Shown here: one piece after another, positions 1 through 64,000 of the stretch | Layout: every line of letters starts with the position of its first letter | How positions within the stretch are numbered: position 1 is the first letter of the stretch | NCBI RefSeq assembly: GCF_019891175.1 | Contig: NZ_CP072600.1 | Location: 6,262,001 to 6,326,000 of the forward strand | From: Leptothermofonsia sichuanensis E412 | GTDB taxonomy: Bacteria > Cyanobacteriota > Cyanobacteriia > Leptolyngbyales > Leptolyngbyaceae | Direction of reading: 5' to 3' | DNA: 64,000 nucleotides | Position numbers and translations under genes: made by a program | The notes under the pieces: model-generated | The model's database searches: none | What the model was told of the DNA's origin: nothing | The model's input: the letters and a program-made list of their open reading frames with translations, nothing else

Positions 1-1
1 G

Positions 2-1543
2 GGCTATTGCTGGGAAGAACTGCTGAATCAGCCTTTTTCCGACTTTGTTCATCCTGATGACCGGGCAAAAACAGCGATGGTTATGGACCAACTCCAACAG
101 GGACTGTCCTTGACCGACTTTGAGAACCGCTATCGCTGTAAGGATGGCTCTTACAAGTACCTGGTATGGCGATTTATGCCTGTGTTGGAAGAAGGGGTGG
201 TGTATGCGATCGCCCACGATGTGACCCAACGCAAGCAAAATGAAGCCGCCTGGCGCAAGACCCGTGACGAAATTGAACTGCGGGTAGCCGAGCGTACCGC
301 TGAACTGGTTAGCCTCACCCATCGCCTTCAGAAAGAGTTGGACACGGCTAAACGCCTGGAGGAAGAGCGCGATCGCGTCGAGGCGGATTTGCGAGTCTCT
401 CAGGCGCGCTTTGCAGGCATTCTGGAAATTGCAGATGATGCCATTATTTCCATCGACAAACACCAGCGCATTACTCTGTATAACCAGGGAGCTGAAAAAA
501 TCTTTGGCTACAGTGCCGAGGAAATTATAGGGCAACCCCTGGATGTCCTCCTGCCAATCAGTTCAGTGCAGATTCACCGCCAACACGTCAAAGAATTTGG
601 CACTGGAACAGCCCAGGCTCGTCGGATGGGAGAACGCCGCCCTATTTTTGGGCGGCGCAAGGATGGCACTGAGTTTCCAGCAGAAGCCTCTATTTCTCGC
701 CTGGATCGGGGAGAGGAACAGGTATTTACTGTCATCCTGCGGGATATCACCGAACGTCAAAAAGTAGACCGGATGAAAGACGAATTTATCTCGGTGGTCA
801 GCCATGAACTGCGGACGCCGCTCACTTCTATTCAAGGTTCTCTGGGAATGCTTGCCAGCGGGCTACTCAGTGCTGACTCAGAACGGGGCAAGCGTCTGCT
901 GCAAATTGCGGTAGACAGTACCGATCGCCTCGTTCGTTTGATTAATGACATTCTTGACATCGAGCGAATTGAATCGGGCAAAGTGCAGATGGCGATGAAA
1001 CTATGGGACGTGAGTGACCTGATTGAACGCTCTGTGAATGAGGTCCAGGGACTGGCGGATAAAGCTCAAATCACCCTATCGGTGTCGAAGCGCTCAGTAC
1101 AAATCATGGCAGATGGCGATCGCATCATCCAAACCCTGACCAATCTACTTAGCAATGCGATCAAATTTTCCAATCCAGGGAGTACCGTCTGGCTGAGCAC
1201 TGAGGTAGTAGACAACGTGCCAGAAGCGCTGAAACCCCAGCCACCAAAACTCAGTATCCAGAATTCTGCCTGCTCTTCCCTTCCCGTTCCCCCCTCCCCT
1301 CTTCTCCTTTTCACGGTCAAAGATCAGGGACGGGGCATCCCTGCTGACAAACTGGAGTCCATCTTTGAACGGTTTCAACAGGTCGATGCCTCTGACTCGC
1401 GCCACCATGATGGTACCGGGTTAGGCTTAACCATCTGTCGCAGTATTGTTCAACAACATGGTGGGGAGATCTGGGTAGAAAGCACACCGGGTAAAGGCAG
1501 TACCTTTTACTTCACCCTGCCAATTCAGCGAGAAGAAAAGTAG
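2..1543 (+). CDS. PAS-domain sensor histidine kinase (5' end outside window)
   Basis: The reading frame is open from the first bases of the window, so the gene starts further left; about 513 residues are visible. The visible part begins inside a PAS domain (EELLNQPFSDFVHPDD) followed by its PAC segment ending near DVTQRKQ, then a charged coiled coil, then a second PAS domain (about residues 133-250 of the visible part: ILEIADDAIISID, GYSAEEIIGQPL). The HisKA phosphoacceptor box is SHELRTPL, with the histidine near visible residue 268. The HATPase domain has the N box (LTNLLSNAIKFS), G1 (DQGRGIP) and G2 (GTGLGLTI). All catalytic motifs are present, so it should autophosphorylate and pass phosphate to a response regulator. 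No transmembrane segment is visible in this part, which suggests a soluble kinase or one whose membrane anchor lies upstream. No partner regulator is adjacent, and the ligand is unknown. Confidence 0.93.
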   Translation, partial: GYCWEELLNQPFSDFVHPDDRAKTAMVMDQLQQGLSLTDFENRYRCKDGSYKYLVWRFMPVLEEGVVYAIAHDVTQRKQNEAAWRKTRDEIELRVAERTAELVSLTHRLQKELDTAKRLEEERDRVEADLRVSQARFAGILEIADDAIISIDKHQRITLYNQGAEKIFGYSAEEIIGQPLDVLLPISSVQIHRQHVKEFGTGTAQARRMGERRPIFGRRKDGTEFPAEASISRLDRGEEQVFTVILRDITERQKVDRMKDEFISVVSHELRTPLTSIQGSLGMLASGLLSADSERGKRLLQIAVDSTDRLVRLINDILDIERIESGKVQMAMKLWDVSDLIERSVNEVQGLADKAQITLSVSKRSVQIMADGDRIIQTLTNLLSNAIKFSNPGSTVWLSTEVVDNVPEALKPQPPKLSIQNSACSSLPVPPSPLLLFTVKDQGRGIPADKLESIFERFQQVDASDSRHHDGTGLGLTICRSIVQQHGGEIWVESTPGKGSTFYFTLPIQREEK

Positions 1544-1646
1544 TAGACGCAAATCTTAAGTCATCCAGTTTTTTGTCCCCTGTCCCCTGTCCTCTGCTAT
1601 GGTACTCTGCGGTATAAATCTCTGAAGTGTTGGAAGGTGCCAGATG

Positions 1647-2648
1647 TCAGGAATGAACAGCCAGATTGATGCCAGGTGCCACAAGTAGAAAAGCAACTGC
1701 CAGCCAGAGCAGGAAACAGTACCGGGTCAGTTGCAATGCTTGATCAATCACTTGGGGAGTAATCGGGCGGATGCTATCACCCAACAGAGGTTTCTGTTTT
1801 GCCACACCCTGATACCAGTTGACCCCTCCTACCTGCACTCCCAAAGCCGCCGCATAGGCACACTCACTCCAGCCAGAATTGGGGCTGGGGTCGTCAGGGG
1901 CATCCCGCTGGCAAAGTCTCCAAACCTGGAGGGGCTTACCTGATACAACCATGATCGTGAGCACGGTGAGCCGACAGGGAACCCAGGTCAGGATGTCCTC
2001 CACTCTGGCACCAAACCAGCCCAGGTAAGTGTATGGGGCTTCCCGGTAGCCCACCATTGAGTCCAGGGTACTGGCAGCCTTATAGGCGAGTGCCAGGGGA
2101 ACACTGCCCACCCCTGGCAGGGCGGCACCAACCAGGGCATAGAACAGCGGTGCCATCACTCCGTCTGTGGCATTCTCAGTTACAGTTTCCAGGACTGCCC
2201 GCAAAATTTCGGGTTCTGACAGATTGGCTGTATCTCGCCCCACATATCGACTGAGGACAGAGCGGGCTACCTCCAGTTCCTTCGCCTGTAAGGGAGACAG
2301 AACCGCCGTTGCCGCAAGTCTCAAACTTCTGGCGGCAAAACAACTTGCCAGCAAAATGCTTTCAACCGCAAGTCCCAGCCAGTTATGGGTCTGCCTTGCC
2401 AGTTCAACCACCAGCCAACCCATCAACCCACTACCCAGGATCAAACCAACCCCCAGCACAATCCCCGCGCTTCTCTGAGCAATGGGGGTTTTCCAGCGGG
2501 CAAGAACTAACTGCGTGTAACCCGCGATCGCCCATCCCATCATCTGCACCGGATGTACCCACCCTACTGGATCACCAATCAGGTAATCGAGCAGAGCGGC
2601 GATCGGAAACACAGAGACAGTTGGGTTTATGGAAATGTGTTTATACAT
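1647..2648 (-). CDS. cobD: Adenosylcobinamide-phosphate synthase CobD/CbiB
   Basis: Membrane protein of the CbiB/CobD family, which attaches the aminopropanol arm to adenosylcobyric acid in late (pseudo)cobalamin synthesis. The N-terminal signature AALLDYLIGDPVGWVHPVQ is typical of the family, as are TENATDGVMAPLFYALVGA and the hydrophobic segments through the protein. I chose the ATG at 2648 (MYKHIS, 333 residues, close to the usual ~320). An upstream ATG at 2708 would add 20 residues with no family character. A CobT-like gene lies at 7.2-8.3 kb on the other strand, so two cobalamin-related genes are close but not in one operon. No cobalamin riboswitch was recognised upstream. Confidence 0.92.
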   Translation of the reverse strand: MYKHISINPTVSVFPIAALLDYLIGDPVGWVHPVQMMGWAIAGYTQLVLARWKTPIAQRSAGIVLGVGLILGSGLMGWLVVELARQTHNWLGLAVESILLASCFAARSLRLAATAVLSPLQAKELEVARSVLSRYVGRDTANLSEPEILRAVLETVTENATDGVMAPLFYALVGAALPGVGSVPLALAYKAASTLDSMVGYREAPYTYLGWFGARVEDILTWVPCRLTVLTIMVVSGKPLQVWRLCQRDAPDDPSPNSGWSECAYAAALGVQVGGVNWYQGVAKQKPLLGDSIRPITPQVIDQALQLTRYCFLLWLAVAFLLVAPGINLAVHS

Positions 2649-3082
2649 AGTTACAATGGGGTCGCTGTGGATACTGGGTAGTGAGTACCGGGCAGCGAGT
2701 ATTGACACCCCTATACCCCGAACGCCCTCTCCTCCTCCAGAACATGAAAAAGATTATTACAAACTATTACGAGGGAATCAGGACAGTGAACCCAATGCCG
2801 CAAAATGTTTTCGGAAGGTAACTGAGTCTTAAGTTCCTGCACTGTCTGACTGGCAGAAAGGCTTTTTGTGGTCTTCCGGCGACTTTACAGATGAACGCAG
2901 GCTGGAGCAGTCATCAGGTTTCTGAGCTGGCCAGTTCAAAAATCTGCCTAAAAGTAGCCCTGGAGGACAGAGAAACCTCAATGTCTCCAGGTTCCAGGCA
3001 GGTTTTGAGGTAAACTTAGGAACCCAGTTGGGGAACTCCCGTTTAAACACAATTGGTTACATTTTTCTGGAGGAATCCATCA
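2649..3082. promoter_or_regulatory. Divergent upstream region of cobD and apcA
   Basis: About 430 bases without a credible gene between the divergent cobD and apcA starts. It must hold the promoters of both, and highly expressed apc operons usually have long leaders. I could not assign -35/-10 boxes with confidence. The only clear element is the apcA ribosome-binding site CTGGAGGAA, just upstream of the ATG at 3083. Short open frames here have no recognisable similarity. Confidence 0.4.
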
Positions 3083-3568
3083 ATGAGTATTGTCACGAAG
3101 TCAATCGTGAATGCAGACGCTGAGGCTCGCTATCTCAGCCCTGGTGAACTCGACCGGATCAAGAGCTTTGTTACTTCCGGCGAAAAGAGACTGCGGATCG
3201 CCCAGGCTCTGACCGATTCCCGTGAGCGCCTGGTTAAGCAAGCTGGCGACCAACTGTTCCAAAAGCGCCCCGATGTTGTTTCTCCCGGTGGAAACGCTTA
3301 CGGCGAGGAAATGACCGCTACCTGCCTGCGTGACCTGGACTACTACCTGCGTCTGGTCACCTACGGTGTGGTTGCAGGCGATGTCACCCCCATCGAAGAA
3401 ATCGGCATCGTTGGTGTTAAGGAAATGTACAAGTCTCTCGGTACTCCAATTGAGGCTGTTGCTGAAGGGGTACGTGCGCTGAAAGGGGCAGCCAGCTCCC
3501 TGCTGTCTGGTGAAGATGCGGCTGAAGCCAGCGCTTACTTTGATTACGTGATTGGGTCACTAAGCTAA
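3083..3568 (+). CDS. apcA: Allophycocyanin alpha subunit
   Basis: Alpha subunit of allophycocyanin, the phycobilisome-core pigment that passes excitation energy to the photosystems. The ATG at 3083 is preceded by GGAGG and gives 161 residues, exactly the family length; an in-frame ATG 30 bases upstream lacks this site. The phycocyanobilin-attachment cysteine is Cys81 within [18 protein letters not shown]. The C-terminal DYVIGSLS is typical. It is the first gene of apcABC, followed after about 105 bases by apcB. The usual upstream core-membrane linker gene apcE is absent here; the preceding gene is divergent cobD. Confidence 0.98.
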
Positions 3569-3673
3569 GCAACCAGCGATCAGTAATCGGCAATCAGGTA
3601 ACTATCTGTGCCTTTTACTCCCATTAGACCGCAAAGCACTTTGTAAGATTACGTGATTTAAGGAACCAACATC

Positions 3674-4162
3674 ATGGCACAAGACGCAATTACTGCTGTT
3701 ATTAACTCCTCTGACGTTCAGGGTAAGTACCTGGACGCTTCTGCCCTGGATAAACTGAAAGCCTACTTTGCAACTGGCGAACTGCGGGTTCGGGCAGCCG
3801 CTACGATCGCAGCCAATTCCTCTGCCATTATCAGAGAAGCCGTTGCCAAGTCTCTGCTGTACTCTGACATCACCCGTCCCGGCGGCAACATGTACACCAC
3901 CCGTCGCTATGCTGCCTGCATCCGCGACCTGGACTACTACCTCCGCTATGCAACCTACGCGATGCTGGCTGGCGATCCTTCCATCCTGGATGAGCGTGTT
4001 CTGAATGGCTTGAAAGAAACCTACAACTCCCTGGGCGTGCCTGTGGGTGCTACCGTTGGTGCTATTCAAGCAATCAAAGAAGTCGCGGCTGGCTTAATTG
4101 GTGCTGATGCTGGTAAAGAGCTGGGTGTTTACCTTGACTACATCAGCTCTGGCTTGAGCTAA
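3674..4162 (+). CDS. apcB: Allophycocyanin beta subunit
   Basis: Beta subunit of allophycocyanin, 162 residues, which pairs with ApcA into trimers of the phycobilisome core. The bilin-binding cysteine is at position 82 (counting Met) in [19 protein letters not shown]. The conserved asparagine of GGNMYTT (position 72), normally gamma-N-methylated in beta phycobiliproteins, is present. AAGGAACC lies upstream of the ATG as a ribosome-binding site. It is co-directional with apcA, and the 384-base gap to apcC probably carries a processing or attenuation site that lets apcAB transcripts exceed apcABC; that is inference from other cyanobacteria. Confidence 0.98.
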
Positions 4163-4546
4163 CAAGGTATCAGGTGTGAGATGTCTCAGGGATCAGGAAT
4201 AGCCTGAAACCTGGAACCTGAAACCTTTTTCTGTGAGGTCTGGAAGTCTGGAATGAGTGTTAGCTCGTCAAAGGCTTTTTCAGTTAGGCAGGTTAGCTTT
4301 AGCGGTCTAGCATTGGTTCTTGACTTCCGACCTTATGGTTGATTAACCCGGAAACTTTCTGGGCTGATCCTGTGAGACAGTTACATGAGATAATATTTAT
4401 CAGGTTTTTGGAAAGTTTCTTGAACTCGATTGCAGCGAATTTACTTCAACGTTTCCTGCTTAAGAGGCATTGAATCCATTTAACCAATACTGACTTTTTC
4501 CTTCACATTCAAAATTTCTTGACCCTATCCAGGAGAAATCATCCCT
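4163..4546 (+). other. apcB-apcC intergenic region
   Basis: 384 bases between apcB and apcC without a gene. It contains imperfect direct repeats of the type CCTGAAACCTGGAACCTGAA near 4202-4225, and no strong hairpin followed by a T run. AGGAGAAATC precedes apcC. In cyanobacteria this gap commonly sets the excess of apcAB over apcC mRNA, but I see no decisive structure. Confidence 0.35.
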
Positions 4547-4753
4547 ATGGCACGATATTTTAAGGTAACTGCCTGTGTTCCCAGTCTGACTCGTACCCGC
4601 ACGCAGCGTGAGCTTCAGAATACTTATTTCACCAAATTAGTGCCCTTTGACAACTGGTTTCGTGAGCAGCAACGCATTATGAAAATGGGTGGAAAGATTC
4701 TCAAGGTAGAACTGGCAACGGGCAAGCCCTATACAAACACCGGGCTGTTGTAA
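4547..4753 (+). CDS. apcC: Phycobilisome small core linker ApcC
   Basis: Small core linker of 68 residues (LC7.8-type) that sits inside the allophycocyanin trimer and stabilises the core cylinder. It is a single CpcD-like domain (starts MARYFKVTACVPS, with RTQRELQNTYFTKL and a basic centre KMGGKILKVELATG). AGGAGA lies upstream of the ATG. It is the last gene of apcABC and is followed by a rho-independent terminator at 4818-4845. Confidence 0.97.
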   Translation: MARYFKVTACVPSLTRTRTQRELQNTYFTKLVPFDNWFREQQRIMKMGGKILKVELATGKPYTNTGLL

Positions 4754-4817
4754 CTTCTATTTGGTGTTTTAAGTTCTATTTGGAACGATTGCCAGATCTT
4801 ATTGCAAATCAGCTCTA

Positions 4818-4845
4818 AAAAAAGAGGTCAAGTGACCTCTTTTTT
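4818..4845 (+). terminator. Terminator of the apcABC operon
   Basis: A perfect inverted repeat: the left arm AAAAAAGAGGTCA and right arm TGACCTCTTTTTT flank a two-base centre, ending in a T run. It is about 65 bases after apcC and 60 bases before the next gene, so it isolates the highly transcribed operon. Confidence 0.9.
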
Positions 4846-4905
4846 GTTGAAAATTCGATTCTACAGAGCGTAGAAAACGAAAGGAAAACCCTAACAAAAC
4901 AACGG

Positions 4906-5700
4906 ATGACTTCATTGCACTATCCCCAATGGTTGGTTCCAACAGAAAACCTGGGACTGCCTGGAGAGAGTGTCCACATCTGGCAAGTCTGGTTGGATGT
5001 GCCGGTAGGATCCTTTCACAACCTGGCTTACACGCTTTCGCCAGACGAGAAACAACGGGCAGAGCGATTTCGGTTTGAGCGCGATCGCCACCGCTATATG
5101 GCAGGACGGCGGGCACTTCGGGCAATTTTAGGACGCTATCTTAAGACAGATCCGGCTGAATTGCGGTTTTGCTACGGAACCAGCGGTAAGCCTGCCCTGG
5201 AGCATTTGTCCGGAAAACCAGATCTGGAATTTAACCTGGCGCACTCCCAAAACTTGATGCTGTGCGCAGTGGCTCAAAATACTGTCGTTGGAATTGACCT
5301 GGAGTACCTGCGCCCAATCACGGATTTACCTCAACTGACCCGGCGTTTTTTTGCGGAGCAGGAGCACCTAGCGATCCAATCTCTGCCAGCCGACCAACAG
5401 TTGTTATCTTTCTTTCAGCACTGGACTTGTAAAGAAGCGCTGCTAAAGGCAGTTGGTGAAGGGCTGGTAGACTTGAGTAAGGTCGAAGTTCTGATTGGCG
5501 ACAGGCACATTGAAATTGTGAAGGGAGTGATGAATGCCCAACTGACAGGTCAATGGAAGCTTCACCTGTTTTGCCCGGCACCAGATTTTGTGGCAGCGAT
5601 CGCAACCAATATTTGTGCTTTGACACCGCCATCCGACTTACCCGATGCCGCTCCTGTGACAGAGCAACCCTTCGTTTTTTGGCAATATTCAGGTTTTTGA
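4906..5700 (+). CDS. 4'-phosphopantetheinyl transferase (Sfp/HetI type)
   Basis: Transfers the phosphopantetheine arm of CoA to acyl- or peptidyl-carrier proteins. 264 residues, a usual Sfp-superfamily length. The magnesium/CoA motifs are visible: VVGIDLEYLR (Asp131 and Glu133) and WTCKEALLKAVGEGL (173-187), plus the upstream GRRALRAILGRYL and GKPALE segments of Sfp-type enzymes. In cyanobacteria this enzyme generally serves fatty-acid and any polyketide/peptide carriers. No biosynthetic cluster is adjacent, so a general role is likely. It follows the apc terminator and probably has its own promoter. Confidence 0.93.
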   Translation: MTSLHYPQWLVPTENLGLPGESVHIWQVWLDVPVGSFHNLAYTLSPDEKQRAERFRFERDRHRYMAGRRALRAILGRYLKTDPAELRFCYGTSGKPALEHLSGKPDLEFNLAHSQNLMLCAVAQNTVVGIDLEYLRPITDLPQLTRRFFAEQEHLAIQSLPADQQLLSFFQHWTCKEALLKAVGEGLVDLSKVEVLIGDRHIEIVKGVMNAQLTGQWKLHLFCPAPDFVAAIATNICALTPPSDLPDAAPVTEQPFVFWQYSGF

Positions 5701-5807
5701 ACGCCGCCAGTGACAGGGAAAACGGATGGGGATTGGGAAGTCGTCGCCTGTTTTGTTCGTTATACTCTAGGTTTCAGGGTCTAAAATTCATCCAATTCAA
5801 CCACTGT

Positions 5808-6155
5808 ATGACTTATTTCGCTAGCTTGCTTGAGTTTTCCCATGTCCACTGTGTGACCATTTGTGCTGTTCTGGTACCCGTTAATTTACTCGTTACCCTG
5901 CAAACAATTCTGCTGACAGGACTGGGGCATGAAGCTTGGGCACGGCGAACCGCCGCTCTGGCTGGTATCTTTGCTGGAATTATGGTACTCCATGTCCTGA
6001 CCTGGTTTGTAATTGGCGTCGTTGCAGTGCAAACCTACATTCTGCTGGCATTGGGAGGAACATGCCTGGGTGTCAATCTGTGGGCAGTATCTCATTCCCA
6101 CAGTATGCGCAAAGTTCTATTTAGCCTCAGGCATTCTGTTCTTCGTTCCGCCTGA
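5808..6155 (+). CDS. Small membrane protein of unknown function
   Basis: 115 residues from the ATG at 5808 (MTYFASLLEF). I see three likely hydrophobic helices at about 14-36, 50-70 and 72-95, a basic segment between the first two (HEAWARRTA) and a basic C-terminus (MRKVLFSLRHSVLRSA). The reading frame extends further upstream without start support, overlapping the PPTase gene in another frame, so the later ATG was preferred. I do not recognise the family. It is co-directional with its neighbours, 107 bases after the PPTase. Confidence 0.7.
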   Translation: MTYFASLLEFSHVHCVTICAVLVPVNLLVTLQTILLTGLGHEAWARRTAALAGIFAGIMVLHVLTWFVIGVVAVQTYILLALGGTCLGVNLWAVSHSHSMRKVLFSLRHSVLRSA

Positions 6156-6269
6156 GGAGCTTGAATTCAGGTTTACTCAGGAATGTGAATCAATTCAGTT
6201 GGGTGTATTGGGTGTCTCTTGAGCTGCATTTTGGAACTAGAGTAGATCTGGCACCTCTTCCAGGACGAC

Positions 6270-7112
6270 ATGAGCGATTCCATCCATAACAAGCCATCCA
6301 GACGGGCCACAGACGGTTCTGAATCGATTCCTGATCCATCGAGTCTGGATGAAGTCGCCGCCTGGGAAGAAGTGGAAAGAGAACTCTCCAGACCGGATGC
6401 CAGTAGGGCTGATACGACAGAGAACATTGAGCAGGGAGGACGCCGGCCAGAGAACCCCTCTACCGCTCCCTGGCGTACCCATCGGATGCCAGACCCTACC
6501 AGTCCCATCATCATGGTGGAAACTGCCTTTCTGTCCAGTGCAGCCAGTCTCATCTGGTTGGTCAACTACTACTTCCCGATGGGACCCCTGTTGCAAATTT
6601 TTTTCCCAGTTCCAATTGCGCTCATTTATCTGCGCTGGAACAGTCGCGCTGCCTGGATGGGAGCACTGGTTTCCGCCTTACTGTTGAGCGTGTTGATGGG
6701 ACCTGCCCGCAGCATTCTTTATGTGGTTCCCTTTGGTCTTTTAGGGGTTCTGTTAGGGGTCTTCTGGCGGCGCAGGGCAACCTGGGGAGTTGCGATCGCC
6801 ATCGGCTCCTTGCTATGTACCTTCGGCTTCTTCTTCCGCATCTGGCTGGTTTCTCTTCTGCTGGGGGATGATCTCTGGCTGTATACAACCACTCAGGTCA
6901 CAGACTTGCTGGAGTGGCTGTTTATTAAGCTGGGGCTGGTCATGCAGCCCAGTTTGTGGATGATCCAGATTGCAGTCACTGTTATGGTGTTTCTGAGAAA
7001 TATTATTTATATGTTTGTTGTGCACTTGGCTGCCTGGTACCTGCTGGATCGGTTGGGTAATCCCATTCCTCGCCCCCCCCGATGGGTCCAGGTGCTGATG
7101 GATTATGAGTAG
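6270..7112 (+). CDS. DUF2232 (YybS-like) membrane protein
   Basis: 280 residues. The first ~75 are hydrophilic and acidic (SLDEVAAWEEVERELSRPD), followed by about seven hydrophobic segments (FLSSAASLIWLVNYYF, LQIFFPVPIALIYL, ILYVVPFGLLGVLLGVF and others). The PVPIALIYLRW segment and overall layout match DUF2232 membrane proteins common in cyanobacteria, whose function is not settled. It is 86 bases upstream of the CobT-like gene on the same strand. A link to cobalamin is possible only by neighbourhood. Confidence 0.75.
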   Translation: MSDSIHNKPSRRATDGSESIPDPSSLDEVAAWEEVERELSRPDASRADTTENIEQGGRRPENPSTAPWRTHRMPDPTSPIIMVETAFLSSAASLIWLVNYYFPMGPLLQIFFPVPIALIYLRWNSRAAWMGALVSALLLSVLMGPARSILYVVPFGLLGVLLGVFWRRRATWGVAIAIGSLLCTFGFFFRIWLVSLLLGDDLWLYTTTQVTDLLEWLFIKLGLVMQPSLWMIQIAVTVMVFLRNIIYMFVVHLAAWYLLDRLGNPIPRPPRWVQVLMDYE

Positions 7113-7198
7113 ACGGATGCAGGCTGGAGCACTCCTATTCAGAGGACAAATGGCTGTAAAATCCTCTCCATGTTCACCTGCTGGATACTGAAGCACAA

Positions 7199-8344
7199 TT
7201 GTCAGTTCATATCTATACCCAAAAAGAACAGGGGCAGTATTGGCTGGAGCGGTATCGGGGACAGCTTCCAGTCTTTGCCTGTGTGTTGGGTTTTACAGAG
7301 ACTGGTTTAATTCCGGGCATTTCAGCGGCAGGGGCAACCCCGGTGGATCGCCAATATACGGCGATCGCAGATGCTGAATTCCTCTATAACGGACCCCAGG
7401 TGGCTCCGCGCTATCCACTGCCGCCCCTGGAAAAGGGGGCGTCGCCCGTACTCATTTCTCGCGCCATCCTTGAAGCTCAAAGGATTCCGCTTTACCTGTT
7501 CAATGCTGGTTTAGTCCATGCTCCAGCCGTCCCGGCAATAGACCTGGGTGGCAGCCCGGCAAAATGCTTGAGTCAGGGACGGGCGCTGGAGCGAGCAACG
7601 GTTGAGCATTTACTGCAAGCGGGGCTGTATTGGGGAAGCAGGCTCGCTATCCAGGCGGCTGGAAGCTATTTAATTCTGGGTGAGTGTGTGGTAGGAGGCA
7701 CAACCACCGCCCTGGCGATTCTGACGGGATTGGGAATTGCGGCGGCGGGTAAGGTGAACAGCAGCCATCCCATCTGTAACCATCAGCAGAAATGGAAGCT
7801 GGTTGAAGCTGGACTGAGGCAGTCCGGCTTGAGGATATCCCCCACTTCCTACCCGATAGCGGTTTCCCCCCTTGAACTGGTTGCTGCTGTGGGGGATCCC
7901 ATGCAAATTGTGGTTGCCGGAATGGCGATCGCGGCCAGCCGTTCAGTGGGGGTTCTGCTGGCAGGCGGAACCCAAATGCTGGCAGTTTATGCCCTACTGA
8001 GAGCAATCACTCAAAACGACAACCTACCCTGGAAACCAGAACAAATTGTCGTTGGTACAACTCGTTGGGTTGCCGAGGACCTGACGGGAGACACCATTGG
8101 GCTGGCAACATCAATCGGCTCAGTTCCGCTGATTGCCACTCAACTCAGCTTTGCCACTTCACGATTTCACCAATTGCAGGCCTATGAGCAGGGATTTGTT
8201 AAAGAAGGGGTGGGAGCCGGGGGATGCGCGATCGCTGCCCATCTCTATCAAAACTGGGGACAACGAGAAATGCTGGAAGCGATCGAACAATTAGCAGAAC
8301 GCTATCAACAGATCAACCGATTCATCGAGCCACTCAAAGAGTAG
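7199..8344 (+). CDS. CobT-like nicotinate mononucleotide phosphoribosyltransferase (TIGR00303 type)
   Basis: 381 residues from a TTG at 7199. The protein resembles the cyanobacterial/archaeal branch of nicotinate-nucleotide:dimethylbenzimidazole phosphoribosyltransferases, with glycine-rich segments GECVVGGTTTALAILTGLG and GVLLAGGTQMLAVYAL and a late GVGAGGCAIAAHLY. The family makes the lower-ligand nucleotide of (pseudo)cobalamin. The start is uncertain: TTG is weak, and no ATG lies near the N-terminus. It lies 4.5 kb from cobD, which supports a corrinoid role. Confidence 0.85.
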   Translation: MSVHIYTQKEQGQYWLERYRGQLPVFACVLGFTETGLIPGISAAGATPVDRQYTAIADAEFLYNGPQVAPRYPLPPLEKGASPVLISRAILEAQRIPLYLFNAGLVHAPAVPAIDLGGSPAKCLSQGRALERATVEHLLQAGLYWGSRLAIQAAGSYLILGECVVGGTTTALAILTGLGIAAAGKVNSSHPICNHQQKWKLVEAGLRQSGLRISPTSYPIAVSPLELVAAVGDPMQIVVAGMAIAASRSVGVLLAGGTQMLAVYALLRAITQNDNLPWKPEQIVVGTTRWVAEDLTGDTIGLATSIGSVPLIATQLSFATSRFHQLQAYEQGFVKEGVGAGGCAIAAHLYQNWGQREMLEAIEQLAERYQQINRFIEPLKE

Positions 8345-8353
8345 AGCATCCCC

Positions 8354-8725
8354 CTAATGAATGCGTTGAGAAAGTAGTTGTTCCTCCAACGCTGCGATCC
8401 GGTTATAGGCAGCCGTTAACTGAGCCGTTAACCGTTGAATCTGGATTTCGGGTGAAATTTGCTTTTCACCACTCTGCCCGGATGCATCCAGACTGTTAGA
8501 ATCCATCAGTACATCCTTATGTTCCATGGCTGCATCAAGACTGCTGTATCCCTGATGGGAGCGATGAGCAGAGGTTGCACTATTTTCTAATCGGTGAATT
8601 TGGTCGGAACCAAATTGACACTCAGAGACAACCTCAGAGACTTTGCCGCTCAGTTGTTCAATCAATTGATACAGAGCATCCACTTTGTTACTTAAGATGC
8701 TCACTTGTTTCTGTAACGTGTCCAT
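8354..8725 (-). CDS. Small coiled-coil protein, unknown function
   Basis: 123 residues. The N-terminal half has a heptad-like pattern (LQKQVSILSNKVDALYQLIEQLSGKV) and the C-terminal half another (IQRLTAQLTAAYNRIAALEEQLL), joined by a polar linker, so it is probably an elongated homo-oligomer. No family recognised. It is convergent with the CobT-like gene, with only 9 bases between the stops. Confidence 0.65.
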   Translation of the reverse strand: MDTLQKQVSILSNKVDALYQLIEQLSGKVSEVVSECQFGSDQIHRLENSATSAHRSHQGYSSLDAAMEHKDVLMDSNSLDASGQSGEKQISPEIQIQRLTAQLTAAYNRIAALEEQLLSQRIH

Positions 8726-9468
8726 TCGGTGCCCCAGTTCGAAATCATTAAAGTTCTACCGATCTATTCTAGATATGGCTTTCACTAACTGGAGCTAACT
8801 CCTGAATCATTTAACCTTTGATTTTAATAATGGATACATGGAAATAATGGATACATGGAGAGAAGATCGTCTTTTTTAATACAAATTTTCCATTAACACT
8901 ATCGCGTTTTCTTCCGGGGTAAAGTCCATCTCATCGGTTTGACTCAAGATTCTACGGCTATCCATGTATCTCACTGGCTTCAAAAACGCTATAAACTGAA
9001 TTAACAGGATCTTAACTTTAGCGACAGTGAATTCCTGGTCCTTAAAACAGACTTCTCACCTTTACAGGCAAGGTATCCGGGCGGTATTGAGTGCATCCCA
9101 AATTTGCAACCCTCACCCTGAATCCCTCTCCCAAATCAGGAGAGAAACTTTGATTTAGCCTCCTTTTCCTGTTTTTGGAGAAGAGGCTGGGGATGTAGAG
9201 GTTTGCGCTTCTCGAAGAGTGGATAATCTTGCAAAGCTGAAATGAAATCTGGGGTATTATCATTAGCTTTGTTGGTAAAAATTAAAAAGAGTTGTGCTTC
9301 CTTCCAACTGGTTTGACTCCTTTTGATTGATTTGGGTTTTATGGAGGAGATTATGACGATTCATTTTAAACAACTTCAGTAATCCAGACAATTTCAGTTA
9401 TTTGAAAAATGGTTACTCTGTCTAATTCAACTCAATCTATTCCCCAAAAATGAATGGCTGACCTGTCT
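8726..9468. other. Long intergenic region with short repeats
   Basis: About 740 bases with no credible gene. Contents: a direct repeat of the 16-mer ATAATGGATACATGGA at 8827-8842 and 8844-8859; a 30-base segment near 8940-8968 (ACGGCTATCCATG core) that recurs inverted near 21819-21848; and at 9109-9150 the common cyanobacterial repeat CCCTCACCCTGAATCCCTCT. A minus-strand open frame at 9042-9263 is largely a translation of that repeat and is not annotated. Confidence 0.5.
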
Positions 9469-10656
9469 ATGATCAATCGACGTTCTTTCCTGATCGGAAC
9501 CACCAGCTTAACGCTGAGTCATCTGCTAACAGGCTGTGCAGGGCAGAATCATCCTACGTTAAATGTTCGAATGCTGAATGGTTCCATCCCACCCCAGATT
9601 CTCAATCTATTCCATAGACATTTACAACAATCGTCCAAACAGGCAACACTGAATTTTTCGCCAGAATTACAGCTACAATCTCTTTTCTCTCTACTCCAAA
9701 GCTGGAAGCAGAAAACGAACCAGCCTCAGTCTCCTAAGGGCATTTTTGACTGGGTTCCATTTCCAGGAAAGTCTCAACAGCAGACGATTCCTGACCTGGT
9801 TTCTCTGGGTGATTACTGGTTAAGTAATGCCATTCGGCAAGGGCTGATTCAATCGTTTGAGCAGGCTCAGCTAAAAAATTGGGATGGACTGATGGAAGAT
9901 TCGCGGTGGAAAAACCTGGTGACTCGTAACCAATCCGGCGAGCCTGACCCGGAAGGGAAAATCTGGGCGCTTCCCTACCGCTGGGGAAGCACCCTCATTG
10001 CCTATCGCCGGGATATTTTCAGAGATAGGGGGTTGCAGCCTCCAACAGACTGGGGCGATCTCTGGCGACCAGAACTGCGGCGTCAGATTTCTCTACTCGA
10101 CCAGCCCCGTGAGGTGATTGGTCTGACGCTGAAAAAACTGGGCAAGTCTTACAACACCTCAGACCTGAATGCCGTGCCCAATTTGCAGGCTGAGTTGGAT
10201 GCCTTGCAGCCGCAGGTAAAGCTTTATAGTTCTGACCACTATTTACAACCACTGATATTGGGAGATACCTGGCTTGCGGTTGGCTGGTCCGCAGATGTGC
10301 TGCGGTTGATGCAGCGGAATCAGACCATTCATGCGATCGTCCCCCAATCCGGGACTGCCTTATGGGCAGATCTCTGGGTTCGCCCAACCGCCAGTAAAAC
10401 TGACAATTTAAGCCTGGTGATGGATTGGATTAAATTTTGCTGGCAACCGCCGATTGCGACCCAACTGTCTATGCTCAGTCAAGCCGCTTCCCCAATCTTT
10501 TTACAAGAAGACCCCAACCGCTTACCAGAAGACCTGCGAGCGAATCGATTATTGCTGCCCGATCAACAAATCCTCAAGGCAAGTGAATTTCTTAATCCCT
10601 TACCTGAACCAGCTATTAAGGACTACCAGGCAAAATGGAAGCGCCTCCGCCAGTAG
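9469..10656 (+). CDS. Periplasmic solute-binding lipoprotein (spermidine/putrescine-type)
   Basis: About 395 residues from the ATG at 9469; another ATG 15 bases upstream is possible. The N-terminus reads NRRSFLIGTTSLTLSHLLTGCAG, a twin-arginine-like signal with a lipobox cysteine. The rest resembles family-1 extracellular solute-binding proteins of the polyamine type (KIWALPYRWGSTLIAYRRD, DWGDLWRPEL, LAVGWSADVLRLM). No permease or ATPase for it is adjacent, so the transporter must be encoded elsewhere or it is an orphan. Its last 41 bases overlap the convergent gene on the minus strand. Confidence 0.85.
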   Translation: MINRRSFLIGTTSLTLSHLLTGCAGQNHPTLNVRMLNGSIPPQILNLFHRHLQQSSKQATLNFSPELQLQSLFSLLQSWKQKTNQPQSPKGIFDWVPFPGKSQQQTIPDLVSLGDYWLSNAIRQGLIQSFEQAQLKNWDGLMEDSRWKNLVTRNQSGEPDPEGKIWALPYRWGSTLIAYRRDIFRDRGLQPPTDWGDLWRPELRRQISLLDQPREVIGLTLKKLGKSYNTSDLNAVPNLQAELDALQPQVKLYSSDHYLQPLILGDTWLAVGWSADVLRLMQRNQTIHAIVPQSGTALWADLWVRPTASKTDNLSLVMDWIKFCWQPPIATQLSMLSQAASPIFLQEDPNRLPEDLRANRLLLPDQQILKASEFLNPLPEPAIKDYQAKWKRLRQ

Positions 10657-11461
10657 GACGACCTCGCAGACTGGAACTGCCATTGTAGTCAAGCAGAGTA
10701 GCACAGTTCTGGGTCTGGTCAGGCTGAACAAACGGAGAATATTTCACAGATGGGGTATTGGCAAGAACTCTGGCGAATTGTGCTCTGGATTGCCCTGGCG
10801 CGGCGACTGGTCTGGCACTGAAGTCACAGGTATAGGCACCCAGAAAGTTTGCCCGGTTGTCAAAAACACGGGTGTTGTATCCGTAATCTTTACCAACGGA
10901 GCCAAATTTGTGGATAAAGCTGTAGCGTTCGAGGTAGTCGAGTGAACTCCAGAGCTGACGGTTGACCACCAGATCAATGCGTCCGGGCTGGGTGACCTGA
11001 TCGGGAGGATGGGCAATCCAATTTTCCATTAATTTGTTGCCAAACCGTTCTCGGGCGGCGTATTGTTCCCAGATCCACCACAGGCTGGGAATCGTTAATC
11101 CAGTTTCAGAAATCGTGGTGGCGGTAACCACGGAGGGAGGTGTATGACCCGGTTTCAGCAACGTCAGGTCAAGGGGTTCTGCGGCAGGTTTCAATTCAGC
11201 CATCCCCTCTAATTCAGGGGGTTCTGTTCCCTGGGCGATCGCCCCTGTGGCTGCCAGCCCTGCCCAACAGCACAATAGAAGCAGAATATCCCAGACAACC
11301 TTGCTGGCGTACTCTCTGGGAGAATGGGACCGGGAACAGGGGGGCAGGCTAGAGGAGGTAGCGTGTGTCGTTCCACTGACTTGGCTGGACAGAAACGCTG
11401 GCTCGCTTGCGCCAGGTAATTTCTCCACGGGCTGTCTTAATAAGTGCATGTTCAACTGCAT
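10616..11461 (-). CDS. Exported protein of unknown function
   Basis: 281 residues from the ATG at 11461. A hydrophobic stretch VVWDILLLLCCWAGLAATGAIA near residues 55-76 looks like a signal peptide followed by an acidic mature start (QGTEPPELEG). The mature part has a compact region (PSLWWIWEQYAARERFGNKL, LERYSFIHKFG, FLGAYTCDF) that I believe is conserved in cyanobacterial unknown proteins. The true start is unclear: beginning at 11461 overlaps the upstream comFB gene by 113 bases, and no good ribosome-binding site was seen for ATG 11461, ATG 11449 or an in-frame GTG downstream. The 3' end overlaps the convergent binding-protein gene by 41 bases. Confidence 0.65.
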   Translation of the reverse strand: MQLNMHLLRQPVEKLPGASEPAFLSSQVSGTTHATSSSLPPCSRSHSPREYASKVVWDILLLLCCWAGLAATGAIAQGTEPPELEGMAELKPAAEPLDLTLLKPGHTPPSVVTATTISETGLTIPSLWWIWEQYAARERFGNKLMENWIAHPPDQVTQPGRIDLVVNRQLWSSLDYLERYSFIHKFGSVGKDYGYNTRVFDNRANFLGAYTCDFSARPVAAPGQSRAQFARVLANTPSVKYSPFVQPDQTQNCATLLDYNGSSSLRGRPTGGGASILPGSP

Positions 11462-11852
11462 TGACCAGATCTCGCCAGGAAAGTTCCTCTCGCCCCAGTA
11501 ATTCTTTCAGCCCCTGTAAAGCTGCCATCGACTCCTGCTCTTCTTCAACCTTGAGGGGAATCACTGCCCGCAGTGGATCTCGCTGAACTGCTGCGATCGC
11601 CTGCCTCACAGCCGTCATAATTTGTTGATCCATCCCCCGGCGTGCCCGCTCTCGTTGTTGCTGCCAGCCCCGTTCACTAGTAGCATAAAGCGGCGGCAGT
11701 CGATTCAGCGCATAGGCAATGACTTCTGCTTTATTGACGTAGCTGACAACTTTAGGAGGCAACCGCTGGAGTTGCTTTTCCAACTCTTCTACAACCAGGG
11801 ATTCCATAACATTGCGGTAGGTCTGGGCTTGCTCAGGTTGTGTGGTACTCAT
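11349..11852 (-). CDS. comFB: ComFB-family protein (possible c-di-GMP receptor)
   Basis: 167 residues. The ComFB core is clear: YRNVMESLVVEELEKQLQ, then NKAEVIAYALNRLPPLYATS, the most conserved stretch of the family. Named for the Bacillus comF operon; cyanobacterial members have been reported as cyclic-di-GMP-binding proteins (CdgR/ComFB) acting on cell size, competence or motility. A C-terminal extension of ~70 residues (KEEEQESMAALQGLKELLG) lies outside the core. Its 3' end lies inside the start region of the exported-protein gene, so the two are probably co-transcribed, but no function links them directly. Confidence 0.88.
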   Translation of the reverse strand: MSTTQPEQAQTYRNVMESLVVEELEKQLQRLPPKVVSYVNKAEVIAYALNRLPPLYATSERGWQQQRERARRGMDQQIMTAVRQAIAAVQRDPLRAVIPLKVEEEQESMAALQGLKELLGREELSWRDLVNAVEHALIKTARGEITWRKRASVSVQPSQWNDTRYLL

Positions 11853-12069
11853 AATGATTTCAGGAACAGGGACAGGTTTGGGAAATCAAGCCAATTGACT
11901 TGATAACTGAGATGCAACGCCCACACTCGACAGCAAAAGCTAATTCATCAATAACTATTGTTTAACATTCTATTATTTAACATTACTTATTTAACATTAT
12001 GCTGAAATCTCAGCTTTGCAGCATAAAGTCCAAAGAATTCAAGATGAACTTAATTCTTTATTAACTTTT

Positions 12070-13200
12070 TCATCCCCAAAGCCGCCGTCCTGGCTTACCG
12101 TTTAAGCGCTGGTGGGCATCCCGCACCAGAGTGGGAATATTCAGATGGGCAGGACATCTGGGCAGGCAATCCCCACAATCGGTGCATCGATTGGCTTTAT
12201 TGCCAGGAAACCAGTGCCCTGCGTTTTCAAACATCTGGTATCGGTATTGCCCATAGCGGGTCATCTCGTAAGCCACAGTCAAATTTCTCAGCCGCAGCAC
12301 TTCTGGAATGTGAATGTCCTCTGGACAGGGCAGACAGGCATAGCACTGATGGCACTGATCGGTCCCTAATACGCTGCGCTGGTGGTTCTGCAACTGTTCC
12401 AGGACTTTTGCTTCAACGGCTGTTAATGTGGCATCCTGATTGGCAATGGACAGCGGCGTAGCCAGCTCTTCCGGGTTGGCGGGACCGACGCTGAGGGTTG
12501 TGATCCTGGGATCACGCAACAAAAATCGATAATTCAGCTCCAGGGGAGAAAACGGCTGGCAGAGTTGTTCCAGTGTGGCAGGGGGGGTATAGAGCAGTCC
12601 ACCTTTGTCTGCCGGAGAAATAATAAAGATGCCCATGTCTTTCTGATGGGCAAGGGCGATCGCGGCTGCATTTCGCTGAAAAAAGTAGGTGTAATGTAAA
12701 TTGATAAACTCAAACCAGTCCGTGGCAATTGCTGCCAGAATCACCTCTAAAGCGCCATGGGTTGAAAACCCTAGATGGCGGATTCTGCCATCGGCAACCG
12801 CCTGGCGGATGGCTTTCATGCAACCCTGCTCTGCTCTGAGCCATTCCAGATGTTGCCAGGTGTTTATGCCATGAATTGCCAGGGCGTCCAGATAATCCAC
12901 TTGCAGGCGTTCCAGCGACTCATCAATGGCCTGTGCCATCTGGTCAGCATCGGCAGTAGGCGGAATTTTGGTTGTAATGTAAAGCCGGGAACGGGGGACA
13001 GGCAGCCCTGCTTTCAGCGCCCTGCCCAGAAGCCATTCGCTGTTGCCGTAGCCTCTGGCAGTTTCTAGATGATTGATGCCCAGGGCGATCGCCTGCTGGA
13101 TGGTCTGATGAACCCCATCCTCAGATCCCAGACAGCGCATGGTGCCCAGGGAGAACACTGACAGTAGAAGATTGGTCTTACCAAAACGGCGGTATTTCAA
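12070..13200 (-). CDS. Aldo/keto reductase with C-terminal 4Fe-4S cysteine motifs
   Basis: 376 residues. The N-terminal ~280 are an aldo/keto reductase barrel: FSLGTMRCLG, LETARGYGNSEWLLGRAL (catalytic tyrosine), ITTKIPP (lysine) and AIHGIN (histidine). The C-terminus carries two cysteine motifs, CHQCYACLPCP and CTDCGDCLPRCP, expected to bind iron-sulfur clusters, so electron transfer rather than simple NADPH chemistry is likely. The substrate is unknown. Its first four bases overlap the stop of the upstream nuclease-domain gene, which implies translational coupling. Confidence 0.9.
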   Translation of the reverse strand: MKYRRFGKTNLLLSVFSLGTMRCLGSEDGVHQTIQQAIALGINHLETARGYGNSEWLLGRALKAGLPVPRSRLYITTKIPPTADADQMAQAIDESLERLQVDYLDALAIHGINTWQHLEWLRAEQGCMKAIRQAVADGRIRHLGFSTHGALEVILAAIATDWFEFINLHYTYFFQRNAAAIALAHQKDMGIFIISPADKGGLLYTPPATLEQLCQPFSPLELNYRFLLRDPRITTLSVGPANPEELATPLSIANQDATLTAVEAKVLEQLQNHQRSVLGTDQCHQCYACLPCPEDIHIPEVLRLRNLTVAYEMTRYGQYRYQMFENAGHWFPGNKANRCTDCGDCLPRCPAHLNIPTLVRDAHQRLNGKPGRRLWG

Positions 13201-13712
13201 CTGTTGTTGCTTTCTTCACTACTACTGAACTTACCCCGCTGGACAAAATCCTGTGGACGCAGGTTAGAGATAAAGTCACGGAAGGCACGACGCTCCACTT
13301 CATCCGCATCCCGGTCAACCGGAATCGAGGCATCCGCAACCACCTCTTCCATCACCCAGATAGGGCTGTTGGTCCGGAGGGCAATCGCGATCGCATCGCT
13401 GGGGCGGGCATCAATTTCCTTCTTGACTTCGCCCTGGGAAATCGTCAGCAGCGCGTAGAAAGTGTTGTCTTGCAGAGAATGGATGACCACCCGTTCCAGC
13501 GTCATATCCCACTCCTCCAGCACATTAACAAGCAAATCATGGGTCAATGGGCGGGGGGGAATCTGATTCTCTAACGCATTGATAATGGCTTTTGCCTGAT
13601 CTTGTCCGATGTAGATGGGAAGTTGGCGCCGGTCGGTGGAATCCCTTAACAACACAATTGGACTGCGGGTTGCAGCATCCAATGCAATTCCAGCGACTCT
13701 CATTTCAATCAT
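13197..13712 (-). CDS. Bifunctional nuclease (BFN/DUF151) family protein
   Basis: 171 residues. Family features: IEMRVAGIALDAATRSPIVLLRD at the N-terminus, LPIYIGQDQAKAIINALE, and SRPSDAIAIALRTNSPIWV as ARPSDAIAIALR in the middle. BFN proteins are related to plant nucleases with RNase/DNase activity; bacterial roles are poorly defined. The C-terminal tail is polar (SSEESNNS). The stop overlaps the start of the aldo/keto reductase gene by 4 bases. Confidence 0.9.
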   Translation of the reverse strand: MIEMRVAGIALDAATRSPIVLLRDSTDRRQLPIYIGQDQAKAIINALENQIPPRPLTHDLLVNVLEEWDMTLERVVIHSLQDNTFYALLTISQGEVKKEIDARPSDAIAIALRTNSPIWVMEEVVADASIPVDRDADEVERRAFRDFISNLRPQDFVQRGKFSSSEESNNS

Positions 13713-14122
13713 TGTCTTAGCCCCTAGAATACCTGAAGGAAAGGAAAAATAAGGTAAGAGAACACATTGGGACTGGGGGGAACGTTGGCGAACTAATGTA
13801 TTCCTGACTCTGAGAACAACTCAGCCGAGTTAATTTTTTCAGCGATGAAATCAGCCTGCGCCAGTCTGAGTCAACCAGTAAAGGCAAAACTATCAGGAGG
13901 AAGGAGCACATAGTCATAATCCAAGTGAGCCAGCCATGCCATGATCAAAGTGTCTTGCTACTAACAGCGTCTTGCTACTAAAGTGTCTTGCTACTAAAGT
14001 GTCTTGATACTCCAGTATGCCCTGAATTATGCCCTAATCCTAAATGATCATCCTCCAAAATGGACAGTCTAAATGAAGACTTCTAAATTCCACTGGAGGG
14101 GAATTTGGGGCCAATTGGGGGA
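13713..14122. other. Divergent intergenic region before ribE
   Basis: About 400 bases between the divergent nuclease-domain gene and riboflavin synthase. It contains the four-unit tandem repeat described separately (13949-14013). GGAGGGG at 14095-14101 is a candidate ribosome-binding site. No FMN riboswitch structure was recognised, and no other gene is visible. Confidence 0.4.
13949..14013. repeat. Four-unit 16-17 bp tandem repeat
   Basis: Units at 13949-13965, 13966-13981, 13982-13997 and 13998-14013 with consensus AGTGTCTTGCTACTAA. Unit 2 has one change, and unit 4 has three near its end. It lies upstream of ribE. It resembles the short tandem repeats of filamentous cyanobacteria, and copy number is likely variable between strains. 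Confidence 0.85.
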
Positions 14123-14824
14123 ATGGCTGTCGCTCAATTAAACTTATCGAAAAATCAAGTGTTTACAGGTCTGATTCAAGGTTTGGGAACGCTCCAGCCG
14201 ATTGGAGCGGATAAATTACAGATCACCTGTTCAGCGGCAGCATCCGGAGTGATTCTGCCTGAACTGGCGATCGGCGATAGTGTAGCGGTGGATGGGGTTT
14301 GCCTGACGGTGGTGGAAATTTTGACTCAGGGATTTATTGCCGTGATGTCCCCAGAAACGAGCGATCGCACGATTTTGGGTCGGCGCTCTGGAGCCTGCGT
14401 GAACCTGGAAACTTCCCTGAGGGTGGGGAGCAAGCTGGGCGGGCACTTTGTCACCGGGCACATTGACGGAATTGGCTACCTGCAGGATGCCATCCAAACG
14501 GCGACTTCCTGGGAAATGACCTTCACAACCGATGACCCACGGGTTGCCCGCTATCTGATTCCCAAAGGCAGCATTGCTGTGAATGGCATCAGCCTGACTG
14601 TGGCCGATTGTGACCCATCCGGTCATCGGTTTATGGTGGCGGTTATTCCCCATACCTATGGGGCAACCAACCTCCAGTACCTCCGCCCGGGTAGCCCGGT
14701 TAACCTGGAGGGCGACATCCTGGGGAAATATGTTGAAAAGTTTCTGCGGCTGGCACCAGAGAGTCAACCCCTGACTACTGATCGCCTGACATCCGCTTTT
14801 CTGGTTGAGCACGGTTATCTCTAA
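14123..14824 (+). CDS. ribE: Riboflavin synthase alpha chain
   Basis: Converts two 6,7-dimethyl-8-ribityllumazine molecules to riboflavin. The two homologous barrels are visible: VFTGLIQGLGTL starts the first and GHFVTGHIDGIGYL begins the second region; GDSVAVDGVCLTV and GSIAVNGISLTV are the paired internal motifs. The start is ambiguous: family members normally begin MFTGL, which here would be the GTG at 14159 (221 residues), while ATG 14123 adds 12 residues and TTG 14105 is closest to the GGAGGGG site. I list ATG 14123. Confidence 0.92.
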   Translation: MAVAQLNLSKNQVFTGLIQGLGTLQPIGADKLQITCSAAASGVILPELAIGDSVAVDGVCLTVVEILTQGFIAVMSPETSDRTILGRRSGACVNLETSLRVGSKLGGHFVTGHIDGIGYLQDAIQTATSWEMTFTTDDPRVARYLIPKGSIAVNGISLTVADCDPSGHRFMVAVIPHTYGATNLQYLRPGSPVNLEGDILGKYVEKFLRLAPESQPLTTDRLTSAFLVEHGYL

Positions 14825-14975
14825 TTCTCGGTATCCTGCACCACGGAATTTTGTGCCTGTCCTTACGGATGATTGTAAGGTGTTCTCCACTTTTAACCAC
14901 GATCAACTACGTTTTTCAGGGCTAATGCTAGAAACGCTTTGTGATACGGTTCAGCCAGGGGAAGGATTGAATGGC

Positions 14976-15473
14976 ATGAACATCCGGGATGCCGTTGAGG
15001 GAGATTTGCCTGCCATTGTTGGGATTTATAATGCCACCATTCCCTATCAAACGGTAACGGCTGATTTGGAGCCTGTGACGGTCGAGAGCCGCCTGGTGTG
15101 GTTTCATGCTCATACCCCGGAGAAGCGCCCCCTGTGGGTGCTGGAGGCGGAGGGAAAGGTCGTTGCCTGGTTGGGGTTTCAGTCGTTTTATGGGCGTCCT
15201 GCTTACGAAAAAACGGCTGAATTGAGCATTTATGTGGACTCCAATTATCGTCAGAAAGGAATTGGCAGAATGCTGGTGCAACGGGCGATCGCCCACAGCC
15301 CTGGCTATGGAATTAAAACCTTACTGGGGTTCATCTTTGCGGAAAATTTACCCAGTCTACGGTTATTTGAACAGCTTGGCTTTCAGCGCTGGGGATACTT
15401 ACCCAGGGTGGCAGAAGTTGGCAACAAAGAGCGAGACCTGGTGATTATGGGGTTACGGTTAAGTAGTGGTTAG
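14976..15473 (+). CDS. GNAT acetyltransferase (phosphinothricin-acetyltransferase-like)
   Basis: 165 residues from ATG 14976, preceded by GGGGAAGGA. The N-terminus MNIRDAVEGDLPAIVGIYNATI and the acetyl-CoA loop YRQKGIGRMLVQRAI match the PAT/bar branch of GNAT enzymes. SRLVWFHAHTPEKRPLWV is also typical. In non-resistant bacteria these enzymes generally acetylate amino-acid analogues such as methionine sulfone. The frame is open upstream to 14805 but without support. It follows ribE by about 150 bases on the same strand. Confidence 0.9.
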   Translation: MNIRDAVEGDLPAIVGIYNATIPYQTVTADLEPVTVESRLVWFHAHTPEKRPLWVLEAEGKVVAWLGFQSFYGRPAYEKTAELSIYVDSNYRQKGIGRMLVQRAIAHSPGYGIKTLLGFIFAENLPSLRLFEQLGFQRWGYLPRVAEVGNKERDLVIMGLRLSSG

Positions 15474-15505
15474 AGAGGGGGAAAGGGATGAAGGGGGCGA
15501 AATTT

Positions 15506-15572
15506 TTTATAGCCTGAAACTTCACCACAGAGTCACAGAGAACACAGAGGAATTGCCCCGGGTCTGTGGGAT
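15506..15572. repeat. CACAGAG-type palindromic repeat, copy 1 (partial)
   Basis: Contains AGCCTGAAACTTCACCACAG and the following AGTCACAGAGAACACAGAG segment, the left arm of the palindrome described for 24914-24990; the right arm is mostly lost. It lies between convergent genes, where it could act as a transcription terminator. Confidence 0.7.
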
Positions 15573-15610
15573 GGAGCTTTAAGTTTTTCAGTTTATTTAA
15601 CCCACACTCC

Positions 15611-16303
15611 TTAAGCAAATGCTTTAGAAGGTTTCCAGGCTTTCAGTCCCTTTAATACTTCATCGGCGGTGCTGGTCCAACCTACGATCCCCCCCTGGGC
15701 ACGCACCATTTCCAGGGTCGATTGTTTGAATTCAGGGAAGTAACTTTCTGTGCAATCTTCAACCATAAGGCATTCATAACCGCGATCGTTTGCCTCTCGC
15801 ATGGTTGTTTGAACACACACTTCGGTGGTGACTCCAGTAATGAACAGGTGGGTAATATTTTGTTCCTTCAGAATCAACTCCAGATTGGTGGCATAAAATG
15901 CACCTTTGCCTGGTTTATAAATTACAAATTCTCCAGGGATGGGAGCCAGTTCGGGGATGATCCCATTTCCAGGTTCACCTTTGATCAAAATCCGTCCCAT
16001 GGGTCCCGGATCACCAATTTTCAGCGTTCCTTTACCTCGTTTAACTTTGGAGGGTGGGCAGTCAGACATATCCGGTTGATGACACTCAATTGTGTGAATG
16101 ATGGTCAGATCCATTGCCCGGAACCCTTCAATCAATCGCTTCAGAACTGGTACGATCGCCTGCAACCGGGCTACATCGTTGTTTAAGGCATCACCAAAGC
16201 CACCCGGTTCCAGGAAGTCCCGCTGCATATCGATCACAATCAAAGCAACCTGGCTCGATTCTGGAAGTTCGTATTCGTAAGGTAAAGCAGAGATAGTAGG
16301 CAT
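15611..16303 (-). CDS. Isochorismatase-family cysteine hydrolase (biuret-hydrolase-like)
   Basis: 230 residues. The family catalytic triad is visible: Asp25 in VIDMQRDF, Lys133 in KPGKGAF, and Cys163 in [12 protein letters not shown], with the cis-peptide VTT before it. Members hydrolyse small amides or ureides (nicotinamide, biuret, ureidoacrylate, oxamate); this one resembles biuret/ureide amidohydrolases in the EPGGFG and TTEVCVQTT regions, but the exact substrate cannot be read from sequence. AAGGAGGAAAGG precedes the ATG. It is the last gene of the five-gene minus-strand operon, 14 bases after the transporter ATPase, so its substrate is probably what the transporter imports. Confidence 0.88.
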
Positions 16304-16317
16304 CCTTTCTCCTTCCT

Positions 16318-17880
16318 TTAGTGTCCTGCCATGCTTTGACCAATTTGGGCAAAGTCAGCTTCTTCAATCGTGCTTTCGTAGGCAAATTTGCCGCCGCTGA
16401 TCACCAGAATGCGATCGGACAGTTTAAGTAGCTCATCCAAATCTTCACTGACCAACAAAACGGCAACACCCCGATTGCGGGCTTCCAGAATCTGGCTATG
16501 GATGTAATCCACCATGGCAAAGTCCAGACCAAAGCAGGGGTTTGCCGCGATTAATAGTTTGATGTGATCTGAATGGAGTTCCCGTGCCAGCACCGTTCGC
16601 TGCACATTGCCACCAGACAGGTTGCCAACCGGGGTTTCAGGGGAGGGGGTTTTGATCTTGAAGCTGTCAATCAGACCAACTGCCATCTCACGGATCGCTT
16701 TGAAGATCAGGAGAAAGCCCTTTGCCTGGGGAGGGCGATCGAAGGTGCGGAGTGCCAGGTTTTCTGCCACACTCATGTGAGCCACACAGGCATTACGCAG
16801 GGGTTCTTCAGGTAAGACAAAGATCCGATGCTTATACATCTCAGCCCGCGTCATCGTGTAAGTTTCGCCATTCACCCGAACCTCACCTGCCGTTGCCGGG
16901 CGCTGACCCGCCAGGACTTCTACCAGTTCCCGCTGACCGTTACCAGAAATTCCGGCAATGCCTACAATTTCTCCACTATGAACATTCAAATTAACCCCGC
17001 CTACGGCTTCCAGACCATTGTCTTTGTTGGCATGGATTCCTTTAATCTCAAGCACAGGGATGGATTCGCGGTGAGCAACCTTTTCAACGGGTTGGGGTTC
17101 CCGCTTTTCACCCATCATCATCTCAGCCATTTCTGAGATGGTCAGATCTTTCACCTGACCGGAACCGGCAAACTTGCCCTTCCGCAGCACGGTGATTTCG
17201 TCAGCAAATGCCATGATTTCCCTGAATTTATGGCTGATCATCAGCACACTGATTTTGCCTTCTGTCACCTGCTGACGAATTAAGCCCAGAACTTCATCCG
17301 CTTCAGCAGGGGTCAAAACAGAGGTCGGCTCGTCCAGAATCAGGATCCTGCTTTGCAGATAAAGCTGCTTCAAAATTTCCAGCTTTTGCTTTTGACCGGC
17401 AGCCAGTTGGGCGATCGTGGCATCCAGAGGGACCTTAAACGGTGCTGCTTCCATGAATGCTGTCAGCGCCTCATACTCTTTCTTCCAGTTCACCAGATTG
17501 GGACTGTCATAGCGAGATAACACCAGGTTTTCAGCAACGGTCATGGAAGGAACGGAGGTAAAGTGCTGATACACCATACCAATGCCATATCGTTGGGCAT
17601 CGCGGGGGCTATCAATATGGCGCACCTGCCCATTAATCAATACCTGCCCGGAGGTAGGCTTGTAGAATCCCATAATGCACTTGACCAGAGTACTTTTTCC
17701 TGCCCCGTTCTCTCCTAACAGTGCATGAAAGGTTGCTGGTTTCAGCCTCATGGAAACCGTATCTAAAGCAATCAACGAGCCAAAGTGCTTGCTCATGTTG
17801 ACTACTTCCAGATCAGGAGGTGCGACGGCACTATGCCTATCGTTCATTGCCTGAGTGACGGTGTCTGCAACTTCTGTCAT
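16318..17880 (-). CDS. BMP-type ABC importer, double-domain ATPase
   Basis: About 520 residues from ATG 17880, preceded by CAGGAGGCAG. An upstream in-frame ATG at 17946 would overlap the permease gene. Two ABC cassettes: the first has Walker [10 protein letters not shown] and Walker [14 protein letters not shown]; the second has the degenerate P-loop [10 protein letters not shown] usual in sugar/nucleoside importers and signature [15 protein letters not shown]. This is the YufO/NupO-type ATPase of carbohydrate-uptake transporter family 2, which energises nucleoside-like or small-molecule uptake with a PnrA/BMP binding protein. It sits between the second permease and the hydrolase gene. Confidence 0.93.
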
Positions 17881-17938
17881 TCTGCCTCCTGATAGGGATT
17901 GTTGATTAAGGATTAAAGGAGATGAAATAGCTGGTCCA

Positions 17939-18895
17939 CTACCCACTGATCGTCCCTAAGGCTCCGGGTGCGCCTGAGAGCGTTTTCTTGGGTGAACAGG
18001 TGATGATCATAATTAGCAAGGTCAAAACATAGGGAGCGGCGTTGAACAAATACCGTCCCTGGTCAATTCCCACCGATTGCAGAGCCGGACCGATCGCCTG
18101 CGCCCCACCAAAAAAGAGGGATGCCCATAAGCACTGAATCGGGTTCCAGCGGGCAAAAATCACCAGTGCGACTGCCATCAACCCCTGACCGCTGGAAATG
18201 CTTTCTGACCAGATACCGGGATAGTAGAGCGAAAGGCAGGCTCCACCGATGCCTGCCAGGAAACTGCCGGCAATGATGCAAAGCATTCGCACCTTTTTGA
18301 TGGAAACTCCCATTGCCAGAGCGGCATCTGGGCTATCACCGACAGCACGCACAAATAAGCCCCAGCGTGTAGACTTAAAAAACCACGCCATCAGCGGAGC
18401 AATCAGGATTCCCAAAACAAATAGAGGACTAATTTTAAGAGCGGATTGAACCGCAGGAATTGAACTCCAGCCACCAATGTCAATCGTGGGCAGAGCGGGT
18501 GCCTGGGGTTGGATAAAGGGTTTGCCAAAGAAGAAAGCAATACCACTGCCAAAGATAATCATGGCAATACCAACCGCAATGTCATTAACCTTTGGCTGTT
18601 GAGACAACCAGGCATGGATAAAGCCTAAGACCATACCGGCACATCCAGCTACCAGCACCCCCAACCAAGGAGACACCGTTGCAGGTAATCCCCACTGACT
18701 GGCACCCAGGTAGGAGATGGCATAGGCGCTCATTGCCCCAGTCAATAACGTCCCTTCCAGCCCCAGGTTAATTTTGCCGCTTTTTTCGGTCAAACATTCA
18801 CCCAGGCTGACGAACAGGAAAGGGGCACTCCCCCGCAGGGTTCCAGCAAAGATTCCCAGAGGAACTCCCCACCATCCCAATGCTTCTGCTGCCAT
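17939..18895 (-). CDS. BMP-type ABC importer permease 2
   Basis: 318 residues with about eight to ten hydrophobic helices. The YufQ/BPD_transp_2 signature is seen in GTLRGSAPFLFVSLGECLTE, SGKINLGLEGTLLTGA and VRAVGDSPDAALAMGV. A ribosome-binding site (CAGGAGGAA) precedes the ATG. It pairs with the permease at 19090-20235 to form the membrane channel. A 194-base gap separates the two permease genes and contains T- and GGGGTGAGG-rich low-complexity sequence but no gene. Confidence 0.92.
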   Translation of the reverse strand: MAAEALGWWGVPLGIFAGTLRGSAPFLFVSLGECLTEKSGKINLGLEGTLLTGAMSAYAISYLGASQWGLPATVSPWLGVLVAGCAGMVLGFIHAWLSQQPKVNDIAVGIAMIIFGSGIAFFFGKPFIQPQAPALPTIDIGGWSSIPAVQSALKISPLFVLGILIAPLMAWFFKSTRWGLFVRAVGDSPDAALAMGVSIKKVRMLCIIAGSFLAGIGGACLSLYYPGIWSESISSGQGLMAVALVIFARWNPIQCLWASLFFGGAQAIGPALQSVGIDQGRYLFNAAPYVLTLLIMIITCSPKKTLSGAPGALGTISG

Positions 18896-19089
18896 TTTTT
18901 GAATTTCCTCCTGATAGAATTATGTGTGAGGGGTGCGGGATGAGGGGGGCAGGGTGAAGTGGAGAGGGTGTTAGTTGGTAGCGATCAGTCAGTAATCACT
19001 TTCAGCACTCAACTTTCCTCTTTCCTCTTGATCCTTTACCTTCTTTACCCTCTCACTCCTCATTCCTCATTCCTCACCCCCCTGCCCAA

Positions 19090-20235
19090 TTAAGTCGGTA
19101 TTGCTGTTGATGAGGATGGCGGAGCAGCCACGGCAGGTGGCCGATCCTTAAAGATCTGAAAGCGTCCGTAAAGGGATTCACTGTACAGAACGACGATGAA
19201 AACTAATCCCTGGAACAGCAGTACGGTGGCATCTGGCATTCCGAAAGTGCGTTGTAAGGCACCACCGCTGGCAACAATGCCACCCAACAAAATGGCAACG
19301 AGAATGGCAGCCAGGGGGTTGTAACGGGCAACAAAGGCAACCAGAATTCCTGCATAGCCGTAACCCGCTACGATGGAAGCGTTTGCCTGTCCCTGCACCG
19401 CTGCAACCTCAACCATGCCTGCCAGACCAGCACAGGCACCCGCCAGAAAACAGATTGTCACAGTCAGTTGACCCACGGGCAGACCTGCGATGCGGGCAGC
19501 TTTGACATTGCCTCCGGCGGTGCGGGCAGCAAAGCCAAAAGTGGTGTGCTGGATCAGGAAGTAGGCGATCGCACAGGCGATTAACCCAAAAATCAACCCA
19601 TAGTGAACTCGACTGGAGGGAATGCTACCCAGCTTGTAAATATCGGGCAGCGGAAAGGTCGAGGGTTTGTTCAGGGAAGCCGGGTCTTTCATGGGACCTT
19701 CGACCAGGTGGTTCAGGAGGGCGATCGCAATGTAGTTCATCAGCAGACTACTGATGGTTTCATTGACTGCCCGATAGTGGCGCAGGACACCCGCTATGCC
19801 AATCCAGATTCCTCCCGCCGCCATGCCTGCCAGTGCCATGGCTGTAATCACCACGGCTGGCGGAAGTCCCAACAGGTTTTGTACCTGTTCGGGAGCGGGC
19901 AGAACCGACCCATAGGAGAGCAACAATCCCGCTGTAATGGCTCCCAGAGCACCCATGACCAGTGCTCCTTCATTCCCAATGATCATCAACCCCAGCCGGG
20001 CAGGTAAGGCCGTGCAAAGAGCGGTCAACATCAACGGAGCGGCTCGTAGCAGCGTTCCCTGGAAGGTCCGCCAGTTGCTGAAGGCGGATTTATAGATGGC
20101 TGCATAAATCTCAAATGGGTTTTTGCCGTAGAACGCGCAGAAGATACCAAACAAAACCATCGCGAACAGGATTGCCCCAATGGGAATTGCGATCGCCTCT
20201 GCCGTCGAGCGCCAGTTAGAACGATTGAGTACCAT
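19090..20235 (-). CDS. BMP-type ABC importer permease 1
   Basis: 381 residues, polytopic. Family segments: YKSAFSNWRTFQGTLLRAAPLMLTAL near the N-terminus, MIIGNEGALVMGALGA, and FAARTAGGNVKAARIAGLPV, the coupling-helix region. It starts 6 bases after the stop of the binding-protein gene, a tight operon junction. The C-terminal 25 residues are polar and proline/alanine rich. Substrate class cannot be fixed from the permease alone. Confidence 0.92.
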   Translation of the reverse strand: MVLNRSNWRSTAEAIAIPIGAILFAMVLFGIFCAFYGKNPFEIYAAIYKSAFSNWRTFQGTLLRAAPLMLTALCTALPARLGLMIIGNEGALVMGALGAITAGLLLSYGSVLPAPEQVQNLLGLPPAVVITAMALAGMAAGGIWIGIAGVLRHYRAVNETISSLLMNYIAIALLNHLVEGPMKDPASLNKPSTFPLPDIYKLGSIPSSRVHYGLIFGLIACAIAYFLIQHTTFGFAARTAGGNVKAARIAGLPVGQLTVTICFLAGACAGLAGMVEVAAVQGQANASIVAGYGYAGILVAFVARYNPLAAILVAILLGGIVASGGALQRTFGMPDATVLLFQGLVFIVVLYSESLYGRFQIFKDRPPAVAAPPSSSTAIPT

Positions 20236-20240
20236 AGCCC

Positions 20241-21431
20241 TTAACTCACCTTACCAATCACGCCTTCAGCCAGCCAGTCAATTTGAGTCAGTTGAGAATC
20301 TGTGACTTTATAACTTGTACCTGCCGGGATTTTAACGGAGCCAGTATTGTCCTCAATTGCCCCTGTATAGACCAGCATGGAGCCATCCACAAGCTTGGCT
20401 TTTGTCTCTTCCACATCCTTCCTGGCTGCCTCAGAAACCGCAGGCCCAAAAGGAGCCAGTTCAATGTAGTCTTCCTTCAGACCACCAATCACCTGATGAG
20501 GAATGCCGCCATTCATTAAGGTCTTGCCACTCCGGATCATGTCAACATAACCCTTGAAGATTATGCTCCACTTATAAGCTGTTCCGGTCAGGTAGCCCTT
20601 GGGTGCCAGGTCATTTTGAGCTGCATGGTAACCGCTGGAGTAAATACCCCGTTTCTCCGCCGTTTCAATCACGACCTTGGGACTGTCAACGTGCATGGCA
20701 ACCACATCAACGCCCTGGTCTGCCAGGGAATTGGTGGCTTCCGCCTCTTTCACCGGCATTGACCAGTCGCCAGTGAAAATGACCTGCATTTTAATGTCGG
20801 GCTTAATGCTGCGGGCACCCAAAATGAAGGGATTAATATTACGAAGTACTGGATTGATTGGTTTTGCGGCCACAAAGCCTAACTTACCTGTCTTGGAAGT
20901 CATGGCAGCAACGCGACCGGCAAGATACTGGCCCTCGTCCACCAGTGCAAAATAGCTGCCAATATTATCCGGCAATCCTTCTTTCCACAAAGTTCCGGCA
21001 TGGAAGAACTGCACCTCTGGAAAATCCTTTGCCACTTCCAGAATGTGCGGGTCAAAGTAACCAAACGAAGTTGGAAACAGTACGGTTGCGCCATCCTGCT
21101 CAATCATGTTGCGCATTACTTCCTGGACCTCTTTGGTTTCAGGAACACTTGCCTGCTCAATGATTTTGACCCCAGGGAGTTTGGCGGCTTCTGCTGCCCC
21201 GGTCGCCTGTGCCTGGTTCCAGCCATAGTCATCCTTTGCCCCCACATAGATGAAACCCATAACCAGAGGTTTATCAGAAACCGGGCTGGCTTCACTCCCT
21301 GTGCCCGTCTGGGTTTCTGAGGGGGTAGACGAGCAGCCCCAGAGTTTGGAGGTTGCTCCAAAGGCAGCAGTTGCTAGAAGACCCCGAATTACCTGACGCC
21401 GGGGAACATACACGTATCTTCTCGTACTCAC
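20241..21431 (-). CDS. BMP-family (PnrA/Med-like) substrate-binding lipoprotein
   Basis: About 396 residues from the GTG at 21431, which sits 9 bases after AAAGGAG; a TTG two codons earlier is possible. The N-terminus has PRRQVIRGLLATAAFGATS and a lipobox cysteine in KLWGCSS, so it is exported and lipid-anchored. The binding domain has the family pattern LVMGFIYVGAKDDYGWNQ, ATVLFPTSFGYF, and GKLGFVAAKPINPVLRNINP. BMP proteins bind nucleosides or related small molecules. It is the first gene of the operon, so it is usually the most expressed component. Confidence 0.93.
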   Translation of the reverse strand: MSTRRYVYVPRRQVIRGLLATAAFGATSKLWGCSSTPSETQTGTGSEASPVSDKPLVMGFIYVGAKDDYGWNQAQATGAAEAAKLPGVKIIEQASVPETKEVQEVMRNMIEQDGATVLFPTSFGYFDPHILEVAKDFPEVQFFHAGTLWKEGLPDNIGSYFALVDEGQYLAGRVAAMTSKTGKLGFVAAKPINPVLRNINPFILGARSIKPDIKMQVIFTGDWSMPVKEAEATNSLADQGVDVVAMHVDSPKVVIETAEKRGIYSSGYHAAQNDLAPKGYLTGTAYKWSIIFKGYVDMIRSGKTLMNGGIPHQVIGGLKEDYIELAPFGPAVSEAARKDVEETKAKLVDGSMLVYTGAIEDNTGSVKIPAGTSYKVTDSQLTQIDWLAEGVIGKVS

Positions 21432-22506
21432 GGTCAATTCTCCTTTAGAAGCGTTTACGGCGAAGGGATGCAGTTACATAGCCCTAAAACTATCCACCGT
21501 ATCTGGGATTGAGAGGATGTCTGTCAGACTATGGGAAAATACTCTAACCAAATGTGTCACACGTGACGATTTAACAGTTCGACAAGGTTCGCTCAAGGGG
21601 AGAAGAGAGGCGGGGAGCGATCGCGCAAACACCAGTCCAGATTTAGCCAGGGACAGGGTCAAAAGGACAGCATGACGAATTGCGATCGCTAACGTGTCCT
21701 GACCTGTATGGCTATCGCTACAGGATCAATCCCTTGATCAAGGAGCGAAAAATGACCAACCAGTGGTTATGGTCATCTGACTCAAGCTTTTTATAGGGTG
21801 TTTGAATCCAGTGAAGTCTATGGATAGCCGTAGAAATCTTGAGTCAGACAGAGGAGAGGTACCTCACTCAGAAAAGAAACCCTACAGTTGGGTTTTCTGT
21901 TATTAAACACCAGATTTATGTTTAAAGCTTGACCGGAACAGCGATTTCAAGCCTCCCAGTTTCACCTTCTACCGGGTTTAATCCCATTATCCTGCCAGGC
22001 ATCTGACCATATCTCGTTTCTACAATTCTGCCTGGAAATAAGGTATGGGAGGGTGCTGTCTCTTTTCAGATTGAGGCAGTGCCCCTGAAACTCCATTCCA
22101 CGCCAGAAGCCTGGAATGGGATTGGCACCGTTTGCACTCCCTGCCAGGCTCCTCCCCCTGGTGTTGTCCACCCGTCTACCTGCTCAGGTACTCCGGAAAC
22201 TGGAGCTGCCATGGGCCGTTCCCAGACTAGAGCCTGGGAACAAGGTTAGGGAACAATCAACATCAATAAAAATAACGATCGTTAAAAATTCATAAAAAAT
22301 GGTCGTTAAAATAATGATCATTTTGTAACGAAGTTTTGAGTTTCTGGTGCACAGGCTGATGTAGGATACATCGAAGCATTTCTCTTCAAATTTAAGTCAG
22401 GCAAATTTAAGTTGGGTGTGATGGTGATGGATTCAGGTGCCTGGCAAGATGTTGCTGAATCCCAGGGTGAACTGAAACCGCGTTTCTGTGTAGAAGTGAT
22501 TCAAGT
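21432..22506. promoter_or_regulatory. Divergent intergenic region (~1.07 kb)
   Basis: No gene was identified. Contents: the inverted repeat GTCACACGTGAC near 21556-21567 upstream of the importer operon; two HIP1-type octamers; an inverted 30-base segment near 21819-21848 shared with 8940-8968; a hairpin with AGAAACCC/GGGTTTTCT arms near 21876-21900; a hairpin GTTCCCAG/CTGGGAAC at 22218-22241; and two perfect palindromes, TAACGATCGTTA at 22273-22284 and AATGATCATT at 22313-22322, in a very AT-rich stretch upstream of the amidase gene. Confidence 0.45.
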
Positions 22507-23463
22507 ATGAGACGAAAGTTTTTCGGGGTTGTGGCGCTGGTGGCGTTCTGTGTAATTACGTTGAGCCTGACGATCAACGTGGGGCTTGCGCAGCTTCGCG
22601 ATGACGCCGGGTTTGAATCCCCAGGCAGTGTCGTGCCGGATCCCCCCGCGGCCACTCAACCATCGGCTCCCCTATTTTCAACCGCCTGTGCTCTGCAACC
22701 AGAAAGGAAAAATCGGCCCTCGATCCGGTCAACGACTGAGGCGTTAGGGATAGCCCCCCATGCAATTACGCTGAGTCGATTCCGCCAGGAACGGGAGGTA
22801 GTGGATTCTGAAAAGCGGCTGCCCCTGACCAGGTTGTTGAGTCAACTGACCACCTACACCCCCAGGGAGGAGATTGCTTTAATCGACCCGACCAATTACG
22901 GCGATCGCTATTTCAGGGATATCAACGGTAACCTGGCTTTGTTAGAGCCGCTGGTTGTCTTGCACGAAACAGTTGGCTCTGCGAACAGCGCGATTAACTT
23001 TTTCCGCACCCCCCACCCCAGAGACGAAGACCAGGCAAGCTATCACACCCTGATCCGCTTAAATGGCACGATTGTATACCTGGTGCCCCCCGATAAGCGA
23101 GCATTTGGGGCAGGCAACTCCGCATTCAAGGGGCAAACGGTAAAGACCAACCCGGCACTGGCAGGTTCCGTCAACAACTTTGCTTACCACATTTCGCTGG
23201 AAACCCCTGCCGATGGCAACAATAATCGCGCTCACCATAGTGGCTATACCCAGGCACAATACCAGTCTTTAGCCTGGCTGGTTGCTAAAACGGGGGTCAC
23301 AGACGACCGGATTACAACCCACAAAGCCGTTGACCGCTCATCCTCCCGGATGGATCCGCGCAGTTTTGAGTTTCCCCGGTTTATGTCACTGCTACAGACC
23401 TATCCCCGCACCACTGAGATTGCCATTCACTGCACTGAGCCTGGGACGGATTCTGACAGCTAA
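22507..23463 (+). CDS. N-acetylmuramoyl-L-alanine amidase (Amidase_2) with signal peptide
   Basis: 318 residues. An N-terminal hydrophobic segment (FFGVVALVAFCVITLSLTINVGLA) is a likely signal peptide or anchor. The catalytic domain occupies about residues 145-300: zinc histidine candidates in LVVLHETVGS, YHISLETP and DDRITTHKAVD, and the substrate-loop SYHTLIRLNGTIVYLVPPDKRAFGAG read in parts. It should cleave the stem peptide from peptidoglycan. It stands alone, 1.07 kb from its divergent neighbour, in a region with palindromes. Confidence 0.88.
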   Translation: MRRKFFGVVALVAFCVITLSLTINVGLAQLRDDAGFESPGSVVPDPPAATQPSAPLFSTACALQPERKNRPSIRSTTEALGIAPHAITLSRFRQEREVVDSEKRLPLTRLLSQLTTYTPREEIALIDPTNYGDRYFRDINGNLALLEPLVVLHETVGSANSAINFFRTPHPRDEDQASYHTLIRLNGTIVYLVPPDKRAFGAGNSAFKGQTVKTNPALAGSVNNFAYHISLETPADGNNNRAHHSGYTQAQYQSLAWLVAKTGVTDDRITTHKAVDRSSSRMDPRSFEFPRFMSLLQTYPRTTEIAIHCTEPGTDSDS

Positions 23464-23547
23464 TCCTCACAAGATTCTCAAATTTTGACGGTACTCCTTA
23501 ATAGAGCAAGGCGATCGCAGTTGTTCTGCCATGAAGGAGTCCTACCT

Positions 23548-24189
23548 ATGTCTCGCGTCAACCCCTATCTTTCCCTGCTGGAAATTCCCCCTGGATATCT
23601 GAACATCATGGGCTATGTGGATGAGTCAGAAGTCAACGGTCCCGGTTGTCGAGCAGTGATCTGGGTGCAGGGCTGCCTGCGGGAATGCCAGGGGTGCTTT
23701 AACCCGGCATCCTGGTCATTTGAAATCAATCAACTGGTGGAGATTGACACCCTGGTTGAACGAATTCTGGACAATCCCCGCAACGAAGGGGTTACCTTTT
23801 CGGGGGGAGAGCCGTTCTGGCAGGCTCCTGCCCTGGCTGTCCTGGCACGTAAGGTGAAAGCCGCTGGTTTGAATGTTATGGCTTTTACAGGTTTCACCCT
23901 GGAACAACTCAAGGATGCTTACGCTCCGGCAGGCGCAAAAGATTTGCTGGAACAACTGGATATTCTGATTGATGGTCCTTATGTAGAGGCACTGGCTGTT
24001 AATTCCCCTGATTCGCCAGTTTCATCCAGTAATCAGCGGGTTCATATTTTTAATCCGGCGTTTAAAGACCAGATTACCTGGGCCAGTGATCAGGTTGAAA
24101 TTCACATTTTGAAGGATGGTAGCCGCATTATCACAGGCTATCGAGGGCAAATGTTACCCACTGAGTTGGAGCCATATCAGACATCTTGA
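23548..24189 (+). CDS. NrdG-like radical SAM activating protein
   Basis: 213 residues from ATG 23548, preceded by GAAGGAGT. The radical-SAM cluster motif CLRECQGCF (CX3CX2C) is present with the glycine-rich SAM loop FSGGEPFWQ and DILIDGPY. The fold matches anaerobic ribonucleotide-reductase activators (NrdG/4Fe-4S single-cluster-domain proteins). No class III reductase (NrdD) is nearby, and in cyanobacteria homologues are common without it, so the activated partner is not known. Confidence 0.88.
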   Translation: MSRVNPYLSLLEIPPGYLNIMGYVDESEVNGPGCRAVIWVQGCLRECQGCFNPASWSFEINQLVEIDTLVERILDNPRNEGVTFSGGEPFWQAPALAVLARKVKAAGLNVMAFTGFTLEQLKDAYAPAGAKDLLEQLDILIDGPYVEALAVNSPDSPVSSSNQRVHIFNPAFKDQITWASDQVEIHILKDGSRIITGYRGQMLPTELEPYQTS

Positions 24190-24301
24190 CAGCAGGGATA
24201 GGAGACTTCCCGGTAAAATAGGCAGGGTCAGTAGTTTCAACGCTATTTGCAAGAACTGTTAGACCAGTGGCATTGACCTGCTTATGCACAGGAGGGTTGT
24301 T

Positions 24302-24883
24302 GTGAAGGAAATTTTAGTCAGTTTTGGAGTTATGGTGGTCTGTGTTTTGGTGCTGTTGATCTCTCAACTCAGTGGAAGCCAGAGTCAGGCGATCGCAGAC
24401 AATCTCCCCAAAACCGAATCCCAACCAGTGACTGCCGTCATTGAAAATCAGCCTGCTGTTACTGATAGCCAATTTCTGGTAGCCGATGCTTCAGCGACTC
24501 TGACCGCCGATAGTACGACTGCCAATTCCAAAGAAGGAGACAAACCAGTGATTACAACGCCTTCTGGCCTGAAGTATGTAGATCTAGTGGAAGGAACTGG
24601 GGCATCTCCCCAGACGGGACAGACTGTGTCAGTTCACTACACAGGAACCTTAGAGAATGGCAAAAAGTTTGACAGCTCCCGCGATCGGGGTGAACCGTTC
24701 AAATTCAAAATTGGGGTTGGACAGGTGATCAAAGGCTGGGATGAAGGCGTTGGCACCATGAAAACGGGTGGTCGCCGGCAGTTGGTGATCCCGCCCGAAC
24801 TGGGCTATGGCGCACGTGGTATTGGTCCGATTCCGCCCAACTCTACGCTGATTTTTGATGTTGAACTCCTGGGCGTGAATTAG
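24302..24883 (+). CDS. FKBP-type peptidyl-prolyl isomerase with N-terminal anchor
   Basis: 193 residues from GTG 24302; AGGAGGG at 24290-24296 is correctly spaced for it, so I preferred it to the ATG at 24284 that lies on top of that site. An N-terminal hydrophobic segment ([20 protein letters not shown]) anchors or exports the protein; a polar linker of ~60 residues follows. The C-terminal ~105 residues are an FKBP domain: [49 protein letters not shown]. It probably assists folding of periplasmic or thylakoid-lumen proteins. Confidence 0.93.
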
Positions 24884-24913
24884 CCATTGCGGCATCGAAA
24901 AATTCAGGGTTCT

Positions 24914-24990
24914 CTACCACAGAGACACAGAGGGCACAGGAGAATTGCTCCGTGTTCTCTGTGCTTCTGTGGTGAAGTTTCAGTCTATAA
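24914..24990. repeat. CACAGAG-type palindromic repeat, copy 2
   Basis: A near-complete palindrome: ACCACAGAGACACAGAGGGC on the left and, after GAATTGCTCC, GTGTTCTCTGTGCTTCTGTG on the right, ending GGTGAAGTTTCAG. It sits between the convergent FKBP and 25063-25347 genes, so it may serve as a bidirectional terminator. Confidence 0.8.
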
Positions 24991-25062
24991 ACGCCTCACT
25001 CTTGAGTCACCAGAGTAACCAGAAGAGACCAGTTATTGTCAGTTTCTACCAGACCCGGACTT

Positions 25063-25347
25063 CTATATCTGCCAGATCTCCACTTCATCAAGCTTAAATG
25101 CAAAGACTGCCTGAACGCCTAACTCGTCGGTGAAGATTGTGGATGTATCAGGGTCATAGAGATAAACCAGGATTTCACTGAGTTCTAGAGGGTTTGATGG
25201 CTCCATTGCTGCATGACTGTCCTGGGGTAAACCCTCCTGTACAGGATCAGTGACCAGATCAATAATGATCCCAAAGCAGTATTCTTTCGGGTGTTGCGGT
25301 TGAGGTTTAAACGGTTGCTTAAGGCGCACGATGTCGCCTGTTTTCAT
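25063..25347 (-). CDS. Conserved hypothetical protein
   Basis: 94 residues starting MKTGDIVRLKQPFKPQ, an N-terminus resembling small SH3-like barrel proteins, followed by EYCFGIIIDLV and EILVYLYDPDTSTIFTDELG. It is probably a small beta protein of a kind common in cyanobacteria; no function assigned. Minus strand, convergent with FKBP, 184 bases from the DUF3181 gene upstream. Confidence 0.7.
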   Translation of the reverse strand: MKTGDIVRLKQPFKPQPQHPKEYCFGIIIDLVTDPVQEGLPQDSHAAMEPSNPLELSEILVYLYDPDTSTIFTDELGVQAVFAFKLDEVEIWQI

Positions 25348-25531
25348 CAGTCAAGCTCCTGGTTAACTGAAACGGTAAATTTTCTGCCGATGAAGCGTTG
25401 CTCCCAGAAAACCATAGCATTTTACCTGCTCCCAACCAGGAGCCAGGAAACACTGGCTTTTACGAAAGCGCTCTCGTTTCTTAACCAGATCTTAACCCAG
25501 AATGAGCCTGTCAACAGGGAACTGTCGGGAG

Positions 25532-25840
25532 TTACATCTTGCGCTGGAACTCCTCCAGAATATCCATCAGGTTCACCTGGCATTGCACTGGAAGTAAATC
25601 GACCAGGGGCACTTCTCGTTTCCCCCCCCCTAGCCTGACAGGGATGTCTTGCAGAGTTTTGACAACTTCATCTTCATCTAATAAGCCAGAAGTCAACATG
25701 GGGTAAAGGCGCTCTGCCAGCACCGTGTGCAGGTGGGCATTGGAGAGGTAAAGATGCCACTTTGCCACATCGATATAAATGTTTTCCCCAATTTCAGCCG
25801 CAAGGGCTTCAATCGCTTCTGCTGCATTGATGTTCGTCAT
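25532..25840 (-). CDS. DUF3181 family protein
   Basis: 102 residues, with the cyanobacterial pattern EAIEALAAEIGENIYIDVAKWHLYLSNAHLHT, matching DUF3181 members in order and length. It is acidic and probably helical, without membrane segments. No biochemical role known. It is on the same strand as the hypothetical gene downstream. Confidence 0.8.
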   Translation of the reverse strand: MTNINAAEAIEALAAEIGENIYIDVAKWHLYLSNAHLHTVLAERLYPMLTSGLLDEDEVVKTLQDIPVRLGGGKREVPLVDLLPVQCQVNLMDILEEFQRKM

Positions 25841-25930
25841 TGCAAACTATCCTTTATTACTAATGGCCTGATTCATCTGTTCAGAACGATCCCATTCACC
25901 CATTACAAGCCACGGATCAGACGGTTATTT

Positions 25931-26010
25931 GGGGTTGCTGATTCTGGGCATGAAATTAGAGGTCGTATGAATTGAAGCTCAATCCCAATTCATAGAGCTA
26001 TCCAGCACCA
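25931..26010 (-). repeat. GGTGCTG...CAGCAAC palindromic element, copy D
   Basis: Read on the minus strand it begins GGTGCTGGATAGCTCTATGA, contains paired AATTGGG/CAATTCATA arms and ends AATCAGCAACCCC, the same layout as copies at 28998-29080, 29131-29209 and 34062-34139. Confidence 0.75.
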
Positions 26011-26041
26011 CGGTTATTCAGGTCAGCTATTCAAGTCAGTC

Positions 26042-26380
26042 TTAACGTTTGGTCTTGGAAGGCTTTTTCTCCGACTTGGGTTGAAACCCGGTGCCTGAAG
26101 CTGGCGCAGAGGTTGGTGAGGAATCTTCATACCGGGCGATCGCAAAAATGAAAACCGCATGGGCAACCAGAAATGTTCCCCAACCTGCTGTAACCAGAGG
26201 CGTCCATAGAAACCCGCCTGGAGCACCCAGTTCAGAGGTTTCTCCCAACACTCGAAAAAACCAGAGTCCAGAGTTGACCACCGCAAATATTGCCACATGT
26301 AGAGCAAAGTTCATCCGGTCATCTAAACGGCGGTAGGCAGGATCCTTGCGATCAGGTTTACGGGGCCAGCGTGGAGGCAT
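26042..26380 (-). CDS. 2TM-domain membrane protein
   Basis: 112 residues from ATG 26380. Basic N-terminus (PPRWPRKPDRKDPAYRRLDDR), two hydrophobic helices (NFALHVAIFAVVNSGLWFF and LVTAGWGTFLVAHAVFIFAI) and a basic tail (KSEKKPSKTKR). This is the layout of the 2TM domain (PF13239-like) found in bacteria as stand-alone proteins or fused to kinases. The frame is open upstream to 26479 with another ATG, so a 145-residue version is possible. Confidence 0.75.
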   Translation of the reverse strand: MPPRWPRKPDRKDPAYRRLDDRMNFALHVAIFAVVNSGLWFFRVLGETSELGAPGGFLWTPLVTAGWGTFLVAHAVFIFAIARYEDSSPTSAPASGTGFQPKSEKKPSKTKR

Positions 26381-26582
26381 AGATAAAACAATGGGTGAAG
26401 CTTCTATCTCTAAGATATCGGATTGCTCCCCTGATGGATAGGGAGGAGAGGAAGGAGGGAGCAGCGGGAAGAAGTCCAAAGAATTGATTAAGTTGCGCTA
26501 AAAGACCGACTCTGTCAGTTGGTAAGTAAGGTTAGAATTCAGACAGCGTTCCATACCCCTCTTCTCACACTGGACTCTATTC

Positions 26583-27098
26583 GTGACTATCGCACGATTT
26601 TTCCGCAGAAGCACGCTCAAACGGAGATCGAATCATCTTGCCGTCGTCGTTCTCCCGAATGAAGCAGCGGCTTTTCAAGCCTATCGCCTGCTGCATTACC
26701 ACGGCATTTCACCCGAACATCTGGCGATCGTAGGAACTGGATACAGTAGTCCTGAACGGGTGGGGCTGATGCAACCAGCTCAGATTGCTGTTCGTAAGGC
26801 ACTGGTTTATTCCCTGGTGTCGGCGATCGCAGGTACTGCCACCAGCCTGGTCATTACGTTCATTGGTGACATTGAGTTGAGTTGGATAGCCCTGGTACCG
26901 CTGGTTGCGCTTTTAAGTGGGCTTTGTGGGGCATTATTGGGGGCATTAACGGGCTTTCTGGGTGAGGGCAGCACAGCCAGCATTTATCGTCATCATCTTG
27001 ACCAGGGACGTTATCTTTTGATGATGGAAGGACCAGAACAGTTGGTTCGCTGGGGACAGGAGGTTTTGAGCTATTACTCTACACCCAGTCCTCATTAG
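26583..27098 (+). CDS. Membrane protein with stress-protein-17M-like N-terminus
   Basis: 171 residues from a GTG. The N-terminal ~60 residues (HLAVVVLPNEAAAFQAYRLL, HGISPEHLAIVG) resemble the GSP17M/YflT-type domain. A central hydrophobic region has two helices (ALVYSLVSAIAGTATSLVITF and IALVPLVALLSGLCGALLGAL) with a glycine-rich GALLGALTGFLGEG turn, and the C-terminus is soluble. Similar cyanobacterial proteins are sometimes annotated as low-temperature-induced, but function is unproven. The divergent neighbour is the 2TM gene. Confidence 0.7.
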   Translation: MTIARFFRRSTLKRRSNHLAVVVLPNEAAAFQAYRLLHYHGISPEHLAIVGTGYSSPERVGLMQPAQIAVRKALVYSLVSAIAGTATSLVITFIGDIELSWIALVPLVALLSGLCGALLGALTGFLGEGSTASIYRHHLDQGRYLLMMEGPEQLVRWGQEVLSYYSTPSPH

Positions 27099-27136
27099 AT
27101 CTTGTTCGCGCCACCAGGGTTGTTTTAGTCGGGCAT

Positions 27137-27173
27137 CCAGTGGTCTGTTAAGAATTATTTTGTGGGTTGAAAC
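27137..27173. repeat. Solo end related to the 46.8-kb MITE-like element
   Basis: Shares the 19-mer AAGAATTATTTTGTGGGTT and the preceding AGTGGT end with the inverted right end of the element at 46815-46913. Only one end was recognised here. Confidence 0.6.
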
Positions 27174-27425
27174 CCTGAAATAGTAACCTTATTCCTGATC
27201 CCAGACTGACAAATTCAAGGCTGACAAGCCACCCGGTAGATCAGAAGCCAGGAGCCAGCAGACAGAATGGAGTATTTCTCCTGACTTCTGGGTTCTGACT
27301 GCGGTAATAACTTCTATGCGTCTGTGCTGGTTGATTTTTCACTGAAGGATTAAGATTATTAGAGTTAGTTAGAAGTGTTGCGTTTCAGTTTTTAATAATC
27401 TGGTCCTCTATGGGAGTTATCTTCT

Positions 27426-27710
27426 GTGACAGACAGACAAGACGCCAACAGAGAAAAAGAACAGTTTTTTTACCCGATTGGCCGTTATCGGGGTGAGTTC
27501 ACTCCAGAGCATCTGGCGTTTAACGCTAATCTGCAAGAGTTTGCTCAGCGTGTTGTCCTGATCTGTGGCCTGGAGACGGGGGGCAAGATTTCTTCCACAG
27601 ATGCATACAAGCAAATTAAGGAACTCTGGCAACAGCTTAAAAAGTCGAAGCAGGAACTCTTAGATCAGGCGAAGCGCGAGAAACCTGACCTGCCTGAAGA
27701 TGACAGTTAG
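27426..27710 (+). CDS. Small conserved cyanobacterial protein (DUF7219-like)
   Basis: 94 residues from GTG 27426. Pattern FFYPIGRYRGEFTPEHLAFN, then NLQEFAQRVVLICGLETGGKIS and YKQIKELWQQLKKSKQELL, a conserved small cyanobacterial family that I associate with DUF7219 (sometimes mislabelled as isopropylmalate synthase-related). It is helical and soluble; no function is known. It is convergent with wecB, with a palindromic repeat between them. Confidence 0.75.
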   Translation: MTDRQDANREKEQFFYPIGRYRGEFTPEHLAFNANLQEFAQRVVLICGLETGGKISSTDAYKQIKELWQQLKKSKQELLDQAKREKPDLPEDDS

Positions 27711-27734
27711 GAGCGTGGGTGCAATCAACGGAAG

Positions 27735-27817
27735 TGTCTGGAACTTCACCACAGAGGCACAGAGAACACAGGGCCATTCTTTTGTGCTTTCTGAGGCAAA
27801 GTTTCAGGTTATAAAAT
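27735..27817. repeat. CACAGAG-type palindromic repeat, copy 3
   Basis: Left arm AACTTCACCACAGAGGCACA, right arm degenerate (TTTTGTGCTTTCTGAGGCAA), ending AGTTTCAGGTTATAAAAT. Located between the convergent small protein and wecB. Confidence 0.75.
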
Positions 27818-27826
27818 CCTCATCCC

Positions 27827-28942
27827 TTAGGGTTGGAAGTAGTCTTTCACAATTTGCAGGATGCGATCGCTGGCTCGTCCGTCCCCAAACGGATTGACAG
27901 CATTTGCCATGGCCTGATAGGCCGTGGGATTGCTCAGTAGCTTGGTGGTTTCTGCCACAATGCGATCGGGATCTGTACCTACCAGCCTGGCGGTACCTGC
28001 CATGATGGCTTCTGGGCGCTCAGTTGTTTCTCGCAACACCAGAACAGGTTTTCCCAGACTGGGGGCTTCTTCCTGTAAGCCCCCTGAATCAGTTAACAGA
28101 AGGTAACACCGTTGAATGGCACCGACCAGATCCGTATAGTCCAGTGGTTCGGTCAAAAAGGCTCTGGGATGCTGACCCAAAATGGCAGTCAGCGGCTCAC
28201 GGACAGTTGGATTACGGTGTAGGGGTAATAGCAACGCCGTATCTGGAAACTTTTCCAGGATTTGCAAAAACCCTGTTGCAATGTCCTTGAGGGGTTGCCC
28301 CCAGTTTTCCCGGCGATGCACAGTGGAGAGAATTACCCGGTGGCTGTTCCAGTCCAATCCGGCAACAGGACAGTCTGGCTGGCGTTTTGCCACCGCTAAC
28401 AGCGCATCAATCACGGTATTTCCTGTCTGGTGAATCTTCCCTAAAACCCCCGATCGCTGCAAATGTTCAACGGCCAATGAAGTGGGGGCAAAGTGTAGCT
28501 GAGTCAGTTGGGAAATCAGCCGCCGGTTCGCTTCTTCAGGATAGGGGTTGTAAACGTCATCGGTGCGCAATCCTGCTTCAACGTGCCCAACCGGGATTTT
28601 TTGGTAAAAGGCGGCCAGGGTGGCTGCAAAGGCAGTGGTGGTGTCCCCCTGAACAATCACCATGCGGGGTTGGAGTTCCTGGAACAGGGCTTCCAGACCG
28701 CGCAAACTCCAACAGGTGATATCCGTGAGGGTCTGATTTGGCTGCATAATAGCCAGGTCGCGATCAGCTTCCAGGTCGAACAGTTGCATCACCTGGTCAA
28801 CCATCTCCCGGTGTTGCCCGGTCAGAATCACCTGGGTTGCAAAATCAGAACAGGCTCTAAACTGTTGAATCACAGGAGCCAGCTTAATTGCCTCTGGCCG
28901 GGTTCCCAGGATGATATTGATCGGGATGGGTTGATTTGGCAT
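27827..28942 (-). CDS. wecB: UDP-N-acetylglucosamine 2-epimerase (non-hydrolysing)
   Basis: About 371 residues. Interconverts UDP-GlcNAc and UDP-ManNAc for surface polysaccharide synthesis. Key motifs: ILGTRPEAIKLAPVIQ, HVEAGLRTDDVYNPYPEE, the HRRENWG segment, and LLTDSGGLQEEAPSLGKPVL with RETTERPE. ATG 28942 (MPNQPIPINII) is preferred to ATG 28954. No other sugar genes are adjacent; the nearest glycosyltransferase is at 48.6 kb. Confidence 0.95.
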   Translation of the reverse strand: MPNQPIPINIILGTRPEAIKLAPVIQQFRACSDFATQVILTGQHREMVDQVMQLFDLEADRDLAIMQPNQTLTDITCWSLRGLEALFQELQPRMVIVQGDTTTAFAATLAAFYQKIPVGHVEAGLRTDDVYNPYPEEANRRLISQLTQLHFAPTSLAVEHLQRSGVLGKIHQTGNTVIDALLAVAKRQPDCPVAGLDWNSHRVILSTVHRRENWGQPLKDIATGFLQILEKFPDTALLLPLHRNPTVREPLTAILGQHPRAFLTEPLDYTDLVGAIQRCYLLLTDSGGLQEEAPSLGKPVLVLRETTERPEAIMAGTARLVGTDPDRIVAETTKLLSNPTAYQAMANAVNPFGDGRASDRILQIVKDYFQP

Positions 28943-28997
28943 TGAAGTTATCAAAATAATCCGAAAAGGAGGAGAGGGTGGTGAAACTCCTCAGACG

Positions 28998-29209
28998 GTG
29001 CTGCTGAACAGCCGTATGAATTGGGACGACGTTTCAATTGCGTACAACGCTCAATTCATACCCAAAATCAGCAACGCCCCTCAGACAGGCTATATCCTTT
29101 GGAAGAACCCCGTCAACTTGAGTCAACTGCAGCGTTGCTGAAAAGCACTATGAATCGAAACACAGTTTCAAGCACATAGCACCTTTTTCATATCCAGAAT
29201 CAGCAACTC
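28998..29209 (+). repeat. Two tandem copies (A and B) of the GGTGCTG...CAGCAAC palindromic element
   Basis: Copy A at about 28998-29080 runs GTGCTGCTGAACAGCC ... ATCAGCAACGCCCC with TATGAATTG and CAATTCATA as internal arms. Copy B at about 29131-29209 runs AGCGTTGCTGAAAAGCAC ... ATCAGCAACTCC and is more diverged. The ends are inverted (GTTGCTGA versus TCAGCAAC). They fill most of the 336-base gap upstream of wecB. Confidence 0.75.
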
Positions 29210-29224
29210 CGAGCAAACTTCCTG

Positions 29225-29254
29225 AAAAAAGAAAAAACCCGGCTTTTGCCGGGT
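29225..29254 (-). terminator. Rho-independent terminator of the 29279-29653 gene
   Basis: The hairpin ACCCGGC-TTTT-GCCGGGT at 29237-29254, read on the minus strand, is followed by a T-rich run (complement of AAAAAAGAAAAA at 29225-29236). It lies 25 bases after the stop of the minus-strand gene. Confidence 0.88.
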
Positions 29255-29278
29255 GAATGAAGGGGGGTGAACAGGTCT

Positions 29279-29653
29279 TTAATGCTTTATCTCACAGGTT
29301 AGTGGGCAGGCCGCATAGACCGACGTATTACTGGGGTCTTCCTCTCCGTGTAGCCAGCGCAGCCAGCTCACTTCCTGGGGATGGACGCCCTTCAGTGTGA
29401 GAGCCGCCGCCCCTACAATCACCGCCAAAAGGTTAATGCTCAGAATACTTGCCGCAACAACCAAAACGGCACTAACAGGCAAAACCGATTGTAAAACAAC
29501 CGCCAATAGCGCACCAATCGTAACCATCAAAATCACTAAGGGGAAACCGATCACTAGCAAACAAACGGTCAGTGTAAATGCCCAAATCAGAAAACTCCGG
29601 AGCATTAATAGGTAATAGAACTTTCTAAAGCTCTGGCTCTGAGATAATGCCAT
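29279..29653 (-). CDS. Small membrane protein, unknown function
   Basis: 124 residues. A short N-terminal polar segment is followed by about three hydrophobic helices (FLIWAFTLTVCLLVIGFPLV, IGALLAVVLQSVLPVSAVLV, ILSINLLAVIVGAAALTL) and a soluble C-terminus with two cysteines (AACPLTC). No family recognised. It has its own terminator, which supports its being a real transcribed gene; GGAGGCAGAGGC precedes the ATG. Confidence 0.7.
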   Translation of the reverse strand: MALSQSQSFRKFYYLLMLRSFLIWAFTLTVCLLVIGFPLVILMVTIGALLAVVLQSVLPVSAVLVVAASILSINLLAVIVGAAALTLKGVHPQEVSWLRWLHGEEDPSNTSVYAACPLTCEIKH

Positions 29654-30373
29654 GCCTCTGCCTCCTGGGGGGACTAGTCACTAATGGATTTAAACGGAAT
29701 GCTCTCTAGCGATCCCCAATTTGGGATCGGGGTTGGTTCCATTAAGTATAGGGAAAGTACTTAGATAAGATGAGGCTTTGTTGAATAAATTTACAGTCAA
29801 TGTGAATTGTTTACTTGATTTTGGGTAGGAAGCTGGATTTCCTGTCCAATCAGACGGCTTTAGCGAGTGTAGAGATGGCAGGTCAAAGCCCTTACAGAAG
29901 GGGAATACAATCGTTTGACTCGATCAAAAGTTCTGGCCTGGAATTTCTCCACAATTAGATACAAAACCATTGTGGCAGAATACTTAATCTTTCTTAGGAA
30001 TGCCTGTCCATTCTCTCAGAATTAAATGCTTATTTCTATTGGGTTTGGCGATTGATTTTGATCAGAAAGCTAAGAATTTATATCAAACTATAAAGCGGCA
30101 GGTCCTAAATCCCTTTTAATGTCTGATGCGAATCTGTGCCATCCAGCAGCATGGATGTTTTCATTGCTACGGGTTCAAGGGTTATCCCACAAACTTTCCG
30201 GGTTTAGTTCTGCAATCTATACTGTTCAGGCCTTTTGGGGAAATTTTTAACGGAACCTGAAGTGCAGGATTTTGATGATTTTGATTGAGGACTTTTACGT
30301 TTGATCTGTATTGATTGCAATCCGTAAGTCTGGAGAAGCCGGCAGGTGGATAGAACTGCTCTATGTTAAGTTT
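29654..30373. other. 720-base intergenic region
   Basis: AT-rich, without a credible gene on either strand and without recognised repeat copies. Short palindromic GATCCCCAATTTGGGATC lies near 29711-29728. A small RNA cannot be excluded from sequence alone. Confidence 0.35.
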
Positions 30374-31030
30374 CTATGCCAGGTTTTTAGTCATGCGGTG
30401 AATTCCCCCTGCACGAGTAATTTGTTCAAACCTGGGAGTTGTTTTACTGCAAGTTACGCGGTACCCCACACGCTCAAATAGAGCCTTGGCCAGGGTATTG
30501 GTATAGGTGACATCCAGGCAGAGTCCGGAGCAGTCATAGGTGCGGGACTGATTCTCGGCTTGATTAAGCAGACACCTGCCCAGTCCCTGGTTACGAAACT
30601 CCGGAGAAATGCTGAGTCCCAAAATATAATATTCCTGGGGAGCAACATCCTGCTTAATCCGGGTCAGGTCTGCCAGATTCACCAGGATCCTGGGCAACTT
30701 GCGCAACGGCAGGATGCCTGCCATCACCTGCTGTACTTTTTCATCTGCCTGACGTTTAATAAAACCAGGATAACTTACCATCAGTCCGGCGGGTTGCTCC
30801 TGTACCTCCACAACCTGGGTATGCTCGTAGCTGAAGGCGTGCTGGGGGCGGATAAACGCCTGCTGAAGGATAAGGGCTGTCTGGTCGGGGGCGGAAGCAA
30901 ACACATAACTGAATAAGGCTGGACCGGTTGCCAGCAGGAGGGGCACTGCCCAATCGACATCAGCCGCGATCGCCGGTCGCAGGGTAACGTTTTGAATCAA
31001 AGGCACATGGGCGGCTGAGTGAAAACTCAT
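30374..31030 (-). CDS. GNAT family N-acetyltransferase
   Basis: 218 residues. The acetyl-CoA-binding region is YYILGLSISPEFRNQGLGRC followed by LLNQAENQSRTYDC, with a typical GNAT end (LAKALFERVGYRV). The N-terminus TLRPAIAADVDWAVPLLLATGP is also typical of the fold. The substrate is unknown. Single gene on the minus strand, divergent from the YgjP-like gene. Confidence 0.85.
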   Translation of the reverse strand: MSFHSAAHVPLIQNVTLRPAIAADVDWAVPLLLATGPALFSYVFASAPDQTALILQQAFIRPQHAFSYEHTQVVEVQEQPAGLMVSYPGFIKRQADEKVQQVMAGILPLRKLPRILVNLADLTRIKQDVAPQEYYILGLSISPEFRNQGLGRCLLNQAENQSRTYDCSGLCLDVTYTNTLAKALFERVGYRVTCSKTTPRFEQITRAGGIHRMTKNLA

Positions 31031-31326
31031 GGTGAGCAGTCATGCTTTTGGTAAATTTCCGTTAATCAGTCTAGTGGCTCTTGTCCAGTTATAGCTGTTC
31101 CCAAAAGATAACTTTTCGAAGTTGGCAGTTTGACGGTAAAAAATTGGGTCAGATCAGCCTAAAATCAAACTCGATGCTAGAGGTCTGTGCATTAATAGGG
31201 GAATGGAGGACTTGCGTCATAGATTTTGACGGTCCGGGCAGGGGAAAACCGACAATTCTCCATAACCAGATTTCCTCGGACCAGCGTAAGCCCTCGGAAT
31301 GTCAAAGCAAGTTGAACGATCCGGTA

Positions 31327-32037
31327 ATGCTACCCAGATACACAGTTCGAGAAAGCCGTAAGGCAAAACATGTTTCCCTCAAAATTTCGGTTTCAGGCAA
31401 CTTAGAAGTTATTGTTCCCCATGGCTTTGACCAGAAACACATTCCAGCCATTGTGAAACGTAAACAGCGCTGGATTGAACGGGTTACCCGGCGAATGGAA
31501 GACCGGCAGGCACTGGTAGGGCTGGAAACTACCAGTGCTCTGCCAGTGCAAGTTGCTTTAAGGGCGATCGCCGAGACCTGGCAGGTTGAATATCACCCCA
31601 CCCCAATTCCTGGCATTAGAATTGTTGAACAGCCCCACTGCAAACTGGTTCTATCAGGCAACACTGGCGATCAGGAAATCTGTAAAGTGGCGCTGCAACG
31701 ATGGGTCAGCCGCAAAGCCCAGTTCCACCTGTTCCCCTGGCTCCATGCTGTCAGTCAAGAACTGGATCTTCCCTTTGGGCGGGCGCTGATCCGAAAACAA
31801 AAAACTCGTTGGGGAAGCTGCTCTTCTGCCAAAACCATTAGCCTGAACTGCAAACTTTTATTTCTTCCCAGTCCACTGGTGCGGTATGTGTTTATCCATG
31901 AACTATGCCACACCGTTCATCTGAATCACTCACCGCGATTTTGGGCACTGGTCGGCAGCTACGAATCTGACTATCAGCAATTAGATAGCAGTTTGAGGGA
32001 TGCCCGCGCCTATGTGCCACTCTGGATGGAAGAGTGA
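31327..32037 (+). CDS. YgjP-like zinc metallopeptidase-fold protein (PF01863 type)
   Basis: 236 residues from ATG 31327 (MLPRYTVRESRKAKHVSLKI), where family similarity begins. The zinc motif is HELCH followed by a third ligand in HLNHSPRFWALV, and RKQKTRWGSCSSAKTISLN is the diagnostic segment before it. YgjP-like proteins have a WLM/SprT-like fold and are described as metal-dependent hydrolases. Its stop is 8 bases before the next gene, implying one operon. The frame is open to 31081 upstream, but without homologous sequence. Confidence 0.9.
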   Translation: MLPRYTVRESRKAKHVSLKISVSGNLEVIVPHGFDQKHIPAIVKRKQRWIERVTRRMEDRQALVGLETTSALPVQVALRAIAETWQVEYHPTPIPGIRIVEQPHCKLVLSGNTGDQEICKVALQRWVSRKAQFHLFPWLHAVSQELDLPFGRALIRKQKTRWGSCSSAKTISLNCKLLFLPSPLVRYVFIHELCHTVHLNHSPRFWALVGSYESDYQQLDSSLRDARAYVPLWMEE

Positions 32038-32044
32038 GGAAACC

Positions 32045-32620
32045 ATGCTTGCTCCCTGGCGATCGCCCCTTGCCCGTGCCCTGCACCGTAATCGTTCCCT
32101 GCCCCATAGCCGCTATCTGCAACTGGCAACCGTGCGTCAAGGAGGGTATCCAGCCAATCGCACGGTAGTTTTTCGTGGCTTTTTAGAGGGAACCAATCAG
32201 TTGAAGTTTGTCACCGATGCCCGCAGCGAAAAAGCAGCCCAAATAAAATATCTGGCCTGGGGAGAAGCCTGCTGGTATTTCACTCAAACCCGCGAACAGT
32301 TTCGTTTGATGGGCAAACTCACCCTGGTAAATGCAGACTTTGCCGACCTTTCCCTGCAAAAGGTGCGTCAGATTGCCTGGCAAGAACTTTCTGATGCCGC
32401 CCGTACCCAGTTTGCCTGGGACGCTCCTGGACAACCCAGAGCCAGCGATTCAGTATTTGACTTATCCCCCCCGGATGCAACGACTCCCCTGGTGCACTTT
32501 TGCCTTTTGCTCCTGGAACCAGAGCAGGTTGACCACCTGGAGTTAAGGGGTAATCCCCAGAACCGCTGGCTTTACAAGTATGCAGGAGGGAATTGGACTG
32601 TTGGGGAGGTGAATCCTTGA
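32045..32620 (+). CDS. PPOX-type FMN-dependent flavoprotein (Alr4036/Npun_F5749-like)
   Basis: 191 residues from ATG 32045, preceded by GTGAGGAAACC. Split-barrel flavin-binding pattern: PHSRYLQLATVRQGGYPANRTVVFRG, KFVTDARSEKAAQI (phosphate-binding part) and EACWYFTQTREQFRLMG, as in the pyridoxamine-phosphate-oxidase-related family of cyanobacteria. The C-terminal NPQNRWLYKYAGGNW is typical. It is not necessarily a PNPOx itself. Co-transcribed with the YgjP-like gene. Confidence 0.9.
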   Translation: MLAPWRSPLARALHRNRSLPHSRYLQLATVRQGGYPANRTVVFRGFLEGTNQLKFVTDARSEKAAQIKYLAWGEACWYFTQTREQFRLMGKLTLVNADFADLSLQKVRQIAWQELSDAARTQFAWDAPGQPRASDSVFDLSPPDATTPLVHFCLLLLEPEQVDHLELRGNPQNRWLYKYAGGNWTVGEVNP

Positions 32621-32748
32621 AGGTCGGGGATGGGGACCTGGTGTGGGTTACGGGGTAGGGGGTGGGGCAAGAAGAAGGGGAGGAGTTGAGCGTTGGAGAG
32701 ATCGAACCAGATGCATTAGATGCAAATAACCTGAATCCTGACCAGCAG

Positions 32749-33522
32749 TTAAGGACGACTGGATAGGGTTCGGAGGAAGGTTTGGGCTTCCGGGTGGGCA
32801 CTGTTCAAAAAGGCTTCTGGAGGCCCTAAAAATACCAGTTCTCCTTCGCACATTAAGCCGATGTGGGATGCCAGTATCAATGCTTCCTGAATATCGTGCG
32901 TTACGAAAACAACTGTCTTACCTAACTCCTGCTGCAATCGCTTAAATTCCTGTTGCAGGTCCAGACGGGTAATGGGATCCAGGGCACCGAAGGGTTCATC
33001 CATCAACAAAATGGGGGGATCGGCTGCCAGGGCGCGGGCAACCCCAACCCGCTGCCGTTGACCACCGGACAGTTGGTGAGGATAGCGATGGGCAAATTGG
33101 GCTGGCTCTAACCCAACTAAATGCAGCAATTCATGGACCCTGGACTTGATTTGCCGTGGTTTCCATCCTTTCAGAACTGGTACCAGACCGACATTTCGTT
33201 CAATCGTAAAGTGGGGAAACAAACCCACTTCCTGAATGACATAACCAATCTGCCGCCTGAGTTGAATCGGATCCCAATCGGTCGTTGCCTTACCCTGAAC
33301 TTCTACACGGCCACTGGTTGGCAGGTTCAGGTGATTGATCAGCTTCATGGTGGTGGTTTTACCAGAGCCACTGCGACCCAGAAGCACTAAAAAATCTCCA
33401 CTGGCAATCGTAAAGCTTAGCCCGGACAGCAGACTACGCCCATTGACTGAAAATCCCACCCCCTTAAACTGGACGGCGATCGCCCCGTTGATAACCGGCA
33501 TATTTCTGCCTGCCAGATTCAT
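32749..33522 (-). CDS. ABC transporter ATPase (OpuCA/ProV-like)
   Basis: 257 residues. Walker A LGRSGSGKTTTMKLINHLNL, signature LSGGQRQRVGVARAL, Walker B PILLMDEPFGALDPITR and the switch histidine VFVTHDIQEA are all intact. The kind NHLNLPTSGRV and IGYVIQEVGLFPHFTIERNV place it with glycine-betaine/proline/choline transporter ATPases that lack the long CBS domain. The partner permease and binding protein are not adjacent, so it is an orphan here. ATG 33501 (MPVINGAIAV) is an alternative start. Confidence 0.9.
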   Translation of the reverse strand: MNLAGRNMPVINGAIAVQFKGVGFSVNGRSLLSGLSFTIASGDFLVLLGRSGSGKTTTMKLINHLNLPTSGRVEVQGKATTDWDPIQLRRQIGYVIQEVGLFPHFTIERNVGLVPVLKGWKPRQIKSRVHELLHLVGLEPAQFAHRYPHQLSGGQRQRVGVARALAADPPILLMDEPFGALDPITRLDLQQEFKRLQQELGKTVVFVTHDIQEALILASHIGLMCEGELVFLGPPEAFLNSAHPEAQTFLRTLSSRP

Positions 33523-33668
33523 GAACCGTTGAGGAATTCCCCAATGCCAAACTTAAATGCTTCCAACTTATCACTGAAATAGCCTGCGACCATACAATTG
33601 CATGGTTGGGGTTCTACCTCCAAGCAAGTTCCTGACCGCTCTTTTTTCTACTTCCCCTTCTTATTTCC

Positions 33669-34046
33669 ATGTCCAAGCACATTCTGATCATTGATAATGA
33701 ACCCCACATTCAGGAAGTCACTCAAATTTGCCTGGAAACCGTAGCCAACTGGCAGGTGATTACAGCCAGTTCGGGTCAGGAAGGTTTACTGAAAGCCGAA
33801 GCAGACCATCCAGATGCCATCCTGTTAGACGTTATGATGCCGGATATGGATGGACCAACCACTTTCCAGAAACTCCAACAAAATCCTGCGACCCGAGATA
33901 TCCCGGTCCTGTTTCTAACGGCCAAAGTCCAGGCCTCTGACCGTCACCGCTATGCAGAAATGGGGGTGCAGGGTGTGATTGCTAAACCCTTTGACCCCAT
34001 GACACTGGCCAATCAAATTGCGCTGGCACTGGGGTGGAGTCTGTAA
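33669..34046 (+). CDS. Single-domain response regulator (CheY-like)
   Basis: 125 residues, one receiver domain and no output domain. Phosphoacceptor Asp54 in ILLDVMMPDMDGP, acidic pocket at Asp9/Glu11, conserved Thr in VLFLTAK and Lys in VIAKPFDP. It would act by protein contacts or as a phosphorelay intermediate. No kinase is adjacent; the orphan kinase at 40.5-42.1 kb is one candidate among many. Confidence 0.93.
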   Translation: MSKHILIIDNEPHIQEVTQICLETVANWQVITASSGQEGLLKAEADHPDAILLDVMMPDMDGPTTFQKLQQNPATRDIPVLFLTAKVQASDRHRYAEMGVQGVIAKPFDPMTLANQIALALGWSL

Positions 34047-34061
34047 TCGCCCTGGTTTGAT

Positions 34062-34139
34062 GGTGCTGAATAGCCCTATGAATTGAAAGCCTTCAATTCA
34101 TATAACGCTCAATCCATACCCAAAGTCAGCAACGCCCCG
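34062..34139 (+). repeat. GGTGCTG...CAGCAAC palindromic element, copy C
   Basis: Starts GGTGCTGAATAGCCCTATGA, has AATTGAAAGCCTTCAATT as an internal near-perfect palindrome, and ends AAAGTCAGCAACGCCCC. It fills the gap between convergent genes (34046 and 34147), a position consistent with a terminator. Confidence 0.8.
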
Positions 34140-34146
34140 TTCTGAT

Positions 34147-34695
34147 TTAATCTTTGCCAAGACGGAGTTGGGCCAGACGCTTTTGAGCGACTGGGTCAAG
34201 TGCATGGGCCAGAGAGCGACTGGGGAACTTACGTCCAGGTTTCTGGCGGCGCTGTACCCGACGATTAATGGCTGCCACGTCAGCCGCTAATTTCTCTGCT
34301 GACATCCATTCAGCTCCATAGCCCACGACGGTTAATTGCTGTGCCCGGTCAGAGGTTGCCACAATCAGTCGCTGGTTGAACTTACGAATGTCGTGGCGGA
34401 AGGCAGCGCAGGCTTTTTCTATGTAGGTGTCTGCGGTTTGCCCAAAGTCGGTGTAGCAAATGCAGAGGTTGGGGGTAATGACTTCTCGATTGCCAGCGGT
34501 GTCCCGGTACTGGGAATCAAATACCAGTTGGGTGTCGTATCCCTGGAAGGCACTGTAATTGATCAAAATTTCGGCTAGCTGGCGGCGAGACTCTTGCAAT
34601 CCGTCGCGATCGCGCACCTCTCTCAAGTCAGTCCATGCCCCAACGACGTTGTAGCCGTCTACCAGTAAAACTGCCTGGGGTGAGGGGCGTGGCAT
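34147..34695 (-). CDS. NYN-domain ribonuclease (YacP/Rae1-like)
   Basis: 182 residues. The NYN fold is recognisable: AVLLVDGYNVVGAWTDL at the N-terminus with catalytic aspartate, then YDTQLVFDSQY, TPNLCICYTDFGQTADTYIEKAC and RLIVATSDRAQQLTVVGYG, the usual acidic-residue motifs. Rae1 of Bacillus cleaves mRNA on the ribosome, and the cyanobacterial homologue may do the same. Basic C-terminus (RRVQRRQKPGRKFPSR). Stands alone. Confidence 0.9.
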   Translation of the reverse strand: MPRPSPQAVLLVDGYNVVGAWTDLREVRDRDGLQESRRQLAEILINYSAFQGYDTQLVFDSQYRDTAGNREVITPNLCICYTDFGQTADTYIEKACAAFRHDIRKFNQRLIVATSDRAQQLTVVGYGAEWMSAEKLAADVAAINRRVQRRQKPGRKFPSRSLAHALDPVAQKRLAQLRLGKD

Positions 34696-34862
34696 AGCTC
34701 CAGGAAAAATCCTTTGAAAGACTTCAAGTATCGTTCATGGGTTGACGGTCCTGATTCCAGGGGTAAATGGGTTGAAACAAAACACCAGCTTATCTAGCCG
34801 GTTTGCAATGGCTGTTTATCTCCCCAGATACTCCCATCATCACACATTTCGTTAAGAAAATG

Positions 34863-35555
34863 TTACGAGGTTGAAATTTGCATCAACCGTTGCTTCAACC
34901 GTTGCGGGTCACCTTGGTCAACCACGTTGCCCTGTTCCAGTAAAAAAGCCCCATCACAATAGTCCAGTTCTCCCAGGCGATGGGTAACCCAGAGCGCCGT
35001 TAAGCCCCGCTGTTTCACCAGGCATCGCACCTGGTCCACCAGATCCAGTTGACTGTCCGGGTCCAGCAGGGCCGTGGGTTCATCCAGTAGTAAAACCTTA
35101 CAGTGACGGGCGATCGCCCCCGCGATGGCGACCCGTTGCTTTTGCCCACCACTCAAAGCATAGATGGGTCGCCGTTGCAGGGGCAGCAAATTCACCGCAT
35201 CCAGCGCTTCCTCCACGCGCTGGCGCACCTGATGCAGAGGCAAATGTTCATCCACCAGTCCAAATGCAACGTCTGCCCCCACCGTGGGCATGACTAACTG
35301 GTGATCGGGGTTTTGAAAGACAAAACCAACGGGCGGCAGGATGGCGATCGAGCCAGACTGGGGCTGAAGTAGCCCTGCCAGCAGCTTCAGCAGAGTGGAT
35401 TTACCACTCCCGTTGGTACCCAGCAACATCCAGAACTCCCCTTCTGGAACATCCAGGGAGCAGGATGACAGCACGGGGTTGCCGCCATGCCAGCGAAAGC
35501 AAAGATCCTGGACATGAATGGCAGAGCGACTGGCTGTAGAAGGCAAAGAAGTCAT
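34863..35555 (-). CDS. ABC transporter ATPase (CbiO/ECF-like)
   Basis: 230 residues. Walker A LGTNGSGKSTLLKLLAGLLQ, Q-loop VGFVFQNPDHQLVMPTVGADV, signature ALSGGQKQRVAIAGAIA and Walker B LLLDEPTALLDPDS are intact. FQNPDHQLVMPTV is typical of energy-coupling-factor ATPases for cobalt, nickel or vitamins. No ECF transmembrane partner is adjacent. Its ATG overlaps the stop of the UPF0367 gene (ATGA), so the two are translationally coupled. Confidence 0.9.
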   Translation of the reverse strand: MTSLPSTASRSAIHVQDLCFRWHGGNPVLSSCSLDVPEGEFWMLLGTNGSGKSTLLKLLAGLLQPQSGSIAILPPVGFVFQNPDHQLVMPTVGADVAFGLVDEHLPLHQVRQRVEEALDAVNLLPLQRRPIYALSGGQKQRVAIAGAIARHCKVLLLDEPTALLDPDSQLDLVDQVRCLVKQRGLTALWVTHRLGELDYCDGAFLLEQGNVVDQGDPQRLKQRLMQISTS

Positions 35556-35821
35556 TCTACCAGTGCAGCAAAACCAGGTGGTCTACCTGAGGAAGTGGCT
35601 GAGGTTGATTTCTCAGATACCTGAACCGCCGAGATTTCACTGCTGAGTACACTCACTCGTTTGCCCTGCTGATGCTCACAGGTCAGCTCCAGCACTTTCC
35701 CGCTGCCGGATGCAATCGCTTCAACGACTTGCTGATAGACCCTTTCTGCATCCTCAATGGTCTTGCGCTGCACAGACAGGGTAACAGGTGTACTTTTTAA
35801 CGTAATGTCAATAATGAACAT
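35552..35821 (-). CDS. UPF0367 family small protein
   Basis: 89 residues: MFIIDITLKSTPVTLSVQRK at the start, KVLELTCEHQQGKRVSVLSS and EISAVQVSEKS follow, which matches UPF0367 members of cyanobacteria in length and pattern. Function unknown. It overlaps the CbiO-like ATPase gene by four bases, so a functional pairing is plausible and worth a comparative check. Confidence 0.85.
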   Translation of the reverse strand: MFIIDITLKSTPVTLSVQRKTIEDAERVYQQVVEAIASGSGKVLELTCEHQQGKRVSVLSSEISAVQVSEKSTSATSSGRPPGFAALVE

Positions 35822-35851
35822 GGGTGAAGTAAGTCACGAAAACAGATAAGT

Positions 35852-36018
35852 GGAAATCTTTCCCGTTCTTCCTGGCTCAGGGGTTGCCAGCGGTCTAATG
35901 CTACCCATGCCACATCGGGTGCGCGATCGCCCTCACCTGGCAAACCGAATCTTGTCTGGGAGCTAAACACCATCCCCAGCCCAGTTGTTCATTCCAGATC
36001 TCCACCTTAGTCAGTATA
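35852..36018 (-). pseudogene. Degenerate Uma2-family remnant
   Basis: About 165 bases that align along their length with the inside of the intact Uma2 gene next door (its bases ~36337-36505), for example GGAAATC..TTCCCG, CGAGCGATCGCC-like GTGCGCGATCGCCCTCACC, and GGAGCTAAACACCATCCCCA. Reading frame and both ends are lost. It is a decayed partial duplicate. Confidence 0.75.
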
Positions 36019-36098
36019 CCGATTTTAGTTGTCAGTCTTAGACCTCGGAGGTTTTCGGAAACCTGTCAGGTCTGGGGGAGCTTTCACTCCGCTGTTCC

Positions 36099-36662
36099 CT
36101 ATCGAACCTCCAACCGAAAACCAGGCAAGACCGCTTCTCCAGACAGGGTAACGGGCATGGCGACCGCCTCCACAGCCTGCCCAACCCGGTAAATCTCTAC
36201 CTGCCGATCCTGCCGATTGATCAGCCATCCCAGGCGCAACCCACAGGCAACATACTCCTGCATTTTCTCCTGCAACGGAGCCAGCCGATCGCTGCGAGAG
36301 CGCAACTCAATCACAAAATCAGGACAAATCGGCGGAAATCCTTCCCGCTCCTCCTGGCTCAAATTCTGCCAGCGGTTTAACTGAACCCACGCTACATCCG
36401 GCGAGCGATCGCCCCCACCCGGTAAACTGAACACGGTCTGCGAGCTAAACACCACCCCCAGCCCGGTTTGCTCGTTCCAGATTCCAACTTTTGTAATCAA
36501 ATTGGCTTCCTGATTTCCACCCTCGCCCCCAATCGGGGTCATGATAATCAGTCCTCCATTCGGCGATCGCTCCATCGGCACATCCGGGTTCGCCAGACAC
36601 AACTGGTAAAATTGTTCCCGCGTCAAAGTCGTAATCGGCTCTAAATTTAATCTGGCTAGCAT
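36099..36662 (-). CDS. Uma2 family endonuclease-fold protein (DUF820)
   Basis: 187 residues. PD-(D/E)xK-type pattern: MERSPNGGLIIMTPIGGEGG, then RSPDVAWVQLNRW, PPICPDFVIELRSRSDRLAPL with the Glu of the active site, and YVACGLRLGWLINRQDRQVEIYR. Such genes are multicopy in cyanobacteria and of uncertain function. A decayed second copy follows directly downstream (35852-36018), consistent with duplication in this family. Confidence 0.92.
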   Translation of the reverse strand: MLARLNLEPITTLTREQFYQLCLANPDVPMERSPNGGLIIMTPIGGEGGNQEANLITKVGIWNEQTGLGVVFSSQTVFSLPGGGDRSPDVAWVQLNRWQNLSQEEREGFPPICPDFVIELRSRSDRLAPLQEKMQEYVACGLRLGWLINRQDRQVEIYRVGQAVEAVAMPVTLSGEAVLPGFRLEVR

Positions 36663-36809
36663 CCTGTAACCCTACTCACAGCCGTTTTCCCTGGCATAAG
36701 CCACCCATTCCCTCACTACTCAGGTCCACGCTTTTGAAAATGAATGGCACTGAATAAAGCCAGATGTGATTACTCAGATCTCTAACTTCTTCGAGAAGTT
36801 GGAGATCTT

Positions 36810-37640
36810 TTAACTCCTTATGTCAGCGCCACCATTCATCTGAAAATCGCTGCTATTCCCTGGCATGACTGCCCCCTGCCCTCTGCCCCCCAAACTCCCA
36901 CCCCCAAACTCTGGCTCCTGTTTCCTGGCTCCCACCGCACAGGCATCCCCAGCAGGCGGTTGAACCTGTACCGCAACCTGCCGGTATCCAGCGGTGTTCA
37001 AAAGCTGAGTCACCACTAGTTGAGCGCGATCGCTCGCCTTAGTCAACAACCCATCCTGACAGGCCGCATCTATGACTTTTGTGAGGGCTTCCTGTTGTGC
37101 CAGTTTTTGCAATTCAGGGGCAACATCCGGTCCCAGACCCAGCATCCCCCGGCTGTAGTCATACACACTGGAACGATTGACATCAATTTTGCTGTCCAGA
37201 ATCCGGGGCGGTGGTAGCTGGATCTGAATCGCTTCTCCAGAAACCCGGACGTTTTCTGGGGTCACCTGGCTCAGGTCAACCCCTGCCTTGACTTCTCCGT
37301 AGGCAATATAGAGCAGTCTGGTGGTGCCAAACACAAACCCACCAAAGGTATTGTCCTGACTGGTGGGCACCACTGCCTGCATTGTGAAGGCAGCTGTCGT
37401 CAGTTCACTGGCATCCCGCATCTGCTGAATCACCACCGACTGCACATTCACTTTGGGCTGGGGAGGGGGAGCGTTCAGAAGGTTGCTGAGGGCATTCAGG
37501 AAGCGATCGCCCACCTGCCAGGCTTCAAAGGAAACCAGCAGCCCTGCTGTGACCACTCCCCCTAGCAGCATCAACCCCAGGCCTTTGAACAGGTAGTCAA
37601 CCCGGTTATCGCCGTTGTACCCATCGTCTTCGTATGTCAT
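36810..37640 (-). CDS. DUF4230 membrane-anchored protein
   Basis: 276 residues. One transmembrane helix near residues 18-36 (LFKGLGLMLLGGVVTAGLLVSF), then an extracytoplasmic domain with SVVIQQMRDASELTTAAFTM, TRLLYIAYGEVKAGVDLSQV and IQIQLPPPRILDSKIDVNRS, a pattern of DUF4230 proteins. The tail after residue 230 is low complexity (GGGSLGGRGQGAVMPGNSS). Function unknown. Just upstream on its strand is a tandem repeat of CTAAAAACC units. Confidence 0.85.
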   Translation of the reverse strand: MTYEDDGYNGDNRVDYLFKGLGLMLLGGVVTAGLLVSFEAWQVGDRFLNALSNLLNAPPPQPKVNVQSVVIQQMRDASELTTAAFTMQAVVPTSQDNTFGGFVFGTTRLLYIAYGEVKAGVDLSQVTPENVRVSGEAIQIQLPPPRILDSKIDVNRSSVYDYSRGMLGLGPDVAPELQKLAQQEALTKVIDAACQDGLLTKASDRAQLVVTQLLNTAGYRQVAVQVQPPAGDACAVGARKQEPEFGGGSLGGRGQGAVMPGNSSDFQMNGGADIRS

Positions 37641-37659
37641 ACGGCCACCCCAGTGTTTG

Positions 37660-37735
37660 CCTTAAAAACCACTTGCCCTAAAAACCATCTATCCCAAAAA
37701 CCGACTGTCCTAAAAACCGCCCGCCCTGGAACTGT
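37660..37735. repeat. Tandem repeat with (CC)CTAAAAACC units
   Basis: Four imperfect units of about 16-18 bases, each containing (C)CTTAAAAACC or CCTAAAAACC, between 37660 and 37735. It is followed by two copies of TACAGCCATTATCAAC near 37747-37778. It lies between divergent genes. Confidence 0.75.
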
Positions 37736-38014
37736 TCTCACTCAATTACAGCCATTATCAACTACAGCCATTATCAACAGCAATTTCCAGATCAGGTAGA
37801 CCACAATTGCCAGTGGATGAATGAACACACCCAATACCCAGTACCCAACCCCCAATATTCACCCCCAACACCAGGAGGCTTTTATAATACTAACGTACCA
37901 CTGTCCACTCCAGGAACCAAATTGGGCTGCAATCGATCATCATTACTAGGTAGGGAAAATCGTCTACCTAATTGGGTGCCCCTAGAAACCCCTTTGCTCA
38001 GAGAGGAGCTAGGC

Positions 38015-38440
38015 ATGGTCGTGAGTTTCCGTTGGATAGTCAAGTTGGGAACGATAGCTGTTTTGCTTGTCAGTCTGAACTCAGGGGTATTTGCTCAAAC
38101 ATTTGTTCGGAGAGGGGTGTTGCTGCGAAACCAGGTCAGGATGCTCTCAGCCCGTAGTACTACCTTATCTGGCGGAACCCTGGTTGACTTACGGACAGAT
38201 CCCCATTTTGACGGTAACTATCAAACCATTGTGAATGCTGCCACCCATATGCTGGATGGATACACTGTGGTCAAACATGGGGGGTACTTTCCCGAAAATC
38301 GAGGCATTCCTCGCCATCTCCAGCTATCCTGGTCTGAGGTGGTTTACCACATCTTTAACCTGTCCGAGGGTAAAGAACTGTTTCTTTACCGTTCTCCTAC
38401 CCAAAACACCGCCGAATATTTTATTCGTCGTAAGCACTGA
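38015..38440 (+). CDS. Exported protein of unknown function
   Basis: 141 residues from ATG 38015, preceded by GAGAGGAGC. The N-terminus FRWIVKLGTIAVLLVSLNSGVFAQ is a clear signal peptide with a likely cleavage after AQ. The mature part has SGGTLVDLRTDPHFDGNYQT and YHIFNLSEGKELFLYRSPTQ; no family recognised. An upstream in-frame extension (37817) has no ribosome-binding site and no signal-peptide logic. It is followed 20 bases later by the DUF2470 gene. Confidence 0.7.
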   Translation: MVVSFRWIVKLGTIAVLLVSLNSGVFAQTFVRRGVLLRNQVRMLSARSTTLSGGTLVDLRTDPHFDGNYQTIVNAATHMLDGYTVVKHGGYFPENRGIPRHLQLSWSEVVYHIFNLSEGKELFLYRSPTQNTAEYFIRRKH

Positions 38441-38459
38441 TCGAAATCCAAATTTTGCC

Positions 38460-38744
38460 ATGTCTGACTCCTTTAGCCCTGAAATCAGCGATCGCATCTG
38501 CAAGCACATGAACGATGACCATGCGGATGCCGTATTACTCTACGCCAGAGTGTTTGGCAATTCTCCTGAAGCCTCTGCCGCAGAGATGGTTTCCATTGAT
38601 GCCCAGGGGATGAATCTACTGACTCAGGTCAACGGTGCTCAAGCTCCTCTGCGGGTTGCATTTGATCATGTTTTACAGGATGCTGAAGATGCCCATCAAA
38701 CGTTGATTGCAATGGTGAAGCAGGCAAGGCAACAGGGAAAATGA
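38460..38744 (+). CDS. DUF2470 domain protein (haem-utilisation/HugZ C-terminal type)
   Basis: 94 residues. The DUF2470 pattern is clear: ISDRICKHMNDDHADAVLLYARVF and SIDAQGMNLLTQVN, the C-terminal domain of HugZ-like haem oxygenases, here as a stand-alone protein. In plants and cyanobacteria related proteins bind haem or influence tetrapyrrole metabolism. Its TGA overlaps the ATG of the next gene (ATGA at 38741), implying translational coupling with the binding protein. Confidence 0.88.
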   Translation: MSDSFSPEISDRICKHMNDDHADAVLLYARVFGNSPEASAAEMVSIDAQGMNLLTQVNGAQAPLRVAFDHVLQDAEDAHQTLIAMVKQARQQGK

Positions 38745-40402
38745 TGGTCAACGTTCGGGGGCGGGGGGTGCTGGCGATCGCGCCGCTGCTGGCGATCGCC
38801 CTAATCAGTTGCGGTACGCCCAAACCGGAAACTCCGTCTCTTCCGGGTGAGTCGTTGTCTTCTCCATCCCTCATCCCCCAGGGGGCACTGGTTTATGGCT
38901 CAAGTGGACAGCCCGTCAATCTGGAGCCAGGAAATATTACCGATGGCAACTCCATCATTGTCCAGGATCAGATCTATAACCGGCTGATGGAGTTTAAACC
39001 CGGTTCAACCGAACTGGTGCCCGCCCTGGCAACAAACTGGTCTGTCTCTAAAGACGGCAAAACCTGGACATTTAAGCTCCGTCAGGGTGTGAAGTTCCAC
39101 GATGGAACCCCGTTTGACGCTGCGGCAGTGAAGTTCAATGTTGAGCGCTGGTGGGACCCTAAACACCCCAATGGCTATCGCAATGCAGGCAGAACCTATG
39201 AAATCTGGGAACAAATTTTTGGGGGTTTTAAAGGCGATGCCAATTCCCTGCTGCAACAGGTGGTGGTGGTCGATCCGTTGACGCTTCAGTTTGTCCTGAA
39301 ACAGCCATTTGCGGCGTTCCCCAGCGCAATCGCAGCCGGTTTCTTTGGCATCGCCAGTCCCACGGCAATCCAAACAGCAGGCGATCGCTACGGGACCCCC
39401 GGTTCCCTGGCAGTTGGGACGGGTCCGTTTGTGTTTAAGGAATGGCGCACGGGCGATCGCATCCTGCTGGAAAAAAATCCGGGTTACTGGCAGTCCGGGT
39501 TGCCCAAGACGGACCAGCTTGTCGTCCGGTTTGTTACTGACCCGGCTGCTCGACTGGCCCAACTGCGGGCAGGACAGCTTGATTTCACCGTCGAACTGAC
39601 CCCTGACCAGCGGCGGGAAATTGAGAGTGACCCCAATCTGCAAGCCATTACCCGCCCGTCCTATAACGTTGGCTATCTGGCACTCAACCCCAGCTACAAA
39701 CCACTGGCAGATGTGCGCGTGCGGCAGGCGATCGCCTATGCTATTAACCGTCCGGCAATTGTTCAGGCATTCTGGGGCGACCTGGGACTGCACGATGCCC
39801 ATTTTCTGCCGCCACCACTCTCCTGGGCACGCTCCAAAACCCTCAAGCCATACCCCCACGATCCACAAAAGGCAAAGCAGTTATTAGCTCAGGCTGGTTA
39901 TGGCAAAGGGCTTGACCTGGAACTCTGGTACATGCCCGTCTCCCGCCCCTATTTCCCCACCCCCAAACCAATTGCCGAAGCCTTCGCCGCTGATCTGAGT
40001 GCGATTGGGATTCGGGTCAGCCTGAAGACAAAAGACTGGGCAGCCTTCCTGGCAGACCGGCGCAAGCCGCCTGGCTACCAATCTTTTATGTTGGGATGGA
40101 CAGGGGATTTTGGCGACCCCGACAGCTTCCTTTATCCCCACTTCGGTCCGGGCGGCACCAGTGATCTTGGTAACTGGAAAAACGAGAAAGTAATTCAGCT
40201 TTTGAATCAGGGACGGGCAACCGGAAATATGACTGCCAGAGGGAAAATTTATGCTCAGTTAGATGAGATTTTGCATCGTGAAGTCCTGCGTCTTCCGATC
40301 GTTCACTCCCAACCGCTGCTGGCAAAACGCAAAACCGTTCAAGGGTGGGTTCCCAGCCCTCTGGGCAGCGAGCCATTTGAGACGATTAGTAAACCGAAAT
40401 AG
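38741..40402 (+). CDS. ABC transporter substrate-binding lipoprotein (SBP_bac_5, oligopeptide/nickel type)
   Basis: 553 residues. Lipoprotein signal with lipobox ALISCG. SBP_bac_5 features: LVPALATNWSVSKDGKTWTF, KLRQGVKFHDGTPFDAAAVK, VGTGPFVFKEWRTGDRILLE, VRQAIAYAINRPAIV and LGWTGDFGDPDSFLYPHF, the last typical of peptide-binding members. No permease or ATPase follows; the gene is coupled to a DUF2470 gene instead. Ligand unknown (peptide, haem precursor or metal complex). Confidence 0.93.
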   Translation: MMVNVRGRGVLAIAPLLAIALISCGTPKPETPSLPGESLSSPSLIPQGALVYGSSGQPVNLEPGNITDGNSIIVQDQIYNRLMEFKPGSTELVPALATNWSVSKDGKTWTFKLRQGVKFHDGTPFDAAAVKFNVERWWDPKHPNGYRNAGRTYEIWEQIFGGFKGDANSLLQQVVVVDPLTLQFVLKQPFAAFPSAIAAGFFGIASPTAIQTAGDRYGTPGSLAVGTGPFVFKEWRTGDRILLEKNPGYWQSGLPKTDQLVVRFVTDPAARLAQLRAGQLDFTVELTPDQRREIESDPNLQAITRPSYNVGYLALNPSYKPLADVRVRQAIAYAINRPAIVQAFWGDLGLHDAHFLPPPLSWARSKTLKPYPHDPQKAKQLLAQAGYGKGLDLELWYMPVSRPYFPTPKPIAEAFAADLSAIGIRVSLKTKDWAAFLADRRKPPGYQSFMLGWTGDFGDPDSFLYPHFGPGGTSDLGNWKNEKVIQLLNQGRATGNMTARGKIYAQLDEILHREVLRLPIVHSQPLLAKRKTVQGWVPSPLGSEPFETISKPK

Positions 40403-40492
40403 AGGGAAGAGCGGGGCAAGGAGAGAGGAGTGAAGGGTTGTTATACCAACTCCTTTTAAGGATGCATAGTTTTAAGGATGCATAGAAACGAA

Positions 40493-42124
40493 TCAAACAT
40501 CCACAACATTAGAACTTCCCATCTCCAGTGGCAGAAACACCGTCATGACCTCGCCCTGTTGGGGGCGTTGTTTGACAATTAGCTTGCCGCCCAATGCCTG
40601 AAACAGGTTTTTGGTCACGGACAGATTGAGGCTGAGGCTGCCGGTTTCGGGCTGAAACATGAGTAACTGCCCGATCGCCTTCAGCAGGGGTTGATGAACG
40701 GCTTGGGCCATGAAGTGGTTATCCTGACTGGCTCCAGAGTCCTGTGGGTTTGATTCCAGTTGCAGTTTAAGCTGGCTGCCAGCAGGGGTAACTTCGACCT
40801 TGATATGGCTGCCTACGGGCAAATTGCGGGTAAATCGCTCAATCAAACTGGTTAGTGCCTGATCCAGCATGGTCGGGTCACTTACTACCATTGGCATCTT
40901 CTGGGGCAGCAACACATCCAGGGTAAGCTGGCGCTGGGTTGCCTGCTTTTGCCAGCGGGGTATGCTGTCCTGCAACACCTGTGCCAGGGAGGTGCGGGTC
41001 AGGGACATGGCAGCATGGCGGGTGGAGGAGGTTTCCAACTCCACTGCCCGGAAGATTAAGCCAAATCGATCAATCTGCTCACTGCACTCCCGGTCAATCA
41101 TCTTGATGCGCTTGAGCACATCGGGGGAGAGATCGGGACGTTTCAGGAGCGATCGCGTCAGCGTCCGAATCGTTGCCAGCGGTGTTCGGATTTCATGGGC
41201 AAGTGCTTTCAGTAACTCAACATCCGGGCTGGGAGCCTCAGGTAAGGGACAGGAGACGGGGACGTTCTGATTCGGAGCCGGATGGATGACTTCTTTAACA
41301 ACCTCCTGCCGGGGGTCATGGGCAGAGTCGTTGCGCCATTCTTCTAATGGTTCTGGCAGATGCGCCAGCATCAGACGGCTGAACTGCATGACCGTCTGAT
41401 AGTCAGGGGTTATGGGTGGAAACTTTTGAACCAGGACATCAAGATGCTCAACCTGATGGGCATTCATCAGCAGAATGCGGGGACGAATGGCTTCCCATGC
41501 CTGCTGCACCACTTTGGGCAGGAAGGAAAACATAAATGCTGGCTTACCGGCTGGGGTTTCACCCAGGACCATGACCAGGCTGAACCAGGGAGTCAGCACC
41601 AGACAGAACTGCTCCCCTGCCAGTGGATCATCGGGTAGAAGGGGGAGGGCGGATGTTGTCAGGTTATCGCGCTCTGCTGTTGGGCAGCCACTGGCGGGCA
41701 ACAGTTTAAATGGCATCCAGGACGCTGTATGGAGGGAATGGGTCGTCAGCGACCAGGTAGAAACCTGGTTGATCAGATCGGGATGACTAATGACAGGGAG
41801 AGGACCTGAAAGAACCAGCCCGCGGATGGTGGACGGGTCACTCCAGGGGTGGGTAGTGATGGCATCGTGGAGCATGGTACTGAAGGCGGCGATCGCCCCG
41901 GTCCATTCCCGTTCTGCCCGCACCCGTTGAAGCGCTAACTGGCTGGTGGAGCGACGACAGCCTGCCGGCTCTGCCCCAGACTCCTGAGCCACAGACCCCT
42001 GAGCCGCAGACCCATCTGACACGATCCAGGTCGGATCGCTTGAGGTTAAAATTTCACTCAGTGTTGGCAATAACCATTTGGGCACAGCAAGGCTCTCCTT
42101 CACCTGGAGACTAGGGTTCCCCAT
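40493..42124 (-). CDS. Sensor histidine kinase with divergent ATPase domain
   Basis: 543 residues. A long N-terminal region of unknown fold (about 1-290) precedes HisKA, with H-box LAHEIRTPLATIRTLTRSL, and a C-terminal HATPase domain ending LFQALGGKLIVKQRPQQGE. The N box is unusual (LDQALTSLIERFTRNLP instead of the usual N-L-x-x-N-A) and no clear G1 DxGxG is visible, so ATP binding may be weak or lost. No transmembrane helix was seen. The gene is convergent with the binding-protein gene. Confidence 0.85.
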   Translation of the reverse strand: MGNPSLQVKESLAVPKWLLPTLSEILTSSDPTWIVSDGSAAQGSVAQESGAEPAGCRRSTSQLALQRVRAEREWTGAIAAFSTMLHDAITTHPWSDPSTIRGLVLSGPLPVISHPDLINQVSTWSLTTHSLHTASWMPFKLLPASGCPTAERDNLTTSALPLLPDDPLAGEQFCLVLTPWFSLVMVLGETPAGKPAFMFSFLPKVVQQAWEAIRPRILLMNAHQVEHLDVLVQKFPPITPDYQTVMQFSRLMLAHLPEPLEEWRNDSAHDPRQEVVKEVIHPAPNQNVPVSCPLPEAPSPDVELLKALAHEIRTPLATIRTLTRSLLKRPDLSPDVLKRIKMIDRECSEQIDRFGLIFRAVELETSSTRHAAMSLTRTSLAQVLQDSIPRWQKQATQRQLTLDVLLPQKMPMVVSDPTMLDQALTSLIERFTRNLPVGSHIKVEVTPAGSQLKLQLESNPQDSGASQDNHFMAQAVHQPLLKAIGQLLMFQPETGSLSLNLSVTKNLFQALGGKLIVKQRPQQGEVMTVFLPLEMGSSNVVDV

Positions 42125-42745
42125 TCGATGAGTTCTACTACGAAGGTATCTGGATCAGTGGCAAATGGGTAGTCGTCAAACCGAACTGATGGAGTCGCAA
42201 TTCCCGTTGGGCAGGGAAATCCTTTAATAAAAAGGAAGTGGAACTGCTGCAATTCCACCAGATTGGACTTCTGTACTGCTATTCCCTACGACCAGGGCGA
42301 ACGGTTGTCCAGGAAATTGCTGAAACTGATTACCAGACCCGGGCGTCAATCTGACTCTCCTCCTGACTTCTGACTTTCGCCTCCCGCCGCCTGCCTTCCT
42401 TGAACCGTTGCTGAACTTATGCTGCCACGTACTATATGTTAAATGCTCTACCAATCCCCTCAATTGTGTAAAGTCCTGGGAGTGGATGTTCAATCACAAT
42501 CTGTTCAGTATTGTGAACTGATAGCCTTCCCTCAGAGCCATTCATCTGAAGATTTTTGTATCTCTATCGAGACACAAAATTGAGTGTCTCTACAATGTCT
42601 TATTAGGAGCTTCTAGTAAAGTAGCCTTTTAAGAGGTAGGAGGTGGGGTATGCGTATTGGGTATCGGGTATTTTGTTTGGTAGAAATTTCCTGAGGAATG
42701 AGGATTTTATCCTCCGCCCTGAGATTAATCTTGTCATTTCCTACG
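42125..42745. other. Intergenic region with a small hairpin
   Basis: About 620 bases between divergent genes. The only structure noticed is GAGACAC-AAAATTGA-GTGTCTC at 42569-42590. A minus-strand open frame (42224-42493) was judged spurious. Promoters of both flanking genes must lie here. Confidence 0.35.
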
Positions 42746-43615
42746 ATGCCGCAGGTTCAGATTCGTGGTTTCCATCATTACTATGAGTGGATAACCACTT
42801 CAGACGATAGAACCCCCAGGGGCAAACCCGTGATGGTGTTTATTCACGGCTGGGGTGGTTCTGCCCGTTACTGGGAGAGCACGGCCCGTGCCATTGCGGA
42901 TACCTTTGATTGCTTGTTGTATGATCTGCGCGGATTTGGGCGATCGAACGTAATGCCCACGGAAGGATTTGAGTGTCCTGGTTATGAGCTGGAAACCTAT
43001 GCTGAAGATCTGGCCATTTTGCTGGATCAACTGGGCTTGCAGCGTGTCTACTTGAACGCCCACTCTGCGGGGGCTTCCATCGCGGTTTATTTCCTGAACC
43101 TCTATCCGCAACGAGTAGACCGGGCAATTCTGACCTGCAATGGAATTTTTGAATACGACGAAAAAGCCTTCACTGCTTTCCATAAATTTGGCGGATACGT
43201 GGTTAAGTTTCGTCCCCGCTGGCTTTATGGATTACCCTTTGCGGATCGGATGTTTATGAAACGGTTTCTTCACCGTCCTCTATCCAGAGCTATCAGTCGC
43301 TCGTTCCTGGAAGATTTTTTGATGGCAAATGATGAGGCTGCCTTGGGAACAATCTTCACCTGTGTCAGCCAGAAAGCGGCTGAAGTAATGCCCCAGGAAT
43401 TTGCCAAACTGGCTGTGCCCACGCTGATGGTGTCTGGCGATCGCGACATTATCATTCCGGCTGAAATGGGACGTAAGGCGGCGGCCTTAAACGATCTGAT
43501 TGAGTTTGTGTCCATCCCTGATACGGCACACTTTCCTATGCTGGAGGACCCCCCTACCTACCTCAGACTGATTCGAGAATTTTTAGGCGTAACCGACGCA
43601 GTCCCCTCTTATTGA
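42746..43615 (+). CDS. Alpha/beta-fold hydrolase
   Basis: 289 residues from ATG 42746; an ATG at 42698 is also possible. Catalytic triad in standard places: nucleophile Ser in NAHSAGASIAVYF, acid in VSGDRDIIIPAEMG, and His in DTAHFPMLEDP. Oxyanion-hole motif is HGWGGSARYWE. N-terminal MPQVQIRGFHHYYEWI matches the usual start of cyanobacterial relatives. Substrate unknown (ester, haloalkane-like or epoxide). Confidence 0.9.
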   Translation: MPQVQIRGFHHYYEWITTSDDRTPRGKPVMVFIHGWGGSARYWESTARAIADTFDCLLYDLRGFGRSNVMPTEGFECPGYELETYAEDLAILLDQLGLQRVYLNAHSAGASIAVYFLNLYPQRVDRAILTCNGIFEYDEKAFTAFHKFGGYVVKFRPRWLYGLPFADRMFMKRFLHRPLSRAISRSFLEDFLMANDEAALGTIFTCVSQKAAEVMPQEFAKLAVPTLMVSGDRDIIIPAEMGRKAAALNDLIEFVSIPDTAHFPMLEDPPTYLRLIREFLGVTDAVPSY

Positions 43616-44138
43616 ACGATCGAGTTCAGCGACGGCAACAAACGTCAGTATTTTCACCGATCTTTTTTATTCTGCCTCTGCAAGAATTTGTTATGCGGCT
43701 GGATGCTGGACGATCACTGGTAGTCCAGCAAAGTAGTGTGGGGAAACCCGTAACAATCGCCAAAATTTGTCCGATTAACTGTCTTCAGGCGAAGGTACAT
43801 GAATGCTAAAAGCCTTGATAAATTTAGATCCCACATTTCTCTAACTCACGACCGCATGGCCAGCAATTCACTGGAAATTGAGAAAGTTGGTTTATAGCCC
43901 TTTTCAAGGGTGTGGCGGCGATCAGGCTTTTAGCTGAGTTGACCGGGTAATTCTTCGGGAATCCAGAGATCTGAGACTATCTCCTGTAGGCGGAAATTTA
44001 TGAATTCGGAGTGAAGATTTTGTCCAGTCTATCTTCGGCAAGCTGATAAGACCCTCCTTTTTTGCCAGAATGCTTTTTGGCGAAACTTAGAGCATGGGTC
44101 GCCTGCCAGACCTTGTTGAACCCCAGGGGAGTAACTGA
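43616..44138. other. Intergenic region with a MITE end
   Basis: About 520 bases. It contains a 22-base copy of the terminal segment TATAGCCCTTTTCAAGGGTG of the MITE-like element of 51 kb at 43893-43914, here without the rest of that element. A plus-strand open frame (43612-43809) was rejected for lack of support. Confidence 0.45.
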
Positions 44139-44759
44139 ATGGCTGAATGGATCACGAACACGATGAATTCCCTGGGTTATTTGGGGATCGGGCTATTGAT
44201 GTTTTTGGAGAATATCTTTCCACCCATCCCGTCAGAACTGATTATGCCCCTGGCGGGATTTACTGTTGCTCAGGGCAAAATGAATCTGGGTGGGGTGCTG
44301 CTGGCTGGAGTGGTGGGAACCATGGTCGGCACGCTGCCCTGGTACTATGCCGGTCAGTGGCTGGGGGAATCGCGTCTGCGGCGGCTGGCAGATCGCCACG
44401 GCAAATGGTTGGCGCTTTCGGGGCGGGACATTGATCAGGCAAACGACTGGTTCCAAAAGCACGGTGCCAGGGCGGTTCTCCTGTGCCGACTGGTGCCGGG
44501 AGTCCGTACCGTGATTTCCCTGCCGGCTGGAATCAGCCAGATGTCCATTCTGGCTTTTCTACTCTATTCTTTTGTGGGAACCACGGCCTGGATTGTAATC
44601 CTGACAGCCTTGGGCTATTTCCTGGGTAACAATTATCATCTGGTCGAGTATTACTTAGGAGCCGTTTCCAGGCTGGTTCTGTTTGGATTGGCTGGGGCAT
44701 TGGGGCTGTGGATCTTCAGGCGGAGCAAGAAGTTACGCTCAATCAGGCGTCGAGGTTGA
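44139..44759 (+). CDS. DedA-family membrane protein
   Basis: 206 residues. DedA features: GIGLLMFLENIFPPIPSELI near the N-terminus, the GTLPWYYAGQWLGE region, FQKHGARAVLLCRLVPGVRT and ISLPAGISQMSILAFLLYSF with a reentrant-like segment. The family is linked to membrane homeostasis and undecaprenyl-phosphate or lipid flipping. Upstream of the ABC exporter by 132 bases, same strand. Ribosome-binding site GGGGAGTAACTG. Confidence 0.93.
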   Translation: MAEWITNTMNSLGYLGIGLLMFLENIFPPIPSELIMPLAGFTVAQGKMNLGGVLLAGVVGTMVGTLPWYYAGQWLGESRLRRLADRHGKWLALSGRDIDQANDWFQKHGARAVLLCRLVPGVRTVISLPAGISQMSILAFLLYSFVGTTAWIVILTALGYFLGNNYHLVEYYLGAVSRLVLFGLAGALGLWIFRRSKKLRSIRRRG

Positions 44760-44891
44760 GCCAACCGGATGGCATCCCCTGGGCAGGATTCCTTATCAGC
44801 AGACAACTCCAGCCGTTGTACTTTTAACGGTCCCGTTGTAAGCGATAATGTTGGCTACCCTTGTGGTTGGACCAGCAACATTACATAAACT

Positions 44892-46619
44892 TTGAAATCT
44901 CCTGTTCGCTATTGGCAACTCCTGGCATATGTTCGACCTCAGGGTCGAATTATTGTGCAAGGGTTACTTTGCACACTGGTATTTATGGCGATCTGGCCCC
45001 TCCTGGCAGGGATTGCAGGCGAAATCGCCGTATCCATTGCCCGGGGGGATGTGCTGACGATCGCCCGTCTTGCCGGAATCAGTACCATTGTTTTTTTGAT
45101 CCAGAAAATTGCTCAGTACGGGCAGGATTCCCTGATTGCCAAAGCATCCCTGGCGATCGCGTTCAATCTTCGGAAACAGGTTTATGCCCATCTTCAGCGG
45201 CTCAGCCTCAGCTACTTTGAGAAGATTCAGAGTGGGGATCTGGCCTATCGATTGACTGAGGATATTGACCGGGTGGGAGAGGTCGTCAACAAGGTCTTTC
45301 ACCAGTTTGTCCCCAGCATTCTGCAACTGATCGTTGTCCTGGGCTACATGGTCTACCTCAACTGGCAGCTTACCCTGGCGGCGTTGATCATTGCTCCCCT
45401 GATGGCACTGTTAATTACCTTTTTTGGTGAGCAATTGCGCCAACTCTCCTTCCGGAGCCAGAGCCGTATTTCTAACCTGTCAGCCATGCTGGTAGAAGTG
45501 TTTAGTGGTATGCGGTTGCTCCAGGCGTTTGCCGCCGAAGAGTACATGCTTGACCGCTTCAGTCGGGAAGCGGAGCGCAATCGTCGCACTCGCTACCGCA
45601 CGGAGCAATTGAAAGCAATTCAACTTCCAGTGGTGGGTTTTTTAGAGTCCCTCAGCCTGTTGTTGTTGCTGCTACTGGGTGGGTGGCAGGTTTCTCTGGG
45701 AAACCTGACCGGGGGGCAGTTTGTTAGCTATCTAACTGCCGTGTTGATGCTGATTGATCCCATTTCCCTGGTCACCAGCAACTACAACGAGTTCAAGCAG
45801 GGAGAAGCCTCCATTGACCGGATCTTTGAGTTGCTCGATCTTCAACCGTTGGTTGAAGATCGACCGGGGGCATTTGCGCTTCCCCCGGTCACCGGCAAGG
45901 TGGAGTACCGGAATGTCAGTTTTGCCTATCAACCCGGACAGCCTGTTTTGAAGCATCTGGATTTGCTGGTCATGCCAGGGGAGGCGATCGCCCTGGTGGG
46001 TTCTTCAGGTGCTGGCAAATCAACGATGGCAAATCTACTTCCTCGGTTTTATGACCCCCAGGAAGGGCAGATTCTGATTGATGGCACCGACATTCGAGAT
46101 GTGACACTGTCCAGCTTGCGACGGCAGATTGGCATTGTTCCCCAGGAAACGATCCTGTTTTCGGGGACGATCGCCCAAAACATTGCCTTTGGACAGGAGT
46201 CCTTTGATCTGGAAGCGGTTCAAAAGGCTGCCATGATTGCCAATGCCCACCAGTTTATTGACGAATTTCCCCAGGGCTACCAGACCTGGGTGGGGGAGCG
46301 GGGGGTTAACCTATCCGGTGGGCAGCGTCAGCGGTTGGCAATTGCCCGTGCCGTACTTCTTAACCCCCGCATCCTGATCCTGGATGAAGCCACCTCTGCC
46401 CTCGACTCAGAATCTGAATCGCTGGTTCAGGAAGCACTGGAACGTCTGATGCAAAACCGTACTGTTTTCATTATTGCTCACCGTCTAGCAACCGTGCGCC
46501 GGGCAGATCGGATTCTGGTGCTGGAACAGGGACGGATGGTAGAGGCTGGCACCCATGCTGAACTGCTGGAGCAGGGAGGACGGTATGCCAGGTTCTATGC
46601 CCAGCAGTTTCAGGAGTGA
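44892..46619 (+). CDS. ABC exporter, fused membrane and ATPase domains (MsbA/HlyB-like)
   Basis: 575 residues from a TTG start; no ATG is near, and the first 300 residues hold six hydrophobic segments of an ABC_membrane domain (VFMAIWPLLAGIAGEIAVSI, FVPSILQLIVVLGYMVYL, LSLLLLLLLGGWQVSLGNL). The ATPase domain has Walker A GSSGAGKSTMANLL, Q-loop VPQETILFSGTIAQNI, signature NLSGGQRQRLAIARAVLL, Walker B ILILDEATSALDSES and switch IAHRLATV. Type IV exporter homodimer; substrate lipid, peptide or drug unknown. Confidence 0.93.
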   Translation: MKSPVRYWQLLAYVRPQGRIIVQGLLCTLVFMAIWPLLAGIAGEIAVSIARGDVLTIARLAGISTIVFLIQKIAQYGQDSLIAKASLAIAFNLRKQVYAHLQRLSLSYFEKIQSGDLAYRLTEDIDRVGEVVNKVFHQFVPSILQLIVVLGYMVYLNWQLTLAALIIAPLMALLITFFGEQLRQLSFRSQSRISNLSAMLVEVFSGMRLLQAFAAEEYMLDRFSREAERNRRTRYRTEQLKAIQLPVVGFLESLSLLLLLLLGGWQVSLGNLTGGQFVSYLTAVLMLIDPISLVTSNYNEFKQGEASIDRIFELLDLQPLVEDRPGAFALPPVTGKVEYRNVSFAYQPGQPVLKHLDLLVMPGEAIALVGSSGAGKSTMANLLPRFYDPQEGQILIDGTDIRDVTLSSLRRQIGIVPQETILFSGTIAQNIAFGQESFDLEAVQKAAMIANAHQFIDEFPQGYQTWVGERGVNLSGGQRQRLAIARAVLLNPRILILDEATSALDSESESLVQEALERLMQNRTVFIIAHRLATVRRADRILVLEQGRMVEAGTHAELLEQGGRYARFYAQQFQE

Positions 46620-46814
46620 GAAGTCAGGGTGTATTCTCTATTTGAGAAGGCAGATTGGCTGTTGACCTGATCTCGGGTCATTTCATCCTGTAAAATGACA
46701 GAGTTTACTAAATCTATACAACCTGGCAAGGTTTTCAGAACTGCCCATGACTGAACGGCTTTCCCAGATCCTGTAAGTGGGGCAAACTGAACAACTGTTT
46801 GCCCCATGCAATTC

Positions 46815-46913
46815 CTGGTGGTTTGTCAACTTTGTGGTTGTGAGTCTGGGATCAAGAAGGGGTGATTATTTTTGGATTTTTAACCCACAAAATAATTCTT
46901 GATAAACCACTAG
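46815..46913. repeat. MITE-like element with IS630-like ends
   Basis: A 99-base element whose ends are inverted: left CTGGTGGTTTGTCAAC, and right, read inverted, CTAGTGGTTTATCAAG. The ends resemble the IS630-family termini at 58191 (GTAGTCTGTCAACTTTG). No coding sequence. A related single end is at 27137-27173. Confidence 0.7.
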
Positions 46914-47034
46914 AGCCAGTACAGAAATCGGATTTCTTCTACCGGATACCCAGGTTTTGTTGAATTTCTCACAAGAAACCCAATTTCCTGGAACTCTGAA
47001 CCGATACTCTAGTACATTTCAACCAGGATTGACA

Positions 47035-47406
47035 ATGACCAGTCAAGAGCCGGTAATTAAACTTTCGGACCTATCGGATGAGTCCTTGCTTGAAATCTGT
47101 AAAGCAGCGGACGTGATTGCCTGTGAGTGCCCTGGCTACCTGGCTCGCATACTGCGTCAGGTACGGACCTTTCGCCAGTACACCCTCGGCTGTATTGACC
47201 AGTTCCCCCAGGATCGAGAAACCCATTTGTGGCTGGCTCAGCGGGCAGAACAACTTGAGAAAATTCTCTGGGATACAACCGTTGAACTGATGTACAAGGA
47301 AGAACTGATTGACGATTCTCAACAGATATTGCTGAATAAGCTTTCAGCCAGAGCACGGGAAACCGCTCTGAAGCAAATTGGGCAAAGTCCCGACAACAGA
47401 CGTTAG
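47035..47406 (+). CDS. Small conserved helical protein
   Basis: 123 residues from ATG 47035. Helical pattern: DLSDESLLEICKAADVIACE, CPGYLARILRQVRTFRQYTL, and QRAEQLEKILWDTTVELMYK. Two cysteines (ACECPGYL) are notable. No family recognised, though similar small proteins occur in other cyanobacteria by my impression. An upstream in-frame extension is unsupported. Co-directional with the metallophosphoesterase, 124 bases later. Confidence 0.65.
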   Translation: MTSQEPVIKLSDLSDESLLEICKAADVIACECPGYLARILRQVRTFRQYTLGCIDQFPQDRETHLWLAQRAEQLEKILWDTTVELMYKEELIDDSQQILLNKLSARARETALKQIGQSPDNRR

Positions 47407-47530
47407 GTCGGTGTGTGTGAGGAGAGAGGAGAGACGAGGCAGGAGACAGAGATTGTTGGTTGTTGGTTGTTAAGCCCCTCATCCGGGCGATCGTCTTTTA
47501 TGCTGGAAGGGTTGATAACAGACTTCGGGC

Positions 47531-48565
47531 ATGAGTGAGCGGCCAGGGGATATTTCCCAAACCATTTCCAGTGAGATGACATATGCTTCCAGTCGGGTGG
47601 CCGATGCACCGATTCTGCTTGCACGGGCAATTAAAATTGCTGTTGTGGGGGATGTCCACAACCAGTGGGATGCCGATGACGAAATGGCTCTACGTCATCT
47701 CGGGGTAGACCTGGTTCTGCTGGTTGGAGATTTTGGGAATGAATCGATTGAGATTGTGCAGCAGATTGCCCGTCTTTCCCTGCCAAAGGCGGTTGTGCTG
47801 GGGAACCATGATGCCTGGTACACGGCAACACCCTGGGGAGTGAAGCATTGCCCCTACGATCGCCGCATGGAAGACCGGGTACAACAGCAGCTTGATCTCC
47901 TCGGAGATGCCCATGTTGGCTATGGCAGGCAAGAGTTTCCCAAGCTGGGGGTGACCGTGGTGGGTGGGCGACCCTTTAGTTGGGGCGGCTCCGAGTGGAA
48001 AAATGCCGAGTTTTACCAATCGCGGTTTGGAGTTAGCAGTTTTTCGGAATCCGCTGCTCGAATTGCCGAAGCCGCCAGCCATGCTGAATCAGATACCATC
48101 CTTTTTCTGGGGCACTGTGGTCCTTCAGGGCTGGGCGATCGCCCGGAAGACCCCTGTGGGCGGGACTGGCAACCCCTCGGTGGCGATCATGGTGACCCTG
48201 ACCTGGCAGAGGCGATCGCTCAGACGCGGCGCTCCGGCAAAAAAGTACCTCTGGTCGCCTTTGGGCACATGCACCACCAGCTTCGACATACCAGACAGCA
48301 TCTCCGGACACCGATCGTCGCCAGCCCAGAGGGTACCGTTTACGTCAACGCCGCCAGTGTGCCCCGGATTGTGCATCAGGGCAGGGAATGCCTGCGAAAT
48401 TTTACCCTGGTCACGCTCCAGAATAGCGTTGTGCTCCAGGTTTCCCTGGTTTGGATGAATCAAGCTTTCGATCTCCATTCAGAAAAGGTGTGGTATCGCC
48501 GACCGGATGACCCCTCTCAGACTGAACAGAACCAGGCTTTACCCGCGTCAGTCCAACTGCCCTGA
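47531..48565 (+). CDS. Metallophosphoesterase (TIGR04168 type)
   Basis: 344 residues. Calcineurin-like motifs: IAVVGDVHNQWD, LLVGDFGNES, VLGNHDAWY, ILFLGHCGPSGL and LVAFGHMHHQLRHT. It also has the family-specific GGRPFSWGGSEWKN and RDWQPLGGDHGDPDL, which match TIGR04168. The protein is cytosolic by appearance; substrate unknown. Convergent with the glycosyltransferase, with 35 bases between stops. Confidence 0.93.
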   Translation: MSERPGDISQTISSEMTYASSRVADAPILLARAIKIAVVGDVHNQWDADDEMALRHLGVDLVLLVGDFGNESIEIVQQIARLSLPKAVVLGNHDAWYTATPWGVKHCPYDRRMEDRVQQQLDLLGDAHVGYGRQEFPKLGVTVVGGRPFSWGGSEWKNAEFYQSRFGVSSFSESAARIAEAASHAESDTILFLGHCGPSGLGDRPEDPCGRDWQPLGGDHGDPDLAEAIAQTRRSGKKVPLVAFGHMHHQLRHTRQHLRTPIVASPEGTVYVNAASVPRIVHQGRECLRNFTLVTLQNSVVLQVSLVWMNQAFDLHSEKVWYRRPDDPSQTEQNQALPASVQLP

Positions 48566-48599
48566 CTCAATGGTTCATTTAATTGCCATCTCATTTTAT

Positions 48600-50084
48600 T
48601 TAATTGCCATCCTTCAATTGTTGAATCGCGGACTGAATCACCGCTGCTGCCTGCTGGTTACCTGTTGCCTGCTGGCAATCGCACTCTGTTTGCAGGAACA
48701 TCACCAGTTCCGCCAGACGTTGATCTAACTGGTCAATATCGCCTTCCATCATGGCGGTTAGCCAGACTTCTTGCGCGGCTTCCAGCAATCCCTGCAACAG
48801 CAACATCAAACCCAAATACCAGTAACCAGTCTGATGGGCGGCTTCTGTCTGAACCATCTGCTGGTAAAGGAGGGCTGCCTGACTGTACTGCCCATCAAGA
48901 TATGCCTGGTAAGCCGCTTGCTGGAGCGACCATGGCTGACTGGCTGATTCAGGCAAGACAACGGTTGCTCCGCTTCTCTGATTGATCAGCTCCTGTAACC
49001 ACTCGATCCATTCCCCCGCCCGGACTGTCCAGTTATAGGTGGCATTTACAAAATGGATTTGTTGCCGCAGATGTTGCTCTGTCCTGTCTATGGCGGAGCC
49101 AACGCAGGACTGTAGAACATCCACCAACTGATTGACAAAATCGTCCTTAAACGTTTCCCAATTGCCGGTTACGGGTATCAGGCGACCAAAACCGGCACAG
49201 GTTTCTGGTAATGCCCCCAGTTCGCTGGTTACCACCTGACAGCCGCTCGCCATTGCCTCCATGACGGCAATGCATGAGGTTTCTGCAAAGGTGTTGGGGT
49301 ATGCCAGGGCAGTTGCAGTTTGCAGATAGTCAGCGAGGGCTGGTTGTGAGACAGAACCGATGTACTCAACTCCCTCCATTTGCCGACACTGCTGGTAGAG
49401 TGGTTCATAATCTGTATCCGCCATGTTGTAGACCTTCATACTGGAAAACACCTGCAAAACCGTACCTGGCACTGCCTTACAAATGCGGGGAAACACCTCC
49501 AGTAAAATGTCAAGCCCCCGAAAGGGAGTGCTGGTATAAGCCAGAACAGGTGGTTGGGTTTTCTGAGCCAGAATCGGGGACGACGGGGGGAAGCGATCGC
49601 GAAACGCTGGACTGATGGCATTGCGCAACACACGCATCTGGCTCAGATCAATCCCAAAATGATGGTGATACTGGTCGCGCTGCCAGTCACTCACAAGGGC
49701 GATGCCATCATAAACCTGCTGTTCTTCCCGATCCAGTAAGCCCTGCATAAAAGGCTGGTTATGGGCATGTCCACTCCAGAGAATGAGTTTTGTGGCTGGA
49801 TTCAGCACCTGTTTCATTGACTGACCCTCACCTGCCATATTCACCACCACCAGGACATCAAACGACTGTCGAATTTCAGGAGACAGTTCATAAAATGGCA
49901 GGCACATCACCCCCCGTGACCATCCCGGTGTGGTTGTTTTGTTGAGTAAAAAGACCTCCTGTTGCTGCTTGACCAGCGCCTCCGCCAGATAGCACAGCGC
50001 AGACGATGAGCCACCCAAAGGTTTTTGATAAGCTGTGTCAATCGTGTAGTCGTAGTCGATTGTATCCAGGAATGCAATCCGCAT
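48600..50084 (-). CDS. Glycosyltransferase family 4-like with TPR-like C-terminus
   Basis: 494 residues. N-terminal half: MRIAFLDTIDYDY, GGSSSALCYLAEALVKQQQE, and a GT-B donor domain with YIGSVSQPALADYLQTATAL and NTFAETSCIAVMEAMASGC, including the conserved Glu. After about residue 385 a helical region of TPR type follows (YQAYLDGQYSQAALLYQQMV, TGYWYLGLMLLLQGLLEAAQ). The donor and acceptor are unknown. Its 5' end abuts the heptamer repeat tract at 50085-50191. Confidence 0.88.
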   Translation of the reverse strand: MRIAFLDTIDYDYTIDTAYQKPLGGSSSALCYLAEALVKQQQEVFLLNKTTTPGWSRGVMCLPFYELSPEIRQSFDVLVVVNMAGEGQSMKQVLNPATKLILWSGHAHNQPFMQGLLDREEQQVYDGIALVSDWQRDQYHHHFGIDLSQMRVLRNAISPAFRDRFPPSSPILAQKTQPPVLAYTSTPFRGLDILLEVFPRICKAVPGTVLQVFSSMKVYNMADTDYEPLYQQCRQMEGVEYIGSVSQPALADYLQTATALAYPNTFAETSCIAVMEAMASGCQVVTSELGALPETCAGFGRLIPVTGNWETFKDDFVNQLVDVLQSCVGSAIDRTEQHLRQQIHFVNATYNWTVRAGEWIEWLQELINQRSGATVVLPESASQPWSLQQAAYQAYLDGQYSQAALLYQQMVQTEAAHQTGYWYLGLMLLLQGLLEAAQEVWLTAMMEGDIDQLDQRLAELVMFLQTECDCQQATGNQQAAAVIQSAIQQLKDGN

Positions 50085-50191
50085 AGAGGGGTGAGGGGTG
50101 AGGGGTGAGAAGTGAGGAGTGAGAAGTGAGAAGTGAGGAGTGAGGAGTGAGAAGTGAGGAGTGAGGAGTGAGGAGTGAGGAGTGAGGAGAT
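50085..50191. repeat. Heptamer tandem repeats (GTGAGGA/GTGAGAA)
   Basis: About 15 copies of the 7-base unit GTGAGGA, GTGAGAA or GTGAGGG, starting directly upstream of the glycosyltransferase start codon at 50084. Similar units recur at 51603-51622. This is the STRR type described for filamentous cyanobacteria; its location suggests an effect on the glycosyltransferase promoter or leader. Confidence 0.9.
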
Positions 50192-50460
50192 TGTTGAAAA
50201 CCTCAAGATAATAACTCTTTCTCTATTCCAGACTCACCACGACAAAGTTGACAGCCTGCCAGACTGGAATGGAGGTTTAGAGGCTCTGCCTCCAGTGCAC
50301 CTGGAAAGCAGTTCCGCTTTGAACAAGAAGCCGTTAGTTGTGATATCGATTTAAACCGAGGATGAAGCAGATACCCAATTGGACGCTTTGTGCCGTGGGG
50401 CTTCTACAATTTCTCCCTCACCCTGAAAAAATACCAAAGGCCAACTCTCACCTTCCTTCC

Positions 50461-50976
50461 ATGACTCAAACAACTCCTCAAATCTGCCTGCGTTCAGCTA
50501 CACAAACTGATATACCGGTTCTATTTCGGCTGATAAAAGCACTGGCAGATTATGAAAAGCTGACCCATGCTGTCACCGGCAATGAAGTCCTATTGCAGGA
50601 ACATCTATTTGGATCACGTCCCTATGCGGAAGCAGTTTTAGCCGAATATGGGGGAGAGGCAGCCGGTTTTGCCTTGTTTTTCTATAACTACTCCACCTTC
50701 CTGACCAGGCCGGGAATTTACCTGGAAGACCTGTTTGTCTTACCGGGGTATCGGCGGCAGGGAATCGGCAAAGCGCTATTAACCTATCTGGCACAAAGAG
50801 CAATGGCTGAAGGCTGTGGCAGGCTGGAATGGAGTGTCCTGGACTGGAACGAACCTGCCATTTGCTTTTACAACCGTATAGGGGCAGATGTGCTTCCTGA
50901 CTGGCGTATTTGCCGGGTTACAGGGGATGCCCTGATTAATCTGGCAAATCCAGGAGGTGACACCCTGGATTCCTGA
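50461..50976 (+). CDS. GNAT acetyltransferase (diamine/spermidine N-acetyltransferase-like)
   Basis: 171 residues from ATG 50461. LRSATQTDIPVLFRLIKALA at the N-terminus, then IYLEDLFVLPGYRRQGIGKA and LLTYLAQRAMAEGCGRLEWS, the arrangement of SSAT/thialysine acetyltransferases. DWNEPAICFYNRIGAD completes the motif. The frame extends upstream to 50362 without support. Monocistronic by context. Confidence 0.9.
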   Translation: MTQTTPQICLRSATQTDIPVLFRLIKALADYEKLTHAVTGNEVLLQEHLFGSRPYAEAVLAEYGGEAAGFALFFYNYSTFLTRPGIYLEDLFVLPGYRRQGIGKALLTYLAQRAMAEGCGRLEWSVLDWNEPAICFYNRIGADVLPDWRICRVTGDALINLANPGGDTLDS

Positions 50977-51016
50977 AAAATCTGTTCAGACAGCTTCATT
51001 GTTGGCAAGACAGCAC

Positions 51017-51110
51017 TATAGCCCTTTTCAAGGGTGTGAAGTACAGTGGGGTGCGGAGCACCCCACTGTACTTCACACTCCCGTACTTTACTCAATTGAA
51101 AAACGCTATA
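51017..51110. repeat. MITE-like palindromic element with 21-bp perfect arms
   Basis: 94 bases. Terminal segments TATAGCCCTTTTCAAGGG and, inverted, TATAGCGTTTTTCAATTG match at 14 of 18 bases. Inside is a perfect 21-base inverted repeat (51034-51054 and 51058-51078) around a GGA loop; its arms contain GAAGTACAGTGGGGTGC. The terminal segment recurs alone at 43893-43914. Confidence 0.8.
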
Positions 51111-51150
51111 TGCTAAGGATCGTGGATAAAAAATAAACCGAAAAAATTAG

Positions 51151-51236
51151 GGCTTTACCCCAGAGACACAGAGGACACTGACAAATTGCTCTGGATTCTC
51201 CGTGCCTCTGGGGTGAAATTTCAGGTTATAAAATCC
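51151..51236. repeat. CACAGAG-type palindromic repeat, copy 4
   Basis: Left arm GGCTTTACCCCAGAGACACA, right arm TCCGTGCCTCTGGGGTGAAA, ending TTTCAGGTTATAAAATCC. It has the same ends as copy 3. It lies 40 bases after the MITE-like element, upstream of the small gene at 51393. Confidence 0.8.
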
Positions 51237-51392
51237 CGATTCCTAAGAGTTGCTCAACAGTCAGTGAGCCTGACTCAGATACAGAACTTCCTGAGATCTC
51301 CAGCATCTCCAACATTCAGGAGATCCGAGTCTATTGTTCCGTGTCATTTGCTCAATCATCTGCTAACGGTTAAGCCATCAGGAGAGAGTGCT

Positions 51393-51599
51393 ATGTCTAT
51401 CTGGGTAAATGAACAACTGGATCCATCTGGGATCCTCTATTCCTGTATTGCCTGCTGTAATGAAGAGATGGCACAGGAATGCCACCAATCTTTTCAAGAG
51501 CGGTTAACTGAACAGCAGCGATCGGAGGGTTGGATTGCCCGCCTGCGAACGGTCGAATCCTGGGATGAAGTTCCAGCAAACGCTCTCAAGTTGGACTAG
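51393..51599 (+). CDS. Small conserved cysteine-containing protein
   Basis: 68 residues from ATG 51393, with CAGGAGAGAG upstream. Contains SGILYSCIACCNEEMAQECH, with four cysteines, then QERLTEQQRSEGWIARLRTV. A metal-binding role is possible but unproven. I do not recognise a family. The frame is open upstream to 51186 through the repeat region, which I consider non-coding. Confidence 0.65.
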   Translation: MSIWVNEQLDPSGILYSCIACCNEEMAQECHQSFQERLTEQQRSEGWIARLRTVESWDEVPANALKLD

Positions 51600-51709
51600 G
51601 GGGTGAGGAGTGAGGAGTGAGAAGTTGTTGGGGAAAAGGGGAGGGGGGGATTCATAATTGCGAACGTTCAACACTCAATTCCGATCGCTCAATACTCAAC
51701 GTTCCCCTC

Positions 51710-52798
51710 TCACCCTGATTGCCTGGGCAGTCGCATTGGCTTGGGTTGCAGGGGGCTGAGGATCTGATTCAACCGACGCAATTGTTCTTCGGTGCCCATA
51801 CAGATGAGTTGATCGCCGTCCATTAATACTGTGTCGGCGTTGGGACCACTGATCAGCGTCCCATCAATGCGGCGGATTGCCAGAATTAATGCACCAGACT
51901 GCGATCGCAACCTGGCATCTCGAAGAGTTTCTCCCACATGAACACAGGCACTGGCATCCAGCCGGAACTCTTCCATATAAAAAGTGCGGTCAGTTCCAGT
52001 CAGGATGCCCTCTACAAAGTCCATCACCTGGGGACGGAGGGCAGCAGCAGCCATGCGCTTGCCACCTGTAATGTAAGGAGAAATGACTGCATCTGCCCCG
52101 GCACGCTGGAGTTTCTGTTGGGCTTCCTCATTGCTGGCACGGGCGATCGCCCGAATGTTGGGATTCAGTGTTTTTGCAGAGAGCACCGTGTAAAGATTTT
52201 CAGCATCAGAGGGTAAGGCTGCAATGATGCAGGTTGCCCGTTCTATCCCAAGCTTGAGCAATGTTTCATCCAACGTTGCATCTCCCTGAAATGCCTTAAA
52301 GCCAAGCTCACCTGCAATTTGAACTGGCTCAGGATGGGAGTCGGCAACCACAAAGTTTACCCCTTCTGCCTGAAATTCAAGGGCAATCTGGCGTCCCATA
52401 CGACCGAATCCGCAAATGATGTAGTGACCAGAAAGAGATTTCATTAGTCGTTGAAATTGACGCAGCCGCAATCCTTCTTGAAAGTATCCCTGAATCAGGG
52501 CTTCTGTAAATCGGTTCGCCATGTAGCCAATACTGATCAGTCCCATCAAGATGAGACTCATGGTGAATAGCCGACCGCGATCGCCCAGTATATCTACCTC
52601 CAGAAAACCCACGGTTGCCAGAGTAATCATGGTCATATAAGCGGCATCCACCCAGCGCCAGCCTTCCACCAGGTGATACCAGACTGTTCCGATCCAAAAC
52701 ACACCAATCAGTGAAATAAACCCGCCCGTCAACTCCTGCTGGATTCGCCGGCGCTGCTCAAGCCTCAATGGAACAGGGGATAATTTATCGCTACTCAC
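51710..52798 (-). CDS. Potassium channel with TrkA/RCK domains
   Basis: 362 residues. Two transmembrane helices frame a pore loop: FISLIGVFWIGTVWYHL, pore ITLATVGFLEV, then LFTMSLILMGLISIGYMAN. A TrkA-N (RCK) domain follows: HYIICGFGRMGRQIALEF, SHPEPVQIAGELGFKAFQGD and ISPYITGGKRMAAAAL, then a TrkA-C domain (LRDARLRSQSGALILAI). The filter has TVGF, but Leu replaces the usual following Gly. Possibly ligand-gated by nucleotides. Its start lies inside a CTCACAT repeat. Confidence 0.9.
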   Translation of the reverse strand: MSSDKLSPVPLRLEQRRRIQQELTGGFISLIGVFWIGTVWYHLVEGWRWVDAAYMTMITLATVGFLEVDILGDRGRLFTMSLILMGLISIGYMANRFTEALIQGYFQEGLRLRQFQRLMKSLSGHYIICGFGRMGRQIALEFQAEGVNFVVADSHPEPVQIAGELGFKAFQGDATLDETLLKLGIERATCIIAALPSDAENLYTVLSAKTLNPNIRAIARASNEEAQQKLQRAGADAVISPYITGGKRMAAAALRPQVMDFVEGILTGTDRTFYMEEFRLDASACVHVGETLRDARLRSQSGALILAIRRIDGTLISGPNADTVLMDGDQLICMGTEEQLRRLNQILSPLQPKPMRLPRQSG

Positions 52799-52846
52799 AT
52801 TTAGTACTGCTCACATTTATTTCCACTCACATATTGCTACTCACAT
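52794..52846. repeat. CTCACAT short tandem repeat at the channel start
   Basis: Four copies of CTCACAT at about 52794, 52810, 52826 and 52840, spaced 14-16 bases. The first contains the start codon of the potassium-channel gene on the minus strand, so unit number could change its leader. Confidence 0.7.
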
Positions 52847-53584
52847 AGTGGATCTCATACCATTTTGGATTTGCGATTTTAGATTGCATAGCATGGGGTT
52901 AGGGGACAGGGAACAGGATGAAAAAGACCGGACGATGGCTAATTTCTCCTGACTCTCATGGCTATTGCTATAAAAGCCCCACGGCGCAAAGTACTCAATT
53001 GAGTATCCGCTTCATCTTCTGTATTAAATCGGTATGAGTAAAATCAGAGACTGATCAGGATAGACCAACTCAACAGACTGATTCAACAGACCCGCTCACC
53101 CATCGATTTAGATTCACGGTAGATCAAGCATCCTGTTTTGACAGGGCTGAAGAATGTAACGAATAAGCAATATAACTAACCCTCATTTAATGAAGAAATA
53201 TTTCATAATGTGTAGATTTTGCGGTAAATCCGCTGAAAACGTTAGTAGTGACTCAATCAGACCTCAAACCTTGAAATCCTTGAGAATAGAAACTTTTCAA
53301 GATATTTCCATCAATTTTTTCCATATTAACTTTACAAAAATAAACAAATTAAACAGCTTATCTTCTTTAAAGAATTTTTGATATTTCAATCTGGATGGGC
53401 ACTGCGGCTGTTTCGAAACCCGCCCCCAATGTAAACATTTACTGCAATAGACTTAATAAATATTTACGAAAATTGCTGGAAAAACAAAAACGAATGTAAA
53501 TAATATGAGGCAAGGTAAGTATTTACCTGATTCATCATTTTTGGCTACGGATTTTCCTGTAGTTCTACGCACTCATCAAATACT
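52847..53584 (+). promoter_or_regulatory. psbA upstream region
   Basis: About 740 bases, very AT-rich near the gene, between the channel and psbA. A possible promoter has TTGCTG at 53473-53478 and TAATAT at 53501-53506, but spacing is 22 bases, so this is a weak call. AT-rich tracts upstream are typical of light-regulated psbA genes. A short open frame at 53190-53381 is not supported. No ribosome-binding site precedes psbA. Confidence 0.35.
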
Positions 53585-54667
53585 ATGACTACAACCCTTC
53601 AAAGACGCGAAAGCGGCAGTACATGGGATCGGTTTTGTGAGTGGGTCACCAGCACCGACAACCGCGTTTATGTGGGCTGGTTCGGTGTCATCATGGTTCC
53701 CACCCTGCTGACTGCCACCATCTGCTTCATTATCGGTTTCATCGCAGCTCCCCCTGTGGACATCGATGGTATCCGTGAGCCTGTTTCTGGCTCTCTGCTG
53801 TATGGCAACAACATCATCTCCGGTGCGATCGTTCCTTCTTCTAATGCGATCGGTCTGCACCTGTATCCCATCTGGGAAGCGGCTTCTCTGGATGAATGGC
53901 TGTACAACGGTGGTCCTTACCAGTTGATTGTGCTCCATTTCCTGATCGGCATTTTCTGCTGGATGGGTCGTCAGTGGGAACTCAGCTACCGCCTCGGTAT
54001 GCGCCCCTGGATCTGTGTTGCTTACAGTGCTCCCGTGTCTGCTGCAACGGCTGTGTTCCTGATCTACCCCATCGGACAGGGTTCTTTCTCTGATGGTATG
54101 CCCCTCGGCATTTCAGGAACCTTCAACTTCATGTTTGTGTTCCAGGCTGAGCACAACATCCTGATGCACCCCTTCCACATGCTGGGAGTTGCTGGTGTGT
54201 TTGGTGGCAGCCTGTTCTCTGCGATGCACGGTTCTCTGGTGACTTCCTCTCTGGTGCGTGAAACCACCGAGAATGAGTCTCAGAACTATGGCTATCGGTT
54301 TGGACAGGAAGAGGAAACCTACAACATTGTGGCTGCTCACGGCTACTTTGGTCGTCTTATCTTCCAATATGCTTCCTTTAACAACAGCCGTGCCCTGCAC
54401 TTCTTCCTGGGTGCCTGGCCTGTAGTTTGCATCTGGTTTACTGCTCTGGGCATCAGCACGATGGCGTTTAACCTGAACGGGTTCAACTTCAACCAGTCTG
54501 TGCTGGATTCTCAGGGACGGGTCGTCAATACCTGGGCTGATGTGCTGAACCGCTCTAACCTGGGTATGGAAGTGATGCACGAGCGGAATGCTCACAACTT
54601 CCCCCTTGACCTGGCCAGCGGCGAAGCTACCCCCGTTGCTCTGCAAGCTCCTGCAATCAACGGTTAA
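53585..54667 (+). CDS. psbA: Photosystem II D1 protein
   Basis: 360 residues, full family length. Photosystem II reaction-centre D1, which binds P680, pheophytin, QB and the Mn4CaO5 cluster. Key residues are present: Tyr161 (TyrZ), Asp170, Glu189, His190, His198, His215, Ser264, His272, His332, Glu333, His337, Asp342 and Ala344 at the processing site, followed by a 16-residue tail. Residue 130 is Gln and residue 126 is Trp where most D1 have Tyr; residue 282 is Cys, where Gly is usual. Gly80, Phe158 and Thr286 exclude the microaerobic D1' type. A strong terminator follows. Confidence 0.98.
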
Positions 54668-54688
54668 TTGTAAAGCACGCTTCAGCTG

Positions 54689-54724
54689 GAAAGCGTCCCC
54701 GAAAGGGGACGCTTTCTGCTTTTT
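54689..54724 (+). terminator. Strong terminator of psbA
   Basis: Perfect 12-base stem GAAAGCGTCCCC / GGGGACGCTTTC with a GAAA tetraloop, followed by TGCTTTTT. It begins about 21 bases after the psbA stop. Confidence 0.95.
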
Positions 54725-54821
54725 ATCCTGCCGTATTATAAAAATATCTTGTTCGCGAGCTATACCACTTCTCCTGTGAACATCTCCTATCCCCCATCCC
54801 CACTGTTATATCATCCGTCCT

Positions 54822-57800
54822 ATGCTGAAGTCGCGAGTTTATCCCTCTCTGCTTCTGGTAACGATTTCCCTCTCTGCTGCCCTTTCTGCTCAGGCACAAA
54901 TCGTTCCAGCATCTGCTGACTCTACCAATACCCTGGTAAACCAGACAGGTAACACCTTTTTCATTACTGGCGGCACCCAAACTGGTGCAAACCTGTTTCA
55001 TAGCTTTCAACAATTGGGATTGACCCAGGGACAAATTGCCCACTTTCTTTCCCCTCCATCTATCCAAACCATTTTGGGTCGGGTCGTTGGTGGGGAAGCA
55101 TCGGTGATTGATGGGCTAATCCGGGTAACGGGCAGTCAGGCCAATCTGTTTTTGATGAATCCTGCTGGGATTGTGTTTGGGCAAAATGCCCGACTGGATG
55201 TACCTGGCTCGTTTACAGCAACAACTGCCAGTGCGATCGGGATAGGCAATGGTTGGTTTAATGCAGTGGGGAGTAATGACTATGCGGCGCTGGTTGGTAC
55301 TCCTGACCACTTTGCCATGACTGCGCCCCAATCGGGGGCGATTATCAATATGGGCAATCTCGCTCCAGGACAGGGGCAAAGTTTAACCCTGGTGGGCGGT
55401 ACAGTGATCAACACAGGTACCCTCTCTGCTCCCGGTGGAACCGTTGTGGTTGCTACCGTACCAGGGGAAGCGCTGGTACGCATCAGCCAGGAGGGGAGCT
55501 TATTGAGTCTGGAACTCCCAGTAACGAGCAGGATGGCACCGAACCCACTGCCATTTAGCCCCCAGACCTTACCCCAACTGTTAACAGGGCATGGGTTGGG
55601 GAATGCAACAGGTGTGACGGTTGAAGACGGCGTCGTGTCACTAACGGGTGCGGGCATCCGGGTCGAAAATGGGGATGTGGTCACGAAAGGGATAACGGCT
55701 CAAACAGCCTCCCTCTCCTCCAGCAACAATCTGACTCTGGTCGAAAGTCAGGTACAAACTACATTCGATCTCAATCTGCTGGCAGCCAACACTGTATGGG
55801 GGCGGGATTCGGCAACGGGGGCGATCGCACTTCAGGCAGGCAGAAATTTAACCATTCAGGGTGATCAGGCTGTGGATATTTTTGCCCTGAATCATCCTGA
55901 GAGCCGATTGATCTCAGGAAACAATATGGTATTGCGTTCTGCCAGCACGATTCAGGGAGATGCTCACTACATGACAGGGGGCGATCTCCGGTTTGAGCAG
56001 TTGAATGGAAATGCAGGCAGTGTCTCCAGCTCTTATGACCCAATCGTTCTAGCGGTTGGGGATGTGACCTTAGGGGACTATACAGGGGCTTCTCTGCATG
56101 TTCTGGCAGGGGGCAGGGTGACAATGGGAAACGTCTACATTACAAGTGGTGGAACCGGGACAACTACAATCAATCCAGACAACTTCACTTCCTACAATGG
56201 CAATCCGGCAAATACCTTTGCAACCCTGGCGGCGATCGTCCGCTCGGATAGAACACCTCTGTACGTCAACATAACCCCGACCTTAGATGGAACAAATACG
56301 ATTCAGCGAGTTCCGCAGCCCACCGATCAACTGATCATTGACGGACGTAATGCCACTCTAGATGTGCGGGCGGGCATCAATTGGAGTGCATTAGGCGGGT
56401 TGCCTGCAGAAATTGTGATTCCACCGGGTTCGGTTACGCCTGTTTCCACATCGACTGCCGCCCCCGTAAGCAGTGATATCACAATCAGCAGTATTCAGAT
56501 CGGCAATACAAGTCCCAGTCAATCGGGAACTGTTTTATTAACCAACCAGTATTACCCCAACACAGCCCTGACAGGAGGGGCTATCCAGGTGACTGGCGAA
56601 GTGCCCGGTGGTGTTATTGGCAATCCCAGTATTCTGTGTCAGATATGTTCTAACCTGCCACCTGCAGGTCAATTGGGAGCAATTGTGATTGATTCCCGTT
56701 CCACGATCGCTCTGGGCAACGTTCAGGATTTCACCGGGGTGAATGTTGACTTGAGGGCAGTCAGTGACCTCACAACGGGACGGCTGCGCGTGTCAGGTAC
56801 AGGTAGTGGAAGCTCTTCAATCCCCATTCGAACTTCTGTTATCCTCAACTCCACTACTGGCAATATCCAGGTCAGTAGTATTGATGCGGGGGCGAATGGC
56901 ATAGATATCAGAGCTGCTGGATTATTTCAAGCAACCAGCGTATTTGATGCGACCTTTCTCTTCAACGCCCAACCAGGTCCGATCGTGCCATCCAGTCCCG
57001 GAACGCCCCTGGGAAATTTTCTGGTGAGCAGAGGAATCAGCACCCCACCCGATCGGACGATACTCATTTTTGATAACTCCCTCGGTCAAAATGTAGGGCT
57101 ACTGGCAAGAACCAGCACAAGTGGGCTAACACCCATCACAATTCAGTCTGGAGATGGTTCTCGGCTGCTGATTAACGAATCTTTTCCAGCAGGAGCGGGT
57201 ATTAATTTCGTTGTGGTGCGTGGGGGAGATGCAGCATTTTATAGCGGTCCTCAGGTGGCAGGACGCCTTGTTCCAGGTAACGATCCCTATGTCAGCAAAG
57301 TCCCCCCATCTCCCAGGGAGGGCGGCATTTACGAAGCCATTACACCCGCTAACTTTCCCTTTGAAACTGAAGGACTGGTTTATGTGAATGAGCAGTATTC
57401 TGCCCTAATCTTTGGTTCACCTGGTTTTCCAGCAGATGCCAGCGGCATTGCCGGTGCAATTACATTCTCTGGAATTGATGCTACTCTTTATGGGGTTATC
57501 CAGAATCGAGCATTTCCAGCAATCATCAACCCCAATGGCGGTGTGACAGAGAGAGGCGACACAGGTGGCGGTGTGACAGGAGGTAGCGGCATACCTCTGG
57601 GTGGGATAGAGAGTAGCAGCATACCTCTGGATAGGATAGAGGGTGAAACCATTGTTGGTAGAGCGGATGGGCAAAATATCCAGCGTCAATTGACGAATCA
57701 GCGCCAGGACTCTGCCTGTAACCCATCAGCTACAGGAGTCATTAACCCCAATAACTCAGTAACCCGTTCGGAAGGTAATGTTTTGGGGACAGGGAGTATT

Positions 57801-57872
57801 GCCTTTCCTTGTGCCCCTGCAGAAGACAACGCGCAGATACTGAAAATCTTAAATGAACCTTCCAGCCGATGA
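54822..57872 (+). CDS. Filamentous haemagglutinin-type secreted protein (two-partner secretion)
   Basis: 1016 residues. Signal peptide LLLVTISLSAALSAQA; then the TPS N-terminal domain: NLFHSFQQLGLTQGQIAHFL, VVGGEASVIDGLIRVTGSQA and FLMNPAGIVFGQNARLDVPG with the NPAGI signature. The body has beta-helix-like repeats rich in N, G, T and S, and the C-terminal third has a low-complexity stretch with GGVTERGDTGGGVTGGSG and SSIPLDRIEGE. Two-partner exoproteins need an outer-membrane TpsB transporter, which is not in this window. Possible adhesin or cell-contact protein. Confidence 0.92.
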   Translation: MLKSRVYPSLLLVTISLSAALSAQAQIVPASADSTNTLVNQTGNTFFITGGTQTGANLFHSFQQLGLTQGQIAHFLSPPSIQTILGRVVGGEASVIDGLIRVTGSQANLFLMNPAGIVFGQNARLDVPGSFTATTASAIGIGNGWFNAVGSNDYAALVGTPDHFAMTAPQSGAIINMGNLAPGQGQSLTLVGGTVINTGTLSAPGGTVVVATVPGEALVRISQEGSLLSLELPVTSRMAPNPLPFSPQTLPQLLTGHGLGNATGVTVEDGVVSLTGAGIRVENGDVVTKGITAQTASLSSSNNLTLVESQVQTTFDLNLLAANTVWGRDSATGAIALQAGRNLTIQGDQAVDIFALNHPESRLISGNNMVLRSASTIQGDAHYMTGGDLRFEQLNGNAGSVSSSYDPIVLAVGDVTLGDYTGASLHVLAGGRVTMGNVYITSGGTGTTTINPDNFTSYNGNPANTFATLAAIVRSDRTPLYVNITPTLDGTNTIQRVPQPTDQLIIDGRNATLDVRAGINWSALGGLPAEIVIPPGSVTPVSTSTAAPVSSDITISSIQIGNTSPSQSGTVLLTNQYYPNTALTGGAIQVTGEVPGGVIGNPSILCQICSNLPPAGQLGAIVIDSRSTIALGNVQDFTGVNVDLRAVSDLTTGRLRVSGTGSGSSSIPIRTSVILNSTTGNIQVSSIDAGANGIDIRAAGLFQATSVFDATFLFNAQPGPIVPSSPGTPLGNFLVSRGISTPPDRTILIFDNSLGQNVGLLARTSTSGLTPITIQSGDGSRLLINESFPAGAGINFVVVRGGDAAFYSGPQVAGRLVPGNDPYVSKVPPSPREGGIYEAITPANFPFETEGLVYVNEQYSALIFGSPGFPADASGIAGAITFSGIDATLYGVIQNRAFPAIINPNGGVTERGDTGGGVTGGSGIPLGGIESSSIPLDRIEGETIVGRADGQNIQRQLTNQRQDSACNPSATGVINPNNSVTRSEGNVLGTGSIAFPCAPAEDNAQILKILNEPSSR

Positions 57873-59042
57873 CATCTATCGCTTAAGGAAATTTCCAGTT
57901 CAGAATTTACCTTTCGTATCCGTAAAGAGGGTTGGAGAGGCCCTCAGGAGGATTGAGGCAGTTCGGGAAGCGGCAGTAAAGAAGGCGCAGGCAAGCCTTG
58001 ACGCCTGGCACGACAAGCATCGGCGAGATAATCGAGGACAGGGCGATTTTGTTTGTCGCCGCAGCGTTGTTACGACGGTCATCATGCGTCCGACAAACAA
58101 ACGGCCTGCCTCACTTTGGGAACCATAGTCATCCTCCTTGTTGCTTCGTAATTGCTCAACTGGGGGTTGACAAGGCGAGAAAGAACACTAGTAGTCTGTC
58201 AACTTTGTTTTGATGGATAGATTAGGGGAGAATGGAGAGGCAGATACCTCTTACCAACCATGCCCCAAAAGAGATACATCGTAGCCCTTAGCTGTGAAGA
58301 GCGGGAGACTTTAGAAAGTCTGACAACAACCGGAAAAACATCCGTTTATAAACTCAATCATGCTCGAATTTTGCTGAAAGCTGACATCAACCAGGAAGGC
58401 GGCGGTTGGCGGGATCAAGATATCAGTGATGCACTCGATATTAGCGTATCTACGATTGAACGAGTCCGGCAACGCTTTGTTGCACAGAGTTTAGAGGCTG
58501 CCTTAGGGCGTCAAACTCCAAGTCGAACCAAGCCCCGCTTACTCGATGGCGAACAAGAAGCGCATTTGATTGCGCTGGCGTGTGCCGAGACTCCTGAAGG
58601 ACAAGGGAAATGGAGCGTTCGCCTGTTAGCAGACCAACTGGTTGAGTTGGGATATGTAGAGAGCATTTCGCATGAAACCGTGCGGCAAACGCTGAAAAAA
58701 ACGAACTCAAACCCTGGTTGCAGGAATGCTGGGTAATTCCGCCGAAGTCCAATGGCGAGTTTGTTTACTACATGGAAGATGTTTTGAGCGTTTATACACG
58801 CCCTTATGACCCGCGCTACCCGGTCGTTTGTTTCGATGAAACCAGCAAACAATTAGTCCTCGAAACGCAAGTTCCCCTCCCCCCCCAACCCGGTCAACCG
58901 AAGCGCTATGACTATGAATATGAACGCAATGGGGTCTGTAATCTCTTCATGATTTCTGAACCCTTAGCTGGATGGCGGCATGTAGAAGTCACTGAACGGC
59001 GCACCAAACAAGACTATGCCAAACAAATGAAATATCTGGTGG

Positions 59043-60107
59043 CTAAGTACAGGACAAAAGTTTGAGATTGTCCAAGAACTCATCTAATTTATGGTCAAGA
59101 TTAACGAGTAGGTTGTGCAAGTAATCTAAGCCATATCGGAATAGACTCTGGGCTTTGCGCCCATGGGACTTGAGTTGAATCGTTTTGTGCGCCTGCCGCC
59201 ACACCCCCGTTCGCATCACCCAACATAACGCCAATGTGAGGAGCGCAAAGAGCTTGCGGACTCGGTAGTCATCAATAAAATGGGTCGCTTCGAGGCAGAA
59301 GCCCCGAGTTTTGAACGCACCGAACAGGGTTTCTAAATTCCACCGCAGGGCGTAATCTTTGAGGGCTGAATGGGGTGAATGGTTGGTGACCAAAATCAGT
59401 AATTCCTGGGTGTCAAGCCGCAGACCAACGACATACACCCAATGTCCCCACACTTGACGGCGTTTGCGTAAAATCTTGGTTTCACCCGCTTTGAGATCGG
59501 CAAAGAGGACGCGGCCATTCAGGGCTTTGCTGCCATCACTGAGCGTTTCAGTTTCGCGAATCCGCCCCCGAAACGGGATTGGCTCATCTTCGAGCAAATA
59601 GCCAATCCACTCCCGCCCAACAAATTCGCGGTCGCTCGTCAGGCACCGCAGGCGGACATCCTCGCCAAAAATCGTGAAGAATTCGTTGAGCAAATCGATG
59701 CGCTCTTGGGTGTTGGAATTGCCGCGGTTGTCCAGCATCAGAAACACCACCGGAAAGGAAATACCCTGATGGCAAATGCCCAGGGTGAGAATGTTGAAAA
59801 CGCTACCGCCAAAGCTCCATTCGGTGCGGTCTATGGCGAGCACCCAAGGCTGCGGGATCCCCATCAGGCAGACCACGGCACGGGCAATCGCCGCATAATC
59901 GAGATCAAAGTCGCTAAAGAAGCGCTGGAGACGCTTGTAGTTCGACGGAATTTGGGCGGAACCACAAAAGCTAGCAGCCAATTCGCTCAGATTCACCGTA
60001 CGGGTTCGTAGCAGGGCGATCAGAAATTGAGCCACAAATGCCAGCCGCGCACCATGCCAACCGAGGAGGGGCTGCAAAACTTGGCGAAATTCGGTAATCT
60101 GTTGCAT
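59043..60107 (-). CDS. IS4-family transposase
   Basis: 354 residues, intact. DDE residues: Asp in VLAIDRTEWSFGG, Asp in CLTSDREFVGREW, and the Y-(2)-R-(3)-E-(6)-K signature in YALRWNLETLFGAFKTRG, diagnostic of the IS4 family. The frame is uninterrupted, so the element may still be active. Its TAG stop falls on the terminal inverted repeat. Confidence 0.95.
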   Translation of the reverse strand: MQQITEFRQVLQPLLGWHGARLAFVAQFLIALLRTRTVNLSELAASFCGSAQIPSNYKRLQRFFSDFDLDYAAIARAVVCLMGIPQPWVLAIDRTEWSFGGSVFNILTLGICHQGISFPVVFLMLDNRGNSNTQERIDLLNEFFTIFGEDVRLRCLTSDREFVGREWIGYLLEDEPIPFRGRIRETETLSDGSKALNGRVLFADLKAGETKILRKRRQVWGHWVYVVGLRLDTQELLILVTNHSPHSALKDYALRWNLETLFGAFKTRGFCLEATHFIDDYRVRKLFALLTLALCWVMRTGVWRQAHKTIQLKSHGRKAQSLFRYGLDYLHNLLVNLDHKLDEFLDNLKLLSCT

Positions 60108-60207
60108 GGGGGTCTCGTTGGTTTGTTGTTATTCCTAGGAAACCCCTTCCCGCCTAAGTTTTCAACCCTCTGTGTGCCTCAATTGACAAGTTTTGTCCTG
60201 TACTGAG
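59043..60207 (-). mobile_element. IS4-family element with 9-bp target duplication
   Basis: 1165 bases. Terminal inverted repeats: left CTAAGTACAGGACAAAAG, right (inverted) CTCAGTACAGGACAAAAC. Flanked by the direct repeat ATCTGGTGG at 59034-59042 and 60208-60216. The transposase is on the minus strand and its TAG stop is formed by the first three bases of the element. Confidence 0.93.
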
Positions 60208-60593
60208 ATCTGGTGGATGTGCGTTACCCCGATGCCGAATGGATTACCATCGTGCATGACCAACTCAATATTCATGACCCATCTGCCTTGTATGAGACGT
60301 TTGCACCTCAAGAAGCCAAGCGGATTCTAGACAAATTAGAGATTCATTACACACCAAAACATGGCAGTTGGCTTAACATGGCAGAAATTGAACTCAGTGT
60401 TTTAGCCCGTCAGTGCTTGGATCGTCGCATCCCAGATCAAGATACGTTGAAACGGGAAATTGCTGCTTGGGAAGAACGCAGAAATGATCAATCTCGCACC
60501 ATTGATTGGCAATTTACGACTGAAGATGCTCGCATCAAACTTAAGCGACTCTATCCCTCAATTCTTTCTTGACAAGCTACTAGAGTTAAAGGC

Positions 60594-61943
60594 ATGAAAG
60601 AGCTTCCAGACCTCAAGCAACTCACAGACTCTGATAAGGACAGGCTGATCCAGACACTGTGGGATGAGCTGCAAAAGTTGCAACAAAAGAAGCCGAAAAA
60701 GACATCCAAGAATTCCAGTTTACCCCCTGCTCAAGGATTCAAAGCAGCAGTTAGCGAGCCTTCTGGCTCCCAAGAGATAAATCGAAGTGCGAGTGTGGGA
60801 CGCTGTGGTGGTGGGCGTAAGCTGACTCCGAATCCCGACCAAATTATCCGCGCCGAAGTGAACAGGTGCAAAACTTGTGGTGTGAGTCTGTCTGGAACCC
60901 TTCAGCAATTGCTGCAACGCTATGAAAAAGTGGAGATTCCACCGATTCGCCCGGTTGTGACTCAAGTGGAACGGTATGGTTGCACCTGTCCGGGTTGTGG
61001 AGAAGTTCAATTGGCTCCAGTTCCGGTGGGACTAGAACCCGGCAGTCCCTTCGGCGATGGGGTGGCGGCCTTAGTCACGACGTTGCGCTACGGTCATGCA
61101 ATCAGCTATGCGCGGCTGAGTCAACTGATGTCGGAGGTGTTCAATTTAGCGATTTCCGAAGGTGCTTTGGCAAGTCTCTTTCAACGAGTCAAAACGCAAT
61201 TAGACCCATCGATTGCGGCGATTGTGCAGCGCTTACGCAGTTCCCGACTGGTCGGCAGCGATGAAACCAGTGCGCGGCTGAGAGGCAAGACGGTATGGGA
61301 ATGGGTGTTTCAAAATGCTCAAGTCTGCTTGCATGTGATTCGCCCGTCCCGTGGGGCAGAGGTGATTGAGCACGTGATGGCAGGGCATCGTCCTGAGATT
61401 TGGGTGTCGGATTTGTTCAGCGCTCAAAAGAAACATCCTGCGTCAGATTGGCAAGTCTGCTTAGCCCATCAGTTGCGCGATTGTCAGTATGGCATTGATG
61501 CCGGGGATACGATCTTTTCGCCTCGGATGAAGCGGTTAGTCTTACGCGCTTGTGCTTGGCATCGACGCTGGGAGCAATTGTCTGCTTCGACGCAATATCA
61601 ATATCGCTGCCGGATCAACCGAGAATTAGACCAAGCACTCGCCCTGTGTCCGACTCAAGCCGATGGCATTCGGCTGCAAACGCGCTACCGAAACTTGCGG
61701 GAGCATCTGTTTCTATTTTTGGCAGACACAACGATTGCGCCGACCAATAATGCCAGTGAACAGGCGCTGCGGATGAGTGTGATTTTTCGCAAGGTGACCA
61801 ATGGGTTTCGCTCCGAGTGGGGCAAAGATTTGTTCGCCGATATTCGTTCTGTGGTGAATACGGGTAAGCGTCAAGGGCTTTCTGCTTTTGAGTCCATTTC
61901 TGCGGCCTTAAACCCTCACCAATCCCTATTCCCGCTGAGTTGA
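60594..61943 (+). CDS. IS66-family transposase (TnpC type)
   Basis: 449 residues, uninterrupted. N-terminal helical region with KKPKKTSKNSSLPPAQGFK, zinc-finger cysteines (CKTCGVSL, CTCPGCGEVQ), then the catalytic core with DE in VGSDETSARLRGKTVWEWVF, VSDLFSAQKK and the TNNASEQALRMSVIFRKVTNG end, as in IS66 TnpC proteins. No TnpA/TnpB accessory genes. Located 13 bases after the IS630 element. Confidence 0.92.
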   Translation: MKELPDLKQLTDSDKDRLIQTLWDELQKLQQKKPKKTSKNSSLPPAQGFKAAVSEPSGSQEINRSASVGRCGGGRKLTPNPDQIIRAEVNRCKTCGVSLSGTLQQLLQRYEKVEIPPIRPVVTQVERYGCTCPGCGEVQLAPVPVGLEPGSPFGDGVAALVTTLRYGHAISYARLSQLMSEVFNLAISEGALASLFQRVKTQLDPSIAAIVQRLRSSRLVGSDETSARLRGKTVWEWVFQNAQVCLHVIRPSRGAEVIEHVMAGHRPEIWVSDLFSAQKKHPASDWQVCLAHQLRDCQYGIDAGDTIFSPRMKRLVLRACAWHRRWEQLSASTQYQYRCRINRELDQALALCPTQADGIRLQTRYRNLREHLFLFLADTTIAPTNNASEQALRMSVIFRKVTNGFRSEWGKDLFADIRSVVNTGKRQGLSAFESISAALNPHQSLFPLS

Positions 61944-62170
61944 GCAATTACTATTAATGACACTGGCAATCTGGGGAGCCGCAAATACATGAAATTCGTC
62001 AAAAATGAACAGGTCAAAATCCTTGTCAATTCGACCCCACAGTTTATCGGGGCTATCTTCTGGGAGTAAATAGGCTCCCCGGTGGAGATAATGAAAGATA
62101 TCAGGGTTAGTCAACAGCACTTCTGATTGGCTGGTGCGAGTGGCGATCGCAGATCCTTTCCTGAGTCCTT

Positions 62171-63028
62171 GGTAATGTTCTAGGTTTGTTGTTTTCCTTA
62201 CGAAGAACTGGTTAGATGGAGAAGTCAGTAGTTGCGGGAACTCAAGTTATGGTATTAGAACCAATTCACTGCCCTGTGTGTGATGGGATTGAGGTGATCA
62301 AACACGGCACAACACCAGACGGCAAACAGCGCTACTTTTGTCAAAACTCAGGATGCCATCGGCGCACCTTTATTTTGCAATACACCTATCAAGGGTATCT
62401 GCCTGAAGTCAAGCAACAAATCAGCGATATGGCAATGAATGGGAGTGGGATTCGAGACACTGCCCGTGTCCTTCACATTAGTCCAACGACGGTGATTGAG
62501 GAATTAAAAAAAAAGATCGTCAACTCAAAGCCGTGAATGAACTCAAACTGGCTGAGTTGGAACCCGCTCAAAGCATCGTAAAGCTTTGCCAGGGGGAAGA
62601 TACAGAGGCAGAAGCCGATGAAATGTGGAGTTTTGTCCAGTCTAAAGCCCAGCAACGTTGGTTATGGCATGCAATTGACCATCACAGTGGAAAAATATTA
62701 GCTTATGTGTTGGCGACGCATCAAGATGAAGCATTCCTCCAACTCAAAGCGTTATTAGAACCGTTTGGAATTATGCAGTTTTACACAGATGGTTGGGGAA
62801 CCTATGAGCGGCAGCTTGACCCAAGTCTTCATACCGTTGGCAAACAGAACACGCAGAAGATTGAGCGTAAGCATTTGACTTTACGCACGCGCTTGAAGCG
62901 ATTAGCTCGCAAAACTATTTGCTTTTCTAAGTCCATTCTGATGCATGACATTGTGATTGGGCTATTTATTAACCGTTATGAGTTTGGTTTTGCTATCTAA
63001 CCTAAAACAACAAGTCTAGAACACGACC
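62171..63028 (+). mobile_element. IS1-family element with 8-bp target duplication
   Basis: 858 bases. Inverted repeats: left GGTAATGTTCTAGGTTTG, right (inverted) GGTCGTGTTCTAGACTTG. Flanking direct repeat GAGTCCTT at 62163-62170 and 63029-63036. Contains the two-frame transposase. Confidence 0.92.
62216..63000 (+). CDS. IS1-family transposase InsA-InsB (programmed -1 frameshift)
   Basis: InsA-like frame 62216-62536 with a zinc finger (CPVCDGIEVIKHGTTPDGKQ, YFCQNSGCHRRTF) and InsB-like frame ending 63000 with DEMWSFVQSKAQQRW and YTDGWGTYE. A run of nine A at 62506-62514 allows the -1 frame change, giving EELKKKDRQLKAVNELK. The catalytic residues expected of IS1 (DE and H/R) appear in the second frame. 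It looks intact. Confidence 0.9.
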
Positions 63029-63406
63029 GAGTCCTTCACTTTCGGCATAAATTTCCAATTCTGCACCGCTCAATCGAGCCACACGCGGATTATGGATCGG
63101 CTTAAATTTAGCAATGTAATCTTTTATTTGAGCTTCCTGATCCCGTGCCAATTCATTGGTTGGATACAGCCCAATCGCGGAACCTTCTCCTTGTAACAGG
63201 TGCAAATAAGCTGCCAGGCTCTTCCCATCTCCTGTCATGGCTACGTTGAATACTACATCCACGGCAGGATCGCGCAGTGCCTTCAATGTTTCCGCTTGAT
63301 GCCAGGAAAGTCTCCATCCTTCTGGTATCTGGATGCCCTCTGGAATGCCATCAACCGGAGATGAATAAACTGGCTTGAGCGTAATGGGATAGTTCGTCAT
63401 CGCCAT

Positions 63407-63485
63407 GATGTGTACGTGACTACTTGCAATACTCCCATACTATTCCCCATACTGAAGATAGTCAAGTTCAAAGTGTACGTACAAA
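63407..63485. promoter_or_regulatory. Divergent promoter region of cas3 and WYL regulator
   Basis: 79 bases between divergent starts. GTGTACGT occurs near 63411 and near 63470 (the second extended to TGTACGTACA, containing the palindrome GTACGTAC). These two positions flank the region and are candidate operators for the adjacent regulator. Confidence 0.5.
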
Positions 63486-64000
63486 ATGGGTCGTCGTGGT
63501 CAGTCCATCACACTATCAGTCTCAGAATCAGACAAAGCCCAACTTGAGGCGCTTGCCCTGGAATTTGGGATGACCTGGGGCGATCGCCCGAATATCTCCA
63601 GGCTGGTAGAAGCGATCGCCCGGCGTCAGTTAGTGATTGCCCCCAATCACGATTGGACGAAGGGGCGGGTTCAGGCACTCAACCGTGCTCGGATTGCCTT
63701 AATTGATGCAGGAGAGATTGAGCAGGCAGTGGCGATCGCTCAGTTGCTGCTTGAACGCAGCGAGATCTCCCTTCCCCTGCGAGCCGAACTGGAGCAGTTT
63801 ATTGCCAGACCTGCCCTGCCCTGGCGCATCGAGGTTGAGCGGTACATTCACCGCCAACAACCGTTTCAGTTGTCCTATCAGGATGCTGCCGAACGGGTCT
63901 GGCAATTCACAATTCGCTATGCCGAAATTGTGGTCCATGAAGACCGTCAATATCTGGACTGTTGGTGTGAAGAAACGGAGGGCAATCAGGATATCTCAGA
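63486..64000 (+). CDS. WYL-domain transcriptional regulator of the type I-D locus (3' end outside window)
   Basis: 171 residues visible, open to the window end. Starts MGRRGQSITLSVSESDKAQL, then ALEFGMTWGDRPNISRLVEA (ribbon/helix DNA-binding-like segment) and PFQLSYQDAAERVWQFTIRY before the WYL domain continues. It strongly resembles the divergent regulator next to cas3 of cyanobacterial type I-D loci (Synechocystis Sll7009 type), there a repressor of the adjacent array. Frame is intact so far. The remaining cas genes are absent in this window. Confidence 0.88.
   Translation, partial: MGRRGQSITLSVSESDKAQLEALALEFGMTWGDRPNISRLVEAIARRQLVIAPNHDWTKGRVQALNRARIALIDAGEIEQAVAIAQLLLERSEISLPLRAELEQFIARPALPWRIEVERYIHRQQPFQLSYQDAAERVWQFTIRYAEIVVHEDRQYLDCWCEETEGNQDIS

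What the first reader, a model, noticed from the sequence alone, without database searches (positions are those of the whole stretch)
57873..58147. IS66 flanks do not match: the rest of the type I-D operon is missing
Right of the IS66 element is the middle of cas3; left of it is DNA following the haemagglutinin gene, with no cas3-like sequence, and the 8-base flanks differ (GTTGCTTC versus TATTAATG). A simple insertion would leave cas3 on both sides. A deletion or recombination between IS66 copies probably removed or moved cas10d, csc1, csc2, cas6, cas1 and cas2.
Basis: partly seen in the sequence, partly recalled or inferred. Interest (0 to 1): 0.65.

Follow-up and report, generated by a model that had tools for sequence, protein, structure and literature searches.

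The report
Transposon-cut remnant of a CRISPR operon
A cyanobacterium has lost most of one of its CRISPR immune systems where a jumping gene sits in the middle of a CRISPR gene, an ordinary kind of genome decay that leaves other CRISPR loci in place.

Summary
The IS66 element (58148-61951) is flanked by GTTGCTTC and TATTAATG. To its right is the 5' end of type I-D cas3', cut after codon 194 of about 725. To its left there is no cas sequence. One correction: the left-hand DNA is mainly a truncated, frameshifted end of a second, different IS66-family element (57916-58128), then 19 unassigned bases, so the left boundary is itself a scar.

The genome is one 6.43-Mb contig. The rest of cas3', cas10d and csc2 were not found in it, while all 6 relatives used as controls have cas10d and csc2. 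None of its three Cas1 genes passes the I-D Cas1 cut-off. csc1, cas6 and cas4 were not searched genome-wide.

The missing target duplication is meaningful: 6 of 9 two-ended copies of this IS66 have perfect 8-bp duplications. No other copy carries the reciprocal flanks, so deletion fits better than inversion. Recombination between two copies cannot be told from an IS-adjacent deletion, and misassembly was not tested with reads.

IS inactivation of cas genes is published; this is a well-documented new case. A two-repeat relict array about 3.15 Mb away may be the system's last trace.

The parts
54822..57872 (+). Intact ORF, TPS-domain (filamentous haemagglutinin-type) protein, 1016 aa; left neighbour
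   Evidence: ORF; PF05860, 6.1e-43
57916..58128 (-). Remnant of a second, different IS66-family element (IS66-B): terminal repeat and C-terminal end of its transposase gene, frameshifted
   Evidence: the terminus GTATCCGTA is fixed by three copies in two relatives
58129..58147 (.). 19 bp of unassigned DNA between the IS66-B remnant and the left end of the IS66 element
   Evidence: not aligned to IS66-B; only in the window's own loci among those fetched by then, up to 2 mismatches
58140..58147 (.). Left 8-bp flank GTTGCTTC, not duplicated on the right
58148..61951 (+). IS66-family element (IS66-A), 3804 bp with nested elements; 7 uninterrupted full copies elsewhere are 1411-1413 bp; transposase ORF 60594-61943
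58191..60580 (+). IS630-family element nested in IS66-A near its left end; TA duplicated; its transposase is split by the IS4 element
59043..60207 (-). IS4-family element nested in the IS630 element, with 9-bp duplication ATCTGGTGG
61952..61959 (.). Right 8-bp flank TATTAATG, which lies within cas3'
61952..62170 (-). cas3' segment up to residue 194 (relative's numbering), in frame, 3' end cut by IS66-A
62171..63028 (+). IS1-family element inserted in cas3' with 8-bp duplication GAGTCCTT (62163-62170 and 63029-63036)
63029..63406 (-). 5' part of type I-D cas3' (helicase)
   Evidence: TIGR03158, 90 bits, cut-off 69.1; Cas3d
63486..64000 (+). Divergent WYL-type gene next to I-D cas3'; open frame continues beyond the window, 289 aa in all
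   Evidence: (WYL 18.2 bits, below cut-off 21.8)

Best explanation
This is the relic of a type I-D CRISPR-Cas locus, cut away by an IS66-associated deletion. Shown: only the WYL gene and the first 194 codons of cas3' remain here, an IS1 sits in that fragment with a matching duplication, and the IS66 element has unlike flanks. Also shown: the rest of cas3', cas10d and csc2 were not found in the single-contig genome, and the left flank adjoins a truncated second IS66-family element. Inferred: an IS66 copy entered cas3' at CATTAATA; a second copy lay to the left, or the cas3' copy attacked DNA to its left; recombination between two copies, or an IS-adjacent deletion, removed the cas3' 3' end and the rest of the operon, with one copy of each target duplication.
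For: Unlike flanks at true ends. 6 of 9 two-ended copies have perfect 8-bp duplications, so the assay works; the other 3, this one included, lack them, and 5 one-ended copies exist, so rearrangement at this element recurs. The IS630, IS4 and IS1 in and beside it all show matching duplications. The cas3' remainder, cas10d and csc2 were not found in this genome, with the 6 other genomes positive. In 74 of 75 I-D loci with at least 7.5 kb of downstream DNA, cas3' C-terminus, cas10d and csc2 are present. No left or right end elsewhere has the reciprocal flank.
Against: No second copy remains to prove recombination. 19 bp between the IS66-B remnant and IS66-A are unexplained, so more than one event probably shaped the left side. 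No reads were available to rule out a wrong join through a multicopy repeat. csc1, cas6 and cas4 were not searched genome-wide. The controls were chosen among genomes already known to have I-D cas3', so they test the search, not how often the operon is lost.
Confidence: 0.83

Rival explanations
1. Inversion or translocation between IS66-A copies moved the operon elsewhere in the chromosome rather than deleting it.
For: Flanks differ, which an exchange would also produce. One 8-bp flank (AAAAAAAC) is shared by a left end and a right end 2.64 Mb apart, so large exchanges may have happened.
Against: None of 11 right-end flanks is GTTGCTTC and none of 12 left-end flanks is TATTAATG. The cas3' remainder, cas10d and csc2 were not found in the genome.
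Confidence: 0.05
2. Assembly artefact: a repeat-collapsed join through IS66 copies placed the haemagglutinin side next to the cas3' side.
For: 12 left ends and 11 right ends of this element exist, the classic setting for a wrong join.
Against: The genome is one 6.43-Mb contig, 100% complete and 0.41% contaminated. A misjoin alone would leave the rest of cas3' and cas10d elsewhere in the assembly, and they were not found. Of the copies that keep a left end, only the window's has the nested IS630 and IS4 elements at that place.
Confidence: 0.06
3. The I-D operon was already lost by another route, and IS66-A inserted later at the scar, its duplication then being eroded.
For: The left side is a composite scar with a 19-bp unassigned stretch.
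Against: cas3' runs in frame exactly to the element's end and its 8-bp flank is cas3' sequence, so the right boundary of the loss coincides with the IS end to the base.
Confidence: 0.06

Closest known systems
IS inactivation of CRISPR-Cas loci (PMC10359306, Nat Commun 2023; start of abstract, introduction and passages seen)
   Same: IS elements inserted in cas genes in natural genomes; that paper reports up to 28 insertions recognised with the help of target duplications. The IS1 in this cas3' is such a case.
   Different: The IS66 here has no duplication and most of the operon is gone, so a screen by target duplications would miss the IS66 event. The main text as held has 0 occurrences of IS66, cyanobacteri- and deletion and of type I-D.
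Type I-D CRISPR-Cas of cyanobacteria (same-genus relative L037, from cas3' to cas6 where its contig ends; operon with cas1, cas2 and array in L039)
   Same: WYL gene divergent from cas3'; cas3' 77% and about 86-92% identical over the two remaining segments.
   Different: The cas3' 3' end, cas10d and csc2 were not found; interference by this system should be impossible (inference).
I-D locus of Nostoc favosum CHAB5714 (L119)
   Same: Also lost most of cas3' and cas10d and all detectable csc2.
   Different: Part of csc1, cas6 and part of cas4 remain. Four ORFs at the gap were scanned with Pfam and none matched a transposase family; the junction was not analysed further.

Membership tests
[quoted passage not shown]
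   TIGR03158 90 bits over cut-off 69.1, but only profile positions 1-94 of 357 in the 5' fragment; the gene is truncated
[quoted passage not shown]
   not found in G000, found in the 6 other genomes of the same call, one being the query's source;
[quoted passage not shown]
   not found in G000, found in the 6 other genomes, one being the query's source
[quoted passage not shown]
   no whole-genome search was left; no match in the own-genome stretches compared
[quoted passage not shown]
   three Cas1 genes in the genome, all below TIGR04093 cut-off 385 (294.8, 242.5, 277.1 bits), 32-35% identical to a relative's I-D Cas1
[quoted passage not shown]
   a pattern that fits 11 of 11 arrays at relatives' I-D loci hits two single places here; one is a two-repeat mini-array
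IS66 family | IS66 transposase with DDE domain | tested here: met
   NF033517 255 bits over 180; PF03050
IS66 family | terminal inverted repeats beginning GTAA and 8-bp target duplication (recalled as typical) | tested here: met
   for the element: inverted repeats present and 6 of 9 two-ended copies with 8-bp duplication; the window copy itself lacks the duplication
Simple IS transposition into cas3' | matching target duplication and cas3' on both sides | tested here: not met
   for IS66-A. Met for the IS1 in the same gene

The most novel reading that the evidence does not exclude
The loss was a staged dismantling by IS elements of one of several coexisting CRISPR systems: IS1 silenced cas3', IS66 then excised the operon (the order is not shown), and a single-spacer array with an I-D-like repeat about 3.15 Mb away is the last surviving I-D memory. 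A near-identical copy of the same IS1 lies between cas1 and cas2 of a second CRISPR locus, which would make this one host in which the same IS elements erode several CRISPR loci.
Probability: 0.2. Interest if true: 0.25.

Novelty: new member of a known kind. Interest (0 to 1): 0.12.

Why it matters
It is a well-documented case of CRISPR loss at an IS66 boundary in a single-contig genome. It shows that catalogues of IS-inactivated CRISPR loci that rely on target duplications will miss IS-bounded deletions. The host keeps a type I-B gene set with a long array and two more Cas1 loci with arrays, so the loss need not have cost it adaptive immunity. Biologically it is ordinary genome decay.

Tried and rejected
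Rejected: that 57873-58128 encodes a protein on the plus strand (the 91-aa ORF matched no family; the stretch is the reverse of an IS66 transposase end). Rejected: that the cas3' remainder lies beside another IS66 copy (which held 1.5 kb on each side of the places found). Rejected: reciprocal inversion.

Led nowhere: the 19-bp stretch (up to 2 mismatches, only the window's own loci among those fetched by then); the single spacer of the mini-array in viral contigs (0 exact matches); Rfam on the mini-array (no match; the array of L039 gave one hit below its gathering score); haemagglutinin or psbA near I-D loci of other cyanobacteria (0 of 80 loci with up to 10 kb on each side; the potassium-channel-like gene matched in 1 of 80); PMC4886054 (passages seen), not relevant. 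The family search TIGR03174 gave nothing anywhere, controls included, so I used protein queries, later with control genomes. Weak tblastn matches in L174 to csc2 (E 0.01, 37 aa) and cas3' (E 0.08, 27 aa) were taken as chance.

Dropped before counts: 5 of 80 loci with under 7.5 kb downstream were set aside; csc1 covered at least half in 73 of 75 there. In the counts of 12 left and 11 right ends one diverged pattern match (2941294) was left out.

Mended on rechecking, with no change of odds: the size of fetched stretches (166 kb), the wording on the type I-B locus (no cas6 recognised; an ORF I had thought might be one is Uma2), and what the paper's main text contains.

Full report
Setting. The window is 6262001-6326000 of a single-contig 6,426,061-bp genome, 100% complete and 0.41% contaminated. 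Its close relatives are cyanobacteria: the same-genus genome G001 has the I-D locus on a 10,988-bp contig, the same length as a contig of the record titled Leptolyngbyaceae cyanobacterium HOT.MB2.61. That the two are the same is inference.

The element. The IS66-family element runs from 58148 to 61951. Its ends GTAATTGCTCAACT and AGTTGAGCAATTAC recur in the other copies. The transposase passes the IS66 model (255 bits, cut-off 180). Seven uninterrupted full copies elsewhere are 1411-1413 bp, and the 1373-bp right part of the window copy is 99.6-100% identical to them. Nested inside are an IS630-family element (58191-60580, TA duplicated) and, within that, an IS4-family element (59043-60207, 9-bp duplication ATCTGGTGG).

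Right side. The minus strand carries type I-D cas3' (TIGR03158 over its cut-off). An IS1-family element (62171-63028) sits in it with an 8-bp duplication, GAGTCCTT, and both remaining cas3' segments read without stops. cas3' then runs in frame to the last base before IS66 and ends after residue 194 in the numbering of the 725-residue relative. The divergent WYL-type gene upstream is open for 289 codons.

Left side. The stretch 57916-58128 is the terminal part of a different IS66-family element on the minus strand. It is 91-92% identical to two copies in relative G015 and about 70% to one in G180. Their common end, GTATCCGTA, fixes its border at 57916. Its reading frame is shifted relative to G015 by a 4-base insertion. 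Of 291 genomes searched with 57700-58147, 4 matched, this genome included; one of the 4 matched only 30 bases in the haemagglutinin part. Between that remnant and IS66-A lie 19 bp that match nothing else fetched by then. The left flank GTTGCTTC therefore lies in a scar and says little about ancestral gene order.

Is the flank mismatch meaningful? The genome has 12 left ends and 11 right ends of IS66-A (one diverged hit left out). Nine copies have both ends in place, one of them interrupted besides the window's. Six of the nine have identical 8-bp flanks; the copies at 3,791,615, at 6,157,806 and in the window do not. Three left ends and two right ends stand alone. So simple transposition of this element leaves an 8-bp duplication, and mismatched ends are a recurring sign of rearrangement in this genome. 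GTTGCTTC is at no right end and TATTAATG at no left end, which argues against a reciprocal inversion or exchange.

Is the operon gone? A full-length cas3' from the relative finds only the two window segments. cas10d from two relatives finds nothing in this genome, and csc2 finds nothing. In some searches the 6 other genomes were all positive; they were picked because one search had shown I-D cas3' in them, and in each call one of the 6 is the query's own source. The 1.5-kb flanks of the other IS66-A ends gave no match to I-D proteins. Three Cas1 genes exist. One is a Cas4-Cas1 fusion in a type I-B (MYXAN, Cmx8) locus with Cas3, Cas8b, Cas7 and Cas5 and at least 121 repeats; no cas6 was recognised there. 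One is fused to a reverse transcriptase, with 24 repeats. One has at least 104 repeats beside it. Effector genes of the last two were not sought. None of the three passes the I-D Cas1 cut-off.

How unusual is it? I-D cas3' itself is patchy: 18 of 58 genomes, this one included, match its 5' part, two of them weakly at 42% identity. Of 80 I-D cas3' loci from public genomes (the best 80 of 91), 75 hold at least 7.5 kb downstream. In 74 of those 75 the cas3' C-terminus, cas10d and csc2 are present (csc1 in 73). The exception for the first three is Nostoc favosum CHAB5714 (L119), another decayed locus.

A possible last trace. A degenerate pattern that fits 11 of 11 arrays found in relatives' I-D loci, and none of the genome's three other repeats, occurs at only two places in the genome. 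One of them, 3,174,803, is a pair of 37-bp repeats 74 bp apart. Its repeat matches the I-D repeat of L083 at 22 of 24 positions at the 3' end and those of L084 and L041 at 21. The six other I-D repeats compared score only 15-16, no better than the genome's own three other repeats at 12-16. No I-D gene is convincingly matched in the 20 kb fetched around it; its ORFs were not scanned for other families. I take this as suggestive only.

Mechanism. The base-exact end of cas3' at the IS end makes IS66-A the likely agent of the right boundary. Two routes remain: homologous recombination between two directly repeated copies, or a deletion made by the element itself into neighbouring DNA. Both leave one full copy with unlike flanks, and the DNA that would tell them apart is gone. 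A wrong join by the assembler was not tested with reads, but would not explain the absence of the other genes.

Comparison with print. A screen of complete genomes found up to 28 IS insertions in CRISPR-Cas loci, recognised with the help of target duplications, and showed in E. coli that IS insertion inactivates cas genes (PMC10359306; start of abstract, introduction and passages seen). Type I-D Cas3' is the helicase and Cas10d carries the nuclease (PMC10212523 and PMC11903412, passages seen), so this system should no longer act (inference). The listings of searches showed no paper on IS66 deletion of an I-D operon; that is not proof of absence. I file it as a new member of a known kind.

Noticed in passing
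L169 1501-1611 (genome 3,174,803 region): Two-repeat mini-array with a 37-bp I-D-like repeat and one spacer; no I-D gene convincingly matched in the 20 kb around it.
   Followed up: partly
L079 about 10598-11454 (genome about 5,867,597-5,868,453): A 99.9% identical copy of the IS1 lies between cas1 and cas2 of another CRISPR locus; its 8-bp flanks as printed do not match.
   Followed up: partly
L069 and L054 (genome 5,544,075 and 2,904,710): A left end and a right end of IS66-A, 2.64 Mb apart, share the flank AAAAAAAC: possible large rearrangement, though the sequence is of low complexity.
   Followed up: no
L119 10001-14154: Nostoc favosum CHAB5714 I-D locus has lost most of cas3' and cas10d and all detectable csc2; a DUF5615 ORF and a 2OG-oxygenase-like ORF lie in or near the gap.
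   Followed up: partly
L081 9024-11237 (genome about 1,170,023): Reverse transcriptase-Cas1 fusion next to Cas2 and a 24-repeat array; its effector genes were not sought.
   Followed up: no
G005 contig C54: Relative G005 has a second, divergent csc2 (37% identical) and a cas3'-like match (32%) besides its I-D operon on C51, perhaps a second I-D variant.
   Followed up: no
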